In this document: piece after piece, positions 1 through 64,000 of the stretch | How the letters are laid out: every line of letters begins with the position of its first letter | Numbering within the stretch: position 1 is the stretch's first letter | Assembly (NCBI RefSeq): GCF_030410395.1 | Contig: NZ_JAUHHF010000006.1 | Span: forward strand, 1 to 64,000 | Reading direction: 5' to 3' | DNA length: 64,000 bases | From: Zwartia panacis | GTDB taxonomy: Bacteria > Pseudomonadota > Gammaproteobacteria > Burkholderiales > Burkholderiaceae_B | Notes under the pieces: generated by a model | Database searches by the model: none | Seen by the model: only the letters and a program-made list of their open reading frames with translations | Told to the model about the DNA's origin: nothing | Translations under genes and position numbers: made by a program

Positions 1-66
1 CCGTGAAACACCTTAGCGCCGATGATAGTGGACGTACGTCTGTGAAAGTAGGTCATCGTCAAGCTC
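1..66 (+). rRNA. rrf: 5S rRNA, 3' part (gene begins before the window)
   Basis: The first bases match the 3' half of a betaproteobacterial 5S rRNA. They contain the conserved CGCCGATGATAGTG segment followed by GTGAAAGTAGGTCATCGTCA, and end near AAGCTC, which would pair with the missing 5' end. A strong terminator follows within 10 nt. An rRNA operon on the + strand therefore ends here. The exact 3' end is uncertain by a few bases. An 84-codon open frame over this stretch is not a gene. Confidence 0.88.
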
Positions 67-74
67 TTACCCTC

Positions 75-110
75 AAAACCCCTCAGGCCTCGCCTGAGGG
101 GTTTTGTCTT
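75..110 (+). terminator. Rho-independent terminator of the rRNA operon
   Basis: A perfect 14-bp inverted repeat (AAAACCCCTCAGGC / GCCTGAGGGGTTTT) with a 3-nt loop CTC, running into TTTTGTCTTT. It sits directly after the 5S rRNA end, the expected place for rRNA operon termination. Confidence 0.93.
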
Positions 111-234
111 TGCTGCTTTGTCTTTGAGCGCGTGTTTCAGAATCGTTCTATACACTACGCCAATCATGTAAGATTCTCACCGTGGGTTGATACGTACTCG
201 CACTCGCTGGCTGATCATCAAAGGAGCACTTTAA

Positions 235-591
235 ATGTCAAACGAACAGAGTCCTGAAGGCAAATCACCGATCGATTTGCGTACTCTTACACATGTGGCA
301 TACGGACTTTTTGCGCTTGGTCTGCTGAGCGGAGGTGTATTCGGCGTGGCGACTGTCGCAGCGATGGTATTGCTTTATGTCAAGCGTCCAGATGCAGCCG
401 GGACTGTTTATGCCTCACATTTTGATTGGCTGATGCAAACTTTCTGGTGGGGCTTGCTTGCTTTGGTGATAAGCGGAATCGCGACCTATATTTACATTGG
501 CTGGATTGGGGTCTTGGCAACGGGAATCTGGATTTTGTACCGTTTGATCAAAGGCTGGCTTGCGTTGCTTGAGTGGAGCGCACCGAATTAA
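235..591 (+). CDS. Small inner-membrane protein, DUF4870-like
   Basis: A 118-residue protein with a polar N-terminus and about three hydrophobic segments (roughly residues 20-48, 68-90 and 88-108), so an integral membrane protein. The motif DAAGTVYASHFDWL in the first loop is typical of a conserved Tic20/DUF4870-like membrane family common in Burkholderiales; no function is established for it. The start is ATG with a clear AAGGAG at 221-226. It stands alone between the rRNA operon end and a bidirectional terminator, so it is probably transcribed by itself. Family assignment is from memory of the motif pattern. Confidence 0.8.
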   Translation: MSNEQSPEGKSPIDLRTLTHVAYGLFALGLLSGGVFGVATVAAMVLLYVKRPDAAGTVYASHFDWLMQTFWWGLLALVISGIATYIYIGWIGVLATGIWILYRLIKGWLALLEWSAPN

Positions 592-610
592 AAGCTTAAA
601 GAAGTTAATT

Positions 611-640
611 AAAAAGGGCACTCACAGAGTGCCCTTTTTT
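611..640. terminator. Bidirectional terminator between convergent genes
   Basis: Perfect 13-bp inverted repeat AAAAAGGGCACTC / GAGTGCCCTTTTT with loop ACA. A and T runs on the two sides give a U tract in either direction. It serves the membrane protein gene to the left (+) and the SWIB gene to the right (-). Confidence 0.92.
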
Positions 641-690
641 GTACTGATCATTTGAAAAATCTCAAATGTTTTCTTCAGCACGAAATCTCT

Positions 691-1086
691 TTACTTCAAG
701 TGACCGCTCACGATTTTGGTCAGTTCGAACATTGAGACTTGAGCTTTGCCAAACAGAGGCTTGAGCTTTTCGTCAGCATTGATGTTGCGACGATTCTTTG
801 GATCCTGGAGGTCGTGCTTTTTAATGTAATCCCAAATTTTCTTGGTCACTTCAGTGCGTGGCACAGCGGCGGCACCAATCACGGCAGCCAACACAGCGCT
901 CGGTGTCAACGCTTTCATAAATGCGGCATTGGGTGTACGCGCCACTTTTTTAGCAGCGGGTTTTGCTGCGGCAGTTTTCTTAACCGCAACTTTCTTCACT
1001 GCGGGTGCCTTCTTTGCAGCAACTTTTTTTGCGGCAACTTTTTTGACAGCGACTTTCTTTGCGGCAGGTTTTTTGGCGGTGGCCAT
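691..1086 (-). CDS. SWIB/MDM2-domain protein with lysine/alanine-rich histone H1-like tail
   Basis: 131 residues in two parts. Residues 1 to about 50 are a low-complexity tail of repeated AAKKVA/VKK units, strongly basic and H1-like, so probably DNA-binding. Residues about 55-131 form a SWIB domain (LTPSAVLAAVIG ... IWDYIKKHDLQDPKNRRNI ... FELTKIVSGHLK). Such proteins occur in many Burkholderiales and in chlamydiae and are thought to act as chromatin-associated proteins, though the role in proteobacteria is not settled. The start at 1086 is preceded by AGGAG and the protein then begins MATAKKPAAKK. An in-frame extension to 1191 lacks a ribosome site and is unlike the family. Confidence 0.88.
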   Translation of the reverse strand: MATAKKPAAKKVAVKKVAAKKVAAKKAPAVKKVAVKKTAAAKPAAKKVARTPNAAFMKALTPSAVLAAVIGAAAVPRTEVTKKIWDYIKKHDLQDPKNRRNINADEKLKPLFGKAQVSMFELTKIVSGHLK

Positions 1087-1161
1087 GTGGGCTCTCCTAG
1101 GGAACGGATTAATGTGCACAACGGGCGCAGCATAACGCTTCTCAGAGTGAAAGACAAAGAA

Positions 1162-1191
1162 TTTATATAGAAAGTCGCGAAATTGTCTCAA
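1162..1191 (-). promoter_or_regulatory. Sigma70-type promoter of the SWIB gene
   Basis: On the minus strand TTGAGA (complement of 1186-1191) and TATAAA (complement of 1162-1167) are separated by 18 bp. Both boxes match the consensus at five of six positions. The predicted transcript would have a leader of about 70 nt before the ATG at 1086. Confidence 0.55.
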
Positions 1192-1305
1192 ATGGCGCAG
1201 TTTTATCTAACACGGGTAAACTCACGAAAATGATCCAGGATGAGTAGAAAGCTGATGTAGCACACTGGATTTCACTTGGTTTTATCCTTTTTAATATCAA
1301 AGATT

Positions 1306-2493
1306 ATGTACCCAAGATCTCCGCTTGCAGCGATCCAACAATTTCACAAAGAACTCGTCGCTGTCCGTCGAGATTTGCATGCCAATCCTGAAATTGGCTT
1401 TCAAGAGTTGCGAACCTCCGGGATTGTCGCGGGCGCTTTGACCGCACTTGGCGTCGAAGTCCATCGAGGGATTGGACGGACCGGCGTGGTGGGTGTTATC
1501 AAAGGTCAGAAGACTGACTCCGGAAAAATGATCGGTCTACGGGCGGATATGGATGCCTTGCCGATGAGCGAGGAGAGTGACGTTGAATATTGCTCGACGG
1601 TTCCCGGGATGATGCATGCGTGTGGCCATGATGGACACACAACAATATTGCTGGGCGCAGCTAAATATTTGATGCAGAACAGAAATTTCAACGGTACCGC
1701 CGTATTGATTTTTCAGCCTGCGGAAGAAGGTCTTGGGGGAGCCCAGGCCATGGTGGAGGACGGCTTATTCGAGCGTTTTCCTTGCGATGCCATTTATGCG
1801 CTCCACAACTGGCCCGGCTTGCCCGCTGGCATGATTGGCATTAATCCGGGTCCGATGATGGCGGCTTCTGACAAATTTGAGATCACAATCAAAGGTCGCG
1901 GTGGCCATGGCGCGCACCCGTACCAGACCATCGACCCGATCGTGGTGGCAGCAAACTTAGTGACTGCGCTTCAGACGATCGTATCCAGAAATGTACATCC
2001 TTTGGAGGCGGCGGTTTTGTCTTTTGGCCATATCAATGCGGGCCATGCCACGGCAGCAAGCGTGATCCCCGGTCAGGCAAAACTTGTAGGTACAGTTCGT
2101 ACTTTTAGTGATGCTGTGCAACAACTCGTAGAAACGCGGATGCGTGCTTTGATACATTCGGTGGCCGAGGCGTTTGGCGCCACGGTGGAGTTTCACTATC
2201 AGCGCAACTACCCCGCGACCATCAACACAGCTGCCAACGCCCATTTTGTGGCGGATGTGGCGACTGAGCTTTTCGGATCGGAGCGCGTGGTGCGTGATAT
2301 GACGCCCTCCATGGGATCGGAGGATTTTTCTTTCATGTTAAAGAAAGTGCCCGGTGCTTATTTCAGGCTTGGCCAAGGCGGAGCGGAAGACGGCAGGTAT
2401 CTGCATAATCCGAGATTCGACTTCAATGACGAGGTGATTCCCGTCGGCAGCGCAACATTTGCCGCGCTTGTTGAGCGAAGCATGCCTTTGTAG
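1306..2493 (+). CDS. M20 family amidohydrolase (hippurate hydrolase/amidase-like)
   Basis: 395-residue metallopeptidase-fold enzyme of the M20D group, which cleaves N-acyl amino acids such as hippurate to an amino acid and a carboxylic acid, or removes indole-acetyl conjugates. Visible signatures are GLRADMDALPM, the metal-binding HACGHDGH near residues 103-110, the QPAEEG segment with the catalytic Glu pair, the dimerisation-domain GRGGHGAHP, and the C-terminal MGSEDFSFML. There is no signal peptide, so it is cytosolic. An in-frame TTG lies 30 nt upstream, but the ATG at 1306 gives the usual family N-terminus. A paralog lies at 33634-34830. The real substrate cannot be told from sequence. 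Confidence 0.88.
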   Translation: MYPRSPLAAIQQFHKELVAVRRDLHANPEIGFQELRTSGIVAGALTALGVEVHRGIGRTGVVGVIKGQKTDSGKMIGLRADMDALPMSEESDVEYCSTVPGMMHACGHDGHTTILLGAAKYLMQNRNFNGTAVLIFQPAEEGLGGAQAMVEDGLFERFPCDAIYALHNWPGLPAGMIGINPGPMMAASDKFEITIKGRGGHGAHPYQTIDPIVVAANLVTALQTIVSRNVHPLEAAVLSFGHINAGHATAASVIPGQAKLVGTVRTFSDAVQQLVETRMRALIHSVAEAFGATVEFHYQRNYPATINTAANAHFVADVATELFGSERVVRDMTPSMGSEDFSFMLKKVPGAYFRLGQGGAEDGRYLHNPRFDFNDEVIPVGSATFAALVERSMPL

Positions 2494-2557
2494 AGCACTA
2501 TCAATCTTCATAGCGCCCTCAGCCATCACAACAACCCACACCTCATAAAGCATCAGC

Positions 2558-3613
2558 ATGACACAAAATACCCTCACGATCACACGTCCTGACGACTGGC
2601 ATTTGCATTTGCGCGATGCCGAAGCCCTCAAGGCTGTCGTCGGTGATACTGCTCGGCAGTTTGCGCGCGCAATCATCATGCCCAACCTCAAACCACCCGT
2701 CACGACCGCAGCGTTGGCAGTCGCTTATCGCGAGCGTATCGAGCAGGCGTTAGCCGAAGTCGGTGTGGCACCGGGCGTTTTTACACCTTTGATGACCTTG
2801 TATTTGACCGACAACACGCAACCCGATGAGGCTGTTCGAGCTTACGAATCGGGTGCCGCAGTGGCGTTCAAGCTATACCCAGCCGGCGCGACCACGAACT
2901 CTGATGCTGGCGTGACGGACTTGCTGGCACGTTGCAGCGCCGTGCTAGAGGCGATGCAACGCATTGGCATGCCACTGCTGGTTCACGGTGAGGTCACCGA
3001 TCCATCTGTGGATGTGTTTGATCGCGAGGCTTTGTTCATTGATCGCGTGATGATTCCCTTGCGAAAATCTTTCCCCGCCTTGAAGGTCGTCTTTGAGCAC
3101 ATCACCACCAAGGAAGGCGCGGAATATGTGCGTGATGCAGAGGGACCTGTGGCGGCAACGATTACCGCGCAACATCTGCTTTACAACCGTAATGCGATTT
3201 TTCAGGGTGGCGTACGACCGCATTATTACTGTTTGCCTATTTTGAAGCGCGAAGTGCACCGTCGCGCGTTGGTCGAGGCTGCTACGAGTGAGAGCCCACG
3301 TTTCTTTCTAGGTACCGATAGTGCGCCGCACTCCAAAGGCCTCAAAGAGCATGCCTGTGGGTGTGCGGGTTGTTATACAGCGCACCATGCAATGGAGTTG
3401 TATGCAACGGCTTTTGATGCCGCAGGGAAAATCGACAGACTCGAGGCTTTCGCAAGTTTCAGAGGTCCGGATTTTTATGGGTTGCCGCGCAATACTGGCA
3501 CCATGACTTTGGAGCGAGCGGATTTCACGATCCCAACGGAACTCCCGTTTGGAAAGGAGACGATTGTTCCGCTCGCCGCAGGTGAAACGCTGAAGTGGCG
3601 CGTGAGAGCCTAA
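2558..3613 (+). CDS. pyrC: Dihydroorotase
   Basis: 351 residues, class II (E. coli PyrC type) dihydroorotase of the amidohydrolase superfamily. It interconverts carbamoyl-aspartate and dihydroorotate in pyrimidine synthesis. The zinc motif HLHLRD is near residue 15, the lysine that becomes carboxylated lies in [14 protein letters not shown], further ligands are in LLVHGE and VFEHITT, and the catalytic Asp is in FLGTDSAPH. Length is normal for the class. Its TAA stop ends exactly one base before the stop of the convergent uup gene, with no terminator between them. Confidence 0.96.
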
Positions 3614-5503
3614 TCAGGATTGTCTGGCTTCAAGCGCTTCCCAGCGCGCGAAGTGCTTGACCAGCAGGGCTTCGATTTCGGTCAGCCGAGTCTGAATTGT
3701 TGTCAGCTTGGCTGGATCGTTTTTGTAAAGCTCGCTGTTGCCCATTTCCGCAACGAGGGCTTCTTGCTCTTGCTCAAGCTGTTGAATTTCAATTGGCAGC
3801 TGTTCGAGCTCTTTCACCTCCCAGGGCGCAAGCTTGTTCGGACGCGCTTTGCTACTGGACGTCGCTGCAATGCCCGGAGCGGCTTGACTTGAGCCCCCCC
3901 GAGGCTGATTGGCGGAACCTGTCGCCACAGGCGTTTGGTCGGGAGCTTGACTGGATGGTTGTGGCGCAGCTTTCAGCTGGGCAATGGCGGAAGGGCCTTG
4001 CGTGGTTTTGCGCTGACGTTCCCAATCCGCGAATCCACCTACATAATCTTTCCAGCGGCCATTTCCTTCGCTGGCGATAGTTTGTGTCACGACGTTATCC
4101 AGAAAGGTTCGGTCATGGCTGACTAGCAGGACTGTGCCCGGATAGTCTTGCAAGAGCTCCTCGAGTAATTCGAGCGTTTCGATATCAAGATCGTTGGTCG
4201 GTTCATCCAGCACCAGAATATTGGCCGGGCGGGCGAACAGTCTCGCCAGGAGTAATCGGGCGCGCTCGCCTCCCGAGAGGCTTTTCACAGGTGAGTGGGC
4301 GCGCGCAGGCGCAAATAAAAAATCACCGAGATAGCTCATGACATGTTTGCGTGTACCACCGATTTCAATCCATTCGCTTCCAGGGTTGATGACATCGGCC
4401 AGCGATGCATTCTCATCGAGCTGACTACGCATTTGATCGAAATATGCCACGCTCAGATTGGTGCCGAGTTTGACTGTGCCGCTGTCGGGCTGCAGGGTCC
4501 CAAGAATCAGCTTGAGGAGCGTTGATTTGCCCGCACCGTTGGGACCAATCAAGCCAATGCGGTCACCGCGCATGATGGTGGTCGAATAATCACTCACTAC
4601 GCACCGGTCGCCAAAGGACTTGCTGACGTGCTCGAGTTCGGCGACGAGTTTTCCGGAGCGTTGTCCGGCGTCAAGTGCGAGCTGAACATTGCCTTGGCGG
4701 TCACGTCTGTCGGCGCGCTCGCGGCGAAGCTGTTCGAGTCTGCGCACGCGACCCTCGTTACGTGTTCGGCGCGCTTCAACGCCTTTGCGTATCCAGATTT
4801 CCTCCTGAGCCAGAAGCTTGTCGAAGCGGGCGTTTTCCAGACGCTGGGACTCGAGCCATTGGGCTTTGCGAACTTGCCACTCTGAAAAATTACCCGGAAA
4901 GCTCAGCAGCGCGCCCCGATCGAGCTCAACGATACGCGTGGCGATTGCATCCAGAAAGCGCCTGTCGTGTGTAATGACAATCGCGCTACCTGGCCATTGC
5001 TTGAGTGTGTTTTCGAGCCAGTTGATCCCGTCGAGATCCAGGTGGTTGGTCGGTTCATCCAAAAGCAACAGACTGGGCTCATTGGCCATGGCGCTGATCA
5101 GTGCCACGCGCTTGCGCATGCCGCCCGAAAGGGTGCCGACGATCGCTTCAGGAGGCAGCCCCAGTTTGTCGATGAGGGCGCGTACGCGAGAGGCCCGATT
5201 CCAGTCTTCACTATCCGGATCGTATTCTCCAAACACTGCTTGTTCGATTGTGAGGGTCTCGTCGAGTTCTGGCTCTTGTTCGACCGTCGCGACTTTGACA
5301 TGTCCTGCGATATTGATGGTGCCATCATCCGGTTGTGTGCGGCCGTCGAGCAAACGAAGTAGTGAGGATTTGCCGGCGCCATTGCGCCCAATCAAGCCAA
5401 TGCGTTCGTGCGCGTGAATGGCTAGATCCGCTCCGTCAAGAAGCGGGTGGTGACCATAAGCGAGGTGAACGGCGTTGAGGGTAATCAGGGCTTGGCTAGA
5501 CAT
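3614..5503 (-). CDS. uup: ABC-F family ATPase (Uup)
   Basis: 629-residue soluble protein with two ABC ATPase domains and no membrane part. Walker A motifs GRNGAGKSS (about residue 39) and GPNGAGKST (about residue 320), signature motifs LSGGMRKR and LSGGERAR, and Walker B LLLLDEPTNHLDL and ILVLDEPTNDLDI are all intact. The interdomain linker carries the Arg-rich segment ARRTRNEGRVRRLE typical of Uup. Residues about 530-629 form a proline/alanine linker and a coiled-coil tail, as in Uup, which binds branched DNA and associates with ribosomes. ATG start at 5503. Assignment to Uup rather than another ABC-F member rests on the C-terminal coiled coil. Confidence 0.93.
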   Translation of the reverse strand: MSSQALITLNAVHLAYGHHPLLDGADLAIHAHERIGLIGRNGAGKSSLLRLLDGRTQPDDGTINIAGHVKVATVEQEPELDETLTIEQAVFGEYDPDSEDWNRASRVRALIDKLGLPPEAIVGTLSGGMRKRVALISAMANEPSLLLLDEPTNHLDLDGINWLENTLKQWPGSAIVITHDRRFLDAIATRIVELDRGALLSFPGNFSEWQVRKAQWLESQRLENARFDKLLAQEEIWIRKGVEARRTRNEGRVRRLEQLRRERADRRDRQGNVQLALDAGQRSGKLVAELEHVSKSFGDRCVVSDYSTTIMRGDRIGLIGPNGAGKSTLLKLILGTLQPDSGTVKLGTNLSVAYFDQMRSQLDENASLADVINPGSEWIEIGGTRKHVMSYLGDFLFAPARAHSPVKSLSGGERARLLLARLFARPANILVLDEPTNDLDIETLELLEELLQDYPGTVLLVSHDRTFLDNVVTQTIASEGNGRWKDYVGGFADWERQRKTTQGPSAIAQLKAAPQPSSQAPDQTPVATGSANQPRGGSSQAAPGIAATSSSKARPNKLAPWEVKELEQLPIEIQQLEQEQEALVAEMGNSELYKNDPAKLTTIQTRLTEIEALLVKHFARWEALEARQS

Positions 5504-5551
5504 GTTTGATGCGGCTGGAAAAAGAAGTTGAGTCCGCTATTGTCGCAGGAG

Positions 5552-5578
5552 TTGGCTTGGCCGGTATGGCCTTACAAT
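5552..5578 (+). promoter_or_regulatory. Promoter of rnpB
   Basis: A -10 box TACAAT at 5573-5578 lies 7 nt before the predicted 5' end of the RNase P RNA. The best -35 candidate is TTGGCT at 5552-5557, with a short 15-bp spacer. The -10 is convincing by position; the -35 is weak. Confidence 0.55.
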
Positions 5579-5584
5579 GCAAGC

Positions 5585-5994
5585 GCAAGACAGATCGGGC
5601 AATCGCGGTGCTTCGTGCATCGAGGAAGGTCCGGACTCCACAGGGCGGGATAACGGTTAACGACCGTCCGTCGTCCCATGCGCAAGCGTGTGGACGGCGA
5701 GGACTAGGGCCACAGAGACGAGTCTGCAGTGAGGGTGTGCCGCAAGGCGCGCACCGCCACGGTGTAGCCGTGGTGTAGGGTTCGCTTGTCGAGCCTGGCA
5801 TTGCAGGGTGAAACGCGGCAACCTCTATCCGGAGCAACACCAAATAGGCATGCGTGTGGTTTCGGCCACGACGGGCGGCTCCGTCCAAGTATGCGGGTAG
5901 GTGGCTAGAGCATTTCAGCAATGAAATGCCCAGAGGAATGATTGCCGACCCATGCAAATGGGTTTACAGAATCCGGCCTATAGATCTGTCTTGC
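5585..5994 (+). ncRNA. rnpB: RNase P RNA, bacterial type A
   Basis: The catalytic RNA that matures tRNA 5' ends. The conserved 5' core GAGGAAGGTCCGGACTCC is at about 5621-5638, and the 3' core ACAGAATCCGGCCTA is at about 5966-5980. The ends pair as helix P1: GCAAGACAGATC at 5585-5596 is the exact complement of GATCTGTCTTGC at 5983-5994. The length of about 410 nt fits type A RNAs of betaproteobacteria. It is transcribed divergently from uup. No clear intrinsic terminator follows. Confidence 0.95.
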
Positions 5995-6157
5995 ACTTCT
6001 CTTGCACTCTCCTCGGGGTTATCCCTATGTTAAGTGTTGATATTCAACATTTACTAGATGTCCCAATCGCATGATTTATTTGATTATTTCGTTTTTGTGA
6101 CTTGTGCAAAAACGACTCTAAGTCCTTGTCGCCATTGAAAAAAATCCTATTTCCAGC

Positions 6158-6186
6158 TTGACCAGAATTAATCATTCACTTAGAGT
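6158..6186 (+). promoter_or_regulatory. Sigma70-type promoter of the dcw cluster (Pmra)
   Basis: TTGACC (6158-6163), a 17-bp spacer, then TAGAGT (6181-6186). Transcription would start near 6193, giving a leader of about 35 nt before mraZ. The -10 box overlaps the first unit of the MraZ repeat array, so MraZ binding there would block initiation. Confidence 0.65.
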
Positions 6187-6219
6187 GGTGAAAAGTGCAT
6201 ATTTGTGCAACTAAGTGGG
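6185..6219 (+). promoter_or_regulatory. MraZ operator: four GTG(G/C) units at a 10-bp period
   Basis: GTGG, GTGC, GTGC and GTGG begin at 6185, 6195, 6205 and 6215, exactly one helical turn apart, with A/T-rich spacers. MraZ is known to repress its own promoter by binding tandem TGGG-type repeats at a 10-bp spacing. Here the array covers the -10 box through the ribosome-binding region of mraZ. The two inner units read GTGC rather than GTGG, so they are weaker matches. Confidence 0.65.
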
Positions 6220-6227
6220 GTAATTCG

Positions 6228-6656
6228 GTGTTTCAAGGAAGTAGTGCGCTCACGCTGGATGCAAAAGGTCGGATCAATATCCCGACCCGGCATCGCGACG
6301 CTCTGGTCGAGCAGGCGCAAGGCTGTCTGACGATTACACGACACCCCGACGGTTGTTTGCTGGTCTATCCACGGCCCGAGTGGGAGCAAAAGCGGGAACA
6401 AATCGCCGCATTTCCCATGTCGGCGCGTGCGCTTCAGCGTTTGCTGCTCGGTAATGCTCAAGACGTCGAGATTGATGGCTCTGGGCGTGTGCTTGTGGCG
6501 CCTGAGCTCAGGCTGGCAGCGGGTATGTCGCGTGACGTCATGTTGTTGGGGATGGGTGCGCACTTCGAATTATGGGATGCCGCTGCTTTGACGCGCCGAG
6601 AGGCTGCTGATTTGTCGCAAGGCATAGGTGATGTTTTAAATCAGTTTTCGTTTTAG
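6228..6656 (+). CDS. mraZ: Transcriptional regulator MraZ
   Basis: 142 residues, an AbrB-like double swapped-hairpin protein that represses the dcw operon. Both copies of the MraZ repeat are visible: LTLDAKGRINIPTRHR near residues 8-23 and a second DGSGRVLVAPELR near residues 87-99. A GTG start at 6228 gives the family N-terminus (M)FQGSSALTLDAKGR and has GTGGGG upstream as ribosome site. The in-frame GTG at 6195 would add 11 residues unlike the family and lies inside the operator. First gene of the dcw cluster, 3 nt before rsmH. Confidence 0.94.
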   Translation: MFQGSSALTLDAKGRINIPTRHRDALVEQAQGCLTITRHPDGCLLVYPRPEWEQKREQIAAFPMSARALQRLLLGNAQDVEIDGSGRVLVAPELRLAAGMSRDVMLLGMGAHFELWDAAALTRREAADLSQGIGDVLNQFSF

Positions 6657-6659
6657 TCC

Positions 6660-7727
6660 GTGACTGTGTTCAGCCATCGGCCCGTGCTGCTCGAGCCGAC
6701 TGTCGAATCCTTGGTGTTGCCTGAGTATGGTAAGCGCGCATCGAAGACTTCGGCCAACACGGATTTCCAGACGACACGATTGTCTGGGATTTTTGTTGAT
6801 GGCACGTTCGGACGTGGCGGGCACTCGAGATTGTTGCTGGAAAAGTTAAATCCGGACGCAAGGCTGTTTGTATTTGATAAGGATCCGCAGGCTATTGAGG
6901 TGGCGCAAGAGTTGGCTCGTCAGGATCGTCGTGTGACGGTCATCCACGAGGGCTTTGGTGACATGTTGAGTGCCTTGTCGGCTCTGGGCGTGAGTGAAGT
7001 AGATGGGGTGATGTTGGATCTGGGGGTTTCTTCACCGCAGATCGACGATGCCGCAAGAGGGTTTTCTTTTATGCGCGAAGGTCCGCTCGATATGCGGATG
7101 GACACGACGCGCGGTGAGACAGTGGCGCAATGGTTGGCGCTGGCTAGTGTTGATGAGATGCGGGAGGTCATAGTTCGATATGGCGAAGAACGGTTTGCTT
7201 TTCAGATTGCAAAGGCGATTGCTGCTCGCCGCGCAACAAGTCCGCTGCTTACCACGCTCGACCTCGCCGAGCTCGTGTCAAGCACCGTTCGCACGCGCGA
7301 AAAGGGCCAGCATCCGGCTACACGCACCTTTCAAGCTTTACGGATTTACATCAATCGGGAGCTCGAAGAGCTCGAGGGCGCCCTCCAGGCAACTCTGACA
7401 TTATTGAAAACAGGCGGACGTATGGCCGTGATTAGCTTCCACTCTCTGGAAGATCGCGTCGTCAAGCAGTTCATCACCGCAGCATCCCGTCCGGAAGCTG
7501 CGTACGCCCGCCTCCCCCTTCGCGAAAGCGAAATGCCTCAGCCTGTACTGCTCGCCTTAGCGCGTGTGCTGCCTTCGGACAGTGAAATCAGTGAGAACCC
7601 TCGTTCGCGTTCTGCTGTTTTGCGCGTGGCTGAGCGGACTTCAACGGCTTTGCCATCAGGTGGCGCGGCGACCTTTTCGCCCGCACCGATCGAGTCGGGC
7701 TCTCGACACAAACGGGGAGGACGCTGA
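6660..7727 (+). CDS. rsmH: 16S rRNA (cytosine(1402)-N(4))-methyltransferase
   Basis: 355-residue SAM-dependent methyltransferase modifying C1402 in the 16S rRNA decoding centre. N-terminal HRPVLL, SAM-binding [38 protein letters not shown] and the C-terminal [14 protein letters not shown] are all present. About 18 extra residues (about 22-42) sit between the N-terminal motif and the SAM motif, making it longer than the roughly 313-residue E. coli enzyme. GTG start at 6660; a second GTG at 6666 is possible. The stop overlaps the ftsL start by one base. Confidence 0.95.
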
Positions 7728-8074
7728 TGGGTCGAGTCTGCGTCCTGGTTGGTCTGGTCTTGATGGCGTCGGCTTTGTCTCTCGTGACGGCTCGGTATCA
7801 GGCCCGGCAACTCTACGATCAACTTGATCGCTACAAGGCGCAGTCGCGCGAACTTGAAATCGAATGGAGAAGACTCCAGCTGGATCGCGCCGCCGAGTCG
7901 AGCAATTCCAAGGTCGATCGTCTGGCGCGCGAAGAGCTCAAGATGACGGGGATTGTGCCTGACCGCACTGTTTATGTGTCGCAGCCTTCGCTCGGTCAGT
8001 CGACTCATGCTGCGCCAGCAAGAAGTGCCGAACAGAACAACGCGCAGACAAGTTCGCGTGGAGGCGTGCGATGA
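7727..8074 (+). CDS. ftsL: Cell division protein FtsL
   Basis: 115-residue single-pass membrane protein of the divisome, partner of FtsB and FtsQ. A transmembrane helix occupies residues about 4-22. It is followed by a heptad-like coiled coil (residues about 25-70) and the conserved region VDRLAREELKMTGIVPDRTVYV. The tail beyond residue 90 is polar and variable. The start overlaps the rsmH stop (TGATG) and the end overlaps ftsI by 4 nt, which indicates translational coupling. Confidence 0.92.
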   Translation: MGRVCVLVGLVLMASALSLVTARYQARQLYDQLDRYKAQSRELEIEWRRLQLDRAAESSNSKVDRLAREELKMTGIVPDRTVYVSQPSLGQSTHAAPARSAEQNNAQTSSRGGVR

Positions 8075-9801
8075 AACGTATGCCTTTCTTTAAGAATCCA
8101 GTGCTTCAGATCAGCTATCCGATGTGGCGCGGACGGTTGTTGCTGATTTTGTTTGGCATAGGATTTTTGGCTTTAGCCGGACGCGCGATTTACTTGCAGG
8201 GCATTACAACGGAATTTTTGCAGCAACAAGGCGAGAAGCGCTACGAGCACACACTCACCCTGCACGCAAGCCGTGGAAAAATCCTCGATCGCCATGGCGT
8301 CGTGTTGGCGGCCAGTATTCCGGCCAACGCTATTGCGTTTCAGCCACGGCAATACCGCGAGGCTTCTGCCGCAAAGTTGCAAAGCCTCGCTGATTTGCTT
8401 GAGATGCCAGTCGCTGAATTACGCAAAAGAATCGCTGACGAGAAAAGAAACTTCATCTATCTCAAGCGACAAGTTCCGCTCGATGTTGCTAAAAAGATCG
8501 AGAAACTCAATATCGCGGGGATCAGTCTGCATCCGGACAATCGTCGCTTTTATCCAGAGGGAGTGGTGACGGGAAACATCGTGGGCTTGAACAACCTCGA
8601 TGACAAAGGACAAGAAGGCGTCGAACTCGCTTTTAACGATCAGCTTGCTGGGCGCGCGGGAAGCCGACGCGTCATGAAAGACAGGATGGGTCGAAATATT
8701 GACGATGTCCGCGAAATCGATACTCCCGAAGATGGCCGTGACATTAAGTTATCAATCGATACCCGAATTCAGTATCAGGTCTATCGCGCGCTTCAGGACG
8801 TAATGGCCAGCACAAAAGCCAAAGGCGCCGCAGCGGTCGTGATCGATGTCAAAACAGGTGAAATACTCGCGCTTGGAAACATGCCGACCTATGATCCGAA
8901 CAAGCGTGAATCTTTCCGAAGCGGAAACATGCGGAATCAGGCGCTGACCGATACCTTCGAGCCTGGTTCGATCATGAAGCCATTCACGGTTGCGTTGGCT
9001 CTCGAGCTCAATCGTATTACGCCGACGACTCAGTTCAGAACAGGCAACGGAAAGTTCGCCTATCAGGGCTCGACAATCAGCGACGTCAAACCAAATGGTG
9101 TGCTCGACACGGGTGGTGTGTTGTTGAAATCGAGCAATATCGGCATGACCTTGATTTCCGAAAAACTCGAATCTCGTGAAATGTGGGCGCGCTTCAATGA
9201 TCTGGGACTTGGTCAAGTTCCCCAGACAGGTTTTCCCGGTGCTGCGGCGGGTCGACTCAGACCCTGGGAGAGATGGCGTTTGATTGAAAAAGCCACCATG
9301 TCTTATGGCTATGGCTTGTCGGTTTCATTGCTGCAGATGGCGCGCGCCTATACCGCTTTTGCGCGTGATGGCGATATGGTCGGTTTGTCTCTGGTCAAGC
9401 GTGAGACACCTCTCGCGACGACGCGGATTTACACGCCTGATGTGGCCAAGAAAGTGCGTTTGATGCTCGAGGCAGCAGCTGGACCTGATGGCTCCAAGGC
9501 CGCCGCCGTTCAGGGTTATCGTGTTGCGGGCAAAAGCGGTACCGCTCGAAAAATCGTCGATGGACGGTATAGCACGAGCAGATATCGCGGTTCGTTTGTG
9601 GGTTTTGCACCAGTTTCTGATCCTCGCATCGTAGTGGCCGTGACGATCGACGAGCCGAGCGCCGGTGTCTACTACGGTGGCTTGGTTGCTGCACCAGTGT
9701 TTTCCTCGATTGTGGGTAGTACGCTCAGAATTATGGGCGTACAGCCGGACGCGCCGTTTACTTCTGCGGTCGTCGCGACAGGTCAGGGAGGCGCACGATG
9801 A
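8071..9801 (+). CDS. ftsI: Peptidoglycan D,D-transpeptidase FtsI (PBP3)
   Basis: 576-residue class B penicillin-binding protein that cross-links septal peptidoglycan. One N-terminal transmembrane helix (residues about 23-43) is followed by the PBP dimerisation domain containing RGKILDRHGVVLA. The transpeptidase domain has the active-site motif SIMK at residues 300-303 (nucleophile Ser300), SSN at 354-356 and KSGT at 488-491. All three catalytic motifs are intact and the length is typical. Overlaps both neighbours by ATGA junctions. Confidence 0.97.
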   Translation: MKRMPFFKNPVLQISYPMWRGRLLLILFGIGFLALAGRAIYLQGITTEFLQQQGEKRYEHTLTLHASRGKILDRHGVVLAASIPANAIAFQPRQYREASAAKLQSLADLLEMPVAELRKRIADEKRNFIYLKRQVPLDVAKKIEKLNIAGISLHPDNRRFYPEGVVTGNIVGLNNLDDKGQEGVELAFNDQLAGRAGSRRVMKDRMGRNIDDVREIDTPEDGRDIKLSIDTRIQYQVYRALQDVMASTKAKGAAAVVIDVKTGEILALGNMPTYDPNKRESFRSGNMRNQALTDTFEPGSIMKPFTVALALELNRITPTTQFRTGNGKFAYQGSTISDVKPNGVLDTGGVLLKSSNIGMTLISEKLESREMWARFNDLGLGQVPQTGFPGAAAGRLRPWERWRLIEKATMSYGYGLSVSLLQMARAYTAFARDGDMVGLSLVKRETPLATTRIYTPDVAKKVRLMLEAAAGPDGSKAAAVQGYRVAGKSGTARKIVDGRYSTSRYRGSFVGFAPVSDPRIVVAVTIDEPSAGVYYGGLVAAPVFSSIVGSTLRIMGVQPDAPFTSAVVATGQGGAR

Positions 9802-12629
9802 CACGCTCCGTGCTAATCGATGATCGCACCTCTGACGAGAACCTGATTGCCCTGCTGCGACGGACGGTTGAATGTGGCGCGCACTTGCATGCCGACTCTC
9901 GCATGGTGTCGCGTGGCGATATATTTGTGGCATGTCCGGGCAGAAAAGGTGATGGCCGCGCTTTTATCGAAGCGGCGATTGAGCATGGCGCTGCGGCCGT
10001 TTTGATGCATGGCGATACAGTCGAGGGCTGGCAGCCCTCTGAATATGCGGTCCCGCTTTTTGTCGTGCAGCACTTGGTCAGACGTTTAGGTACGCTGGCG
10101 GACCTTTGGTATGAAAAGCCCTCGGCCAGTTTGACGGTTTTGGCTGTCACGGGCACAAACGGCAAGACAAGCTGCGTGGATTGGGTCTCGCAGGCTTTGA
10201 AGCATGATGGTCAACGCGTCGGTGTGATTGGAACGTTAGGCGTGACTTATCCGGATGGACGACTTGTTCCAGGTCAGTTGACGACACCTGATGTGATTTC
10301 GCTTCATCGAACATTGGCGTTGTTGCGCGAAGAAGGCGCAACGCATGTGGCGATGGAGGCTTCATCCATCGGTATCGACCAAGGGCGTCTCGAGGGTGTC
10401 CGGATCCACGTTGCAGGATTTACGAACCTGTCGCGCGATCATCTTGACTATCATCAGACCATGCAGGCCTATGAAAGCGCTAAAAGCAAGCTTTTCGCAT
10501 GGCCTGGCTTGCGTTTCGCTGTGCTGAATCTTGACGATCCTGTCGGTGTACGGCTTTCCCACAGCGTGAATTGTCAGGCACTGACTTACAGTATTTCCAA
10601 ACAGGCGGACTCGGCAACACTTACAGCGAGCGAATTGAGGACCGAGGCAGCGGGCATGTCTTTCTTGCTCAAGTCACAAGGCTTGCAGAAGCAGGTACAG
10701 AGTCACGCTTTAGGTACCCACAACGTTTCTAATTTGCTTTGTGTCGCCGGCCTTTTGCAAGCGTTAGGCTGGAGCTTGGAAAAAATCAGCCGAACAATTG
10801 AACAACTCGCCCCTGTGGATGGAAGACTCGAACGTGTCTTGCCTGTCATGCAAGACGCTCCTGTCCCCCTTGTGGTGGTGGATTACGCGCATACGCCAGA
10901 TGCACTTGAACGCGTACTCAGGACGCTGCGTCCAATCGCGCAGAGCAGACAGGGAAGACTCTTGTGCGTGTTTGGTTGCGGTGGAAATCGTGATGCCGGC
11001 AAGCGCCCCATCATGGGCACGATCGCTCAGCGCTTGGCCGACCAGGTGATTGTGACCAGTGATAATCCTCGTCAAGAGGATCCCGCTTCTATTGTGGCGG
11101 ATATCATCGCAGATATTCCCGGCCAATCACAACATGTACGGATCATTCAGGATCGGGCCGAGGCAATTCTTCAGGCTATTTTTGGCGCAGAGCCTTCGGA
11201 CGTCATCCTGATTGCTGGAAAAGGACATGAGACCTATCAGGAAGTGCGTGGTGTTCGTCATGCGTTTGATGATAGGCAGTGGGCTCAGGCCGCATTTGTT
11301 CTGATGCAAGGCAGGCCGGTACAGACTGATTCACGCAAATTGGACTCCGGCGCCGTATTTGTTGCCTTGCGCGGCGAAAATTTTGATGGACATGCGTATT
11401 TGAAGCAGGTCGCCGAGGCGGGCGCGTGCGCAGCCATTGTCGACGCGGTCGACGCATCAGTCGACTTGCCTCAAGTTGCGCTGGGAGATACACGTGCGGC
11501 CTTGTTGGCGCTCGGTCATGCTTGGAGAATGCAATTTTCCATTCCGATGATCGCGGTGACAGGCAGTAATGGGAAGACGACCACCAAGGAAATGATCGCG
11601 GCGATTCTAGCTGCCTGGCTGGGAAATGAAGGTCGTCTGGCCACTGTGGGTAATTTGAATAATGAACTGGGTGTGCCGTTGACACTGATGCGTTTACGCA
11701 AGAGTCATCAGGCCGCTGTCATTGAACTCGGGATGAATCACCCCGGAGAAATCGAAGTGCTTGCTGCTCTTGTTGAGCCGACGGTTGCGCTTGTGAATAA
11801 CGCGCAGCGCGAGCATCAGGAGTTCATGGAAAGCGTGGAGGCCGTCGCGCGAGAGAATGCTGCTGTGTTTGGTGCATTGCGTGCAAAGGGTGTGAAAGTT
11901 TTTCCTGCGGACGAGGAGTTTTCGCCCCTTTGGGAAAGTCTCTGCGCACAACACGCTTGCCTGCGGTTTGGCATGAGCGCTCAGGCCGATGTCTGGCCGA
12001 GTGACGTTGAGGCCGATGCGTTGGGTTCGTCTTTTACGCTGAACATTCCAGGCGGATCGTGCCGGATCAGTTTGCCAGTGCCCGGCTTGCATAATGTACG
12101 TAATGCGCTTGCTGCTGCGGGGTGCGCCCAGTCAGTCGGTGCGCCCTTGCAAGCGATTGTTGACGGGCTCAATGGATTCCAGGCTGTATCGGGCAGGATG
12201 CAAACACATCGGTTGTCCGGGCAACGGGTTTTAATCGACGACACTTACAACGCCAATCCGGATTCAGTACGTGCCGCCATTGATGTGTTGGCCAGCTTGC
12301 CTGCTCCGCGCGTACTCGTACTGGGCGATATGGGTGAAGTCGGTGATCACGGACCAGAAATGCATCGGGAAGTGGGTGCCTATGCGCGTGCGCGCGGCAT
12401 TGAACATCTGTTCACGTTGGGTGAGGCCACGCGGGAAACCGCGCAAGCTTATGGTGATGGCGCGATCATTGGCACCTCGGTTGAAGCACTCTGCGAACAA
12501 CTGTGCGCGCTATCTGCTGCAAGCGTCTTGGTGAAGGGTTCGCGATTTATGCGCATGGAGCGCATCGTGAAAGATTATCTAAAAGCAACAGGGGTCAACC
12601 CCGGGGAAGTGGTGAAGCATGCTGTATGA
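9798..12629 (+). CDS. murEF: Bifunctional MurE-MurF fusion ligase
   Basis: 943 residues joining two Mur ligases that are separate in most bacteria. Residues 1 to about 478 are MurE (UDP-MurNAc-Ala-Glu: diaminopimelate ligase). The ATP loop TGTNGKTS is at 118-125, and DNPRQEDP at 422-429 carries the DNPR motif that selects meso-diaminopimelate. Residues about 485-943 are MurF (adds D-Ala-D-Ala), starting [17 protein letters not shown], with ATP loop TGSNGKTTT near 587 and the [10 protein letters not shown] motif. The join is in frame with no stop. Fused murE-murF is known in Bordetella and relatives, which supports the taxonomic placement. Overlaps ftsI by 4 nt and mraY by 11 nt. Confidence 0.96.
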
Positions 12630-13791
12630 ACTGTTTGGCTGGATCGCCGACAACCACGTACGCAGCTTTGCGGTGTTTGAGTACATCACTTTGCGCGCGG
12701 TGCTTGCGTGCGCCACATCTCTTTTGATTGGCTTGATTGCGGGTCCGTATGTCATTGGTCGTTTGACTTCACTCAAAATTGGTCAGGCTGTGCGTGCGTA
12801 CGGTCCGCAGACTCATTTGATCAAAACGGGGACACCCACGATGGGTGGTGCCTTGATCTTGATTTCAATTGGCGTGAGCACTTTATTGTGGGCAGATTGG
12901 ACAAATCGTTTTGTCTGGGTCGTGTTGCTCGTGACCTTCGGGTTTGGCTGGATTGGCTGGGTGGATGATTACAAGAAGGTTGTGCATCGTGATCCAGAGG
13001 GAATGCCTGCCCGTAAGAAATTCTTCTGGCAAGCGCTGATCGGTTTTGTGGCTGCGGTTTATCTGACTTTTGCGGTCTCCGCGCCCGCCACCGCCAATGT
13101 CTGGCCGCTGATGCGCGACTGGGTGATGAGTGGTTTCACGCTTGATTTGCCGACGCGTACTGATCTGATGGTTCCGTTCTTCAAGACAATCACCTATCCA
13201 CTGGGTGTGTTCGGCTTTGTGGCTTTGAGCTGGTTTGTCATTGTGGGAACGAGTAACGCAGTCAATCTGACCGATGGTCTGGATGGCTTGGCGATCATGC
13301 CCACGGTCATGGTGGGATCCGCGCTGGGCGTATTTGCCTATGTCGTGGGTCGTGTCGACTATTCAAAATACCTTTTGTTTCCCTACGTTCCGGGTGCAGG
13401 AGAGTTGATGGTGCTTTGTGCGGCACTGGCTGGAGCGGGTCTCGCTTTTCTCTGGTTCAACGCACATCCAGCCCAAGTCTTCATGGGGGATGTCGGGGCA
13501 CTTGCTTTGGGTGGCATGCTCGGCACGATTGCGATCATCGTGCGGCAAGAGATTGTTTTGTTCATCATGGGCGGAGTCTTTGTTGCTGAGACTCTGTCGG
13601 TCATGATCCAGGTGTTTTGGTTCAAGTACACCAAGCGCAAATATGGCGAAGGCAGACGTGTGTTGCGGATGGCTCCTTTACATCATCATTTTGAAGTGGG
13701 CGGCTGGAAAGAAACTCAGGTCGTCATTCGTTTTTGGATCATCAGCATGATGCTGGTGTTGATTGGTTTGTCTTCTTTGAAGATTCGATGA
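12619..13791 (+). CDS. mraY: Phospho-MurNAc-pentapeptide translocase
   Basis: 390-residue polytopic membrane enzyme that transfers phospho-MurNAc-pentapeptide to undecaprenyl phosphate to make lipid I. The hallmark loops are present: [14 protein letters not shown] (Asp-rich Mg site), [22 protein letters not shown] and the C-terminal PLHHHFE. About ten hydrophobic helices can be counted. Starts inside the murEF 3' end (11-nt overlap) and its stop overlaps the murD start. Confidence 0.97.
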
Positions 13792-15320
13792 GCGATATCG
13801 TTTCCGCCTCCAGTTTCCCGACACGCGTCCTGATTTTAGGACTCGGTGAGACTGGTATTGCCGCAGCGCGTTGGTGCGCGCGCAATGGTGCGCTGTTGCG
13901 TATCGCGGATACGCGTGCAACGCCTGCCGGACTTGAGGCACTGCAAGCCGAGCTGGACCCATCGCGCGTCGAGTGGCATCTTGGTTGCGACACCTTCGCT
14001 GAGACTTTGCTTGATGAAGTCGATCAGCTCGTGTTGAGTCCTGGTTTGGCGCCGGGAATGTCACCTGTACGTGAGCTGCTTGAGGCTGCGCAGTCTCGCA
14101 ATGTTGAGATTACAGGCGAGATCGAGTTGTTCGCCCGCGCGCTTCAGGATTTGAAGTCGTCGCAAGCGTATTCGCCAAAAGTGCTTGGTGTGACGGGTAC
14201 AAACGGCAAGACCACCGTGACGGCACTCACGCGTCGCATGCTCGAGGCGTCTGGACTGAGTGCTAAGGCTGCGGGCAATATTAGTCCTGCGGCGTTACAT
14301 GCGCTGATGGAAGCCTTGGACCATCGGGATTTGCCGGAAGTCTGGGTCCTTGAGCTCTCCAGTTTTCAGCTTGAAACGACACGTAGCCTCGATCTCGCGG
14401 CTGCGACAGTCTTGAATCTCACGCAAGATCATCTGGACTGGCATGTCACGATGCAGGCATACAGTGATGCCAAAGCCAGAATTTTTAGCATGGCACAGCA
14501 AATCGTCCTGAATCGTGACGATGCGAATGTGATGGCGCTTGTTTCGAATCAAGGCGCGATGAATGTGCGTAGTTTTGGACGCGATGCGCCTATGTTGACA
14601 GGCGATCTCGGCATTGAAACCAGTCACGATGTCATGTGGTTGTGTTCTTCCGAGGCGACCGAATTTGAAGACGATCTGCCAGCGCCGGTTCGACGCAAGA
14701 AAAATGCGCCTGCGCCTGAGCGCCAAGCGGGTCGGATGGTGCGCTTAATGCCCGTTGAGGCATTGGGCATCAAGGGGTTGCATAATGCGCTGAATTGCCA
14801 GGCGGCGCTATTACTGGCTCGCGCTTGTGGCGCCAAGTGGGCGCCTATGCTGCGCGCAGCGGGTGAGTATCAAGGCGAACCTCATCGCATGGAATTTGTG
14901 CGCAGCGTCCGCGGCGTCGATTTCTTTAACGACAGCAAAGGTACCAATGTCGGTGCGACGGCAGCCGGACTTGAAGGTCTGGGTCGACGAATCGTTTTGA
15001 TTGCCGGTGGCGTGGGCAAAGGTCAAAATTTCGAGCCACTGATTCCAGTTGTGAAAAGACACGTTTGCGCAGTCGTTCTGATCGGACAAGATGCAACGAT
15101 TCTGGCACAAGTGCTCGCACCTGCTGAAGTGCCAATCGTGTTCGCGGCAGACATGGGTGAAGCTGTCACACAAGCATTTGCCAAGGCACAGGAAGGCGAC
15201 GCTGTTGTCTTGTCTCCGGCCTGCGCAAGCTTTGACATGTTTCAAAATTATCCGCATCGTGGTCAAGTATTTGTCAGCGCAGTCACCGATCTCGCGCTGG
15301 ATCAAGGGGAGGTGGTATGA
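13788..15320 (+). CDS. murD: UDP-MurNAc-L-alanine:D-glutamate ligase
   Basis: 510 residues; adds D-glutamate to UDP-MurNAc-Ala. N-terminal Rossmann-like [19 protein letters not shown] loop [34 protein letters not shown] and the C-terminal domain PHRMEFV ... FFNDSKGTN ... [16 protein letters not shown] are all visible. It is longer than the usual ~440-450 residues because of an insertion around residues 280-320 rich in charged residues. The start at 13788 overlaps the mraY stop (ATGA); an upstream in-frame start inside mraY is unlikely. Overlaps ftsW by 4 nt. Confidence 0.96.
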
Positions 15321-16510
15321 GCCTCTTCGCTGAACTGACTGGAAGCGTCAATGCCGTATCGCCTGGCCGCACAACCATGCGCAACTACGATTTGCCCTTG
15401 GTGATTGCGACCAGTATCTTGGTCGGTTTGGGCATTTTGATGGTGTATTCGGCTGCGATCGCGCTGGCCGATGGTCCGCGTGCAGGTGGATATGGCCGCT
15501 ATTCCTACGTATTGCGCCAATCCGCCTTTGTGGCGATTGGCATGTTTATCTGCGCGATGGTGCTGACTGTGCCGATGAATGCCTGGCGCAAATTGACGAT
15601 TGGCATATTTTGTTTCGCAGGTATTTTGTTAGTACTGGTCATCATTCCAGGAATTGGAAGAAAGGTGAACAATGCGATGCGCTGGATACCCATTGGACCG
15701 GTCGCATTTCAGCCATCTGAGTTGATGAAGTTCGCAGTGATACTTTTTACCGCTGATTACGTGATTCGTAAAAAACTCTATCTGCACAGCTTGTTGAGAG
15801 GCTTTTTGCCGATCGCGGTGATTTTGGGGGTGGTGGCTTATCTTTTGCTCAAAGAGCCCGACCTGGGTGCGTTGATGGTGATCGTCGCGATCTCGATGGG
15901 CATTCTATTTTTGGGTGGAATTAATGCCCGGATCTTTTCCTCACTGGCCGGCATTTTGTTGTTAGGATTTTCTCTGATTATCTGGCTGTCTCCATGGCGC
16001 CGTGAGCGCGTGTTTGCATATCTTGACCCTTGGAATCCAGATTATGCGCAGTCCACCGCCTATCAGCTTTCGCATTCACTCATGGCTGTCGGGCGTGGTG
16101 AGTGGACGGGCGTCGGTCTGGGTGGAAGTGTTGAAAAACTGCATTACCTGCCCGAAGCCCACACAGACTTCATCGTTGCGGTGATCGGCGAAGAGCTTGG
16201 CTTTGTTGGCATCATGCTTGTCATTACCTTGTTCGCCGTGGTCGTTCAGCGCTGTTTTGAAATTGGTCGGCAAGCGATCGCGATGGAAAGGGTCTTTGGT
16301 GGTTTGGTCGCACAAGGCGTCGGTTTGTGGTTTGGCGTCCAGTCATTCATCAACATAGGCGTCGTGCTCGGCTTACTACCAACAAAAGGCTTGACCTTGC
16401 CCATGGTGAGCTACGGTGGTTCCGGCTTATTGATGAATATGATCGCGGTGGCTGTTGTGCTGCGCGTGGATTTTGAAAATAGAAACTTGATGCGGGGAGT
16501 CCGGACATGA
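15317..16510 (+). CDS. ftsW: Septal peptidoglycan polymerase FtsW (SEDS family)
   Basis: 397-residue SEDS glycosyltransferase with about ten transmembrane helices, working with FtsI to build septal peptidoglycan from lipid II. Recognisable segments include [25 protein letters not shown], the [19 protein letters not shown] loop and the C-terminal [10 protein letters not shown]. The N-terminal 25 residues are polar and precede the first helix. ATGA overlaps with both murD and murG. Confidence 0.96.
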
Positions 16511-17583
16511 CGACATCCCCGACGATTTTGATCATGGCTGGCGGTACGGGCGGACACATCATGCCGGGCCTCGCAGTCGCTGATGTCTTGCGAGACCGCG
16601 GTTGGACGGTACGTTGGCTTGGCCATCCGGAAAAAATGGAAGGTCAAATCGTGCCTGCTCGTGGTTATGAGTTGGCGCCACTGCGTTTTGCGGGACTCCG
16701 TGGTCGTGGTTTGCGTGCCAAAGCAGTCGCGCCATTCTTGCTGATGCGTGCCCTGTGGCAGGCTTGGGGCCACTTTTCCAAGATCCGTCCGAATGTTGTG
16801 CTGGGTATGGGCGGTTATGTTTCATTTCCCGGTGGTGTCGTGAGCGCCTTGCGCGCTCGGCCTCTGGTGCTGCATGAGCAGAACGCGATTGCTGGTATGG
16901 CAAATAAAGTGCTGGCCAGGATTTCAAAGCGTGTCCTGGCTGGTTTTCCCGGCGCTTTGGTGGGCGCGGAGGTTGTGGGTAATCCTGTGCGTCACGAGGT
17001 TGTCGCCCTGGAAGATCCTCTCCAACGCTACTCACAGCGGACCGGAGCATTACGTCTGCTAGTGGTAGGCGGAAGCCTTGGCGCCACAGCGTTGAACAAT
17101 ATGCTCCCTGAGGCGATTGCCCGTTTGCCTGAGTCGCGGCGTCCAGAGATCTTGCATCAGTCAGGCGCGCAGCATCTGGATGCGCTCAAGCTCGCTTACC
17201 AGCAAGCCGGTGTGCGCGCAGAGTGTGTGGCTTTTATCGACAATATGGCTGATGCGTTGGGCCAGGCGGATATCCTGATTTGCAGGGCGGGGGCCATGAC
17301 TGTGGCCGAAGTGGCCGCGGCCGGTGTCGCAGCCTTGTTTGTGCCGTATCCACACGCAGTGGATGATCATCAAACAGCGAATGCAAGGTTTTTAAGTGAC
17401 GATGGTTCGGCCTGGTTGATGCAGCAAGAGAGCATGACGGCAGCGGGCTTGTCTGAATGGCTCGGATTGCGCAATCGTCAGGAGCTTGCCGCAGTTGCTC
17501 AGCGCGCGCGTGTCCATGCACGTCCGCTCGCTGCACAGCGGATCGCGAATATTTGTGAAGAGTTAGTCGGAGTGGTGAAATGA
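16507..17583 (+). CDS. murG: UDP-GlcNAc:lipid I N-acetylglucosaminyltransferase
   Basis: 358-residue GT28 glycosyltransferase at the inner face of the membrane that makes lipid II. Shows the G-loops [17 protein letters not shown] near residue 10 and [13 protein letters not shown] near residue 187. The donor-binding [31 protein letters not shown] is present, stated here in parts: [10 protein letters not shown] and [10 protein letters not shown]. Length normal. Overlaps ftsW and murC by 4 nt each. Confidence 0.96.
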
Positions 17584-18977
17584 AGCATCGTATCGAGCAT
17601 ATCCACTTCGTGGGAATTGGTGGTTCCGGAATGAGCGGAATCGCTGAGGTATTGCTCAATCTTGGTTACCGAATCTCTGGCTCAGATTTATCCCAGTCTG
17701 CGGTCACGCAACGCTTGGCTTCTCTCGGTGCGACGATCTCTCTTGGTCATCAGGCCGCGAATGTCAAAGGTGCCGATGCGATTGTCACGTCGACTGCAGT
17801 CGCGAATAACAATCCTGAAGTGATTGCGGCGCGTGAAGCGAGGATTCCTGTTGTGCCGCGTGCGGTCATGCTGGCAGAGCTGATGCGTTTAAAACGTGGT
17901 ATCGCGGTGGCTGGAACGCATGGAAAAACCACGACCACCAGTTTGGTCGCGAGTGTCCTCGCGGCGGGTGGACTGGATCCAACATTCGTGATTGGCGGCA
18001 GACTGAACTCGGCGGGCGCAAACGCGGGGCTTGGACAGGGCGATTTTATTGTTGTCGAAGCCGATGAATCCGATGCTTCATTTTTGAATTTGTTGCCAGT
18101 GATGGCCATCATCACCAATATCGATGCAGACCATATGGATACTTATGGTCACGACGTCGCCAAGCTCAAGAGCGCTTTTGTCGAGTTTACACAGCGCTTG
18201 CCTTTTTATGGCAGTGCGATTGTGTGTTCCGATGATGCGAATGTTCGCGAGATTTTGCCGTTTGTGTCTAGGCCTGTCACGACCTATGGGATCAATAGCG
18301 ATGCTCAGGTTCGTGCGACTCACGTGCGCGCGACAGGCACGCGGATGTTGTTCGATGTCGAGAGGCAATCGCGCCACGGTGCGCTACCCAAGATATCCGT
18401 CGAGTTGAATTTGCCCGGCATGCATAACGTTCTGAATGCACTTGCAGCCATTTCGGTTGCGACAGAGCTGGGTGTGGACGATGCGTCGATTGTCAAGGCG
18501 CTGGCTCAGTTCGGTGGTGTGGGCAGACGATTTACCCAAGTGGGCGACTTCCCGGCCAAGGGTGGCGGAAAGTTCAGTGTGATCGACGATTACGGACATC
18601 ATCCAGTTGAGATGGCGGCAACATTGGCGGCCGCGCGCGGGGCTTGGCCCGACAGACGGATTGTCCTGGCGTTTCAGCCGCATCGCTATACGCGGACCAG
18701 AGATTGTTTTGAAGACTTTGTGAAGGTCTTGAGTTCTGCGGATGCGGTGTTGTTGACCGAAGTCTATGCCGCAGGTGAGCCCGCCCTGGTCGCGGCGGAC
18801 GGTCGAGCCTTGGCTCGCGGAGTCCGTGTCGCAGGCAAAGTCGAACCTGTTTTTGTCGAGGACGTTGCGGCCATGCCAGAGGCGATTTCAAATTTTGCGC
18901 AAGATGGCGACGTCGTGATTGTCATGGGTGCGGGGTCGATCAGTAAAGTCCCGGAGCAACTAGGGAGCATGCGATGA
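17580..18977 (+). CDS. murC: UDP-N-acetylmuramate:L-alanine ligase
   Basis: 465 residues; first of the Mur ligases, adding L-Ala to UDP-MurNAc. N-terminal [20 protein letters not shown] loop [14 protein letters not shown] near residue 113, [10 protein letters not shown], and the C-terminal [11 protein letters not shown]-like segment (here [13 protein letters not shown]) are intact, plus DDYGHHPVE. Length normal. ATGA overlaps on both sides. Confidence 0.97.
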
Positions 18978-19930
18978 GCAGCCACGGTTTCGGTAAAGTC
19001 GGTGTGTTGTATGGCGGCAAGTCAGCCGAGCGCGAAGTGTCTTTGATGTCAGGCACGGGTGTGCATGCTGCGCTATGCAGCTTGGGCGTCGACGCGCATC
19101 TGTTCGACACAGGCACGCGCAGCCTTTCCGATTTGGCGCAGCAAGGTTTCGAGCGAGTCTTTATCGCATTACACGGTCGTTACGGCGAAGACGGAACCCT
19201 TCAAGGCGCACTGGAGTTGTTGGGGATTCCCTATACGGGAAGTGGTCCGATGGCTTCAAGTCTGGCAATGGACAAAATCATGACAAAGCGCGTCTGGCTT
19301 GAGGCGGGTTTGCCTACGCCGGGCTATGCAGAGTTGACCCATGAGACACAGGTCGCGTCAGCTGCAGCAAGCTTGGGCTTGCCAATGATGATGAAACCCC
19401 CGCATGAAGGTTCGACCTTGGGTATTGTCAAAGTGAGCGAGGCCTCGGCGTTGCTTGATGGTTATAGACATGCGTCAAAATTTGATGAAGTCGTGCTTGC
19501 AGAGCAGTTCATTACAGGTCGAGAGTTGACGGTGGCACTGCTTGGTAGAGGCGCGACAGCCCGTGCGCTGCCGCTGATCGAGATTGTGGCGCCTGGCGGT
19601 AATTACGACTATCAGAACAAGTATTTTTCGGATGACACACAGTATCGTTGTCCGGCACCGATTTCATCAGCGTTGGCGACGCATATCGCCGAGCTGAGTG
19701 TACGAGCCTATCGCGCGCTGGGTTGCGAGGGTTGGGGACGCGCGGATGTGATTCTGGATACGCAAGATCGTCCCTGGCTCATCGAGATGAATACCTCGCC
19801 CGGAATGACGGGGCACTCGTTGGTGCCGATGGCTGCGAAAGCAGTGGGAATGGACTATCCGGAATTGTGTATGCACATATTGAAAGATGCGCGTTGCAAA
19901 GTCGGACGCGCCGGTCAGGCTCAAGGATAA
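18974..19930 (+). CDS. ddl: D-alanine:D-alanine ligase
   Basis: 318-residue ATP-grasp enzyme (DdlB type) that makes D-Ala-D-Ala for MurF. N-terminal [31 protein letters not shown], the ATP-grasp core and the catalytic C-terminal [15 protein letters not shown] are present. Its substrate role links directly to the MurF half of murEF upstream. Overlaps murC by 4 nt and is followed 12 nt later by ftsQ. Confidence 0.96.
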
Positions 19931-19942
19931 GCGGAGTTATTT

Positions 19943-20749
19943 GTGTGGAACGAAGCCCGTACGATCAACCGACTCGCCAACACCCTCGCGGTGCTGGCAG
20001 TGCTGGCCATGCTGGCCGGAGGGATCTATTGGCTGATTCAACGACCACAGTTCGATTTGCAGGCGATCGAAATCGAACCGGCACCCAATACGACTCTGCA
20101 TTACGTGACACCCGCGAGCATCCAAAATGCGATTGCCGGCAATCTCACGGGCAACTTTTTCACGATCAACCTCGCCGAGGCGCAGCGCGTATTCGAAGAG
20201 GCGCCTTGGGTACGATCGGCTTCCGTGCGTCGTATTTGGCCCAATGCGATCAGAGTGACGATCGAAGAGCAGCAGCCATTCGCGCTCTGGAACGACAGTC
20301 AGATGATCAATACGTGGGGGCAGGTGTTTACGGCCAACCAGGGCGAGCTCGACGACGATGTGGCGCTTCCTCAGTTCGAAGGTCCCGAGGGCAAGGAAGG
20401 TCTGGTTGTCAATCGTTATGCGGAGCTCGAGCGCTGGTTTGCGCCTTTGGATGTCACCGTGCAAAAACTTTCGCTCAGCGACCGCTTGGCTTGGCAGGTC
20501 ACGCTCTCGAACGGCATGACCTTGGCGCTTGGACGCGATCCGGGTGCGGATGCGCCGGATCCACAAGGCGGCATTCCAGGTGCCTTGCCATTTGCGGCTC
20601 GCATTCAGCGTTTTGTTCAGGCTCTGCCTCAGGCCACTCAAAAAATTGGCGATCGTGCGGTCACGCACGCCGACCTGCGCTATCCCAATGGCTTTGCACT
20701 CACACTTGCAGCCTTACCCGAAAACCCTCAACTCAAGAAGAAACGATAA
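19943..20749 (+). CDS. ftsQ: Cell division protein FtsQ
   Basis: 268-residue bitopic divisome protein bridging FtsBL to the early complex. A short cytoplasmic N-terminus is followed by one transmembrane helix (residues about 13-31). The POTRA domain starts FDLQAIEIEP, and the beta domain contains WVRSASVRRIWPNAIRVTIEEQ-type sequence (EAPWVRSASVRRIWPN). A GTG start at 19943 is supported by GGAG at 19933-19936. The stop lies 4 nt before ftsA. Confidence 0.94.
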   Translation: MWNEARTINRLANTLAVLAVLAMLAGGIYWLIQRPQFDLQAIEIEPAPNTTLHYVTPASIQNAIAGNLTGNFFTINLAEAQRVFEEAPWVRSASVRRIWPNAIRVTIEEQQPFALWNDSQMINTWGQVFTANQGELDDDVALPQFEGPEGKEGLVVNRYAELERWFAPLDVTVQKLSLSDRLAWQVTLSNGMTLALGRDPGADAPDPQGGIPGALPFAARIQRFVQALPQATQKIGDRAVTHADLRYPNGFALTLAALPENPQLKKKR

Positions 20750-20753
20750 CGCC

Positions 20754-21980
20754 ATGACCCGTGACATCAAGGATCTGATCGTCGCCCTCGATATCGGCAC
20801 CAGCAAAGTAGTTGCTGTGGTAGCCGAGGTACTGCCAGAGGGACGTTTTGAAGTGCTTGGCTTGGGCCAACATGAGTCCAGAGGCATGCGCAAAGGAGTG
20901 GTGGTCAATATCGAGACCACTGTGAACTCCATTCAGCGCGCGCTCGAAGAGGCTGAGCTCATGGCGGACTGCAAGATTCGGGATGTGTACACCGGTATCG
21001 CCGGAAGCCATATCCGCAGCTTTAACTCGAGTGGCATGGTTGCGGTCAAGGACAAAGAAGTGACAGCGACTGATGTGGCGCGCGTGATTGAAACCGCGAA
21101 GGCTGTCAATATTCCTACAGATCAGCAAGTCTTGCATGTGTTGACGCAAGAATTCATCGTGGATGGACAAGAGGATATCCGCGAACCGATTGGAATGAGT
21201 GGGTTGCGTCTCGAAGTCAAAGTGCACATCGTGACAGGTGCTGTAAGCGCTGCTCAAAACATTGTGAAGTGTGTGCGTCGCTGCGGATTGGAAGTTCAGG
21301 ATTTGATTTTGCAGCCCCTGGCTTCGAGTCTGGCGTGTTTGACTGCGGACGAAAAAGAATTGGGCGTTGTGCTGATTGATATCGGCGGCGGTACGACAGA
21401 TGTTGCGATTTATACAGGTGGTGCTATTCGTCACACCGCAGTATTACCGATCGCGGGCGATCAAATCACGAGTGACATCGCGGCGATGCTGCGTACGCCA
21501 ACTCCAGATGCCGAGGACATCAAGCTGCGCTTCGGTGTCGCCAAACAAGTGCTCGCCAGTCCCGACGAGGTGGTCGAGGTGCCCGGACTCGGTGATCGCG
21601 GTCCGCGCCAGGTCAAACGTCAAGCGCTGGGCGCGGTCATTGAACCTCGCGTCGAGGAACTGTTCGGCCTAGTCCAGCAAGTGATCCGCGAGTCGGGTTA
21701 TGAAGACTTGCTGTCCTCCGGCGTCGTGCTGACAGGCGGCACGTCGATGATGCCCGGTATGGTTGAGCTGGCAGAAGACGTCTTTTTAAAACCTGTGCGC
21801 GTAGCGGTTCCCGAGTATGACGGCAGTTTGGCCGATGTGATGCGCAGTCCCAGATTTTCAACGGTGATGGGTCTGTTGGGCGAGGCACGCATGCAGCGTT
21901 TGCGGGGTCGAAAATTTACGCAGCAGTCAGGAAGTTTTAAAGCTATTCTTGCGCGCATGAAAGAATGGTTTATGCACTGA
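20754..21980 (+). CDS. ftsA: Cell division protein FtsA
   Basis: 408-residue actin-like ATPase that tethers FtsZ to the membrane. Phosphate-1 region VALDIGTSKVVAVVAE, phosphate-2 VVLIDIGGGTTDVAIY and the adenosine motif VVLTGGTSMMPGM are visible. The last 15 residues (SFKAILARMKEWFMH) form the amphipathic membrane-targeting helix. A longer frame reaches back to 20529 through ftsQ, but the ATG at 20754 follows AAGAAGAAA and matches the family N-terminus MTRDIKDLIVALDIG. Confidence 0.97.
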   Translation: MTRDIKDLIVALDIGTSKVVAVVAEVLPEGRFEVLGLGQHESRGMRKGVVVNIETTVNSIQRALEEAELMADCKIRDVYTGIAGSHIRSFNSSGMVAVKDKEVTATDVARVIETAKAVNIPTDQQVLHVLTQEFIVDGQEDIREPIGMSGLRLEVKVHIVTGAVSAAQNIVKCVRRCGLEVQDLILQPLASSLACLTADEKELGVVLIDIGGGTTDVAIYTGGAIRHTAVLPIAGDQITSDIAAMLRTPTPDAEDIKLRFGVAKQVLASPDEVVEVPGLGDRGPRQVKRQALGAVIEPRVEELFGLVQQVIRESGYEDLLSSGVVLTGGTSMMPGMVELAEDVFLKPVRVAVPEYDGSLADVMRSPRFSTVMGLLGEARMQRLRGRKFTQQSGSFKAILARMKEWFMH

Positions 21981-21982
21981 AT

Positions 21983-22002
21983 TGATGTCTTCGGACATCA
22001 AA
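21983..22002 (+). promoter_or_regulatory. UUCG-tetraloop hairpin directly after ftsA
   Basis: TTGATGTC - TTCG - GACATCAA, a perfect 8-bp stem closed by the unusually stable C(UUCG)G tetraloop, starting 2 nt after the ftsA stop. No T tract follows, so it is not a normal intrinsic terminator. It could protect the upstream mRNA end or mark a processing site. Confidence 0.6.
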
Positions 22003-22044
22003 CAAGTCGATGAGCAATATTGCGATTCGGCCTGAGGAGGAGAT

Positions 22045-22087
22045 GTTTCAAGCCCGGTGCGGACGCCGTCGGCACCGAGTTTGAAAC
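22045..22087 (+). promoter_or_regulatory. Long hairpin in the ftsZ leader
   Basis: Arms 22045-22060 (GTTTCAAGCCCGGTGC) and 22072-22087 (GCACCGAGTTTGAAAC) pair over 16 positions with one G-U and one C-A. The loop can close further through GAC/GTC. It lies 65 nt before the ftsZ start and lacks a following T run. Role unknown; an attenuator, mRNA stabiliser or RNase site are the options. Confidence 0.6.
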
Positions 22088-22151
22088 GATTTCTAAAGGT
22101 AGTTTGGGGAATTTAGAAACGTTTGAAGTTTAAGACTTGAGGGAGTCAATC

Positions 22152-23309
22152 ATGATGTTTGAAATGTTAGATAACGCAAATAAAGGCACAGTGATCAAAG
22201 TGGTCGGTGTCGGTGGCGCGGGTGGCAATGCTGTCTCGCATATGATTCGTTCTGGTGTTCAGGGCGTCGATTTCATTTGTTGCAACACGGATGCGCAAGC
22301 ATTGGCTGCCACAAATGCGCCTGTTCAGATCCGTCTGGGTCGCACTGGTTTGGGCGCGGGTGCCAAGCCCGACCAAGGTCGCGCAGCAGCAGAGCTGGCG
22401 CGCGAGGAGATCCGTGCGGCACTCAATGGCGCCAATATGGTGTTCATTACCGCGGGTATGGGTGGTGGCACAGGTACGGGCGCAGGTCCGGTGGTTGCCG
22501 AGGTCGCCAAGGAGCTGGGAATTTTGACAGTCGGTGTCGTGACCAAGCCTTTCTCTTTCGAAGGCGCCAAGCGCATGAAGATGTCCGAAGACGGCATCAA
22601 TGAATTGTCAAAGTATGTCCACTCACTGATCGTCGTGTTGAATGAAAATCTCTACGAGCTGATGGACGAGGATGCCACCCAGGCTGACTGCTTCAAGGCT
22701 GCGGACGATGTCTTGCACAATGCTTGCGCCGGTATCGCCGAAATCATCAACGTTGAAGGTAACGTGAACGTCGACTTTGAAGACGTCAAGACGATTATGG
22801 GTGAGCAGGGACAGGCGATGCTGGGCACTGCGATGGCCTCTGGTCCGGATCGTGCCAAGATTGCCGCCGAACAGGCCGTGGCATGTCCATTGCTCGAGGG
22901 CGTCAACTTGAATGGTGCCCGCGGTGTGCTGGTCAACATCACAGCAAGCAGCTCGCTTAAGATGAAAGAGACGCGCGCGATCATGGATCACATCAGCGGC
23001 TTTGCCTCGCCAGAAGCGACAGTGATCTTTGGTACGGCTTATGACGATTCGATGGGCGACAACCTGCGTGTGACAGTTGTGGCGACTGGATTGGGCCGTG
23101 CGCAAAGCCGTCCCGTTCTGGTGTCTGAGCCGATGGAGATGCAGCGCACGGGTACTGACAATATGCCGGTTGGCAATGGTCAGGATCTTGGCGTGCCATC
23201 CGTGTTGCGTAATCCACGCACACAGGCGACAGCCCAAGTGCGCGCTCTGGAAACGGCTGGAATGGAGCACTATGACATTCCTGCTTTCTTGCGTCGTCAG
23301 GCAGACTAA
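22152..23309 (+). CDS. ftsZ: Cell division protein FtsZ
   Basis: 385-residue tubulin-like GTPase that forms the Z ring. N-terminal IKVVGVGGAGGNAVSHMI, tubulin signature GGGTGTGAG, T7-loop NVDFEDVKTIM and the C-terminal partner-binding peptide DIPAFLRRQ are present. Two tandem ATGs (22152 and 22155) follow GAGGGAG at about 22138-22144; either could be used. Earlier in-frame starts overlap that ribosome site. Unlike upstream junctions it is separated from ftsA by 171 nt, so it may have its own transcriptional or post-transcriptional control. Confidence 0.97.
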   Translation: MMFEMLDNANKGTVIKVVGVGGAGGNAVSHMIRSGVQGVDFICCNTDAQALAATNAPVQIRLGRTGLGAGAKPDQGRAAAELAREEIRAALNGANMVFITAGMGGGTGTGAGPVVAEVAKELGILTVGVVTKPFSFEGAKRMKMSEDGINELSKYVHSLIVVLNENLYELMDEDATQADCFKAADDVLHNACAGIAEIINVEGNVNVDFEDVKTIMGEQGQAMLGTAMASGPDRAKIAAEQAVACPLLEGVNLNGARGVLVNITASSSLKMKETRAIMDHISGFASPEATVIFGTAYDDSMGDNLRVTVVATGLGRAQSRPVLVSEPMEMQRTGTDNMPVGNGQDLGVPSVLRNPRTQATAQVRALETAGMEHYDIPAFLRRQAD

Positions 23310-23363
23310 TCGGGGATAAAAACTGACTCCCTATGCCTAAAGCCTCTTGAGGGTTTTGGCGTC

Positions 23364-23391
23364 GCACCCGGGCTTCCCCAAGCTCGGGTGC
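23364..23391 (+). terminator. Candidate terminator or attenuator after ftsZ
   Basis: GCACCCGGGCTT - CCCC - AAGCTCGGGTGC, a 12-bp stem with one G-U pair, 54 nt after the ftsZ stop. It is followed by ATTGTCGT, a poor U tract, so termination may be partial and allow readthrough into lpxC. Confidence 0.45.
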
Positions 23392-23471
23392 ATTGTCGTC
23401 TGAAAATTGCAGTGCAACAATCGACAAAAACGCTACAATAGTGCTAGTTTTCAAGGAATTAGCTTCGATTT

Positions 23472-24395
23472 ATGTTTCGCCAACGCACGCTTAAAAATCT
23501 CGTTAAGACGACTGGTGTCGGTCTGCACTCTGGCCGTCGGGTCGAGCTGACGCTGCGTCCAGCTGCGCCGGATACGGGGATTGTCTTTCACCGGGTAGAT
23601 TTGCCCGAGGTGGTTGATATTCCCGCTCAGGCGGCTATGGTGCGTGATACGCGCATGGCTTCCGTGCTCGGAGAGGGCGCTGGCAGGGTATCCACGGTCG
23701 AGCACTTGATGTCTGCACTGGCAGGGCTGGGAATCGATAATCTCCATGTCGATTTGACCGCCGAAGAAGTCCCTATTATGGATGGCAGCGCTGCGACTTT
23801 TATTTATCTCCTGCGCTCCGCAGGTATCGAAGAGCAAAACGCACCGAAGAAATTTTTGCGCGTCCTCAAGACTGTTGAGGTGAGCGAGGGAGAGGGGCCT
23901 CAGGCCAAATGGGCCAGGCTTGAGCCATATGACGGCTTTGCTCTCGCTTTTTCGATCGATTTTCGTCATCCCGCCATCAATTCAACCTCGAATTTTGCGG
24001 AAATCGATTTTTCGACGCAGTCTTATGTAAAAGAGATCGCACGCGCACGCACGTTTGGTTTCGTCAACGAAGTTGAAGCATTACGCTCGATGGGTTTGGC
24101 GCGTGGCGGAAGCCTTGATAACGCGATTGTGATGGACGAGTACCGCGTGCTGAATTCGGATGGATTGCGTTACGACGACGAGTTCGTCAAACACAAGATA
24201 TTGGATGCTGTGGGCGACTTGTATTTGATTGGCAAGCCTTTGGTCGCGCGTTATGTCGCCTGCAAGTCAGGTCATGCGCTCAATAACCAGCTTGCTTTGA
24301 GTTTGCTCGCGCAAAAAGATGCCTGGGAAATCGTTACTTATTCTTCTCAGGCGGATGCTCCGGCTGCGTTTCAACAGGAATGGAAGCTGGCTTAG
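23472..24395 (+). CDS. lpxC: UDP-3-O-acyl-N-acetylglucosamine deacetylase
   Basis: 307-residue zinc amidase for the committed step of lipid A synthesis, in the cytosol. N-terminal QRTLKN and [14 protein letters not shown], zinc ligand in [10 protein letters not shown] (about residue 78), PIMDGSA and the zinc-binding [11 protein letters not shown] near residue 237 are intact. A TACAAT -10-like box at 23434-23439 may give it a separate promoter, but no good -35 is seen. Its last 62 nt overlap the convergent DUF721 gene. Confidence 0.97.
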
Positions 24396-24873
24396 TGCCC
24401 TGATGGTGTCTTAATAGCTTGGCGACCGCGTTTGCGAGGGGGCCAGGTCTGAGCGCTGAACGTAACTCCTCGAACGCTTTCAAGTCCGTTTGATCAAGTG
24501 TGCGGGCTTCTCTTGGTGGTTTAACGACCTCGGGTAACCCGAGGCCTCCTTGAACTTTTAACTTAATCTCGGCAATGTTCCAGCCCGCCGTCTGCATATG
24601 CAGAGTCACCCTGGGGGCTAATTGACGGAACTTTGCAGCAAACGCAGCACTCGAAACCATCAGTGTCAGCACTTGGTTCTCGAGTTTGATGATCTCGAAC
24701 GCGCCGCGCATGTTGGCCGGCAGAGCGCCGACCACCGCACTGCGCATTTTGAGATGCATTTGTGCAGTCGCCAGTACGCTGGCAGATTGCGAGTCGTGAC
24801 CCAGCCACCCGATCAAATGGGTGCTGCCAGATTGCCCGGAGGTGCGCGATCGGCGAGTTGGGGGAGCGACCAT
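24334..24873 (-). CDS. DUF721 (DciA-like) protein
   Basis: 179 residues. The central part (about 45-115) reads as a DUF721 domain: [40 protein letters not shown]-type strands and helices (here [15 protein letters not shown]). DciA proteins of this family load or control the DnaB helicase in bacteria that lack DnaC. The N-terminus is Ser/Arg-rich and the C-terminus a proline-rich tail. The position between lpxC and the M23 peptidase/secA is the usual one in related betaproteobacteria. Its 3' end overlaps lpxC by 62 nt, and its start is 17 nt from the divergent M23 gene. Confidence 0.75.
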
Positions 24874-24890
24874 GTGTAAAGGATTGTCAG

Positions 24891-25880
24891 ATGAAGTTGA
24901 TTATTATGCCTTCACGGCAGGGGCAGTATGCGCCCATCACGATTAGTGTAAGCCGACTGATCCTGATAGTAGGCCTTTTATTGGTGGGAGCACTGGTGCT
25001 GGGGGCGGCCTTGCAGCGATTGGTATGGACTGCCCGTCCCGAGGTTCAGCCTCCTCTTCAAGTCTCGTCCGTTCCCCCGTCTTCTGCCATTCCTGACGCC
25101 CAGGCGATGCGTCAGCTCGCCACCAAAGTGGGTGAACTACAGGCGACTGTCGCGCGACTCGATGGTCTGGGTCAGCGTGTTGCCAAAGTCGCGGGACTTC
25201 CAGATCAGGACATTACGATCGTTCCGGAGTCACCTGAGGCGACAGTTGTGCTGGACGATCTCTGGGTGCCTGCCTCTGAAACGAGGGCGCCCCCATTTTC
25301 ACAACTTGAGGGCGAAATAAACTGGTTGCAAAAAAGCCTGTCCAGGCAGGGAGACTATTTGTCGATGCTGGATTTGGCCGTGACGCAGCAGGCGGCGAGC
25401 GTTGCCCGTTTGCCCACAGCAATGCCCATTGAGTCCTACCCTTACCTGAGTTCCTCTTATGGTTGGCGCCGTAACCCCTTTAATGGACAGATGAGCATGC
25501 ACGAGGGGCTCGATTTCAGTGCTCCCCACGGTACGCCCATTCGCTCTGCTGCGGGAGGCGTTGTCCGCACGGTGACTGTGCACCGGGGCTATGGAAATAT
25601 GGTTGAAATCGATCACGGGGAAGGGCTGATGACCCGTTATGCCCACGCCAAGGTCGTTCTGGTCAAAGAAGGCGAAGTGGTGACGCGCGGGCAACTGATC
25701 GCACGTGTGGGTTCGACAGGCTTGTCGACAGGACCGCATTTGCATTTTGAAGTGCGCAAAGACGATAGGCCTCTGGATCCGAGGGCTTTTCTTGCAGGGC
25801 AGCCGATGAACGCCCCTGTTGCAACAGCACGCCCGGTAACAGGGTCATCCTCGATTACATGGCAGCCACGCGTGCGTTAA
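24891..25880 (+). CDS. M23 family metallopeptidase (LytM-type), membrane-anchored
   Basis: 329 residues. One N-terminal transmembrane helix (about 18-42), a proline-rich stalk, a coiled-coil stretch (about 65-165) and a C-terminal peptidase_M23 domain. The domain shows SSYGWRRNPF, HEGLDFSAPHGTPI with the zinc His and Asp, and GPHLHFEVR with the HxH pair, so the catalytic residues are intact. It is predicted to cut peptidoglycan cross-links in the periplasm. The ATG at 24891 has AAAGGA upstream; a longer frame runs back into the DUF721 gene. secA follows 89 nt downstream. Confidence 0.9.
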   Translation: MKLIIMPSRQGQYAPITISVSRLILIVGLLLVGALVLGAALQRLVWTARPEVQPPLQVSSVPPSSAIPDAQAMRQLATKVGELQATVARLDGLGQRVAKVAGLPDQDITIVPESPEATVVLDDLWVPASETRAPPFSQLEGEINWLQKSLSRQGDYLSMLDLAVTQQAASVARLPTAMPIESYPYLSSSYGWRRNPFNGQMSMHEGLDFSAPHGTPIRSAAGGVVRTVTVHRGYGNMVEIDHGEGLMTRYAHAKVVLVKEGEVVTRGQLIARVGSTGLSTGPHLHFEVRKDDRPLDPRAFLAGQPMNAPVATARPVTGSSSITWQPRVR

Positions 25881-25969
25881 ACTCGAAGGCTTATTAGGCA
25901 TACATTGCCCTAACACTTTCTTAGTCAGCCTCGCGTCGCAAGGTGCGGGTCCGAACAGGTCCTATTCGC

Positions 25970-28729
25970 ATGTTTTCTTTGCTTAAAAAAATCTTCGGTA
26001 GTCGTAACGATCGTATCCTCAAGCAACTAAAGCGTCAGGTCGAGCAAATCAATGCGCTTGAACCACAGATGCAGGCGTTGTCAGATGATGAGTTACGGGC
26101 AAAAACGGACAGTTTCCGGGAGCGCATCAAGTCAGGTACCTCCCTAGATGCTCTGATCCCCGAGGCCTTTGCTGTGGTGCGCGAAGCAAGTGTGCGTGTG
26201 TTTGGCATGCGGCATTTTGATGTGCAAATGATTGGTGGCATGGTGTTGCACAGCGGAAAAATCGCCGAGATGCGCACCGGAGAGGGTAAAACCTTGATGG
26301 CGACGTTGCCGGTGTATCTGAATGCGCTGACTCAGCGCGGCGTGCATGTTGTCACGGTCAACGACTATCTGGCAAGACGCGATGCGGGCTGGATGGGGCG
26401 TCTCTACAACTTCCTCGGCTTGTCCGTAGGGGTTGTCGTGCCTCAGCAGAGCAACGAAGAAAAAATCGCCGCTTATCGCGCAGACATCACGTACGGCACG
26501 AACAACGAATTTGGCTTTGATTATTTGCGCGACAACATGGAGCACCGCGTCGAAGACCGCCGTCAGCGTGGCTTGGTGTTCGCGATTGTTGACGAGGTGG
26601 ATTCGATCCTGATCGATGAGGCGCGTACGCCTTTGATTATTTCAGGACAGGCTGAAGATCACACCGAGATGTATGTGCGTGTGAATGTGGTGCCTGCGAT
26701 GCTGCAGCGGATGGCGACAGAGCCCAAGCCACAAGAGCCGGAGCCCGAAGGGCATTTCTGGGTGGATGAGAAAAATCATCAGGTGTATCTCTCGGAGTCC
26801 GGGCATGAGCGTGCCGAGGAAATCTTGACAGAGCTAGGCTTGCTGCCGACTGGTCAGTCTTTGTATGAGGCCCGCAATATCACGCTGATGCATCACCTGA
26901 TGGCGGCCTTGCGCGCACACAACCTGTTCCATCGCGACCAGCATTATGTCGTGCAGGATGGCGAGGTGGTGATCGTGGACGAATTCACAGGTCGTCTGAT
27001 GGCGGGCCGCCGGTGGTCAGATGGCCTGCATCAAGCTGTCGAAGCCAAAGAAGGCGTGCAGATTCAAAACGAGAATCAGACGATGGCGTCGATCACGTTC
27101 CAGAATTATTTCCGCATGTACGAGAAGCTTGGTGGCATGACGGGTACGGCCGACACCGAAGCATACGAGTTTCAGGAAATTTACGGATTGGAAACCGTGA
27201 TTGTGCCGACCAATCGTCCGATGGTGCGTGCCGATCAAAACGATCAGATTTTCAAAACAGCAGCTGAAAAGTTCAACGCGATTTTGGCTGACATCCGTGA
27301 CTGCCAGGAGCGCGGACAGCCGGTACTCGTCGGCACGACTAGCATTGAAAATTCTGAACTTCTCTCAGGTTTGCTGACCAAGGCTGGCTTGCGTCACGAG
27401 GTGCTCAATGCGAAGCAGCATGCGCGTGAAGCTGAAATTGTTGCTCAGGCGGGTAAGCCCGGCAACATTACGATTGCGACCAACATGGCTGGCCGCGGCA
27501 CGGATATTGTGCTGGGTGGCAGTATCGAAAAACTGATTGAAAATGTCCGTGAAAACGCAGCGCTGAGCGATGCGGAAAAGACGGCGCAGATCGAGACGAT
27601 TCGTGCACAGTGGTTGCCCTTGAACGAGCAAGTCAAAGCAGCGGGTGGTTTGCGCATCATTGGTACGGAGCGTCACGAATCTCGACGAATCGATAACCAG
27701 TTGCGCGGTCGTGCCGGACGCCAAGGTGATCCTGGTTCGTCACGTTTTTATTTGTCGCTCGAAGATCCTCTCATGCGGATTTTCGCGGGCGATCGCGTGC
27801 GGGCGATTATGGATCGCCTGAAGTTGCCAGAGGGTGAGCCGATCGAAGCGGGCATGGTGTCGCGCTCGATTGAAACCGCTCAGCGCAAGGTTGAGGGCCG
27901 CAACTTCGATGTGCGCAAGCAATTGCTCGAATATGACGATGTGGCGAATGACCAGCGCAAAGTCCTGTACGCGCAACGCAACGAAGTGCTTGAGGCGCAA
28001 TCGATCTCCGAGACAATTGATAACTTACGCAACGGCACCTTCACCGATCTGGTGGCCCGTTATGTGCCGGCAGGTTCTGTCGAGGAGCAGTGGGATATTG
28101 ACGCGCTGCAAATGGCGCTTGAGGCGGACTGGCAAATCGTTTTGCCACTCAAGGATATGATTCGCGAATCCAAGAGTATCACCGAGGAAGATATTCTTGA
28201 AAAAGTCCTAGAGGCCGCTCAAGCTTCGTATCAACAGAAAGTTTCGGCGGTTGGAGCGGAGTCGTGGGCGGGCTTTGAGCGTTCAATCATGTTGCAGGTG
28301 ATGGACACTCAATGGCGCGAGCATCTGTCCGCGCTGGATCATTTGCGTCAGGGTATTCATTTGCGTGGCTATGCGCAAAAGAACCCCAAGCAAGAATATA
28401 AACGCGAAGCGTTCGAATTATTCTCCGGTATGTTGGACCGTGTGCGTGACGATGTCATGAAAGTCCTGATGACTGTGCGCATCCAGACCCAAGAGGAAGT
28501 TGAACAAGCTGAGCGCGAGGCGGAGCGTGCAGCCCAGATGCAGAATATTCAGTACCGGCATACTGATTACGCAGAGGCGCCCTCTGAGGAGAGTCAGACC
28601 TCGAGCAGAGCTGTCGCTGAAGAGCATCCAGGCACTTTGCGTAATACGGCACCCAAGATCGGTCGCAATGACCCTTGCCCGTGCGGCAGTGGGAAAAAAT
28701 ACAAGCACTGCCATGGTCAGTTGACTTGA
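25970..28729 (+). CDS. secA: Protein translocase ATPase SecA
   Basis: 919-residue motor of the Sec translocon. N-terminal [15 protein letters not shown], Walker [12 protein letters not shown], Walker [41 protein letters not shown], and the C-terminal zinc-binding [13 protein letters not shown] that contacts SecB are all present. The length and domain order are standard. A short in-frame extension to 25943 is unlikely because the ATG at 25970 gives the usual N-terminus. Confidence 0.98.
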
Positions 28730-28765
28730 GCTAATGACAATCTATTATCGCCAGGGTTGGATTCA

Positions 28766-29836
28766 ATGCAACATGACTTAACACGCAACATTCTGGCGGC
28801 CATTCTGGTAGTGGGTCTGATTGCGCTCTGTTTTTGGGTGCTTCGACCTTTCTTGGCCGCGACGGTGTGGGCGACGATGATTGTGGTGGCGACCTGGCCT
28901 TGGCTTAAGGCTCTGGAGCGCCTGTTTGGCAATCGGCGCAGTCCCGCTGTTCTCGTCATGACGATTGGTATGTTGTTATTGTTGGTGATGCCGCTCTGGT
29001 GGGCGATTAGTACGATCGCTGAACACTCTCATGACTTGATGGAGTTTGGACAGGGGTTGTCCAACAAAGGTCTGCCTGCGCCACCGGAATGGGTTGTTCA
29101 CATTCCACTCGTCGGTGAAAAGATTTCAGAGTTTTGGCAGAAATTGAGTTCAGGCGGGTTTAATAGTTTTGTCGAATACCTGAGCCCCTATGCGAGTTCG
29201 GCTGGCAAGTGGCTGTTAGGACAGTTTGGTGGTTTGGGTGGCATGTTGTTGCAGTTTTTCCTGGTTGTCTTGATTGCGGCCATTTTCTATAGCTCGGGCG
29301 AGGATGCTGCGCAGATGGTGCGTCGTCTCGGACGTCGTTTGGCAGGTGATCGTGGAGTGAGTTCGATCGTGCTGGCAGGTCAAGCCATTCGCGCGGTTGC
29401 GCTGGGTGTTGGTGTGACCGCCATTTTGCAGACAGGACTGGGAGGACTGGGCCTGGTGATTGCGGGTGTGCCCTTCGCCGCGGTCTTGTCCGCACTGATG
29501 TTGATGCTGTGCATCGCGCAGGCTGGACCAAGTCTCGTACTGTTTCCCGCAGTTGCCTGGATGTACTGGCAAGGCGATCATGGTTGGGCGATATTTTTGC
29601 TCGTCTGGAGCATTGTCGTGGTCTCCATGGATAACTTTGTCCGCCCCATGTTGATTCGTCGAGGTGCTGACTTACCCTTGCTATTGATCTTTGTTGGTGT
29701 GATCGGCGGTTTGCTCAGCTTTGGTTTGATCGGTATTTTTGTCGGACCAGTCGCGCTTGCAGTGACGTATACACTCGCGCAAGCCTGGGTATCAGAGCTT
29801 CCAGAAGATCAAGCTGAAAAAGATCAGCTCGCATAG
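28766..29836 (+). CDS. AI-2E family transporter (permease)
   Basis: 356-residue polytopic membrane protein with about eight hydrophobic helices, arranged as in the AI-2E/PerM family. Motifs: the N-terminal WVLRPFLAATVWATMI, the central PPEWVVHIPLVG loop and the C-terminal DNFVRPMLIRRGADLPLLLIF with GGLLSFGLIGIFVGP. Substrate unknown; members have been tied to autoinducer-2 export or Na+/H+ exchange, so the family name does not prove function. ATG at 28766 with AGGG upstream; a TTG 9 nt earlier is possible. The 3' end overlaps the convergent Lrp gene by 13 nt. Confidence 0.88.
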   Translation: MQHDLTRNILAAILVVGLIALCFWVLRPFLAATVWATMIVVATWPWLKALERLFGNRRSPAVLVMTIGMLLLLVMPLWWAISTIAEHSHDLMEFGQGLSNKGLPAPPEWVVHIPLVGEKISEFWQKLSSGGFNSFVEYLSPYASSAGKWLLGQFGGLGGMLLQFFLVVLIAAIFYSSGEDAAQMVRRLGRRLAGDRGVSSIVLAGQAIRAVALGVGVTAILQTGLGGLGLVIAGVPFAAVLSALMLMLCIAQAGPSLVLFPAVAWMYWQGDHGWAIFLLVWSIVVVSMDNFVRPMLIRRGADLPLLLIFVGVIGGLLSFGLIGIFVGPVALAVTYTLAQAWVSELPEDQAEKDQLA

Positions 29837-30291
29837 TCCAGCGGCAGTGCCGTGGTGCATTTGATGGTTTCCATCGCAAAGGCAGAGCTGACATCCAGCA
29901 GTTCAACGGAGCGTATCAGCCGTTTGTACACACTGTCATAGCGATCGATATCCGGCACGACGATCTTGAGTAAATAATCCGCATCCCCGCTCAAACGGTA
30001 GATTTCCACGATCTCGGGGATGCTGGTCGCACCATCCACAAACCGTTTCATCCATTTTTCATTGTGCTGACTGGTTCTGATAGTGACGAAGGTCGTCAGT
30101 CCAATGTTCAGTTTACGCGCGTCGCAAAGCGCAACCTGCTTTTTGATAATGCCTTCTTCTTGGAGCTTTTGAAGTCGCCTCCAGCACGGGGTCGGTGTCA
30201 GATTCACAGCGCTTGCCAGCTCAGCGAGGGAAATGCTTGCGTCTTCTTGCATCAGACGCAGAATTTCTCGGTCTTTCTTATCTATTTGCAT
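29824..30291 (-). CDS. Lrp/AsnC family transcriptional regulator
   Basis: 155 residues: an N-terminal winged helix-turn-helix (DREILRLMQEDASISLAELA ... TPTPCWRRLQKL) and a C-terminal RAM ligand-binding domain (FVTIRTSQHNEKWMKRF ... GDADYLLKIVVPDIDRYD). Length and layout are standard. Such regulators sense amino acids. It is divergent from the cysteine-dioxygenase-like gene at 30420 with a 128-nt shared region holding a perfect palindrome, so it probably controls that gene and perhaps itself. Confidence 0.92.
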   Translation of the reverse strand: MQIDKKDREILRLMQEDASISLAELASAVNLTPTPCWRRLQKLQEEGIIKKQVALCDARKLNIGLTTFVTIRTSQHNEKWMKRFVDGATSIPEIVEIYRLSGDADYLLKIVVPDIDRYDSVYKRLIRSVELLDVSSAFAMETIKCTTALPLDYAS

Positions 30292-30320
30292 GATTAATCT
30301 AAATTTTCAATAATTTTTAG

Positions 30321-30346
30321 AAACTATTACTAATTTGTAATAGTTT
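30321..30346. promoter_or_regulatory. Perfect 10-6-10 palindrome, candidate Lrp operator
   Basis: AAACTATTAC - TAATTT - GTAATAGTTT in the A/T-rich region between the divergent Lrp-type regulator and the dioxygenase gene. Dimeric Lrp/AsnC proteins bind such A/T-rich inverted repeats. The match is exact over all 10 pairs. Confidence 0.65.
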
Positions 30347-30419
30347 GTGAGATAAATAGCAAATATTTTCTCAGTCTGAGATCCTATGATGAGAGATCTT
30401 TTTATCTAGGCCAGAACTC

Positions 30420-31037
30420 ATGCTGATTTCGTCCTCGCTTCAGACCGCGCCAGTGTCCAGAACCTTTGTTCAGGCAGAGTCCACTGAATCATTGCTGGAC
30501 TTGCATGTGGCGGGGCTATCCACAGCGATTCAGACGGCTTGCCTCGGTGAGGCGGATCTCGTTCCCTATCGTGTGCGCCAGGCTTTAAATCATGCCTTAA
30601 ATCCCGTTGTGACCGAACGACTCGTGTCCAAAGTTCTGTCCATGCCCTGCTCCGCACAAACTTATACACGTCATGTGTTGCATTCTGATCCGTCGGGTAT
30701 GTTTACGGTTGTTGCGCTGCGCTGGGAAGAGGGTCAGGCGAGTCCAGTGCATGCACATTACACCTGGTGCGCGTATCGGGTACTACAGGGTGCTTTGGTC
30801 GAAGGCCACTTTGAGTGGGACCGGTCAGTTGAGCAGGCTTACTTGTTCAATCGAGTCGATCGGCTCGCAGGTCAGAGCGTATGCGGTCATGGTGGGATGG
30901 ACTTTATCCATCGCCTGGGCAACGAGCAAAAGCCAACGGCGGTATCCATCCACGTGTATGGCATCGATGCCGCGCGCATCAGCACGCATGTGAACCGCAA
31001 GCTGGCGGTCAAACTGGAAGTCAACGCGTCAAAGTAA
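30420..31037 (+). CDS. Cysteine dioxygenase-like cupin protein
   Basis: 205 residues with a cupin core resembling type I cysteine dioxygenase: PVHAHYTWCAYRVLQG supplies the His-x-His iron pair and the neighbouring Cys, and SIHVYG supplies the third His. The family oxidises cysteine, or a related thiol such as 3-mercaptopropionate, to the sulfinic acid using Fe(II) and O2. The N-terminal 55 residues are less conserved. It is divergent from an amino-acid-type Lrp regulator, which fits a role in thiol amino-acid catabolism. Substrate choice cannot be settled from sequence. The end overlaps mgtE by 9 nt. Confidence 0.72.
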   Translation: MLISSSLQTAPVSRTFVQAESTESLLDLHVAGLSTAIQTACLGEADLVPYRVRQALNHALNPVVTERLVSKVLSMPCSAQTYTRHVLHSDPSGMFTVVALRWEEGQASPVHAHYTWCAYRVLQGALVEGHFEWDRSVEQAYLFNRVDRLAGQSVCGHGGMDFIHRLGNEQKPTAVSIHVYGIDAARISTHVNRKLAVKLEVNASK

Positions 31038-32495
31038 AAACAGCGTTGCCAGACCCAGGAAAATAAAGAAACCCAAAGAGTCCGTTGCGAAAGTCAGCAG
31101 CACGGAAGACCCCATCGCAGGGTCTTTGCCGAAGCGGGTACGCACGATGGGGACGAGTACGCCAATCATGGCGCCGATCAGCATATTGCAGATCATGGCG
31201 GCCATCATCACCAGAGCAATCGCAATCGATCCTGAAATCGCCCAGGCGAATACCGCGGCAATCGCGCTCCCGACTAAACCGACCATGAAGGTCACGAGCA
31301 ATTCGCGCTGAAACAGTTGCCAGACGTTTTTATCCGTGATGCGACCCACTGCCAGTGCGCGAATAATCAGCGTCATGGTTTGATTGCCGGAGTTGCCACC
31401 GATACCTGCAACAATCGACATCAGGAACGCGAGGACGACGATGGTACTCACGGTATCTTCGAAGCGCGAGGCGACGAATGAAGCGGTCGCCGCAGTACAA
31501 AGGTTCAGCAGCAGCCAGGGGGCGCGGTTTTGTAATGCGCGGGTAACAGGTGCGAAGATGTCTTCGTCCTGCATACCGGCACGGGACAGGGCTTGCTCGT
31601 CGGAGTCTTCGCGGATCACGTCCACGACTTCGGCGATGGTGACGCGACCGATCAAACGACCGAGCTCATCGACAACCGGCGCGGACACCAAATCATAACG
31701 TTCGAATGCGCCAGCCGCATCGGCATCGGAGTCGAGAGGGTTGAGCGACAGGTAGTCTGTACTCATGACCTCACTCACCTGGGACTCAGGCTCGTTGACA
31801 AGCAGGGAGGAAAGGCTCAGCGTCCCTAAAAGCTTGTCTTGACGGTTGACGACGAAGATTTGGTCCGTGTGGTCGGGTAACTCTGGCAAGCGTCTGAGAT
31901 AGCGCAGCACGACCTCGAGGGAAACGTCTTCGCGCACGCGAACCATCTCAAAGTCCATGATGCCGCCGACGCTGTCGTCGGGGTAACCCATGGCCTCGAT
32001 GAGGCGGGCGCGCTCTTCAACAGTCAGGCCTTTTTGAACCTCGGCCACAACATCGGGCGGCAGATCCGGAGCCAGATCTGCGAGCTCGTCCGCATCCATG
32101 CTCTCGGTCGCGGCCACCAGATCCTGACGGTCCATGGCCTCGATGAGCGACTCTCGCACCCAGTCATCGACTTCAAGCAGCACGTCCGCATCGTGTTCAG
32201 CGCTGACCAGACGCCAGATCATCTGGCGTTCTACGTTTGGAACGGAACCCAGGATAAAAGCGATATCGGCTGGATGCAGGTCATTGACCAGAGCGGTCAA
32301 CTCGGCTTCGTGCTGTCTCTGAATGAGGCTTTCAACTAATTCCGCACGCTGGTCGTCGCCTTCTTGGCGATGGGCGAGGTTTTCAACGAGTTCGTGTCGA
32401 TGTAATAAGTCCTGAACCTTGGCGAGCGCAAGCTGGGCATCCTCGGGATCAAGGCGCCTAACAGTTGCTGCGGACTCGACAGGTGTTTGCGTCAT
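31029..32495 (-). CDS. mgtE: Magnesium transporter MgtE
   Basis: 488 residues. An N-terminal helical superhelix domain (about 20-160) with LHPADIAFILGSVP, two CBS domains (about 160-290; MGYPDDSVGGIMD and SAPVVDELGRLIGRVTI), a connecting helix and five transmembrane helices. The membrane part contains GIGGNSGNQT and the pore-lining DPAMGSSVLLTFATDSLGF. The layout matches the cytosolic Mg2+-gated channel MgtE. ATG start. The YeiH-type gene ends 19 nt upstream on the same strand, so the two may share a transcript. Confidence 0.95.
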   Translation of the reverse strand: MTQTPVESAATVRRLDPEDAQLALAKVQDLLHRHELVENLAHRQEGDDQRAELVESLIQRQHEAELTALVNDLHPADIAFILGSVPNVERQMIWRLVSAEHDADVLLEVDDWVRESLIEAMDRQDLVAATESMDADELADLAPDLPPDVVAEVQKGLTVEERARLIEAMGYPDDSVGGIMDFEMVRVREDVSLEVVLRYLRRLPELPDHTDQIFVVNRQDKLLGTLSLSSLLVNEPESQVSEVMSTDYLSLNPLDSDADAAGAFERYDLVSAPVVDELGRLIGRVTIAEVVDVIREDSDEQALSRAGMQDEDIFAPVTRALQNRAPWLLLNLCTAATASFVASRFEDTVSTIVVLAFLMSIVAGIGGNSGNQTMTLIIRALAVGRITDKNVWQLFQRELLVTFMVGLVGSAIAAVFAWAISGSIAIALVMMAAMICNMLIGAMIGVLVPIVRTRFGKDPAMGSSVLLTFATDSLGFFIFLGLATLFLL

Positions 32496-32514
32496 GTGAA
32501 TGCGCCATGATGGT

Positions 32515-33558
32515 TCAGGTGACGAGCTTCACTAACGCGTAGCCGCCGAATGCAAGCAGTATAAACAGGATCACGCCCAATGCCACCACACGGGGACCCG
32601 CTTGTCGGATTTGAGCAAAGCGGGTTTCGATACCAAGCGCCGTCATTGCCATCGTCAAGACGAAAATATCGAGCGTGCGCAAGGCTTGCAACACGGCTGG
32701 AGGAATAATGTTTGCTGAGTTGATCAGTGCGAGAACTAAAAAGCCAATCGCAAACCAGGGGATGGGGAGCTTGGGTCGTGGCGCACCGGCTTTAGCCTGT
32801 GCGATCGCCGCGCGTTGAAGCCAGATGCCCAGAATAATTAGCACTGGGACGAGTAAGGCGACACGCGTCATCTTGACGATTGTGGCGACCTCTGTTGTAG
32901 CCGCATCGATATTGCTGGCGGACGCGACGACTTGAGCGACCTCGTGAACTGAACCACCTAGAAAAATACCAAAAGCGCGTGGATCCAGATCAAACCAGCC
33001 CGCCTGGTAGAGAATTGGATAGAGGAACATCGAAATCGTGCCAAACAGCACGACAGTCGCTACAGCAACAGCGGCTTTATGAGGGGCGGATTTAAGTGTC
33101 GATTCGAAGGCGAGGACAGCGGCGGCACCACAGACGGCGCTGCCCGCAGAGGTCAGCATCGCGGTGTCTCGATCAAGCTTGAGCAGTTTGGTGCCGACCA
33201 GTGTGCCGATGATCAGCACACCCAGGACGATCCCGACCGAGACAACGAGCCCGGGCAATCCGACCTCGATGATTTGTTGAATGCTGACGTTCAGGCCATA
33301 AAAGGCGACAGCGACGCGTAGCATGCGTTTGGCCGTGAAGTGAACGCCTACGCCCCATTCAGCAGGCATTGTGCCTCTCAGAAAGTTGCCGTAAAGCATG
33401 CCACAGACGATACCGACGACAAGGGGACTAAAACCGAGGGCTTTGACAAAAGCAATGCCGGCGAGTTGGGTCACGGCTGCGGCAAGCAGGCCAACAAAAA
33501 GAACGCCGTTAATCCTGTCGCGCCAAAGGGAAACCACGGTAGTTGCGGGGTGAGACAT
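32515..33558 (-). CDS. YeiH/UPF0324 family membrane protein (putative sulfate exporter family)
   Basis: 347 residues with about ten transmembrane helices. Family segments: LGFSPLVVGIVCGMLYGN near the N-terminus, LRVAVAFYGLNVSIQQI, SAGSAVCGAAAVLAFES, and FGIFLGGSVHEVAQVVAS. The family (Cons_hypoth698) is annotated as putative sulfate or sulfonate exporters from genetic context only. It lies between mgtE and an M20 hydrolase on the same strand. A sulfur link with the thiol dioxygenase nearby is possible but unproven. Confidence 0.85.
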   Translation of the reverse strand: MSHPATTVVSLWRDRINGVLFVGLLAAAVTQLAGIAFVKALGFSPLVVGIVCGMLYGNFLRGTMPAEWGVGVHFTAKRMLRVAVAFYGLNVSIQQIIEVGLPGLVVSVGIVLGVLIIGTLVGTKLLKLDRDTAMLTSAGSAVCGAAAVLAFESTLKSAPHKAAVAVATVVLFGTISMFLYPILYQAGWFDLDPRAFGIFLGGSVHEVAQVVASASNIDAATTEVATIVKMTRVALLVPVLIILGIWLQRAAIAQAKAGAPRPKLPIPWFAIGFLVLALINSANIIPPAVLQALRTLDIFVLTMAMTALGIETRFAQIRQAGPRVVALGVILFILLAFGGYALVKLVT

Positions 33559-33633
33559 ACCTATCCGGCCAGCTGATTGAAAGTGACCGTGATACTAACC
33601 CGATACATCTACCCTTACCAAGTGATCGTTTGA

Positions 33634-34830
33634 TTACTTTCGGGCGAACCAGTTTTCGGCGAGTTTGACCCAGTAGGTCGCACCCAAAGGCAAGAGCTCG
33701 TCGTTAAAGTCATAGGAGCCGTTATGCAGCATGCAGGGTCCCAGACCATGGCCTGCGTCTCGATGCTCACCCAGTCCATTGCCAATCCAGACATAGCACC
33801 CTGGGATTTCCTGCAACATAAAGGCGAAATCTTCGGCACCCATTGTGGGGGTGACGTGATCATCGACTTGCTCGGCACCCACGATCTCGCGCAGTACTTC
33901 GGCGCAAAACGCCGATTCTTCGGGATGATTGATCGTTGGAGGATATTTGCGCACAAACGAAAAGTCCGCTTCGGCGCCCATCGCGGCTGCAGAGTGTTGG
34001 ACTACCTCACGCATGCGCTGTTCGATCATGTCCAGCGTTTCGATTGAAAACGTCCTGACAGTGCCGCGCATTTCCGCTTCAGTCGGAATCACGTTGTCCG
34101 CACTTCCTGTGTGGATCTGGGTAATGCTCAGCACGGCCGCTTCGAGAGGATGTCGATTACGCGTCACGATGCTTTGCAGCGCTTGGGCGATATGAACGGC
34201 CGTCATGACGGGATCGATGCCCAAATGTGGCATCCCACCGTGCGCGCCTTTACCCCGAACTTTGATGAGAAATTGGTTGCTTGAGGCCATGATCGGGCCG
34301 GCTGTCAGACCAAATTGGCCAACAGGCAGTCCAGGCCAATTGTGCATGCCGAATACGGCTTGCATGGGAAACTTTTCGAACAGGCCGTCCTCGATCATCT
34401 TTTGCGCGCCCGCACCGCCTTCTTCGGCAGGTTGAAAGATGACATAGACAGTCCCGTCGAAATTTTTATGTTGAGCCAGGTAGCGGGCAGCGCTCAGAAG
34501 CATCGCCGTGTGGCCGTCATGACCGCAACCATGCATTTTCCCGGGATGCCGGCTGGCGTGGGCGAAAGTGTTGAGCTCTTGCATGGGCAAGGCATCAAGA
34601 TCCGCGCGCAGGCCGATCGCCCCAACGCCCGGGGATCGTCCCGCAATGATCCCGACGACGCCTGTACCACCTAGTCCGCGATGCACAGGGATGCCCCATT
34701 TTTGGAGCGCTTCGGCCACGACATCCGCGGTACGGTTTTCCTCGTAACAAAGCTCGGGATGGGCGTGAAGATCTCGGCGAATTGCTTGAATTTCGGACTG
34801 CCAGTTGAGAAAGGGCTCTAGAAGTTTCAT
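33634..34830 (-). CDS. M20 family amidohydrolase (second paralog)
   Basis: 398 residues, same M20D group as the gene at 1306-2493 and clearly paralogous by motif: AIRRDLHAHPELCYEE, GLRADLDALPM, GKMHGCGHDGHTAMLL, QPAEEGGAGA, GKGAHGGMPH and the C-terminal MGAEDFAFML. The first metal motif reads HGCGHDGH, against HACGHDGH in the paralog. Likely hydrolyses N-acyl amino acids in the cytosol. The ATG at 34830 gives the usual N-terminus; a GTG 9 nt earlier is possible. Divergent from the acyl-CoA ligase gene. Confidence 0.88.
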   Translation of the reverse strand: MKLLEPFLNWQSEIQAIRRDLHAHPELCYEENRTADVVAEALQKWGIPVHRGLGGTGVVGIIAGRSPGVGAIGLRADLDALPMQELNTFAHASRHPGKMHGCGHDGHTAMLLSAARYLAQHKNFDGTVYVIFQPAEEGGAGAQKMIEDGLFEKFPMQAVFGMHNWPGLPVGQFGLTAGPIMASSNQFLIKVRGKGAHGGMPHLGIDPVMTAVHIAQALQSIVTRNRHPLEAAVLSITQIHTGSADNVIPTEAEMRGTVRTFSIETLDMIEQRMREVVQHSAAAMGAEADFSFVRKYPPTINHPEESAFCAEVLREIVGAEQVDDHVTPTMGAEDFAFMLQEIPGCYVWIGNGLGEHRDAGHGLGPCMLHNGSYDFNDELLPLGATYWVKLAENWFARK

Positions 34831-34916
34831 GCAAATCACTTTAAAAAAGTATGTCTAACGGTATTATCAATCTAAACAGTTGGCACTCATGAATAACCCT
34901 CACCAGCAACCCGACT

Positions 34917-36587
34917 ATGCAATATCCCTGGCTTAGGCAATATCCTCAAGGCGTACCGGCTGAAGTGCCGGCGCATGACTATATTTCGCTGGTTGACCTG
35001 CTGAATCGGGCGTGCAAAAAATATGCCAGTCGACCCGTTGCCAGTTCCTTTGGGGTTGAGCTAAGTTTTAATGAGCTTGACCGCCAGGCGCAGGCCTTTG
35101 CGGGGTGGTTGCATACCCTTGCGTTACCAAAAGGCTCCCGCATTGCCTTGATGATGCCTAACGTTTTGCCATATCTGGTCGCGTTAGTGGGAATTTTACG
35201 TGCCGGGCATGTCATCGTGAACATCAATCCGCTCTGTACGCCCCGGGAGCTGACGGTACAACTCAATGATAGTGGTGCATGCACCATTGTGGTGCTTGAA
35301 AGTGTCGCTGGCACCCTTGAGTTGGTGACGGATTGTCCTCACTTGCAGCATCGCGTCGTGGTGCCTCCAGGTGAGATGCTAGGTCCTATCAAGGGAACCT
35401 TGATCAATTGGGGTGCAAAGTATTTGCGCAAGCTTGGACCCCAAAAACCACTGCCAGGGGCTTGCTCTTGGGCCTCGGTCATCAAGCTGGGAAGTCAGCA
35501 ACATTGGGTTGAACCTGAGCTGGATCTCGATGATCTGGCGGTTCTGCAGTACACCGGTGGCACGACAGGTCAGCCCAAAGGGGCAATGTTGACGCATGGC
35601 AATCTTGTGGCCAATGTGCTTCAGGTGGAAGCGGTTGCGCGCCCGGCATTACATGACCTGCTTGCAGGTTCGTTGACAATGCTGACCGCACTCCCGCTTT
35701 ACCATGTGTTTGCGATGACGGTTTGCGGGTTTTATGCCATGCACGCTGGGATGAAAAGCGTATTGGTGATCAATCCAAGGGATCGCGCCTCCTTGATTCA
35801 GGCGTGGCGAGAAGATCCACCCCATGTGTTTCCAGGTATCAATACGCTTTTCAATGCGCTGGCTCACGATGAGCGATTTGCGAAACTCGATTTCTCAGCT
35901 TTGCGTCTGGCTTTTGGTGGTGGGATGGCGATTCAGCGCGCAGTCGCCGAGCGCTGGTTCAAGATCACGGGACGTCCTTTGATCGAAGGTTATGGGTTAT
36001 CTGAGACCTCGCCCGTGGTCGCAGCCAATCCCACCAATGCGACAAAGTTTTCAGGAAGTATTGGTTTGCCTTTGCCCTCCACCGAAGTCTGTATCCTCGA
36101 TGAGCAGGGTCACCGCCTGGCAATCGGTCAGGAGGGAGAAATTGCCGTACGCGGACCACAGGTGATGCGGGGTTATTGGCAGGCGCCAGTCGAGACCGCG
36201 ATGGTGATGACCGATGAAGGTTTTTTACGCACTGGCGATATTGGACGAATGGATGAGCAGGGCTTTGTTTACATTGTCGATCGCAAGAAAGACATGATTC
36301 TTGTGTCTGGCTTTAACGTGTATCCAAATGAGATTGAAAGTGTGGTGTGTGAATTGCCCGGGGTGCTTGAGTGCGCCGCGGTGGGGGTGCCTGATCCACA
36401 ATCAGGCGAAGTCGTGAAGTTGTTTGTCGTGCCGCGCGATCCTCTGTTGGATGAGGCCACGATCCAAGCTTGGTGTCAGCAGCAGTTGAGCCGTTATAAG
36501 TGCCCTAAAAATATTGAATTCAGGGACGAGTTACCTAAAAGCACGGTTGGCAAGATTTTGCGCCGAGCGCTTAGGGATGCTGCATGA
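34917..36587 (+). CDS. Long-chain fatty acid:CoA ligase (FadD-like)
   Basis: 556-residue AMP-forming acyl-CoA synthetase. The AMP-binding P-loop YTGGTTGQPKGAMLTHGNL, the YGLSETSPV motif, the hinge TGDIGRMDEQGFVYIVDRKK (with TGD and DRKKD) and the C-terminal catalytic lysine in LPKSTVGKILRRALR are intact. Segments such as YPQGVPAEV and INPLCTPREL are typical of bacterial FadD. It activates fatty acids for beta-oxidation at the inner membrane. No convincing ribosome site is seen before the ATG. Its stop overlaps the mnmC-like start (ATGA). Confidence 0.92.
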   Translation: MQYPWLRQYPQGVPAEVPAHDYISLVDLLNRACKKYASRPVASSFGVELSFNELDRQAQAFAGWLHTLALPKGSRIALMMPNVLPYLVALVGILRAGHVIVNINPLCTPRELTVQLNDSGACTIVVLESVAGTLELVTDCPHLQHRVVVPPGEMLGPIKGTLINWGAKYLRKLGPQKPLPGACSWASVIKLGSQQHWVEPELDLDDLAVLQYTGGTTGQPKGAMLTHGNLVANVLQVEAVARPALHDLLAGSLTMLTALPLYHVFAMTVCGFYAMHAGMKSVLVINPRDRASLIQAWREDPPHVFPGINTLFNALAHDERFAKLDFSALRLAFGGGMAIQRAVAERWFKITGRPLIEGYGLSETSPVVAANPTNATKFSGSIGLPLPSTEVCILDEQGHRLAIGQEGEIAVRGPQVMRGYWQAPVETAMVMTDEGFLRTGDIGRMDEQGFVYIVDRKKDMILVSGFNVYPNEIESVVCELPGVLECAAVGVPDPQSGEVVKLFVVPRDPLLDEATIQAWCQQQLSRYKCPKNIEFRDELPKSTVGKILRRALRDAA

Positions 36588-38290
36588 GTGTGTATGAACG
36601 TCTTGGGTTACCGCATTCCTGGCGCTTCTTAACTCACTACACCGTGTTGCAAAGTGACTTTGAAGAAGGGGCTCCTTTTATCGGGTTGTGGGAGCGCTGG
36701 AAGCGTGATCCGGCACGTCCACAGCGTTTGCATGTGGTGGCGCTCACCCGGACTCTTATCGACGCACAGGCTTTGCGGACCAGGTTACGCGCGCAAATTT
36801 TGCCAGAGCAGCATGCGCTGGTTGAGCAGTTAGTTGCTCAGTGGCCCCTCAATCTGCCAGGGACGCATCGTCTGGATTTTGAAGGTATGGCGGTGACGTT
36901 GACGCTTGTGGTCGGTCCGGTTGAGTTGACGCTGCCACGTCTGGCTGTATGGGTAGATGCTGTTTTATTCAGCGATCTTGTCCCGCATTTGTATGGTGTG
37001 CACGACCGTGTCTGGCATGACGCCTTAGTGCGAATCGCGCGTGATCCCGCACAAGTCTTGCTTGCCCTGCCTGATGGCCAGACTATACGTGGGTGTCATG
37101 ATCAGGATCCCGCCAAGTTTGTGCGCAGCCCGACTGACAGGATGGTGCAGCAGTTCCAAGTGGATCCAAGATTAAGACATGCCTTGGTTGTAGGCGCAGG
37201 GATCGCAGGGGCGGGGATTGCCCATGCGCTTGCTCTGCGTGGTTGGCGCGTGCAGGTACTGGATGTGCGGCAACGGCGCACTCAACAGCATGGTGGGCAT
37301 CTCGCTGCCGCTCTGACTCCGATGGTGACACGTGACGATGATGTCCGGGCACGCTTGTCCCGCGCCGGCAGCTTGCGCGCGCAAGCTCGATGGTCTCATG
37401 TGGGGCAGGATGTGTTGTGGCGCTGTGGTGCCTTGCAGCTCCAGCGCGTGAGTGGACGAATTGTGGATTTGGCGGCGCTGGCAGATGGACTTGGCTTTCC
37501 CTCTGAGTGGGTGCGCTACGTCGAACCCGCGGAAGCAAGCGAGATTGCCGGCATATCTCTCAATCGGGGTGGGCTTTATTTTCCGACGGCTGCGCGCATC
37601 AGGCCCGAAACGCTCATTGACGTGCTGCTGGAGACGCCGAATATAGAGCGTCTGGATGTTCATGTGGAGCGCTTCACTCGACGCAATGGCCAATGGGAGG
37701 TGATGGATGCGAACGGGGAAGTGGTGGCTGCGGCGCCCCAATTGATTTTGGCTTGCGCTATGGGTGCTCAGGGTCTCTTACGGCGTAGCCAGCTCCTGGA
37801 GTCGGGGGAGCGGCTCGCGGGGATGCATGCGCTAGGTGGTGAAATCACGCTGCTTCCCCAGGAGGCTCTTGTTGGTGGGCCTCGTTGCATTGTGTCGGGT
37901 GACGGGTATGTTTTACCTGCTGTGCAAGGGCATTGCATCGTCGGAAGCAGCTATGTTCATGGCGCTCAGGTGATTGAACCGAGCCTAGAGGGCGCTTTGG
38001 ACAATATTGCTCGCGCCTCCAGCTTGTTGGGCCAACCCAAGCTGCCGGCGACATTGAACGATACCCTAGCTGCCAACACGGCCGGTTGGGCGGGTTGGCG
38101 CGCGGTGCTGCCGGGACGTCTGCCTGCCGTGGGTCCGTGGGTGCAGGCAGAGGGCCTGTGGGTCGCGGCGGGTTTTGCTTCGAGAGGCTTGACTTGGTCG
38201 AGTCTGGCAGGTGATCTGATCGCGGCGGCCTTGAGCGGCGAGCCCTTACCTTTGGAACGGGATATAATGGACAAAATTAGTCAAACCTAG
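36584..38290 (+). CDS. mnmC: MnmC-like tRNA-modification protein, FAD oxidoreductase half intact, methyltransferase half degraded
   Basis: 568 residues. The C-terminal part (about 198-560) is the FAD-dependent cmnm5s2U34 oxidoreductase, with dinucleotide loop VVGAGIAGAGIAHALALRG (GAGIAG at 204-209), QQHGGHLAAALTP, GLYFPTAARIRPE, and the C-terminal FASRGLTWSSLAGDLIA. The N-terminal part (1 to about 170) still aligns by eye to the MnmC methyltransferase. However, the SAM motif expected as GFGTGLNF reads DFEEGAPF (25-32), and the DGFAPAKNPxMW motif reads SDLVPHLYGVHDRVW (130-144). The methyltransferase is therefore probably inactive. Both halves normally finish mnm5s2U at tRNA position 34. Overlaps the upstream ligase gene by 4 nt. 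Confidence 0.85.
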   Translation: MSVYERLGLPHSWRFLTHYTVLQSDFEEGAPFIGLWERWKRDPARPQRLHVVALTRTLIDAQALRTRLRAQILPEQHALVEQLVAQWPLNLPGTHRLDFEGMAVTLTLVVGPVELTLPRLAVWVDAVLFSDLVPHLYGVHDRVWHDALVRIARDPAQVLLALPDGQTIRGCHDQDPAKFVRSPTDRMVQQFQVDPRLRHALVVGAGIAGAGIAHALALRGWRVQVLDVRQRRTQQHGGHLAAALTPMVTRDDDVRARLSRAGSLRAQARWSHVGQDVLWRCGALQLQRVSGRIVDLAALADGLGFPSEWVRYVEPAEASEIAGISLNRGGLYFPTAARIRPETLIDVLLETPNIERLDVHVERFTRRNGQWEVMDANGEVVAAAPQLILACAMGAQGLLRRSQLLESGERLAGMHALGGEITLLPQEALVGGPRCIVSGDGYVLPAVQGHCIVGSSYVHGAQVIEPSLEGALDNIARASSLLGQPKLPATLNDTLAANTAGWAGWRAVLPGRLPAVGPWVQAEGLWVAAGFASRGLTWSSLAGDLIAAALSGEPLPLERDIMDKISQT

Positions 38291-38338
38291 ACAGAATCCA
38301 AAATAGCGCCCTTAGTCGCTTTTTCATACGCGCTGAAC

Positions 38339-40507
38339 ATGCACCTAGAATCGCTAAAACTTGTCGACACGTTTCCTTCGAAGGTCGTATTCGACGCGGG
38401 TGCGGGGATGAAACTGGTCATCGAGCCTCATGCCCCGGGTGTATTCCGAATCCGTTGCGGGCTTGCCGAATCCGTTGCTGCTGATATTTTGCCAGGCAAC
38501 CGTGCGCGAGCGCACGCAGACGTCCTTCTTGCGCGTCCCGAAGCAATTGGCGAAGCTGTTTTAGAGCCTTTGTCTGGCTCAGTCAAAGGCTGGCGCCTGG
38601 TTCAGGGCGATACAGCACTCGACATTTCGCTCAACCCTTTCAAGCTCGAAGTTCAGCGTCTAGGTAAAAAAGCACTGTCACTTTGCGACAACGGTATCGC
38701 CCTTCATGAAGCGTTGTGGACAGTCGGGTTTGAGCTTGCACGCGAGGAAAAGATTTTTGGTTTGGGCGAGACCTCCGGAGATCTCGACCGTCGACGCGAG
38801 ACCATTATTTCCGATGCGCCCGATCATCGCGCACTGCCTCTTGCCTGGGGGCCTTCTGGCTGGGGTGTTTACGTCAACACGCTTTCGCGAGTCGAGCATG
38901 ATTTGGGGGCGGAGTCCGCTTCCCAGTACCTGATCGCGATCGAAGACAAAACACTGGACTTGTTTTTGTTTGCCGCCGAACCAGGCGAAATATTAAATCA
39001 GTACACTCAACTTACGGGTCGCGCGGGGCAGCCGTCTCTTTGGTCAATGGGTGTCTGGGTCGAACAGCACGACACGCACAGCGCTGCACAGACTGCCGAA
39101 CTGATCGCCGAATTCCGCAAACAGAACATCGCAGTCGATGGCGTGTTGTTGTTGCCACCCTCTGCCTGGACATATCAGGACTCCAAACTCTTACCTGAGT
39201 GGGATGCCGAGCGCTTTCCCAGTCCAAAACAAGCGATTGATTCTTTTGTTAAACACGCCACCCATCTTGGGATGCATACTCTCCCAGCGGTCGCGATTGA
39301 TACAACCACATTTGGTGAGCTTGAGGATCGCGGCTGGTTGCTTTGCAACGAGAGTGGTGAGGCCCATGTGTTTCCCGGTGTAGCTGCGACGGCAGGAAAG
39401 CCTTTCGCCTTGCTTGATTTGACTCATCGCGATGTGCTGAATACTTGGTCCGAGCGTCATCGTCATCTGGCCGAAGAGGGTGTTGGGGCGACCGCCTGTG
39501 ATGTCCAATTCGATATCCCCGACAATGTCGTGGCACGAGGTGGTGAGAGCGGCGCAGTTTTGCGTTCTTTGTATCCCGCGTTGGCACGACGCGCTCTGTT
39601 CGAAGCTGTAGCAGGTCACAAGGTGCCACCCGAGGGTGTTGTCTTTAGTTCAGATTTATTTCCCGGTGCTCAACGCCTGCTGTGGCAAAGCGCTCCGCGT
39701 GTGCCCAACACTTGGGCAGGTCTGCAGGAAACCTTGCGTTCAGCACTCTCGATTGGTGCGAGCGGTTTGCCCGTGCAAATGCATGCGCTCGGCAACGCAT
39801 TGGCGCCTGTGGAGTCCATGACACCGGAGTTGTATTTGCGCTGGTTGGGGATGGCTGTTTTTTCTGGAAACTTTGCGTTTCAGGCACACCCACAGCTGGT
39901 TCCCACCGCATTTGATGAAGAAACGCGCGCGCACGTCCAAACATGGCTGCAGTGGCGTTACCGCTTGATTCCTTACGTACTGGGTGCAATTGAGGATGCC
40001 GCACGCACAGGCTTGCCCGTGCAGCGTTCGATGGCCCTGTCATTCCCGGCTGATCGCGAAGCGCATCGCTGGGACACGCAGTATCTGCTTGGACCCGCCT
40101 TGCTGGTCGCGCCTGCGATGCAACCCGGCCAAGACATTCAGGTTTATTTGCCCGAAGGAGAAGCCTGGTGGGACCTCAATACGGGTTGGCGCTATGAGGG
40201 TGGTGCCGTGTTGACTGTGACCTGCGGACTGGGCACTTTGCCCGTTTTTGGTCGCGAAGGTCACATGCTCTGTCTCGGCCCGACAGCGAACCATACGGGC
40301 GAGTTCAACTCAGCCCGTATTCTGGACGAAGTCTGGATGTTCGGGATGCCGGTGCACAACCCAGTGGTCATGCGTAACAAAATACGCGTGATGCAGATGC
40401 AAGGTTCGAGCTATATCAAAGGGCTCGAGGGCTTGAGGATTTCTCCCTCTGAGGGTCTCGAGGTCAAGCGACGTGGCGCGGAAGTTCGTATCTCTAGAGC
40501 CAGGTAG
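38339..40507 (+). CDS. Glycoside hydrolase family 31 protein, acid/base site altered
   Basis: 722 residues; GH31 (alpha-glucosidase/alpha-xylosidase) fold. Family segments: FGLGETSGDLDRR and GWGVYVNTLSRVEHDLG in the N-terminal domain, the barrel start PSLWSMGVW, and LRSALSIGASGLP. The nucleophile region CDVQFDIP has the spacing of the xylosidase motif TDFGERIP, so the nucleophile Asp looks kept. The acid/base motif expected as W(S/G)GD reads WQSAPRVPNTW with no Asp, and the DIGGF motif reads ALGNA. It may have an unusual activity or none. No signal peptide, so cytosolic. 48 nt after mnmC, perhaps the same transcript. Confidence 0.75.
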   Translation: MHLESLKLVDTFPSKVVFDAGAGMKLVIEPHAPGVFRIRCGLAESVAADILPGNRARAHADVLLARPEAIGEAVLEPLSGSVKGWRLVQGDTALDISLNPFKLEVQRLGKKALSLCDNGIALHEALWTVGFELAREEKIFGLGETSGDLDRRRETIISDAPDHRALPLAWGPSGWGVYVNTLSRVEHDLGAESASQYLIAIEDKTLDLFLFAAEPGEILNQYTQLTGRAGQPSLWSMGVWVEQHDTHSAAQTAELIAEFRKQNIAVDGVLLLPPSAWTYQDSKLLPEWDAERFPSPKQAIDSFVKHATHLGMHTLPAVAIDTTTFGELEDRGWLLCNESGEAHVFPGVAATAGKPFALLDLTHRDVLNTWSERHRHLAEEGVGATACDVQFDIPDNVVARGGESGAVLRSLYPALARRALFEAVAGHKVPPEGVVFSSDLFPGAQRLLWQSAPRVPNTWAGLQETLRSALSIGASGLPVQMHALGNALAPVESMTPELYLRWLGMAVFSGNFAFQAHPQLVPTAFDEETRAHVQTWLQWRYRLIPYVLGAIEDAARTGLPVQRSMALSFPADREAHRWDTQYLLGPALLVAPAMQPGQDIQVYLPEGEAWWDLNTGWRYEGGAVLTVTCGLGTLPVFGREGHMLCLGPTANHTGEFNSARILDEVWMFGMPVHNPVVMRNKIRVMQMQGSSYIKGLEGLRISPSEGLEVKRRGAEVRISRAR

Positions 40508-40632
40508 TTGTCGTCGACCTTTATCGTCTTCACCCTCCACTTAATCTGTAAGTAACCTGCACGTAACCTCTTGCCATCAGCGCAATCTTCGTGTCTGATG
40601 GGTTTCAATATTTTTATTTGGAGCCCAACGAC

Positions 40633-41934
40633 ATGTCGACCATCCCCAACGCAGATCCCAAGGCACTTTACGCTCAAACTGTGACGGAAACGTCAGCACG
40701 CATCGCGCGTGGAGAAGTGACGCACGAGCAAGTTCTTGAGTCGCAGCTTGGCCGAATCGCGGCGCGCGAGCCCTCGGTTCATGCTTTTAAATGGCATGAT
40801 GCGGATAACGTTCGGGCTCAGTTGGCTGCCGTTTCGGCCCGACCAGGAAAACTCCCACTCGCTGGCATCGCGATTGGTATCAAAGACATCATCGACACAG
40901 CGGACATGCCCACCGAGTACGGTTCTGCAGCATTCGTGGGGAATCGTCCCGGCAAAGATGCCGCAATCGTGACGCAGCTTAAGGCTGCGGGTGCCTTGAT
41001 GATGGGCAAGACGGTGACGACGGAGTTTGCGAGCCAGTTTGCAGGTCCAACAGTCAATCCACATAATTTTGCGCATACGCCCGGCGGCTCGTCGAGCGGC
41101 TCGGCTGCGGCTGTGGCCGATGGGATGGTGGCATTGGCGTTGGGCACACAGACAGCTGGCTCCACCATTCGTCCGGCAGCTTATTGTGGCATCGTAGGCT
41201 TCAAGGCGACTCGTGGAAAAATCTCGCTCGAGGGGGTCAATCCTCTGGCATCCACACTCGATACGATGGGTTGGTTTGGTCGTTCGGTCGAGGACGTGAA
41301 GTTGCTAGCTTCGGTATTGCTAGGTCCCTCATCGGTTGGTGAAAAATCTGGAACGATCCGAATTGGCTGGTTCCCAGGTCCTGAAGCGCAACAGGCTGAT
41401 GCGGATGCTCGCGAAGCGCTTGAGCGGGCCAAGCAGTCACTGAGCAAGCATGGTGTCGAGTTCGTGAATGTTGAGTTACCTCCCAAAGACTTCATCGCTC
41501 TGGGCGAGTCCAATCGCATGATCATGAGCTATGAAATGAGCCGTTTCTATGAAAAGCTCTACAGAAACAAAGCGCCGCTGGGGGATTTGACGGTTGCCAT
41601 GATCGAGTTTGGTCTGCAGATCACGGCTGAACAGTTCAAAGCTGAGCGCGAGCATGCAGAACGCTGCCGACAGATGTTCGCACAGGCCACCAAAGGCCTC
41701 GATGCAGTGTTGACGCTGGCCTCTCCTGGTGAGGCGCCGCTTACCGAGAATGGAACTGGGTCGCCGATGTTCAATCGCACCTGGACAACGATTGGTGTGC
41801 CTTGCCTGGGATTGCCTTTTGGAAAAGGTGATCAGGGCTTGCCGCTTGCCGTTCAGTTCGTAGCGGCTGAGGGGCAGGATCATCAATTATTGGCTTTGGG
41901 AAGCAAAATTGAAGCTTTACTGGCCCAAGCCTAG
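40633..41934 (+). CDS. Amidase signature family enzyme
   Basis: 433-residue serine amidase. The amidase signature GGSSSGSAAAVADGMVALAL holds the cis-Ser and nucleophile Ser, and GIKDIIDTADMPTEYGS supplies the catalytic Lys. The conserved GTQTAGSTIRPAAYCGIVGFK follows (given here as its first 20 residues GTQTAGSTIRPAAYCGIVGF). It is not GatA, which has a different C-terminal region and gene neighbours. The substrate (aliphatic, aryl or acyl amide) is unknown. The ATG at 40633 has GGAG about 10 nt upstream and gives MSTIPNADPK; an upstream frame from 40591 lacks such a site. Confidence 0.9.
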   Translation: MSTIPNADPKALYAQTVTETSARIARGEVTHEQVLESQLGRIAAREPSVHAFKWHDADNVRAQLAAVSARPGKLPLAGIAIGIKDIIDTADMPTEYGSAAFVGNRPGKDAAIVTQLKAAGALMMGKTVTTEFASQFAGPTVNPHNFAHTPGGSSSGSAAAVADGMVALALGTQTAGSTIRPAAYCGIVGFKATRGKISLEGVNPLASTLDTMGWFGRSVEDVKLLASVLLGPSSVGEKSGTIRIGWFPGPEAQQADADAREALERAKQSLSKHGVEFVNVELPPKDFIALGESNRMIMSYEMSRFYEKLYRNKAPLGDLTVAMIEFGLQITAEQFKAEREHAERCRQMFAQATKGLDAVLTLASPGEAPLTENGTGSPMFNRTWTTIGVPCLGLPFGKGDQGLPLAVQFVAAEGQDHQLLALGSKIEALLAQA

Positions 41935-41979
41935 CTCGTTTGACAGGCGATTCTGAAAAAGTCATAATGTCGGGCTTGG

Positions 41980-42056
41980 GGGTCGGTAGCTCAGTTGGTT
42001 AGAGCAGCGGACTTTTAATCCGTTGGTCGCGAGTTCGAGTCTCGCCCGACCCACCA
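41980..42056 (+). tRNA. tRNA-Lys (anticodon TTT)
   Basis: 77-nt cloverleaf: acceptor arms GGGTCGG (41980-41986) and CCGACCC (42046-42052), discriminator A and encoded CCA (42054-42056). D-loop sequence is AGCTCAGTTGGTTAGAGC, the anticodon loop CTTTTAA has anticodon TTT at 42014-42016, and the T arm contains GTTCGAGTC. A terminator follows after 10 nt. The sequence beyond it changes character, and tRNA 3' ends are common integration sites. Confidence 0.98.
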
Positions 42057-42066
42057 AACTTTAATT

Positions 42067-42095
42067 AAGCCTCGCTTCTGCGGGGCTTTTTTATT
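42067..42095. terminator. Terminator after tRNA-Lys
   Basis: AAGCCTCGC - TTCT - GCGGGGCTT, a 9-bp stem with one wobble pair, followed by TTTTTATTTT. Strong for the + strand. It may also end the minus-strand antitoxin transcript, but the U tract on that side is poor. Confidence 0.9.
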
Positions 42096-42107
42096 TTGTA
42101 AAGTCTC

Positions 42108-42419
42108 TTAGGCGCGGATAGTAATTCTCATACCCAAGGCACCAAGAACCTTAGATACAGTGTCAAAACGGGGTTTTGTATTAGGCTTTAGTGCCTTATA
42201 TAAGGCTTCTCTTGTGATGCCGGTTGATTTAGAAATCTCGGCCATACCTTTTGCTCTGGCAATATGTCCTAAAGCAGCCGCTAATTCAGCATCGTCACCA
42301 TCAGCAATGACTTGATTTAAATACTCAGTCATCGCACGCTTACTTTTCAGGTGGCGAGTCATATCAAATTCAGCTAAATCACTGACTTTTATTTTTTTTT
42401 CTGTACTAACAGCTTTCAT
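42108..42419 (-). CDS. Antitoxin of an HI1419/HI1420-type (HigBA-like) toxin-antitoxin module
   Basis: 103 residues with an Xre-like helix-turn-helix: AAALGHIARAKGMAEISKST followed by GITREALYKAL and FDTVSKVLGALGM. This is the 'addiction module antidote' family, which lies downstream of its RelE/ParE-like toxin. The N-terminal 35 residues are the toxin-binding part. The ATG abuts the toxin stop (TAAATG) and GGAGG sits about 8 nt before the start inside the toxin's last codons. Since the toxin is truncated, the antitoxin is now an orphan and may survive as a plain DNA-binding protein or be decaying. Confidence 0.88.
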   Translation of the reverse strand: MKAVSTEKKIKVSDLAEFDMTRHLKSKRAMTEYLNQVIADGDDAELAAALGHIARAKGMAEISKSTGITREALYKALKPNTKPRFDTVSKVLGALGMRITIRA

Positions 42420-42566
42420 TTAATCCTCCAATAACTTGGCTAATTTTTTTGCTGCTTTAATATCGCTGGCCTGACTGGATTTATCTCCACCGCCCAACAT
42501 CACAATAATCGTTTTACCCCTAACTACGTAATAGATACGCCAGCGTGGCCCAAACACTTTATTCAT
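42420..42566 (-). pseudogene. RelE/ParE-type toxin, C-terminal fragment only
   Basis: Reading the minus strand from 42566 gives 48 residues: GPRWRIYYVVRGKTIIVMLG, then GGDKSSQASDIKAAKKLAK and LLED, ending directly before the antitoxin start. This is the C-terminal half of the 'HI1419 upstream' toxin family, whose full length is about 100 residues; the GGDKSxQxxDI motif is diagnostic. Going further upstream in frame, a TAA stop appears two codons before the first Met and the sequence no longer resembles the family. The N-terminal half is therefore lost, and the break lies near 42555-42567. Confidence 0.85.
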
Positions 42567-42833
42567 GAATTATTGTATTCGATCGATTACAAAATATCAA
42601 TGAATCATATGTGCGATATCTAAACAGTTCAGATCCAAAGCGTATATACATCCCACCGCCGAACGTCCTGCACCAGTTGAGACTCTTACTGAGGTCGCAC
42701 ACTTGGACGTATGAGATCAAAAACTTACAAATAACGACATTAAAAGACATAAAGAAATCATTGGATTTGGCGACGATTAATATCGAGTCAATTTCGGCAT
42801 TGCTGATTGTCTTATTCCCAATAGCGAGATCCA
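42567..42833. other. A/T-rich gap with no recognised gene
   Basis: 267 nt between the broken toxin and the apyrase signal peptide. A 91-codon open frame (42611-42886) crosses it, but it has no ribosome site, matches nothing I recognise and runs into the apyrase signal sequence in another frame. The left edge is the likely recombination junction that removed the toxin 5' half. The apyrase promoter should lie here, but I cannot pick it out with confidence. Confidence 0.5.
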
Positions 42834-44444
42834 ATGATGAATACATTTTTCAGCACTTTCCGCAAACAATTATTGTTAGCTGCTAGCTGCGTCCTTGCGA
42901 TCAGTCTCGTGGCATGTGTGAGCGGAGTGGACTCAACGCGTTAGAGTTTGCCTGTCTATGAAGCGATTTTTGATGCCGGTAGTAGTGGAACGAGACTCGT
43001 TGTCTATAAAGTGATTCCTGCTCCTGGCGGATATCCCAAGATCACAGCACTGGGTGCCCAGGAATACGATGACAACGGCATCAATGATTTTTTGAACGGT
43101 CAGGGCACGATTACATTAATTAAAAACGGCAAGAGTGTGCTTCCCGACGGTGCGCGACCCGTCAATTGCACAGGCGGTAAAAAAGAGATCACGAAAACGA
43201 GTGCCGGTCTGGATGTTGTCATCAAAGATCTTGGGCAAACCGATGTCAGCCCATGCGTGCTTGAGCCGCTGCTGCTTTCTCTTGACCCGAGACTTTCAGC
43301 CAATCATTTAAAAAGATCCAATGTCAATATTCAGCTGTTCGCGACAGCCGGAATGAGAACAGAAGACAGCCATAACGGTGGGGCTTGGACGGCTGAACAA
43401 ATCAAGCGCTATTACGATTTGATGAAAACATATGTTGCCAATCTTGGATTCAAGACGGGGGAATTCAAAACGATCAATGGCAATAGCGAGGAAGGGGTTT
43501 GGACCTGGGTCAACTTCAATGATTACTACTTTAATTCCTTTGGCGGCAATCCTACAGTCAGCAAAAATGTCCAAGCCCCAGTGGGAGATTTTGAAGTGGG
43601 TGGCTCATCCATGCAAGTGGCTTTTCCCACCGACAGCAGCCCAAGCGATGCGGATAATGTCTACGCAGTTTCGATTAATGGACATTCCTTTAATGTATTC
43701 AGTAAAACATTTTTGGGTCTTGGTGGTGACGATGCTCGAAAATTTGTCAAAGCGATCAGTTATCCAAATAATGATGGCGCGAAAAGCTGCTACGCAAAAA
43801 CTGCAACACCTTTCAATACGGCGGAGGAGAGTGACATACAACTATATCCCTCCAACCAAGTGTCAGGTATTTCGTCTTTTACGTATCCTTTTAATGGAAA
43901 TCTTGGCAACGCTATCACCCCATGGGCACGGGTTCCAAATGTTTCCACAAAAGGGGTGAATGGATCCTTGTTGCTGAGGGGCGCACCTGAATTTAATTTC
44001 AATGAGTGTTCCAGCGGCTTTACCACGGTCATCGATCAGGTGACATCTTTGGATAGAAATAAGTACGGAACGTTTCAAGATGGTGATCGCGTCACCATGA
44101 ATTCATTCAAAGAAAAATTACGTTCAAGCCGTGCGCCGTTTATTGGGATTGATAATTTCTTTCGAACGGCTAACTATCTGGGTTACAAACCCTCTGAAGG
44201 ATTTAGTCCTGGTCGCTTTATGAGTAAGCTTGAAGAGTATTGTGCTGGCAAAGTCGTAGATGACAGATATATGCAAAATGTCTGCCCAAATGGAGTGTTC
44301 ATGTATACGTATCTGTTTGGACCCGCCGGATTGTTTACAGGCAATACAGCTCAATTTGCAGGCGTCATGGATCCGAAGAACGCGGCAGGTGAAGGTGTGC
44401 TCACCTGGACACGAGGATACTTGCTTATGAAATATTCGAATTAA
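42834..44444 (+). pseudogene. Ecto-apyrase (GDA1/CD39 NTPDase) lipoprotein, interrupted by an in-frame TAG
   Basis: ATG at 42834 opens a lipoprotein signal peptide (QLLLAASCVLAISLVAC, lipobox LVAC with Cys28). Codon 37 is TAG (42942-42944), and the same frame then continues for about 500 codons as a nucleoside tri/diphosphatase. Apyrase regions: ACR1 DAGSSGTR, ACR2 FATAGMRTE, ACR3 GNSEEGVWTWVNF, ACR4 GDFEVGGSSMQVAF, then FLGLGGDDA and a C-terminal EGVLTWTRGYLLM. The family hydrolyses extracellular NTP and NDP to NMP and is mainly eukaryotic, with few bacterial members such as in Legionella. Without suppression the enzyme lacks an export signal; the TTG at 42948 could restart translation but has no ribosome site. 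Codon use looks more A/T-rich than neighbours. Convergent with a nucleoside-hydrolase-fold gene 12 nt away. Confidence 0.82.
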
Positions 44445-44456
44445 CGAATTGGACGA

Positions 44457-45617
44457 TTAATTTGGCTGAACGATATATTTAACCGATTTATTCGTCTCTT
44501 GTGTCCAAAGCTTGCGCAGTCTTTGTATGGTTTGCGCGTGTGAGTTGTTCAATAGCGTTGGCTCGTAATGCTTTCCCCCCAGGGATGGATTCTCGGGGGG
44601 ATAGAAAAGTGAAAAGAGCTCTGGATACAGTAAAAATAATGCCGCTGATTGATCCCAAAAAAGCATTTCTCCGCCCGGACCTTTTTTGACGACTTCTGGC
44701 ACCCAGGTGGACTGAGATAAACAGACCGTATCTTTTACATTAGGCATATTTGCTCCGGCAGGCCAGTTGCAGGGCGTATTGTTGAGAAGTGCCTGCTTTA
44801 ATCTGCCAGGTAATCCATCAGAGATCAAACCCGCAGACTCCCCACCACCTGCCACCATCTCATAGCTAGGGCTGTAACAGTCCGGGTGCAACGGATTGTG
44901 ATGACACAAATCCTCAAAACGAGGAATGTCTACGAAATATGCCTGTAAACCTTCGAGTTTGGTCATGGCTGTTTGGCATGCGGCAAAATCGTAATTGCAG
45001 TTGAAGGATTCTCTGCCTGGTGTAGCTGACTCATCGCCGATAGGTTGCCCCATGATGACGACTCGATCGACTTTATCTCTGATCAAGTCGATGTAATGGA
45101 TAAAGGAAGTGTATGTGCCGATCACTAAGATTGAAACTTTTTTGCATTCTGTAACGGAATCAACGACTTTTTGTACGTAGTTCAGGTCAGTTGACTTCGG
45201 AGCGGGCAGGTTAGGTAGTAGCCCGTTCGATACATTCATCATGGCCCTGAAAAAAGGAATCCAGTTCCACTTGGGATCCAGATCGCGACCATGGATGCCT
45301 TGCTTGCCACCGACAATGATGGGAATTTTTCTTTGGTCGACTTGATCGGGAAGCCGATTGACGAGCTGTTCAATCGCCGCTGCACCCTGTTCCGGGAATG
45401 TGTATCCCTCAGACTGGATAATCGCCACAACGTATTTGTTACCAATAACAAGCGGGATGGCCATCATGTCATCAATGTCGTAATCGTTATCGATTAATAC
45501 GCACGAGGATGGCTGGGCGCTTGCGTTGTTGGCCCCTAGGATGGCAAGTGTCAGAGTGATCAATACTATTGATAAAACTTTAACAGGCCAAATGAGCAGA
45601 TTGAGTTTTATGTACAT
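44457..45617 (-). CDS. Exported nucleoside hydrolase-fold protein
   Basis: 386 residues with a signal peptide (hydrophobic 9-28, likely cleavage after ANNASA). The mature protein has the inosine-uridine nucleoside hydrolase calcium motif as DNDYDIDDMMAIPL, then IIVGGKQGIHGRDLD, VVIMGQPIGDESA, SFNCNYDFAACQTAM (matching the usual FNxxxDPEA region) and FWDQSAALFLLYPELFSL. Where many members have His-Asp in this last motif, it reads Trp-Asp. The family splits nucleosides or related N-glycosides to base and ribose; the exact substrate is open. The protein has several Cys, consistent with the periplasm. It is convergent with the apyrase gene, suggesting a nucleotide-to-base route outside the cytosol. 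Confidence 0.78.
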   Translation of the reverse strand: MYIKLNLLIWPVKVLSIVLITLTLAILGANNASAQPSSCVLIDNDYDIDDMMAIPLVIGNKYVVAIIQSEGYTFPEQGAAAIEQLVNRLPDQVDQRKIPIIVGGKQGIHGRDLDPKWNWIPFFRAMMNVSNGLLPNLPAPKSTDLNYVQKVVDSVTECKKVSILVIGTYTSFIHYIDLIRDKVDRVVIMGQPIGDESATPGRESFNCNYDFAACQTAMTKLEGLQAYFVDIPRFEDLCHHNPLHPDCYSPSYEMVAGGGESAGLISDGLPGRLKQALLNNTPCNWPAGANMPNVKDTVCLSQSTWVPEVVKKGPGGEMLFWDQSAALFLLYPELFSLFYPPENPSLGGKHYEPTLLNNSHAQTIQRLRKLWTQETNKSVKYIVQPN

Positions 45618-45852
45618 GCTGTTTCGCTATAGATTCGTTAATCAAAATTTAATCTATTGCCGAACCCACAAAAACGACTAATTCTTACAATTTGCGTATA
45701 CGCTTCACTTATTTGGTGACTACAAAATATTTTCTTCAAACTTTGTTTACGAGTTTTTAATGCTATTGGTGATTTTTGATTCAATCGCAACCGTTCCTGT
45801 GTTTATGGAGGTCTCATATGAACTCACAATTGTTAAAAAGGAGTGAGACAAC

Positions 45853-46839
45853 ATGTTCGTTCAAACGTTACATAAGCGTATTGCATTATTTTTTCTATCT
45901 GTATGTAGTCTGTCATTGAGCGCTTCCGTGTTTGCACAGACTGATGCTTATCCTCAGCGGTCTGTACGAATTGTCGTACCGGTTTCTGCAGGGGGTAGCA
46001 CCGATAAAATCGCGCGTTTGATCGCGGAAAAACTCAGCACAGCCTGGGGCCAGACGGTTATCGTTGAAAACGTGACAGGTGCGGGTGGTGCGATTGGTGC
46101 AGCGCAGGTGGCCAGAGCCAAGCCGGATGGTTACACACTTGTGTTGCACAGCGATGCGATTGTCCTCAATACAATCCTCATCAAAAACCCACCTTACACG
46201 TTGAATGATTTAACGGGTGTGATGCGGTTGGTCGTGAACCCTCAGGTTCTGGTATCGAATCCAAACTTTGAAGCCAAGACTTTTAAAGAGTACATCGAGT
46301 ACGCCAAGAAGCATCCTGGTAAGCTCTCTATGGGCTTGCCGACCAGTGGAGGCATTGCACATATTGCTCATGAAGTGCTGGCCAAGGCAGCTGATATCAA
46401 GGTCAACTATATCCCTTACAAGGGCGGAGCGCCTGCGGCACTGGATGCGATGGCCGGACATATCGATGCCACGGTGATCACTCTCGCTGCGGTTACAGAA
46501 CAAATCAAAGCAGGCAAGCTTCGAGCGTTGGCAGTCACGACGGATTATCGTTCGCCCGTATTTCCTGATGTGCCGACGATGGCTGAGTCAGGTTATCCTG
46601 CCGTTAATATTGAAAGCTGGCAAGGCATGCTTGCGCCGAAAGGTACGCCTAGTGCCATCTTGGAAAAAATAAACAAAGACGTTGTTGCGATCGTGCGTGA
46701 TCCCGCGAACGTCAAGCAAATCGAAGCTCTGGGATTTAGCGTGTCGACCAATTCAGTCTCTGCATTCAATACGATGTTGCAGGATGTTCGTAAAAAATAC
46801 GCTGAAATTATCGCGCAAGCTGGCATAGTTCAACAGTAA
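45853..46839 (+). CDS. Bug family (TctC-like) periplasmic solute-binding protein 1
   Basis: 328 residues with a signal peptide ending near ASVFAQ and the Bug fold: YPQRSVRIVVPVSAGGSTDK, VIVENVTGAGGAIGAAQVAR and DGYTL are the family landmarks, followed by PYKGGAPAALDAMAGHID and a C-terminal LGFSVST region. Bug proteins bind carboxylates, amides or other small organic solutes. AAGGAG precedes the ATG. No TctA/TctB membrane genes are nearby. It is 33 nt upstream of the PuuE-like gene and probably co-transcribed, so its ligand may be related to ureides. Confidence 0.93.
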   Translation: MFVQTLHKRIALFFLSVCSLSLSASVFAQTDAYPQRSVRIVVPVSAGGSTDKIARLIAEKLSTAWGQTVIVENVTGAGGAIGAAQVARAKPDGYTLVLHSDAIVLNTILIKNPPYTLNDLTGVMRLVVNPQVLVSNPNFEAKTFKEYIEYAKKHPGKLSMGLPTSGGIAHIAHEVLAKAADIKVNYIPYKGGAPAALDAMAGHIDATVITLAAVTEQIKAGKLRALAVTTDYRSPVFPDVPTMAESGYPAVNIESWQGMLAPKGTPSAILEKINKDVVAIVRDPANVKQIEALGFSVSTNSVSAFNTMLQDVRKKYAEIIAQAGIVQQ

Positions 46840-46872
46840 GTTGACCCGAGAAAATACAAAGCAGGAGATGTC

Positions 46873-47781
46873 ATGAGCTGGCAACCTGAACGAGATTTTG
46901 TTGGATATGCCAATCAACCACCAGACCCGAAGTGGCCGAATGGCGCGCGTCTGGCAGTGAACTTTGTCCTCAATTATGAGGAAGGCTCAGAGCCCTCGAT
47001 TCAGGACGGAGAGCCCATGTCTGAAACCGGGTTGACTGAAGCGCACGGATCAAATCAAGTCAAAGCAGGACGGGATTTGGCGGCCGAAGGAATGTTTGAG
47101 TATGGAAGTCGCGTTGGCTTTTGGCGGCTGGTCAAACTTTTCGAAGATAGAGGACTGCCTTTGACAGTGTTTGGATGCGCTCTTGCACTGGAGAGGAATC
47201 CTTTAGCCTCTGCGAAAATCAGGCAAATGGGCTATGACGTTTGTTGCCATGGCTGGAGGTGGATCAAGCATTTTGAACTGACAGAAGAGCAGGAACGAGA
47301 GCATATCCGTCTTGCAATTGCGTCGCTTAAAAAGACAATTGGTGAAAGACCGCTCGGGTGGTATTGCCGTTATGGTCCAAGCGTGAATACTCGCAGGCTG
47401 ATTGCGCAGGAGGGTGGATTTTTATACGACTCAGACTCCTATGCCGATGAGCTGCCTTTTTGGCAGGTTGTAGAAGGCAAACCGCATTTAGTTGTGCCAT
47501 ATTCTCTGACAAACAACGATGGTAAATATGCGGGAATTGTTGGCACCTCCGAGGAGTGGTTCAGTTTTGTCAAAGACGCCTTTGATACCCTTTACGAGGA
47601 GGGAAACACTCAACCAAAAATGATGTCCGTAGGTTTGCATATGCGTCTGATCGGTCACCCGGCACGTGCTGCCGGGCTGCGACGTTTGCTGGACTATATT
47701 TCGACCAAACAAGATGTGTGGATCACACGCAGAATTGATATTGCGCATCACTGGATAAAGGTACATCCTTATCCAGAATGA
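46873..47781 (+). CDS. PuuE-like allantoinase / polysaccharide deacetylase-fold protein
   Basis: 302 residues matching the metal-independent allantoinase PuuE pattern: RDFVGYANQPPDPKWPNGAR near the N-terminus, VNFVLNYEEGSEPS, FEYGSRVGFWRLVKLF, DVCCHGWRWIKHFE and YDSDSYADELPFW. PuuE opens allantoin to allantoate in purine breakdown. Related polysaccharide-deacetylase-fold proteins act on other amides, so the substrate needs proof. No signal peptide; cytosolic. GGAG precedes the ATG. It ends 4 nt before the convergent ClC gene. It lies near the apyrase and nucleoside hydrolase genes, which fits purine use. Confidence 0.75.
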   Translation: MSWQPERDFVGYANQPPDPKWPNGARLAVNFVLNYEEGSEPSIQDGEPMSETGLTEAHGSNQVKAGRDLAAEGMFEYGSRVGFWRLVKLFEDRGLPLTVFGCALALERNPLASAKIRQMGYDVCCHGWRWIKHFELTEEQEREHIRLAIASLKKTIGERPLGWYCRYGPSVNTRRLIAQEGGFLYDSDSYADELPFWQVVEGKPHLVVPYSLTNNDGKYAGIVGTSEEWFSFVKDAFDTLYEEGNTQPKMMSVGLHMRLIGHPARAAGLRRLLDYISTKQDVWITRRIDIAHHWIKVHPYPE

Positions 47782-47785
47782 AAAA

Positions 47786-49117
47786 TTAAGGGTGTTGATT
47801 CATCCGTGCGCGTAAGGAGTCATAGATGGGCTCTCCCCGCATCAAACTTGCGACCAAGCATGCGGCCACACTTGCCGTGATGAGCGGGGCGACAAGGGTG
47901 ACACTACCGCTCATTTCAATAATCAGCAAAACGCCCGTGAAGGGCGCTCGTACCACCGCGGTGAAAAAGGCGGCCATGCCGACTAGCGCAAAAGCGATCG
48001 GATCAAGTACAAAGGGTGCTGTGACGATAAAGTTAATGCTCGTGGCAAAGAGTGCGCCTGAAGTGGCTCCCACCAGAAGCAGAGGGGCAAACAAACCACC
48101 GGGTGCACTCATTGAATAGGAAAGTGGTCCGAGCACCCAGCGCACGAGTAGCAAGATGATGAGCGCGTTCAGACTGAGCTGTCCCGCGAGGACCGCATTG
48201 ACCTGCATCTCGCCGCCACCGACCCAGTGAGGCTGCCAATAGGCGACAAGACCAATAAAAGCGCCAACAATGCAGGCTTTGGCGATGGGTGAAGTATTTG
48301 GGGCGATATTGCTGAACAGATTGAGGCCTAAAAGAACACTTTTGTTGTACATCACACCAAGCGCGCCGATCCATGCGCCTAACAATCCATAAGCGACCAG
48401 CTCTGGGATGGTGCCGGGCAAAAGGTTGCCGACATTGAATTCAACTGCATTACCAAAGTAGCTCCGGTAGACAACGATTGCCGTGGCCACAGCGATGAGG
48501 GTGGCGAGTAGTCGTCGCATGGTGATGCGATGCGCGACCTCTTCGACGACAAAGGCAACGCCTGCAAGCGGGGCGTTAAACGCGACAGAAAGCCCCGATC
48601 CTGCAATGGCCGTGTAGAGTAAAGAGCGGTCTCCGCGGGCGAAGCCGAACCACTTGCCGCACTGGGTGCCAATGACGGCTGCCATCTGTATGGTAGGACC
48701 CTCGCGCCCCAAGGCAAGACCGGGGACCATGGCGAGTAGACCGCCCAAGTACTTGATTGGTAAAACCCGAAAGGAGGCAGGTGTCGCCTCCTCGCGCATG
48801 ACGGCCTCGACATGCTGCACACCACTGCCCGCAGCGCTTGGGGCGAAGGTGACGAGCCAGCGCGCGGCACCTACGCACAGACCGACAACAATCATGGCGA
48901 TCAGCCAGCCGGGAAGACCAAGGAAGCCACCCGATTTCCATTGCACCAATAGGTCTGCAAAGCTTTTGCTGCCGTGTACGAGTAGCCAGTGAAAACTGCC
49001 ACCCACCAAGCCGACCAAAGCGCCTGCGAATGCAGAGACGAGAAGGAGTTGGGCTAGCCCCTGAGTTGTTTTCTCTGAGAGATCGTCGTCGAGAATTTGT
49101 TCGCTAATAATATTCAT
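47786..49117 (-). CDS. ClC family chloride channel/antiporter
   Basis: 443 residues, about ten to twelve helices. ClC selectivity motifs are present: GSGVQHVEA (normally GSGIP), GREGPTIQM with the gating Glu, and GLFAPLLLVGA. There is no C-terminal CBS pair. ClC proteins exchange Cl- (or F-, NO3-) with protons or act as channels; the GREGP motif favours the classical Cl-/H+ type. Its ATG overlaps the SMP-30 stop (ATGA), so it is the last gene of a three-gene operon. Confidence 0.9.
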   Translation of the reverse strand: MNIISEQILDDDLSEKTTQGLAQLLLVSAFAGALVGLVGGSFHWLLVHGSKSFADLLVQWKSGGFLGLPGWLIAMIVVGLCVGAARWLVTFAPSAAGSGVQHVEAVMREEATPASFRVLPIKYLGGLLAMVPGLALGREGPTIQMAAVIGTQCGKWFGFARGDRSLLYTAIAGSGLSVAFNAPLAGVAFVVEEVAHRITMRRLLATLIAVATAIVVYRSYFGNAVEFNVGNLLPGTIPELVAYGLLGAWIGALGVMYNKSVLLGLNLFSNIAPNTSPIAKACIVGAFIGLVAYWQPHWVGGGEMQVNAVLAGQLSLNALIILLLVRWVLGPLSYSMSAPGGLFAPLLLVGATSGALFATSINFIVTAPFVLDPIAFALVGMAAFFTAVVRAPFTGVLLIIEMSGSVTLVAPLITASVAACLVASLMRGEPIYDSLRARMNQHP

Positions 49118-49995
49118 CTACCAAAAAATGGTTCTGGCACGCCAGTGACGCCAAGACCGTGAATTTCAAAAAGAGATCCTGCAAGAGGCTGCTGGATCTT
49201 TTGTACTTCATTCAGAAATACAGTGCCAGAAGTGACATACAAAATATCGAGATTTGGACCGCCAAAATTACACATGGTGGGGTGTGTTACCGGCACTCGT
49301 ATGACTCGGTCGAGTCTTCCATCAGGATCATAACGTCCAATAGAGCCATCCCCGACCAAAGCACACCAATAATATCCCTCAGAATCAAAAGTCGCACCAT
49401 CGATACGCCAAGGAACGCCGGTCGTTGAGATGTACACGCGCTTGTTGTGGATTTCGCCGCTATCCGGATCGAGATCGTATTTCCAAACCGTTTCGCCTCT
49501 TGAGTCACCAAACACCATGGTTTTGCCATCCGGGCTAAAGGCCATGCCATTCGAGACGATGAATCCACTGTCCATTTTTTTGCAAGAATAATCTGGATTC
49601 AAACGATACAGTGAGCCGCCAGGATTCGTGTCGGAGGGATCGCGGGATCCACACCAAAAGCGACCTTTGGTATCGCATTTTCCATCATTGAGCCGATTTT
49701 CAGGAAGATTGGGCTCGGGGTCAACAATAATTTCCACAGCGCCAGTTGCGAGATTGATTTCGCAGAAACCATTTTTCAACGCACCGATCAAGTGACCATT
49801 GCGGCGAAAGACGATCGACCCAATGTTCGTGGGCATATCCCAGACTGTCACGGATCCGTTTGCTTCCAGTCGCTGAATGGCAGGGCGTCGCGTATCAACC
49901 CAATAAAGTTTTTGCTCTGTAGGGTGCCAAAGCGGACATTCACCGACGAGGTCATGACCGTGATGCGCAACTTTGATCTCATAGATTTTTTTCAT
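49114..49995 (-). CDS. SMP-30/gluconolactonase family lactonase
   Basis: 293-residue six-bladed beta-propeller of the SMP-30/Gnl/LRE group. The divalent-metal site is supported by GECPLWHPTEQKLYWVD, NRLNDGKCDTKGRFWCGS, VSNGMAFSPDGKTM and WRIDGATFDSEGYYW. The enzymes hydrolyse sugar lactones. The start at 49995 overlaps the stop of the oxidoreductase gene (ATGA); a frame opening 21 nt earlier is less likely. It is translationally coupled to both neighbours. Sugar acid catabolism is a reasonable guess. Confidence 0.9.
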   Translation of the reverse strand: MKKIYEIKVAHHGHDLVGECPLWHPTEQKLYWVDTRRPAIQRLEANGSVTVWDMPTNIGSIVFRRNGHLIGALKNGFCEINLATGAVEIIVDPEPNLPENRLNDGKCDTKGRFWCGSRDPSDTNPGGSLYRLNPDYSCKKMDSGFIVSNGMAFSPDGKTMVFGDSRGETVWKYDLDPDSGEIHNKRVYISTTGVPWRIDGATFDSEGYYWCALVGDGSIGRYDPDGRLDRVIRVPVTHPTMCNFGGPNLDILYVTSGTVFLNEVQKIQQPLAGSLFEIHGLGVTGVPEPFFGR

Positions 49996-51152
49996 TGATT
50001 GATCCCGGATTTCCAAGTGGAGGTTTTATGTTGAAAGCCGCTACTCGCGCGTTTTTCTAACCAGTATCCATAGTTGGCGGGGATAGTGGAAAAGATATTT
50101 TCCTCACCCAGTTTGTCAGCGGCATCAAGCACCCAGTTTGGATTGTGTAACAGTTCGCGTCCAACAGCGATCAGATCCGCCTGGCCATTTTGCAGAATGG
50201 CTTCGGCTTGGTCCGCATGAATGATTAAACCGACTGCCATCGTCATGATCTCTGCATCTCGTCTGATGCGTTCTGCGTGTGGGACTTGGTAACCGTAGTC
50301 CGGACGCGTGACGCCACTCACAATCGAGTGCTCAGACATGCCACCTGTACTGCAGTCGATCACATCGACACCCAGTTTCTTTAATTCCCGACACAACACG
50401 ATGCTGTCTTCGATCGTCCAGCCTGCTTCATCGATCGAGGAAGCTCGGAAAAATAAGGGCTTGCCTGCGGGCCAGATCGTGCGCACATGCTCGACAACTT
50501 CAAGCGTAAAGCGGAGTCTGTTTTGTAAGGAGCCGCCGTATTTGTCAGTGCGTTGATTCGCGCTCGCAGATAAAAACTGATGCAGGAGATATCCGTGTGC
50601 ACCATGGATCTCTAGCACGTCAAAGCCCGCGAGATCAGCGCGGCGGGCGGCATTGCCCCACAAGAGGATTTGTTCCTGTATGTCGGCGACTGTCATTTCT
50701 TTTGGAGTTTCAGATTTTGAGCTACCGGGGATCGCGCTTGGTGCGATCAGCTCCCACTCTTCATCGTGATCGACGCCTTTTTGCTCGCGTCCCAAAGGAT
50801 GTCTGCCTTCCCAGGGCAAAGAGTTCCTCGCCTTGCGTCCGGAGTGTCCCAGTTGAATCCCGATCGCAGCGCCGCGTGAATGCGCGAACTGTATGATTTT
50901 TTTGAAGGGTTCGATGAAATCATCTTTCCACAGACCCAGGTCGCGCGGGGTTGTACAGCCTCTGGGATCAACTTTGGTCGATTCAACGAAGATCAGTCCA
51001 ACCCCACCGGTCGCATATTTTCCATAGTGCGCAAAATGCCAGTCTGTGAGGTGTCCATGATCCGCCTCGTAGGTCAGCATTGGGGATAGAACAATTCTGT
51101 TCTTGAGATGGAGGTCGCGTATTTGTAATGGTGAAAAAAGTTTTGTTTTCAT
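49992..51152 (-). CDS. NADH:flavin oxidoreductase (Old Yellow Enzyme family, YqjM-like)
   Basis: 386-residue FMN enzyme with a TIM-barrel. LFSPLQIRDLHLKNRIVLSP at the start, QLGHSGRKA, the active site HGAHGYLLHQFLS, RTDKYGGSLQNRLRF and ADLIAVGRELLHNPNW are typical of the thermophilic-like (YqjM) class. That class usually has a Cys in the SPMCMY motif; here it reads SPMLTY, so the redox-sensing Cys is missing. Reduces activated C=C bonds with NAD(P)H. A strong AGGAGA precedes the ATG. First gene of the operon with SMP-30 and ClC, divergent from the Bug gene at 51374. Confidence 0.9.
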   Translation of the reverse strand: MKTKLFSPLQIRDLHLKNRIVLSPMLTYEADHGHLTDWHFAHYGKYATGGVGLIFVESTKVDPRGCTTPRDLGLWKDDFIEPFKKIIQFAHSRGAAIGIQLGHSGRKARNSLPWEGRHPLGREQKGVDHDEEWELIAPSAIPGSSKSETPKEMTVADIQEQILLWGNAARRADLAGFDVLEIHGAHGYLLHQFLSASANQRTDKYGGSLQNRLRFTLEVVEHVRTIWPAGKPLFFRASSIDEAGWTIEDSIVLCRELKKLGVDVIDCSTGGMSEHSIVSGVTRPDYGYQVPHAERIRRDAEIMTMAVGLIIHADQAEAILQNGQADLIAVGRELLHNPNWVLDAADKLGEENIFSTIPANYGYWLEKRASSGFQHKTSTWKSGINQ

Positions 51153-51373
51153 GTTGTCTCCTGTGTGCGACGAGAATAATCAGTATCACAAAGAAGATGT
51201 TGAGCCGCAACTTAATCCGTGGGTTGACGCTTGATTAGGTCGCGGGGGATATCTCCATATCTCACAATGTGGGCAAAGGCTAGACACTGGAACAGAAACG
51301 CAGTATCAATCAACTAATAAAAATTAAATGAATCCAAAGACAATTCAAATCGTCTATTGACCGGAGGAATGAC

Positions 51374-52369
51374 ATGATGAGTATTCGCAAATGGAAGCTG
51401 GCGCTGGCTTGTTTATTGACCAGTACATCATTGATCGCACAGGCTCAGGGAAATGAAGCAGCAACCTATCCTAGCGGCACCGTAAAAATCGTGGTGCCTT
51501 ATACGCCTGGTGGTTTGACAGATATTCTGGGTCGGGCGCTTGCATCACAGCTTGAAAAAAAATGGGGTAAATCCGTCATCGTTGAAAATAAGCCCGGGGC
51601 CTCTGAGGCGGTGGGGGCCTCAACGGTTGCACGCAGCAAGCCTGATGGTCTCACGCTATTTATCGGTAGTGATGCGGCCTATGTCGTAAATGGTTTACTC
51701 AAGAAGAACCTGACATATAACCCTGACAAAGATTTAGAGCCGATCACGCGACTCTCAGAGGGATTTGCTGTGTTGCTTATTCGTCCGGACTTGGGAGTGA
51801 AGACACTCAAAGAGTTTTTGACGCTTGTTCAAAAAAATCCCGGCAAACTGACCTTTGGTTCTGAGGCTGTTGGTAGCGCCTCCGAATTCAGGATGCGGAT
51901 TCTTGGGGATGAGTCCGGTGGCTACAAAATGAACCACATTCCCTATAACGGTATGAGTGCAATCATGTCGGATTTATTGGGTGGGCGAGTGGATAGTTCA
52001 TGGATGCCCTCACATTTAGCTAAACCACAAGTCGAGGCTGGCAAACTGATTCCCGTTGCCGTCAATATTCCTGAACGGACTTGGATGTTTCCGGACGTAC
52101 CGACTTTGAATGAATCTGGCTACGTCAATGCGAACGTGACATTTAAAATGATGATGTCCGCGCCAGCCGGGACGCCCAAGGCAATTATCGATAAGATTGC
52201 GACAGATGTCAGGTCGATCATGAAAGATCCTGCTTTTTATGAAAAGTCAGTCAAGCCGCTCGGTCAAATTGTGATTGCTGACACCCCTGAACAATTTAAA
52301 CAATATATTCAGAAAACCAAGGCCACGTTATCTAAGGTTGTCAAAGAGGCAAACTTCAATATTGAGTGA
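51374..52369 (+). CDS. Bug family (TctC-like) periplasmic solute-binding protein 2
   Basis: 331 residues: signal peptide (LALACLLTSTSLIAQAQG), then TVKIVVPYTPGGLTDILGRA, VIVENKPGASEAVGASTVAR and DGLTLFIGSDAAY. The C-terminal lobe contains IPYNGMSAIMSDLLGGRVD and a VPTLNESG motif. GGAGG precedes tandem ATG codons. A second Bug gene follows 65 nt downstream, and there is no membrane component. Divergent from the OYE operon, so its ligand could be a substrate of that pathway. Confidence 0.93.
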   Translation: MMSIRKWKLALACLLTSTSLIAQAQGNEAATYPSGTVKIVVPYTPGGLTDILGRALASQLEKKWGKSVIVENKPGASEAVGASTVARSKPDGLTLFIGSDAAYVVNGLLKKNLTYNPDKDLEPITRLSEGFAVLLIRPDLGVKTLKEFLTLVQKNPGKLTFGSEAVGSASEFRMRILGDESGGYKMNHIPYNGMSAIMSDLLGGRVDSSWMPSHLAKPQVEAGKLIPVAVNIPERTWMFPDVPTLNESGYVNANVTFKMMMSAPAGTPKAIIDKIATDVRSIMKDPAFYEKSVKPLGQIVIADTPEQFKQYIQKTKATLSKVVKEANFNIE

Positions 52370-52434
52370 ATGCGTATTAAGATGGTGGTCTTAAGCAGGC
52401 CACCACCATAAAAACCATAGCATTCGGAGATAAG

Positions 52435-53409
52435 ATGTTCAAAAATAAGCTTAAAGCCCTGACTGCAGGGCTGTCGTTGTCTTTAGTCATGACAGCCACG
52501 GTTGCCCAGGACTTTCCCCAGAAACCCATTACCCTTGTGATCCCTGTGGCTGCGGGCGGGACGACCGACATTGCAGGACGAGTATTGGCGAATCAGCTCA
52601 AGGACGTGCTTGGCCAGATGGTGATTGTGGAAAATAAACCCGGCGCAAGCGGAGGCATTGGCAACTCATACGTCGCGCGCGCAAACCCAGACGGCTACAC
52701 GTTGGTGCTTGCCTACGAGGGCTTTAATACAGGTAATCCGGCACTGACTAAAAATCTGCCTTGGGATCCTGTGAAAAGCTTTACACCGATTGCCGAAGTG
52801 ATCAGGGGGCCGCATCTTGTACTCGTGCCCAAGGATTCACCCATCAATGATTTAAAGGGTTTGGTTGAGTACGCGCGTGCCAATCCTGGAAAGTTGAATT
52901 ACGCGTCTTCAGGCGTGGGGTCCATCCAGCATCTTGGTGCCGAATTGCTCCAGCTTAAAACAAATACCAAGATGGTCCATGTGCCATACGGCGGTGCCGC
53001 GCCTGCCATGAAGGATTTGTTGGCTGGTCGGATTGATTTGTTCATTACCACGCCACCGACTGCGATGGGTCATCTCAAGGCGGGTACTTTGCGTGCCTTG
53101 GCGATCACCAGTCAGCAACGTCATCCAATGTTGCCTGACGTCCCGACAACAGCTGAGGCAGGTTTGCCCGAGTTTCAGTTAGACGCCTGGTTTACAGTGT
53201 TCGGACCTGCGAATATGCCTGACGCCGTCGTCAAGAAGCTGACGGACTCAATGAAGACTGTCATCACCTCGCCACAGTTTGTGAAACAAATGAATGAGCA
53301 AGGTGCAACCGCCAGCTATCGTTCACCAAAAGAAGTGGCTGATATTGTCAATGCTGATTTGAAGAAATGGGCTGATGTTGTGAATGCTGCGGGCATCAAG
53401 CCTGAGTAA
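52435..53409 (+). CDS. Bug family (TctC-like) periplasmic solute-binding protein 3
   Basis: 324 residues with a signal peptide ending near TATVAQ. Bug landmarks: PITLVIPVAAGGTTDIAGRV, VIVENKPGASGGIGNSYVAR, DGYTLVLAYEGF, VPYGGAAPAMKDLLAGRID and VPTTAEAGLPEF. GGAG precedes the ATG. It overlaps the convergent LysR gene by 14 nt. Different enough from the upstream copy that a fresh tandem duplication is unlikely. Confidence 0.93.
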   Translation: MFKNKLKALTAGLSLSLVMTATVAQDFPQKPITLVIPVAAGGTTDIAGRVLANQLKDVLGQMVIVENKPGASGGIGNSYVARANPDGYTLVLAYEGFNTGNPALTKNLPWDPVKSFTPIAEVIRGPHLVLVPKDSPINDLKGLVEYARANPGKLNYASSGVGSIQHLGAELLQLKTNTKMVHVPYGGAAPAMKDLLAGRIDLFITTPPTAMGHLKAGTLRALAITSQQRHPMLPDVPTTAEAGLPEFQLDAWFTVFGPANMPDAVVKKLTDSMKTVITSPQFVKQMNEQGATASYRSPKEVADIVNADLKKWADVVNAAGIKPE

Positions 53410-54289
53410 AAAATGTCAATGCAGCTTTTTTGAAATCTGCAACGAGCGCTGTTGAATGATTTTCCCGCCACGCCAGTCCTACGGACAAGCGTGGCGGTAT
53501 TTCTTTGAAGCGGTGATATTTGAGCCCGGGAAATTGCATCGAGGTCTGAGACTCGGGAACAGGTGCGCAGCCTAAACCGGCTGCGACAAGCGCCAGAGCG
53601 GCATGCATGGTTCTGACCTCGATAAAGTCCGAGGGCTTGACCTGATGCCGTTGCAGATAATCCCGAAACAAGCTGCGTGTACTGCGCTTGTCATCATGGC
53701 TTGGATACCCGATAAGAGTTTTTTCGTGAATGCTGCTGACTGAGATAGGTGTCGAGCGTGCGAGTCGCCACTCCGCGGGCGCGGCGAGTGCGTATTGTTC
53801 AGTAAATAGCCTGACGGTCTTGAGTGCGGGATGGTTGACCGGCTCCCGAATCAATCCAACGTCCACCTGATCGCCTAGCAGCGTATCGACTTGCTCTCGG
53901 GTCGTGTACTCAAGCAGTTCGATGCGTATGCCGGGTTGCGCCTGTAGATAGTATCTCAACAGATTTGGTAAAAAAGTATAGGTATGCGCATGCAGAATCC
54001 CCAGACGCAAGACTTGCTTCTGCTGACTGTGAGATTGTTGGATCACCTGTGCGCATTGATCAATATCGACGAGTATTTTCCTTGCGTGCAGAAGAAGGGC
54101 AGTGCCCTCTTGGGTGAGACTCACGCGTCTTGTTGTACGGTGCAGCAGTTCGGTCTGTAGCAATTTTTCCAGCTGTTGGATATGGTCGCTCAAAGGTGGC
54201 TGGCTGATCCCGAGTCTTGTCGCCGCACGACCAAAATGTCCTTCTTCGGCGACTGCGACAAAATATCGAAGTTTTTTAATATCAATCAT
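53396..54289 (-). CDS. LysR family transcriptional regulator
   Basis: 297 residues. N-terminal winged helix-turn-helix LRYFVAVAEEGHFGRAATRL, then LGISQPPLSDHIQQLEKLLQ and the two-lobed substrate-binding domain. The ATG at 54289 gives the usual N-terminus MIDIKKLRYF; a TTG 15 nt earlier is also open. Divergent from the TauD/SDR operon with a 95-nt shared region that contains TAATC-N15-GATTA (54339-54363), a possible LysR-type half-site pair. It likely activates that operon. Confidence 0.9.
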   Translation of the reverse strand: MIDIKKLRYFVAVAEEGHFGRAATRLGISQPPLSDHIQQLEKLLQTELLHRTTRRVSLTQEGTALLLHARKILVDIDQCAQVIQQSHSQQKQVLRLGILHAHTYTFLPNLLRYYLQAQPGIRIELLEYTTREQVDTLLGDQVDVGLIREPVNHPALKTVRLFTEQYALAAPAEWRLARSTPISVSSIHEKTLIGYPSHDDKRSTRSLFRDYLQRHQVKPSDFIEVRTMHAALALVAAGLGCAPVPESQTSMQFPGLKYHRFKEIPPRLSVGLAWRENHSTALVADFKKAALTFFTQA

Positions 54290-54338
54290 TATTCTGATTT
54301 TCAAATTAATAATGGATGAATAATATATTGGACGCGCC

Positions 54339-54363
54339 TAATCGGGCTAGGTAAACTTGATTA
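54339..54363. promoter_or_regulatory. Candidate LysR binding site
   Basis: TAATC-N15-GATTA, an inverted repeat midway between the divergent LysR and TauD-family genes. LysR proteins usually bind interrupted dyads of this kind, but the arms are only 5 bp, so chance is possible. Confidence 0.35.
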
Positions 54364-54384
54364 ATTCAGTGTGAGGAGCACCCC

Positions 54385-55209
54385 ATGGAAGTCAAAAAAC
54401 TAACCGGTACGATTGGCGCGGAGCTTTTGGGCGTCGACCTTTCCAAAGATCTTTCTGCCGCGACGATCAAGGATATTCGTCAGGCTCTGCTTGATCATTT
54501 GGTGATATTTTTCCGAGATCAGACCTTGACCCCTGAGCAGCAAATTGCGTTCGTGGAAAAGTTTGGACCGATTAGCACAACACCTGTTTATCAGACGCAT
54601 CCCCAGTATCCTCAAATCATGCCCGTCGTGAAAGAAGCGACCGACAAAGACGTGATTGGTGATACTTGGCATACTGATGAGACGTATCATCCTCAGCCCC
54701 CAATGGGCTCAGTGCTCTATGCACGGGAGATTCCAAAAGTTGGCGGCGATACCCTTTGGGCGAATCAGTATCTCGCATATGAGCGTTTGTCAGACGCCAT
54801 GAAAAAGCAGCTTGAGGGTTTGTATGCGATTCATTCAAATGATTTTCTCAATGCAAACGCGAGATTGCGCAACAGTACGCGTTCAACGAAGTTACGTGAG
54901 GATGTGGGACGCATCGATAGCCGTCATCCTGTTGTGCGTACGCATGAGGAAACGGGACGCAAGAGTTTGTTTGTGAACCAACCTTTTACGTTCTGCTTTG
55001 AAGGCATGACGCGCGATGAGAGCTTGCCGTTACTTCAGTATCTATATCAGGTCAGCAGCAAGCCTGAGTTGACCTGTCGTTTTCGCTGGCAACCCGGTTC
55101 GATGGCTTTCTGGGATAACCGCTGCACCATGCACTATGCCATTAACGACTACCCAGGTCAGCGCCGCGAAATGCATCGCATCACTATCCAAGGCGTGAGT
55201 CCAACATGA
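54385..55209 (+). CDS. TauD/TfdA family Fe(II)/2-oxoglutarate dioxygenase
   Basis: 274-residue dioxygenase. The iron triad is visible as His-x-Asp in WHTDETYHPQPP and the distal His in CTMHYAINDYPGQRREMHR, with the Arg that binds 2-oxoglutarate in the same stretch (RREMHRI). Members hydroxylate sulfonates, aryloxyalkanoates or similar acids, causing C-S or C-O cleavage. GAGGAG lies before the ATG. Stop overlaps the SDR start (ATGA). The set LysR-dioxygenase-SDR with nearby Bug receptors suggests uptake and oxidation of an unknown organic acid. Confidence 0.9.
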   Translation: MEVKKLTGTIGAELLGVDLSKDLSAATIKDIRQALLDHLVIFFRDQTLTPEQQIAFVEKFGPISTTPVYQTHPQYPQIMPVVKEATDKDVIGDTWHTDETYHPQPPMGSVLYAREIPKVGGDTLWANQYLAYERLSDAMKKQLEGLYAIHSNDFLNANARLRNSTRSTKLREDVGRIDSRHPVVRTHEETGRKSLFVNQPFTFCFEGMTRDESLPLLQYLYQVSSKPELTCRFRWQPGSMAFWDNRCTMHYAINDYPGQRREMHRITIQGVSPT

Positions 55210-55943
55210 GCGCGGGGCGTTTTGCGGGAACCGTCACGTTGATCACGGGCGCGAGCAAAGGAATTGGGTTGGCAACAGCCCAACGCATCGCCAAAGATGG
55301 TGGTACCGTGATTGGTATCGCGCGTTCGACGGGTGATGTGAATTTTCCCGGCCCTTTTTTTACGGCCGATCTTATCTCCGAGTCGGAGACCGCGCGCGCT
55401 TTGGCACAGATCACCGAGCAGTTTGAGGTCGATCATCTCGTCAATAATGCGGGCAAGACGACGTCGAGTTTGCTGACCGAGACAAGCTCTAAAGAGTTTG
55501 AAGAAATATTGCAAATTAATATGCGTGCGCCGATGCAGTGTTTGCAGGCTTGTCTACCTGCGATGGTACGTAAGGGTCGCGGACGCGTCGTCAATATTTC
55601 CAGTCGTGCGGCGCTGGGGATGATGAAAAGAACCGCCTATGCAGGCGCCAAAAGCGGTTTGATTGGTATGACGCGAACCTGGGCGCTTGAACTTGGTGCA
55701 CAGGGTATTACTGTGAATGCGGTTGCACCGGGACCTGTTGCGACAGAGCTCTATTTAAAAAACAATCCAATGTCTCCAGAGGCGCGTGAAGCTTTTGCCT
55801 CGCGTATCCCGCTTAAGCGGGTGGGCACTCCGGAGGAAATCGCGGGCGCGATTACCTATTTCTTGTCCGACGATGCGAGCTTCGTGACCGGACAAGTTCT
55901 GTATGTTTGTGGCGGCCTGTCTGTGGGCGCGACGCCCGTTTGA
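55206..55943 (+). CDS. Short-chain dehydrogenase/reductase
   Basis: 245-residue classical SDR. Cofactor loop TLITGASKGIGLATA, NNAG motif (HLVNNAGKTT), catalytic Ser in VVNISSRAALGM, and the YxxxK pair in YAGAKSG. C-terminal SFVTGQVLYVCGGLSVG is typical. It probably oxidises or reduces the product of the coupled dioxygenase. Overlaps that gene by 4 nt. A terminator follows. Confidence 0.94.
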   Translation: MSAGRFAGTVTLITGASKGIGLATAQRIAKDGGTVIGIARSTGDVNFPGPFFTADLISESETARALAQITEQFEVDHLVNNAGKTTSSLLTETSSKEFEEILQINMRAPMQCLQACLPAMVRKGRGRVVNISSRAALGMMKRTAYAGAKSGLIGMTRTWALELGAQGITVNAVAPGPVATELYLKNNPMSPEAREAFASRIPLKRVGTPEEIAGAITYFLSDDASFVTGQVLYVCGGLSVGATPV

Positions 55944-55977
55944 AAGATAAACGCTCTGAGGTGTGACACGTTTAAGT

Positions 55978-56015
55978 AAAAAGTCCTGTCTCAGATGATC
56001 TGGACAGGACTTTTT
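55978..56015. terminator. Bidirectional terminator between SDR and Bug 4 genes
   Basis: Perfect 13-bp stem AAAAAGTCCTGTC / GACAGGACTTTTT. The 12-nt loop can itself fold through CAGA/TCTG. The A and T runs on both sides suit the convergent genes at either side. Confidence 0.93.
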
Positions 56016-56063
56016 ATACTTGCTTCACGAGTACTGCTGAGGAGGCTTACTGAGCCCTCAAAC

Positions 56064-57038
56064 TTAGTCGAGCGTGATATTGGATTTCTTGATCACGGCC
56101 GACCACTTGCTGACTTCATCTTGAGTCATCTTGGCGAGCTGCTCGGGTGTGTTTGGAGCAGGGGGGAGTTCAAAGCCACCACTTTCATAGGCTTTCTTGA
56201 GCTCTTCTGTCGCGAGGGCCTTGTTGACCTCTTTATTCAGCATATCGATGATTTCTTTCGGTGTACCTTTCGGGGCATAAACAGCGAACCATGCCGATAC
56301 ATCAAAGCCAGGAACACCTGACTCGCTGACGGTTGGCGTGCCGGGTGCGAAAGGTGTCTGTTTGGCTGAAGTCACAGCTAAAGCACGCAGTTTGTCAGAG
56401 CGTACCTGACCAATAGCCGAGGGCAAGTTATCAAACATGGAGTCTACCTGGCCACCCACGAGGTCAATCACTGCCGGGCCGCTACCTTTGTAAGGAACGT
56501 GCAGCAGGTCGACGCCAGCCTGGATTTTGAAGAGCTCACAAGACAAGTGAATGGATGAGCCCGCGCCAGAGGAGGCACAGGTCACTTTGCCAGGATTTGC
56601 TTTGGCGTAGGAAATGAATTCCTGAACGTTTTTAACGGGAAGCTTTGGATTGACAACTAGGATGTTTGCAATCGTCGTGAGTGTGACGACGGGTGCAAAA
56701 TCATTCAGTATGTTGAAGTTCAGCTTTTTGTATAAAGTCTGGTTGATCGTGTTAGAGACCGAGCCCACAAAAAGCGTATAGCCGTCTGGCTTTGCTTTTG
56801 CGACGAGTTCTGCACCAATATTGCTGTTTGCGCCTGCGCGATTTTCAACCACAAAGCTTTGTTTGGTTTGCTCGGAAAGTGATTTTGCAACCAAACGGGC
56901 AACGCGGTCTGTTGCGCCACCAGGTGCGAAGCCAACTACGAGTGTGACGGGCTTGTTTGGGTAAGCCTGGGCGTGAGCAACGCCCGCGGTCAGTGCAAAA
57001 GTTGCTGCGACGGCGCTGACAATAGGTAGAAATTTCAT
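56064..57038 (-). CDS. Bug family (TctC-like) periplasmic solute-binding protein 4
   Basis: 324 residues; signal peptide ATFALTAGVAHAQ, then YPNKPVTLVVGFAPGGATDR, FVVENRAGANSNIGAELVAK, DGYTLFVGSVSNT, VPYKGSGPAVIDLVGGQVDS and TPTVSESGVPGFDVSAWFAV. GGAG precedes tandem ATGs (57041, 57038); the second has the better spacing. Same strand as Bug 5, which starts further upstream, and both may belong to one transcript with the amidohydrolase. Confidence 0.93.
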   Translation of the reverse strand: MKFLPIVSAVAATFALTAGVAHAQAYPNKPVTLVVGFAPGGATDRVARLVAKSLSEQTKQSFVVENRAGANSNIGAELVAKAKPDGYTLFVGSVSNTINQTLYKKLNFNILNDFAPVVTLTTIANILVVNPKLPVKNVQEFISYAKANPGKVTCASSGAGSSIHLSCELFKIQAGVDLLHVPYKGSGPAVIDLVGGQVDSMFDNLPSAIGQVRSDKLRALAVTSAKQTPFAPGTPTVSESGVPGFDVSAWFAVYAPKGTPKEIIDMLNKEVNKALATEELKKAYESGGFELPPAPNTPEQLAKMTQDEVSKWSAVIKKSNITLD

Positions 57039-57198
57039 CATTAACTCCAACAGTTAGGTGAACCAGCGCCAGCTTGGGCTAACAGGTCGTTCATCAACAA
57101 GCCGACCATACTAACCATTTCTGACACTTTCAACATTTGGAGTTTACCCTGTGGGTCAAGCCATCGCGATGATCTCCTGATTGGCGTCTATCACCTTG

Positions 57199-58209
57199 TT
57201 AATTGGCGGTAATTCCAGCTTTTTTCACAAGTTCTCCATAGATTTTGCTCTGGTTTTGGATGTATTCGCTAAAAGCCGCGGGTGTTGGACTTGCGATCAT
57301 CTCGACGCCTTTTGATTTAAAGACCTCGATCACAGCAGGGGTTTTAAGGATTTTGGAGATTTCCGCGTGAAGTTTGTTCACGATGGCTGGTGGGGTACCA
57401 ATCGGGGCAAAAATTCCATTGAATGTCGAGTCGTTAAAACCTTTGAGCCCTGATTCGTCAAAAGTGGGTACGTTGGGTAGGATCGATGAACGAGCCATGC
57501 TCGTCACAGCGATTGGATATAGCTTGCCGGTTTCGATATGTTTGGCTGCCGTACTGACCTGATCAAACATAATGGGTACCTGTCCGGCAATTACATCAAT
57601 CACCGACTGCGCATTACCTTTGTATGGGACATGCAAAAGTGAGACACCCGCAGCGGTACTAAAAAGCTCTGCCGCGATATGTCCCGTCGAACCATTACCT
57701 GATGATGCATAGGCGTATTTTTTAGGGTTGGCTTTGGCGAGTTTGACAACCTCAGCCACAGTTTTGGCGGGTAGCACGCTTTGATTAATCACCATGACCA
57801 TCGGTATTTCACAGGTCAGAGTGATCGGGACGAAGTTTTTGAGCGGGTCGTAGCCGGCATTTTCCAATAACAGAGGTGCCGTCACAAACGTAGTCGAATG
57901 TGCAAGAAGTGTATAGCCATCTGCCGGGGCATTCGCAACCATCATCGTACCGACGAGACTGCTGGCGCCCGGTCTGTTCTCAACGATGACCTGTTGTCCG
58001 AGTGATTTGGATAGAGGTTCTGCAATCGCCCGCGCAACGAGATCGACGTTTCCACCCGCAGCGACTGGAACAATCAGTCGGATGGGTTTGTTTGGAAAGT
58101 TGGAAGCGTTTTGGGCGTGAATGGAACTCAGTCCTGCGCTCATGATGGCCGTTCCGCAGAGCAGGAGTTTCAGCGCTTGTTTAATTGAGTGAATGATTGT
58201 TGTTTTCAA
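57199..58209 (-). CDS. Bug family (TctC-like) periplasmic solute-binding protein 5
   Basis: 336 residues. Signal peptide (LLLCGTAIMSAGLSSIHAQ), then FPNKPIRLIVPVAAGGNVDL, VIVENRPGASSLVGTMMVAN, DGYTLLAHSTTFV and VPYKGNAQSVIDVIAGQVPI. The start codon is TTG at 58209, chosen because GAGGAG lies 7 nt upstream and the N-terminus is a good signal peptide. It lies 27 nt after the amidohydrolase gene, so the two are probably co-transcribed and its ligand may be that enzyme's substrate. Confidence 0.92.
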   Translation of the reverse strand: MKTTIIHSIKQALKLLLCGTAIMSAGLSSIHAQNASNFPNKPIRLIVPVAAGGNVDLVARAIAEPLSKSLGQQVIVENRPGASSLVGTMMVANAPADGYTLLAHSTTFVTAPLLLENAGYDPLKNFVPITLTCEIPMVMVINQSVLPAKTVAEVVKLAKANPKKYAYASSGNGSTGHIAAELFSTAAGVSLLHVPYKGNAQSVIDVIAGQVPIMFDQVSTAAKHIETGKLYPIAVTSMARSSILPNVPTFDESGLKGFNDSTFNGIFAPIGTPPAIVNKLHAEISKILKTPAVIEVFKSKGVEMIASPTPAAFSEYIQNQSKIYGELVKKAGITAN

Positions 58210-58236
58210 TTTTGTCTCCTCGGGATGTCATTGATA

Positions 58237-59133
58237 TTAAAAGTCGTAGAGACGTGCTGCATTGTCGACGAGTACTTTTTTGACTGTGACAGAATCCCCC
58301 GCCCATTTGGCAATGCGGGTCAGTGCGGCGAAATCGTCCTCTGGCCTGAAATTTTCGATAACAGCCGGGTCGCGTTTGACCCCTTTGGGTGGCATGGGAT
58401 GTGGCCAGTCCGTGCCCCAGACCATGCGATCCGGGTTGGCATTGATCAGCGCGCGGGCGAAAGGCTCCGCGTCTGAATAACCTGGGAGCTCGGAAATACG
58501 ATAGGGAGCAGACAGCTTGACGTAGACCTTGCCGGATTGAACAAGCGCACATAAAGCGTCAAAACCTGGTTGCGTGAGAGGTTTGCTTGCATACAGTTTG
58601 CCAAAGTGATCGACTACCAGTGGAGTGGGTAGTTGACGGATCGTATCCTGCATGCCTGCGATCACATCAAGATTGGTATAGACCTGAACATGCCAGCCGA
58701 GTGGCGCAACTTGTTCAGCGGTCGCTTTAAGTTGTCGGGCCGCGGACTCAGGATCGTGATGTCCATGGGTTTCAAGATTGACACGTACGCCACGCACACC
58801 GGCCGAATGAAACTTTTTCAAGGTATCGAGAGTGAAGGTTTCATCAATGACAGCGACACCTCGACCACGCTTGGGGCCCCAAGACTCGAGTGCATAGAGC
58901 ATGCTGGAGTTGTCTGTGCCGTAAGGGCTCGGATGTGCAAGCACGACTCGATCCACACCCATTGCAGCATGCAAGGCATCAAGCGCCTCGAGAGTTGCCA
59001 CGGCTGGCGTGTAATTTCGCTTGGCAGCAAAAGGAAACTGCTCAGCAGGAGGAAAGATGTGTGTATGGCAATCGCAGATACCTGCGAGGCCGAGTTTTTT
59101 AAAGTCTGCGGGAATGGCGAATGTCGGTTGCAT
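58237..59133 (-). CDS. Amidohydrolase_2 family enzyme, 2-pyrone-4,6-dicarboxylate hydrolase-like
   Basis: 298-residue TIM-barrel hydrolase. N-terminal ICDCHTHIFPP gives the HxH motif, GVRGVRVNLETHG, PLVVDHFGK and RMVWGTDWPHPMPP supply further active-site residues. The pattern is that of LigI-like lactonases that open 2-pyrone-4,6-dicarboxylate in lignin-type aromatic breakdown, but relatives act on other lactones. Co-directional with Bug 5 and Bug 4 downstream. Divergent from the dehydrogenase at 59310. Confidence 0.85.
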   Translation of the reverse strand: MQPTFAIPADFKKLGLAGICDCHTHIFPPAEQFPFAAKRNYTPAVATLEALDALHAAMGVDRVVLAHPSPYGTDNSSMLYALESWGPKRGRGVAVIDETFTLDTLKKFHSAGVRGVRVNLETHGHHDPESAARQLKATAEQVAPLGWHVQVYTNLDVIAGMQDTIRQLPTPLVVDHFGKLYASKPLTQPGFDALCALVQSGKVYVKLSAPYRISELPGYSDAEPFARALINANPDRMVWGTDWPHPMPPKGVKRDPAVIENFRPEDDFAALTRIAKWAGDSVTVKKVLVDNAARLYDF

Positions 59134-59155
59134 GAAAGAGTCTGTTATTAAAAGT

Positions 59156-59197
59156 ATCGACGCTTAAATACTAACCACAAATTGATTTGGCGTCGAT
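59156..59197. promoter_or_regulatory. Inverted repeat between divergent catabolic genes
   Basis: ATCGACGC (59156-59163) and its exact complement GCGTCGAT (59190-59197), 26 nt apart, in the 176-nt region between the amidohydrolase (-) and dehydrogenase (+) genes. It could be an operator dyad for an unseen regulator. Confidence 0.35.
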
Positions 59198-59309
59198 GTT
59201 GTTTGAAAACTCTATTTCAATGTCAATCTTGGCATTGGAGCTTTCGATCTACTTTATAGTAATGAGTATTAATTCACAGATCATTCAATAAAGATTTTTT
59301 GAGATAACT

Positions 59310-60197
59310 ATGAGCGATATTAGAAAATTAGGATTTATTGGTTTAGGGGTGATGGGAGAGCCCATGTGCCGAAATCTTGCGATTAAGCAATCCTTTCCCG
59401 TTCTAGCTTACGACACACAAGCGGCTCCTCTTGAAAGGCTGGCTCATTCGATTGCTGTAGCCAAATCTGTTGGACAAGTGATGCGAGAAACGGATTTGGT
59501 ATTTTTATCTTTACCCTCCGGTGAAGTAGTTGCCAAGATTTGTGAGCAACCAGATGGTTTGCTCGCAAACTGTCGATCGGGTCAAATCATTGTTGACCTC
59601 AGCACGTCACCGGTTGAGCTGACTCGCGAGTTGTATGAAAAATTCAAAGCTAAAGGTGTGTTGCTCATCGATGCGCCCGTGGCCAGAACACGTGCAGCGG
59701 CTGAGGCGGGTACCTTGTCTATTATGGTTGGTGCACAAGAGCCAGAGTTTGCGCAAATCAAACCTTTTCTATCCACATTCGCAACTGAAATTACACTCTG
59801 TGGGCCTGTCGGCTGTGGTCAGGTCGTCAAAATTTTGAACAACATGGTGTTGTTCGAAACAGTTGCGGCTTTGTCAGAAGCCCGTGCGATCGCAAAGAAA
59901 GCCGGAGTTGATCCTAAAAAGTTATTTGAGACTTTAGCGCTTGGTTCAGCTGACAGTTTTGCTCTCAGGAATCATGGTCTCAAGGCAATGATTCCCGGTG
60001 ATTTTCCAGAGCGCGCTTTTTCAGTGGAGTATGCAGCGAAAGATTTGAGATATGCGTTGGATCTCGCTGAGCAAACCGAGGTTGACGCGGCCGGAGCGCG
60101 AAATGTTCGCAGGCTTTTTGAGCTCTCGGTGGCTCGAGGTGACGGTGATCTTTATCATCCAGTGATCAGTAGAGTTTTGGAGGATAAAGTGTATTGA
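59310..60197 (+). CDS. NAD(P)-dependent beta-hydroxyacid dehydrogenase (HIBADH family)
   Basis: 295 residues. N-terminal Rossmann motif LGFIGLGVMGEPMCRNL, substrate-binding DAPVARTRAAAEAGTLSIMV (usual form DAPVSGG), and the catalytic Lys in GCGQVVKILNNMV. Family members oxidise 3-hydroxyisobutyrate, tartronate semialdehyde or similar acids. The usual Ser-Gly-Gly of the substrate loop reads Ala-Arg-Thr, so the substrate may differ from the classic ones. Divergent from the LigI-like operon. Confidence 0.88.
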   Translation: MSDIRKLGFIGLGVMGEPMCRNLAIKQSFPVLAYDTQAAPLERLAHSIAVAKSVGQVMRETDLVFLSLPSGEVVAKICEQPDGLLANCRSGQIIVDLSTSPVELTRELYEKFKAKGVLLIDAPVARTRAAAEAGTLSIMVGAQEPEFAQIKPFLSTFATEITLCGPVGCGQVVKILNNMVLFETVAALSEARAIAKKAGVDPKKLFETLALGSADSFALRNHGLKAMIPGDFPERAFSVEYAAKDLRYALDLAEQTEVDAAGARNVRRLFELSVARGDGDLYHPVISRVLEDKVY

Positions 60198-60233
60198 AGC
60201 TGGCGTCAGGCTCGGTCTGTCAAATTTTCTAAT

Positions 60234-61619
60234 CTATGAGTATTTTTCATTCGACAGGCCTAGTGCCAGTGCGTCTATTGCTCGTTGTCTTGCCGGACTG
60301 TCGTTGAAGTTTTCGCCAATCGATGACCAGTCAGGATGCGCACGTGCCAGTGCGATTGATTTTGTCAGTGCTGGATTTTCGAGCGACAGGTGTGGCGCCT
60401 GTTCAAGGCAAAGCGGCGCGAGTGCGGCGTGCCCCCGGTGTTCTAATCCGTTCAGTAACTGCATCTGTCGAAGTGCCAGCAGTTGCAAGATGGACTGATC
60501 CACGGTGAGTTCTCGAAAGCCTCGAACCTGACCCAGCACTCTTTCACCCCAGCGATCAATCGCTTTCCAGGCGCCACCCGCGATGGCGCCAATCGCCATT
60601 CCTGTGCCTAGACTTAGTCCAGCGCTCAGAACGTCGATGGTTGCGCCTGCTGCAGCACCGGCAGCTATTCCCATGCCCACATGCACACCAAAATGCTGAA
60701 GTGCCTGTGGGCTGAAAAGGTCGAGTTCCCAACGGCCTTCAGTCAAAGGAAGTGGGCTGGAAAGATAGTCATCTTGGCGAAACTGGAAAAGATTGAGCAG
60801 GGCATTGACGCAGGCTTGCTCGCGTTCGCGGACGTGACTTTGTTGGAGTGCGATTTTCTTTTGAAGAATGTCCGGTTCGGTAGAGGTACGTATTCTCAGG
60901 GCTGCAACGTCAATCAGCATGCTGGCAATCAGCATGATGGAAGAATCGTGCCGCGCTTCACGTTGCCGCACAGCTTGTGCCTGGAGATCGGTAAGTGTCT
61001 TCTGATAGGAGGACAGCATCAAAGACAATGTTTGATACAGTTTTTCCTCGCCGTCTATCGGAGGACTCACGCTGTCAAACGATAAAGCCGAGTGCAGACC
61101 CACGCGCGCCAGGGCGTCTCGCCATTCTTGAGTACGTGCGGCGTTGCTTGCGACAAAATTCAACACAGGCAGAAGTGGCCTTGCGCAACTCGCAAGAATC
61201 GCAAGTTCATCTCGATGCTTGGCGAGTACGGGTTCCCGAACATCCACAACATAGAGTCCGGCATGACAGCTCAGCAGTTTTTTGAGAACGCGCGCTTCTT
61301 GTTCATATAGAGACGACGCCTCCGGACTTTGCAGGAAAAGGCGAATGCGGTCAGGTCCGTCTAGTCGTTGTGAATGACTGGAGAGTTGCTCGAGATAGTC
61401 CAGGAGCCCGATACTGTCTTCGATTCCGGGTGTGTCAAAAAGCATGAGTGCTGTTTGAGTGCCCAGGCTGATAGTTGCGCCCTGGACTTGCCGTGTCGAG
61501 CCAGGCATATCCTCGACGACTCCGAAATTGACATCTCGCGTCAACGTGCGAAGCAAGGATGTTTTGCCGACATTCGTATGACCAACGACTGCGATTTGAA
61601 GTGTTTGTGGATCAGTCAT
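60234..61619 (-). CDS. GTPase with DUF3482 domain
   Basis: 461 residues. An Era-like GTPase domain (1 to about 200): P-loop GHTNVGKTS at 13-21, switch PGSTRQVQG, DTPGIED and a later VLNFVASN region in place of NKxD. The C-terminal DUF3482 part (about 215-461) includes a Gly/Ala-rich hydrophobic stretch (GMGIAAGAAAGATIDVLSAG), possibly membrane-inserting. Function unknown. Its start overlaps the DUF2868 gene by 8 nt; this gene pair recurs in proteobacteria. Confidence 0.88.
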   Translation of the reverse strand: MTDPQTLQIAVVGHTNVGKTSLLRTLTRDVNFGVVEDMPGSTRQVQGATISLGTQTALMLFDTPGIEDSIGLLDYLEQLSSHSQRLDGPDRIRLFLQSPEASSLYEQEARVLKKLLSCHAGLYVVDVREPVLAKHRDELAILASCARPLLPVLNFVASNAARTQEWRDALARVGLHSALSFDSVSPPIDGEEKLYQTLSLMLSSYQKTLTDLQAQAVRQREARHDSSIMLIASMLIDVAALRIRTSTEPDILQKKIALQQSHVREREQACVNALLNLFQFRQDDYLSSPLPLTEGRWELDLFSPQALQHFGVHVGMGIAAGAAAGATIDVLSAGLSLGTGMAIGAIAGGAWKAIDRWGERVLGQVRGFRELTVDQSILQLLALRQMQLLNGLEHRGHAALAPLCLEQAPHLSLENPALTKSIALARAHPDWSSIGENFNDSPARQRAIDALALGLSNEKYS

Positions 61620-63012
61620 GATGACGCTCCAGCCATTGCATCACATTCAGGGCATCATCGCGGACTCTGAGTTCCATATTTGGCGGATCGCGAAGCAGGG
61701 ATAGCCAGGCTTCGGTATGGGCATGATCGGTTTGACTGTGCCGAAGCCATATCAGTGTTCTTTTAGAGCATTCGGAGAGGTCACTGATCAGACGCAGTGT
61801 GCCGCGATCAGGCGAGTGTCTGGCATCGCAGACCAGTACGAGATTTTTCGCGCGAGTCAGTGTGATTCGATCTAAAACCAGTCGACGTGATTCACGCGAG
61901 TCGATAGGGCCGATGCAGGTGACTGCAGTCCCGATCCCTGCGGGTGGCCAAGGATCATTTGGATCGGGTTCGATTGCGATCAAAAGATTGTCAGTGTTCC
62001 AAGAACCGTCTGAGTCAGGGGTATTTGCGTGAGCGACTGAAATGACTGATGGGTGTGGCGCATGTCCCTCTGACATCTGTTCGGATGCTGGCATACGATG
62101 TAAGACAGCGACATAATAGGGAGCAGAAACATCAGGTCCGATGCGTAAGCGACGGATCGAGACAATGAATGCGGAAATCAACGACAAGATCACTCTGGGA
62201 AGTATGCCGTATGCGACGAGACAGCCCAAGAGCCAACCAGACCACAAACGTCTCGTGACTTCAGCATTGTGATGAGAGAGCGAACCACTGGCACGGATGA
62301 GATCTTCGTCGGGTACTGCGAAGCCCAGCCATTGAGGAACCACGGCGAGTCGTCCAACCCATTTCACGAAAACATCCGAAGATAAGACGGTTGTTTCCCA
62401 AACAAAATCATACTGGCGGGTTGAGAGTGCAAAGATCATTGCAGCACCTGCTGCCACCATTATCGTGACCCAGATCAGGTGTGTGCAGGTGCTGAACAGC
62501 CAGCGTGTCGCATTGGCTTGCCTCCAAACGCTCCACCACGCCTGCACGACTAAGCCGATATTCGGTCCACGCGCAAGCATGAGTGTCAACTTCGGCCATA
62601 GCTGTGCGAGCAATCCACCCGAAGCATGAGTTGAGAATATCGTGACACACCATACAATGAGTGAAATGCTGTTCAACCCAAGTAGAACAAAAATAGCTGT
62701 CACGATATTCACAGGTTGCGCACTGTTTCCAAGCGAGGCAAAGCCTATACTGGCGCCACTCATTGCTGCAAGGATCAACAATAGGAAAAAAGCTAGCCAT
62801 CCTGCTTTACTTAGCTTGTTGACGATTGAAATCAAACCGTTCGATTCGCTTAGTGCTTGGGCGCGACGGACAACTTTTGAGAGGGGAGTGAGTTCATGCT
62901 GTGCCAGTCGTCTGGCTTTACTGTCGTCGAGAGGTCCCCATTGACTTTCTCTCAGATGCACCGCTTCGCATAGCCATGCCTGACGAAACGAGATTGGCTC
63001 ACGTTTTTCCAT
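61612..63012 (-). CDS. DUF2868 membrane protein, partner of the GTPase
   Basis: 466 residues. An N-terminal cytosolic part (AWLCEAVHLRESQWGPLDD), two hydrophobic segments near residues 75-125, two more in the middle (about 175-215 and 260-290), and a long C-terminal soluble domain with charged segments. Matches DUF2868, typically encoded directly upstream of a DUF3482 GTPase. The start at 63012 gives MEKREPISFRQAW; a 24-residue extension overlaps the upstream MFS gene and is less likely. Role unknown; the domain arrangement suggests a membrane complex regulated by GTP. Confidence 0.84.
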   Translation of the reverse strand: MEKREPISFRQAWLCEAVHLRESQWGPLDDSKARRLAQHELTPLSKVVRRAQALSESNGLISIVNKLSKAGWLAFFLLLILAAMSGASIGFASLGNSAQPVNIVTAIFVLLGLNSISLIVWCVTIFSTHASGGLLAQLWPKLTLMLARGPNIGLVVQAWWSVWRQANATRWLFSTCTHLIWVTIMVAAGAAMIFALSTRQYDFVWETTVLSSDVFVKWVGRLAVVPQWLGFAVPDEDLIRASGSLSHHNAEVTRRLWSGWLLGCLVAYGILPRVILSLISAFIVSIRRLRIGPDVSAPYYVAVLHRMPASEQMSEGHAPHPSVISVAHANTPDSDGSWNTDNLLIAIEPDPNDPWPPAGIGTAVTCIGPIDSRESRRLVLDRITLTRAKNLVLVCDARHSPDRGTLRLISDLSECSKRTLIWLRHSQTDHAHTEAWLSLLRDPPNMELRVRDDALNVMQWLERHHD

Positions 63013-63019
63013 GATCGAA

Positions 63020-64000
63020 TTACTTCTTTCTCTGGCGAAGCAGTGCAATACCAACAAACATTGCCGGCAGAGAGCAGACGACAAAACCGATACCGTAATT
63101 GTTCGTCATACCAAGTAAAAGTGAAAAGATCGATGGAGCGGTCAAGGCGCCGACCTGTCCAAAGGAAAGCACTCCTCCAGTCACGGCGCCTCGGGCGCCC
63201 TCTGGTGCAGCACGCGCAGTTTCGGCAAGTAAGACGCCATGCCAGGACAGTGCGGTTGCGCTGATGAGCGTGGCGACGATTCCGACGATGATCGTCGGCC
63301 AACCTTCGCCGCAAATGCTCAGGAGAACCATGCTGATTGCCATGCCGATTGCCAGCGCTGCCATCATGATGCGAGGATGGACATAAGAGCTGCCGAGTAG
63401 CCCCCAAATAATACGTCCCGGGACAGCGACGGCGACGGCGATAGAAAATACAAAGCCGGCGGCGACGAGTGTGTACCCCATTGTTGTCAGGTACACGACG
63501 AAATAGACCGTGAAGATTGTTTGAACAGCATTAAAGGCAAAACATGCAAAAGAGAGATTGCGCAACTCTTTGGTGCCCACTACAGCGCGCAGGGTGTTAC
63601 CGAAATCAGAGAAATGAAATTTGCGAGCGGGATCGCGGTCATCGTCAAATTTCTTGCGTAGTGGTTGAAGCATGAGTGTGAAAACGATACAGGCCAGAGC
63701 GCTGATCAGCATGGTGTAGCGCCAGTTTGACCACTCAGTGATCCTGGGTCCGAGCATACCCGCCAAAAGAAGTCCAGCAGGGACCGCAGTTTGCTTGATT
63801 GAAAATATTAGAGGCAGGTAACGCGGTGGAGAGCAGCGACCCAACAGGTGCGAGCTAGAGGGCGTGGAAACTGCTGCGCCACCACCACTTAACATCGCGG
63901 AGAGGATAAGCGCGATAGGGTGACCGATGGTGGCCAACGCCATCCCTAAAGCAAGGAGGATAAGAGCCAGTTGGCTCATACGCATCGCGCCATAACGCAC
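63020..64000 (-). CDS. MFS transporter, partial (N-terminus beyond the window)
   Basis: The 326 residues present cover about ten hydrophobic helices of a major facilitator protein: YGAMRMSQLALILLALGMAL (an early helix after the RYG loop), FSIKQTAVPAGLLLAG, then LQPLRKKFDDDRDPARKF as the central cytoplasmic loop and a second six-helix half. The open frame runs to the window edge, so the first one or two helices are missing. The substrate is unknown. It ends 7 nt before DUF2868 and may be co-transcribed. Confidence 0.85.
   Translation of the reverse strand: MRYGAMRMSQLALILLALGMALATIGHPIALILSAMLSGGGAAVSTPSSSHLLGRCSPPRYLPLIFSIKQTAVPAGLLLAGMLGPRITEWSNWRYTMLISALACIVFTLMLQPLRKKFDDDRDPARKFHFSDFGNTLRAVVGTKELRNLSFACFAFNAVQTIFTVYFVVYLTTMGYTLVAAGFVFSIAVAVAVPGRIIWGLLGSSYVHPRIMMAALAIGMAISMVLLSICGEGWPTIIVGIVATLISATALSWHGVLLAETARAAPEGARGAVTGGVLSFGQVGALTAPSIFSLLLGMTNNYGIGFVVCSLPAMFVGIALLRQRKK

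Follow-up and report, generated by a model that had tools for sequence, protein, structure and literature searches.

A MnmC protein with a decayed methyltransferase half, fixed in the Zwartia/Sheuella/Jezberella group and conserved at its core and interface strand

The analysed stretch of DNA (64,000 nucleotides of Zwartia panacis, hereafter the window) is located on contig 51 of a 3.34 Mb genome. An mnmC-like gene abuts a gene for an acyl-CoA ligase on the plus strand. The mnmC frame starts with an ATG that overlaps the TGA of the ligase gene by 4 nt. It is closed in frame three codons 5' of this ATG and therefore has no hidden N-terminal extension. The features of the locus are as follows, in positions of the window.

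34917..36587, plus strand: upstream acyl-CoA ligase (AMP-binding), abutting mnmC
36584..38290, plus strand: mnmC-like gene, 568 aa, with a non-functional methyltransferase half (residues 1-195) and an intact FAD half (residues 196-568)
36584..36587, plus strand: ATGA overlap of the mnmC start with the stop of the ligase gene
36656..36679, plus strand: former SAM loop, residues 25-32, DFEEGAPF (GFGTGLNF, 66-73, in E. coli)
36842..36916, plus strand: core W87-G111 (E. coli W131-G155), which includes interface strand beta6 and is under the tightest constraint within the half
36971..36997, plus strand: former catalytic motif, residues 130-138, SDLVPHLYG (DGFAPAKNP in E. coli)
36998..37168, plus strand: C-terminal section of the dead half and linker, relaxed and in places modelled with low confidence
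37169..38287, plus strand: FAD half, MnmC1/MnmC(o), with GxGxxG at residues 204-209 (37193-37210)

Comparison with family profiles yielded different results for the two halves. Pfam places a FAD-dependent oxidoreductase (DAO) domain at residues 200-548 (112 bits), and the MnmC1 profile of NCBIfam (TIGR03197) gives 231 bits, which is above the curated cut-off of 174.2. The MnmC2 profile (NF033855) reaches about 23.3 bits, far below its curated cut-off of 136, and the profile of the full bifunctional MnmC (NF002480) reaches 338 bits, below the cut-off of 540, compared to 618 and 642 bits in intact relatives. All four genus members tested pass the MnmC1 cut-off and fail that of MnmC2, while two of two Alcaligenaceae from outside the genus pass both. 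Three further genus members give no NF033855 match at E 1e-10, compared to 205-211 bits in Bordetella and Achromobacter. PF05430 (Methyltransf_30) exceeds its gathering score of 22 with 25.5 bits, with a match that covers only profile positions 1-55 of 124 and excludes the region of DGFAPxxNP. This pass is a warning and no support for methyltransferase activity. In a phmmer search against the PDB, residues 19-116 matched the methyltransferase half and residues 197-470 the FAD half of E. coli MnmC (3ps9, E 4.6e-24).

An earlier note, made from the letters of the window, had described a dead methyltransferase half with altered SAM loop and catalytic motif next to an intact FAD half, and this description holds. 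In a MAFFT alignment with E. coli MnmC, SGFGTGLN corresponds to SDFEEGAP (phmmer agrees on the loop) and DGFAPAKNP to SDLVPHLYG. Within residues 1-195 there is no GxGxG, and the first GxGxxG of the protein belongs to the FAD half; the intact loop that the note had named as a counter-argument therefore does not occur elsewhere in the half. Contrary to the note, the domain is not of its original length, since about 45 N-terminal residues are absent, including the counterparts of E. coli F24 and D26, and the loss of E101 had been overlooked. The SAM-site residues and the domain interface are defined in the crystal-structure paper (PMC3648344), in which D178 is the proposed catalytic base. The window protein retains F67 and G70 of F67-G68-G70; some genus members still have all three (e.g. 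Zwartia vadi, L053), and several carry Asp at aligned position 68. D178, E101, G66 and N185 are retained in none of the 29 decayed fusions of the genus, while the FAD-site residues G271, G273, G518, R567 and G619 are present in 29 of 29. These losses are common to all 29 fusions, and chance is therefore excluded. Compared to the bifunctional MnmC of E. coli and Yersinia pestis (3ps9, 3awi, 3pvc, 3sgl), the protein shares domain order, fold, FAD-site residues and G137/H139/R140, but lacks the F24/D26 segment, the SAM loop, E101, D178 and DGFAPxxNP, and fails the NF002480 and NF033855 cut-offs.

Homologues were searched in 61 genomes, with matches in 54; 32 of the genomes belong to the genus of the window (Zwartia/Sheuella/Jezberella group), which we take to be freshwater Alcaligenaceae of the GKS98 cluster (PMC10535154). 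Among these 32, 29 code for the decayed fusion (L002-L018, L020-L027, L029-L031, L033) and none for an intact MnmC. The others comprise a FAD-only frame (G002, with no methyltransferase remnant found nearby), a copy broken by in-frame stops (G024) and a genome without a match (G003). Named loci include those of Zwartia vadi, Zwartia hollandica, Sheuella amnicola and Jezberella montanilacus. An assembly artefact or an oddity of a single genome is ruled out by the 29 genomes. The alignment with related genera proposed in the note gave intact proteins in Bordetella, Achromobacter and Pigmentiphaga; the 72 intact rows further include Pollutimonas, Allopusillimonas and Corticimicrobacter. In a quick tree of the FAD half, built from 80 selected rows and including several long branches, the genus comes out as one group with SH-aLRT 100 support, surrounded by Alcaligenaceae whose MnmC is intact. 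The decayed MnmC is the state of the whole genus.

At 35 of 50 intact loci, a gap of 0.9-1.15 kb separates the end of the upstream acyl-CoA ligase gene from the mnmC frame. Two of them (L083, L076) have an opposite-strand ORF between ligase and mnmC, which in L083, the sole one tested, codes for an inositol monophosphatase family protein. In the genus, the ligase lies directly against mnmC at 15 of 29 loci (-12 to +79 bases from the frame start), is found some 4 kb beyond mnmC at nine and was not found at five (the minus-strand loci L008 and L018 gave no distance; they are repeats of L057 and L060). A deletion that removed the gene in between along with the 5' end of mnmC would be the simplest account of the 15 abutting loci; the other 14 would then reflect later rearrangement or loss of the N-terminus in another way.

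The AlphaFold2 model (58 sequences) has a pLDDT of 91.4 and a pTM of 0.93, with ten-residue blocks of 91-97 for residues 11-130 and 59-85 for residues 131-180; the model alignment held intact MnmC, and confidence in the fold of the dead half therefore leans on intact relatives. On E. coli MnmC, 542 residues superpose with a Z of 40.8 (model 1-568 on chain 40-652 of 3ps9), followed by glycine oxidases with a Z of 35 over the FAD half only. Foldseek results are consistent with MnmC as the closest fold, and the model also superposes on the SAM-bound MnmC 3sgl. The predicted structure is a two-domain fold with an interdomain interface (beta6, and R140 with an acid at position 628).

The interface of E. 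coli MnmC consists of beta6 (137-143) with 130-136, 144-147 and 163-168, and R140 pairs with Glu-628, according to the crystal-structure paper (PMC3648344). To assess retention, columns conserved to at least 90% in 53 intact relatives were scored in the 29 decayed sequences, leaving out L028/L101 (no methyltransferase part), L115, L127 and identical duplicates. Mean retention was 0.85 for the interface (9 columns), 0.16 for the active site (13), 0.39 for other columns of the half (66) and 0.83 for the FAD half (105). The interface differs from the active site (p 2.6e-4) and from the other columns (p 9e-4), where the interface set derives from the E. coli structure paper and the counts inside one genus are non-independent events. 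G137, H139 and R140 are present in all 29 sequences, and position 628 is acidic (D/E) in all of them. Interface residue G146 is kept in only 21%, and W77, W80, L95, H96, T149-T151 and G155 of the core beyond the interface are retained too; fold upkeep and interface are therefore not fully separable.

Substitution rates differ between sections of the half. Across 38 genus pairs, omega was 0.149 for the FAD half, 0.127 for columns 56-156 and 0.294 for columns 157-245. Values of pN/pS from six disjoint genus pairs only were 0.177 (FAD), 0.153 (56-128), 0.075 (130-156) and 0.426 (157-245), compared to 0.241, 0.200, 0.117 and 0.238 in ten disjoint intact pairs. In the genus, columns 157-245 significantly exceed the FAD half (p 1e-7); in intact relatives they do not (p 0.43). 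From this pattern it follows that one section of the dead half is firmly constrained, whereas no such constraint acts on the section that carried the catalytic Asp and the RNA-binding Lys. Purifying selection is strong around the interface strand and relaxed in the C-terminal section of the domain. Decay was thus selective, and the half reads as a pseudo-methyltransferase retained as structural partner of MnmC(o).

The genes of the pathway in which the FAD half would act are kept. MnmE exceeds its cut-off in 31 of 32 genus genomes, MnmA in 30 and MnmG in 29 (any match in 31), and all three do so in the genome of the window. MnmC1 scores of the genus (202-231 bits) are similar to those of intact relatives (207-245). 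A separate MnmD, to which the earlier note had considered a hand-over, was rejected for the genus, as the PF05430 matches in 17 of the 32 genomes are the decayed fusion alone and the other genomes gave nothing in a search whose controls were positive in 8 of 14. MnmM (PF06962) was likewise rejected, with matches in 0 of 32 genomes and positive controls in B. subtilis and L. lactis. The other outcome proposed in the note, a stop at nm5s2U, is the best supported one, as a prediction from the presence of MnmE, MnmG and MnmA and the absence of another MnmD or of MnmM in the genus; its third, a protein acting as oxidoreductase only, amounts to the same outcome, provided that the substrate is still cmnm5(s2)U.

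Mutants of E. coli provide a laboratory parallel. According to PMC3936742, the mnmC(m)-G68D strain, with a working MnmC(o) and a dead MnmC(m) in one chain, has 85% nm5s2U as its main product, with mnm5s2U absent from the table. The fusion is more stable than its separated domains, MnmC(o) is active by itself, and in competition G68D (ratio 0.0020) beats the mnmC null (0.0002; wild type 0.021). Accumulation of nm5(s2)U34 is also described for mutants of E. coli and B. subtilis. Based on the G68D, stability and competition data, the genus is predicted to end at nm5(s2)U34, one step short of E. coli, and would have reason to retain the oxidase along with the surface for its partner. The laboratory strain carries a single change, whereas the loss in the genus is natural, total and fixed. 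It speaks against the structural-partner reading that FAD-only MnmC occurs in other lineages and in G002 and that E. coli MnmC(o) is active alone, so that a partner domain is not always needed.

Similar losses recur across the order Burkholderiales; in some cases MnmD or MnmM apparently fills the gap, in others neither does. A search of 250 genomes from the order gave PF05430 matches in 142. Among the rows examined, nine other families and one further genus of the window's family contain decayed fusions (L040, L133-L138, L140, L141, L144-L154), and FAD-only forms are found in several families (L051, L142, L143, L155-L159); these rows were chosen for odd scores, and their counts are therefore no rate. 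On the FAD-half tree of 80 rows, 10 switches between the intact and the non-intact state are required, and a minimum of 5 follows from the starred branches alone. Outside the genus and family f44, 14 decayed rows were scored, and G137 is kept in 14, H139 and R140 in 13 each and D178 in 4. In family f44, R140 is lost in six of six and position 628 is acidic in two of six. One further genome (G154) codes for a decayed fusion (L138) and an intact stand-alone MnmD (L139), so that the hand-over suggested in the note seems to occur there. MnmM was found in 7 of the 250 genomes, none of these with a PF05430 match; five carriers belong to f44, in which the N-terminal half is decayed, and two to the window's own family, and because they fall into few clades, they do not represent seven events. 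In these Burkholderiales, MnmM is accompanied in the genome by a MnmC(o)-type protein, whereas PMC9976899 describes mnmM and mnmC as mutually exclusive, with the MnmC(o)-like partner given as unknown.

Taken together, we conclude with a probability of roughly 0.7 that the protein is a MnmC with a pseudoenzyme methyltransferase half, of which core and interface are kept for the FAD half, and that modification ends at nm5(s2)U34. In the ancestor of the genus, the N-terminal segment of the half disappeared along with the SAM and catalytic residues, as the shared sequence losses show. The Rossmann core and interface strand of the half stayed under selection, as the rate statistics show, probably in the role of a structural partner. 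Judging from gene presence, MnmE-MnmG would form cmnm5U34 or nm5U34, with MnmA responsible for thiolation. The intact FAD half, going by its family membership, would act on cmnm5(s2)U and yield nm5(s2)U. The modification would stop there, because no recognisable methyltransferase is left.

Among the alternatives, the one that survives best, unlikely as it is, holds that an unrecognised methyltransferase of another family makes mnm5(s2)U, which would render the MnmC2 half redundant and leave the end product unchanged. The known replacements MnmD and MnmM were not found in the 32 genus genomes in searches with positive controls; such replacement does occur in the same order, where MnmM (7/250) or a stand-alone MnmD (G154) accompanies a decayed or FAD-only MnmC. 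Less probable still is a dead half repurposed beyond a scaffold, for example for binding of tRNA or another ligand or for regulation. Selection on its N-terminal section is as strong as on the FAD half, and the core is well formed in the model, but the residues that survive are concentrated at the former interface and in the core, and the RNA-binding K236 is lost (K/R in 1 of 29). Moreover, only three positions of the half (E. coli 104, 133, 154) are fixed in the genus yet rare in intact relatives, which is too few for a new site. It is highly improbable that the protein has abandoned tRNA modification, with a FAD half now working on a different substrate. In fold, such FAD halves do lie near the glycine and sarcosine oxidases, but the MnmC1 scores are similar to those of intact relatives, the ThiO cut-off is far missed (57 of 251 bits), the conserved FAD-half columns are retained (0.83), and MnmE and MnmG are kept. 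A methyltransferase still active through a rebuilt site can practically be dismissed, as the F67, G68 and G70 of some members and the superposition on 3sgl are outweighed by the loss of D178, E101, G66, N185 and the N-terminal segment (D26, F24) in all 29, by the relaxed C-terminal section and by G68D, which alone abolishes mnm5s2U in E. coli (PMC3936742). Decay of the whole gene to a pseudogene has just as negligible a chance, since in-frame stops in 1 of 32 genomes and the lack of a match in another stand against an open frame in the rest and pN/pS values of 0.177 (FAD half) and 0.075 (core).

The decayed MnmC is a variant of a known enzyme, reduced to an oxidase with a selected pseudo-methyltransferase partner and fixed in one genus. 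FAD-only MnmC1 proteins (e.g. L051, L142, L155-L158) have the same FAD half, and methyltransferase activity is expected in neither; they dropped the half, while the genus fusion keeps core and interface under selection. Stand-alone MnmC2/MnmD (Aquifex DUF752 type) and MnmM (YtqB) are the known alternatives for the missing methylation, and neither was found in the genus. No paper describing such a decayed MnmC was found in the open-access PMC literature. Tentatively, at slightly less than even odds, the genus would be a free-living one that naturally ends wobble modification at nm5(s2)U34 by means of a MnmC with a selected pseudo-domain, with losses recurring order-wide. The exposed primary amine of nm5(s2)U34 could serve as a handle for further modification in this clade.

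For annotation, the label 'bifunctional MnmC' or a PF05430 pass (25.5 bits) can cover a dead methyltransferase. The question why the MnmC activities are fused becomes testable, as the chemistry of one half was released while the residues holding the halves together were kept; this selective decay fits the lower stability of the separated E. coli domains reported in PMC3936742. The need for the last methylation of the wobble uridine becomes testable as well, in a genus with cultured members that seems to be without a recognisable enzyme for it.

In Achromobacter and Bordetella, an inositol monophosphatase gene on the opposite strand separates the acyl-CoA ligase gene from mnmC. Half of the genus (the Zwartia/Sheuella/Jezberella group) has no such gene at this place, and there the ligase gene and mnmC overlap, an arrangement that is a synteny scar. 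The regions concerned are:

Window, 34917-36590: synteny scar region, ligase gene and start of mnmC
L083 (intact mnmC, outside the genus), 3841-4809: corresponding region, with an opposite-strand ORF between ligase gene and mnmC
L076 (intact mnmC, outside the genus), 3815-4705: corresponding region, likewise with an opposite-strand ORF

Within the genus, one genome (G002, loci L028/L101) shows the FAD half only, while in another (G024, contig C325) the mnmC frame contains stops. Both assemblies are fragmented and further loss and assembly error are therefore not separable for either. Outside the genus, the MnmC proteins of Schauerella fraxinea (L096) and Achromobacter aestuarii (L108) are otherwise intact, with D26 aligned to E and K236 to G (E. 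coli numbering), which perhaps represents an early stage of loss.

Genome G154 encodes both a decayed MnmC fusion (L138) and a separate, intact MnmD-like protein of 261 aa (L139), in which 12 of 12 scored active-site residues are present. Matches to PF06962 (MnmM) were found in 7 of 250 Burkholderiales genomes (L166-L172), none of which yielded a match to PF05430, the MnmC2/MnmD methyltransferase profile. The MnmC-type FAD proteins fetched from six of these seven are devoid of a working methyltransferase half:

L145-L149 and L142: MnmC-type proteins in MnmM-bearing genomes, decayed or FAD-only

It looks as if MnmM took over from the methyltransferase half, MnmC(m), in the MnmM-bearing Burkholderiales genomes. 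MnmM thereby gains a known partner of the MnmC(o) type.

Follow-up and report, generated by a model that had tools for sequence, protein, structure and literature searches.

Can a gene still supply an exported enzyme when a single amber codon separates its signal peptide from its catalytic core? The question is raised by an apyrase gene of Zwartia panacis, found in the 64-kb stretch of DNA that was analyzed as a whole (the window). The initial annotation offered three readings without choosing between them: a fresh pseudogene, a sequencing or assembly error, and programmed or suppressed readthrough. A young pseudogene is the best supported of these. The gene, part of an acquired cassette for scavenging nucleotides, is probably a pseudogene that a nonsense mutation created very recently, with export of the enzyme lost.

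Z. panacis, the former "Achromobacter panacis", is a member of the GKS98 group (Alcaligenaceae) whose original isolation was from the rhizosphere of ginseng; the genome of the type strain KCTC 42751 comprises 3,341,787 bp in 54 contigs with an N50 of 303,737 (PMC10535154). The host is a soil relative of freshwater bacteria. The features of the locus are as follows.

41980-42056, + strand: tRNA-Lys(TTT), which bounds the foreign block on the left; its position after the amidase gene is conserved in relatives
42108-42569, - strand: toxin-antitoxin remnant, a whole antitoxin (PF21716) and a 49-codon C-terminal piece of the Gp49-like partner
42834-42941, + strand: lipoprotein signal peptide (MMNTFFSTFRKQLLLAASCVLAISLVAC, lipobox LVAC) with the first part of the linker, together 36 codons
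42942-42944, + strand: in-frame TAG in the linker from the lipid cysteine to the enzyme
42945-44444, + strand: GDA1/CD39 apyrase (NTPDase) core, open frame with conserved motifs intact, ending in TAA (Pfam, phmmer, AlphaFold2, VIA-align, leave-one-out conservation)
42948-42950, + strand: TTG, the sole usable start codon that would leave catalytic motif 1 in the product; it lacks a ribosome-binding site
44457-45617, - strand: exported nucleoside hydrolase (IU_nuc_hydro, Pfam PF01156), intact and convergent with the apyrase gene
45727-45828, + strand: marC stub, approximately the first 33 codons (68% identity over 34 amino acids to the intact MarC of G029)

The interrupted reading frame and its enzyme

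Translation of 42834-44444 gives MMNTFFSTFRKQLLLAASCVLAISLVAC followed by VSGVDSTR, a stop and then SLPVYEAIFDAGSSGTR. The ATG at 42834 begins the lipoprotein signal, codon 37 is TAG, and the same frame then runs open for 498 codons to the next in-frame stop, TAA at 44442-44444. The signal-peptide start has a weak Shine-Dalgarno-like duplex (-3.5 kcal/mol), and the ATG at 42837 is an alternative plausible start. Retranslation thereby bore out the signal, the amber codon and the stop-free frame beyond it as the initial annotation had described them, and relatives of the same layout confirmed the signal independently. The lipoprotein-signal pattern occurs only twice in the six frames of the window, at 42834 and as a weak antisense match, so an in-frame signal just ahead of an apyrase is not a matter of chance.

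Downstream of the TAG, the frame matches the Pfam family GDA1_CD39 (PF01150) with 67.4 bits (E 1.3e-18; curated cut-off 24.9) and carries the motifs DAGSSGTR, TAGMR, GNSEEG(V)WTW and EVGGSSMQ, which are common to the relatives. It is the single GDA1/CD39 gene in the Z. panacis genome. The best PDB matches by phmmer include NTPDase1 of Legionella pneumophila (Lpg1905; PDB 3aap/3aaq). The AlphaFold2 model of the core is confident (pLDDT 86, pTM 0.89) and aligns with 3aaq by VIA-align over 336 residues (Z 29.9, rmsd 2.8). By profile, motifs and predicted fold, the core is a complete GDA1/CD39 apyrase, for which divalent-metal-dependent hydrolysis of NTPs and NDPs is predicted. The similarity to the Legionella enzyme covers the fold of the whole core and the apyrase motifs, at approximately 22% identity. 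It does not extend to the organism, which is Z. panacis, or to the mode of export, as the Legionella apyrases are secreted and required for full virulence (PMC7542358) whereas the window enzyme falls in a group of lipoproteins and its frame is broken by a stop.

Layout of the gene in relatives

An alignment scan of genome contigs yielded 57 loci, while a scan with a single-protein query found none. Homologs are present in 4 of the 32 genomes of the GTDB genus and in 7 of the 268 genomes of the family, in keeping with the rarity in bacteria claimed for such enzymes. Eight relatives are of the lipoprotein type (L061, L064, L067, L068, L070, L072, L073 and L088, the last ended by its contig edge and judged at the gene start only), and all eight carry signal, lipid cysteine, linker and DAGSSGTR in one uninterrupted frame. 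The distance from the lipid cysteine to DAGSSGTR is 20-22 residues in these relatives versus 19 in the window. A bacterial lipoprotein has its signal and mature protein in one uninterrupted frame, as the eight relatives do; in the window the TAG intervenes. When the position of codon 37 was examined across the relatives compared, none had a stop in the linker. The window gene shows one mark of a pseudogene, a disabling mutation relative to intact orthologs.

The view of a split gene would be undermined by orthologs that lack a signal and start near 42948. Signal-less homologs do exist in Zwartia vadi and Sheuella amnicola, but they form a distant branch in the tree and are not true orthologs, so the split view stands, with the relatives encoding the signal and the start of the enzyme in one frame. 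Apyrase homologs of about 400 residues without a recognizable signal peptide were found at L003:1300-2496 (Z. vadi), L004:946-2193 (S. amnicola), L077 and L080. They keep two cysteines conserved with the exported forms and are possibly cytosolic NTPDases, judging from their sequences.

The closest cores (60-64% identity) are those of Legionellaceae metagenome apyrases (L057-L060, L062, L063, L065, L066), which form the sister group of the window core with support of 100/99. They also contain no stop, but their non-lipoprotein signal is followed by an additional domain of some 100 residues rather than by a short linker. This conserved, cysteine-bearing domain (FSIVPKAGTSLPT...CVTCCAGTNFPLNV) also stands ahead of the core in L069. 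The betaproteobacterial lipoprotein apyrases, from Polynucleobacter parvulilacunae (L072), from Neisseriales and Burkholderiales MAGs (L061, L064, L067, L070) and from G026/L073 (the G026 sequence recurs in another record as L106), share lipobox, short linker and core with the window at 46-58% identity. Unlike the window gene, they are uninterrupted, and several have a nucleoside hydrolase nearby.

An acquired block with a nucleoside hydrolase

From the tRNA-Lys gene to about position 46,000 the G+C content falls from approximately 0.55 on the left to approximately 0.39-0.48. In the same interval G029 has kup, marC and a metallo-hydrolase (MBL) gene before the TctC-type gene that also follows in the window, and G005 has the metallo-hydrolase gene alone before it. 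The window instead contains the antitoxin with its truncated partner, the apyrase, the exported nucleoside hydrolase and the marC stub, a remnant of the genes that stand here in relatives. Composition and gene order indicate that this low-G+C block, including the apyrase gene, is horizontally acquired and replaced the kup/marC/MBL genes behind tRNA-Lys. The block holds two truncated genes, and among the 44 large ORFs of the window no other obvious split genes lie outside it. The 3' end of the tRNA-Lys is not repeated in the window, so there is no classical pair of attachment sites. The plasmids, phages and viral contigs searched contained no relatives, and hence no transfer vehicle was identified.

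Among the 32 congeners, apyrase and nucleoside hydrolase occur together only in G000 and G026, for which the chance would be 0.002 if the two were independent, with kinship ignored and the two distant signal-less homologs left out. The hydrolase adjoins or lies near the apyrase in L002/L073, L067 and L072, and it is broken in L070. The pair (42948-45617 in the window; L002, L067, L072, L073, L070) thus recurs in betaproteobacteria with changing orientation. As the genome of Z. panacis also encodes a 5'-nucleotidase-type protein, a route from NTP through NMP and nucleoside to base, by way of apyrase, 5'-nucleotidase-type protein and nucleoside hydrolase, is conceivable. We found nothing on point in the literature on bacterial cassettes of apyrase and nucleoside hydrolase. 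The locus therefore points to a little-described two-gene cassette, a lipoprotein apyrase with an exported nucleoside hydrolase, that would be moving among freshwater betaproteobacteria and whose apyrase is closest to the enzyme of uncultured Legionellaceae.

Fate and age of the amber codon

TAG is an ordinary stop in the Z. panacis genome. RF1 is intact, TAG ends 7 of the 44 large ORFs in the window, and ARAGORN found no CUA anticodon among 39 tRNA genes, one fewer than the 40 published. A search for tRNA-Sec returned none, the sole RF01852 match over the cut-off being a serine tRNA, and the RNA just 3' of the TAG has no unusual fold (z -0.4). With a stop that is not conserved among relatives and neither a suppressor tRNA among the 39 found nor a missing RF1, these marks of recoding are absent, and the readthrough that the initial annotation listed as one option finds no support.

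Long freedom from selection would have cost the core invariant residues, yet it shows barely any decay. In a leave-one-out comparison, from which L078 was set aside for its broken frame, 3 of 80 residues that are invariant elsewhere differ in the window, against 0-6 in the 16 uninterrupted relatives. Invariant sites are thus not enriched for changes in this one strain, as would fit a gene too young for decay or one still selected. A random substitution in the core would create a stop in about 3.9% of cases. The lack of a further one limits unconstrained change to at most about 76 substitutions, or about 5% per site, at 95%. In the tree, the window's own branch has a length of 0.48 changes per aligned position of the protein, so either the stop appeared towards the end of this branch or selection still acts on the gene. 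We infer that it arose recently.

In the explanation we favor, a cassette for extracellular nucleotides would have been acquired, in which the lipoprotein apyrase turns NTP and NDP into NMP and the exported nucleoside hydrolase splits nucleosides into base and ribose. Codon 37, in the linker directly behind the signal peptide, would then have mutated recently to a nonsense codon that ends translation, leaving the cell with a 36-residue lipopeptide, essentially no exported enzyme and presumably no apyrase function, while the enzyme part of the gene has not yet decayed. The related cassette of a Burkholderiales MAG, in which a nucleoside hydrolase with stops and frameshifts (L070:1707-2063) lies beside an intact apyrase, likewise has a broken member and favors a pseudogene in a cassette. 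Against a pseudogene, the near-perfect frame downstream would also be expected under continued selection through leaky expression. Leaky or programmed reading of the UAG, kept by selection for a little exported lipoprotein enzyme, would fit the open frame with its intact conserved residues and a stop placed in a linker that varies and would probably tolerate an additional residue. In-frame stops in bacterial genes often go with dN/dS below 1, and a wide tolerance of them has been argued (PMC7918605). Given an intact RF1, no CUA anticodon among the 39 tRNAs, no tRNA-Sec, no notable RNA structure and no such stop in any relative, we regard this reading as unlikely. It is also improbable that translation restarts at the TTG at 42948, three bases past the stop, to give a cytosolic apyrase. 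This codon keeps the whole first catalytic motif and the distant homologs of Z. vadi and S. amnicola start without a signal, but TTG is a rare start codon, its Shine-Dalgarno duplex is unfavorable (+0.7 kcal/mol), the orthologs of the clade are exported, and hydrolysis of ATP in the cytosol would probably burden the cell.

One wrong base would suffice to hide an intact gene. Such an error is unlikely, because a cultured KCTC stock was sequenced by Illumina NovaSeq (2x150) and assembled with SPAdes (PMC10535154); moreover, the site has no homopolymer, and outside the foreign block the 44 large ORFs of the window include no other obvious split gene. An origin of the stop in the laboratory or culture collection would agree with the minimal decay and with the use of a collection stock, and nothing specific counts against it, yet we give it very little weight. 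An amber codon that acts as a translational valve, with low natural UAG readthrough or a restart at the TTG dividing a selected enzyme between a trace of exported lipoprotein and either nothing or a cytosolic form, seems to us improbable. Should the product be made after all, a stop codon would here control the export of a protein, which is rare. A young pseudogene is most likely, ahead of a new kind of gene control, and as such the gene would illustrate cleanly how a very recent mutation abolishes export in an accessory gene gained by acquisition. In a Rhodocyclaceae MAG (L078:3977-5515), an apyrase frame seems to be interrupted, as the open frame and the stretch homologous to apyrase do not coincide; the family may thus include another broken gene besides that of the window.
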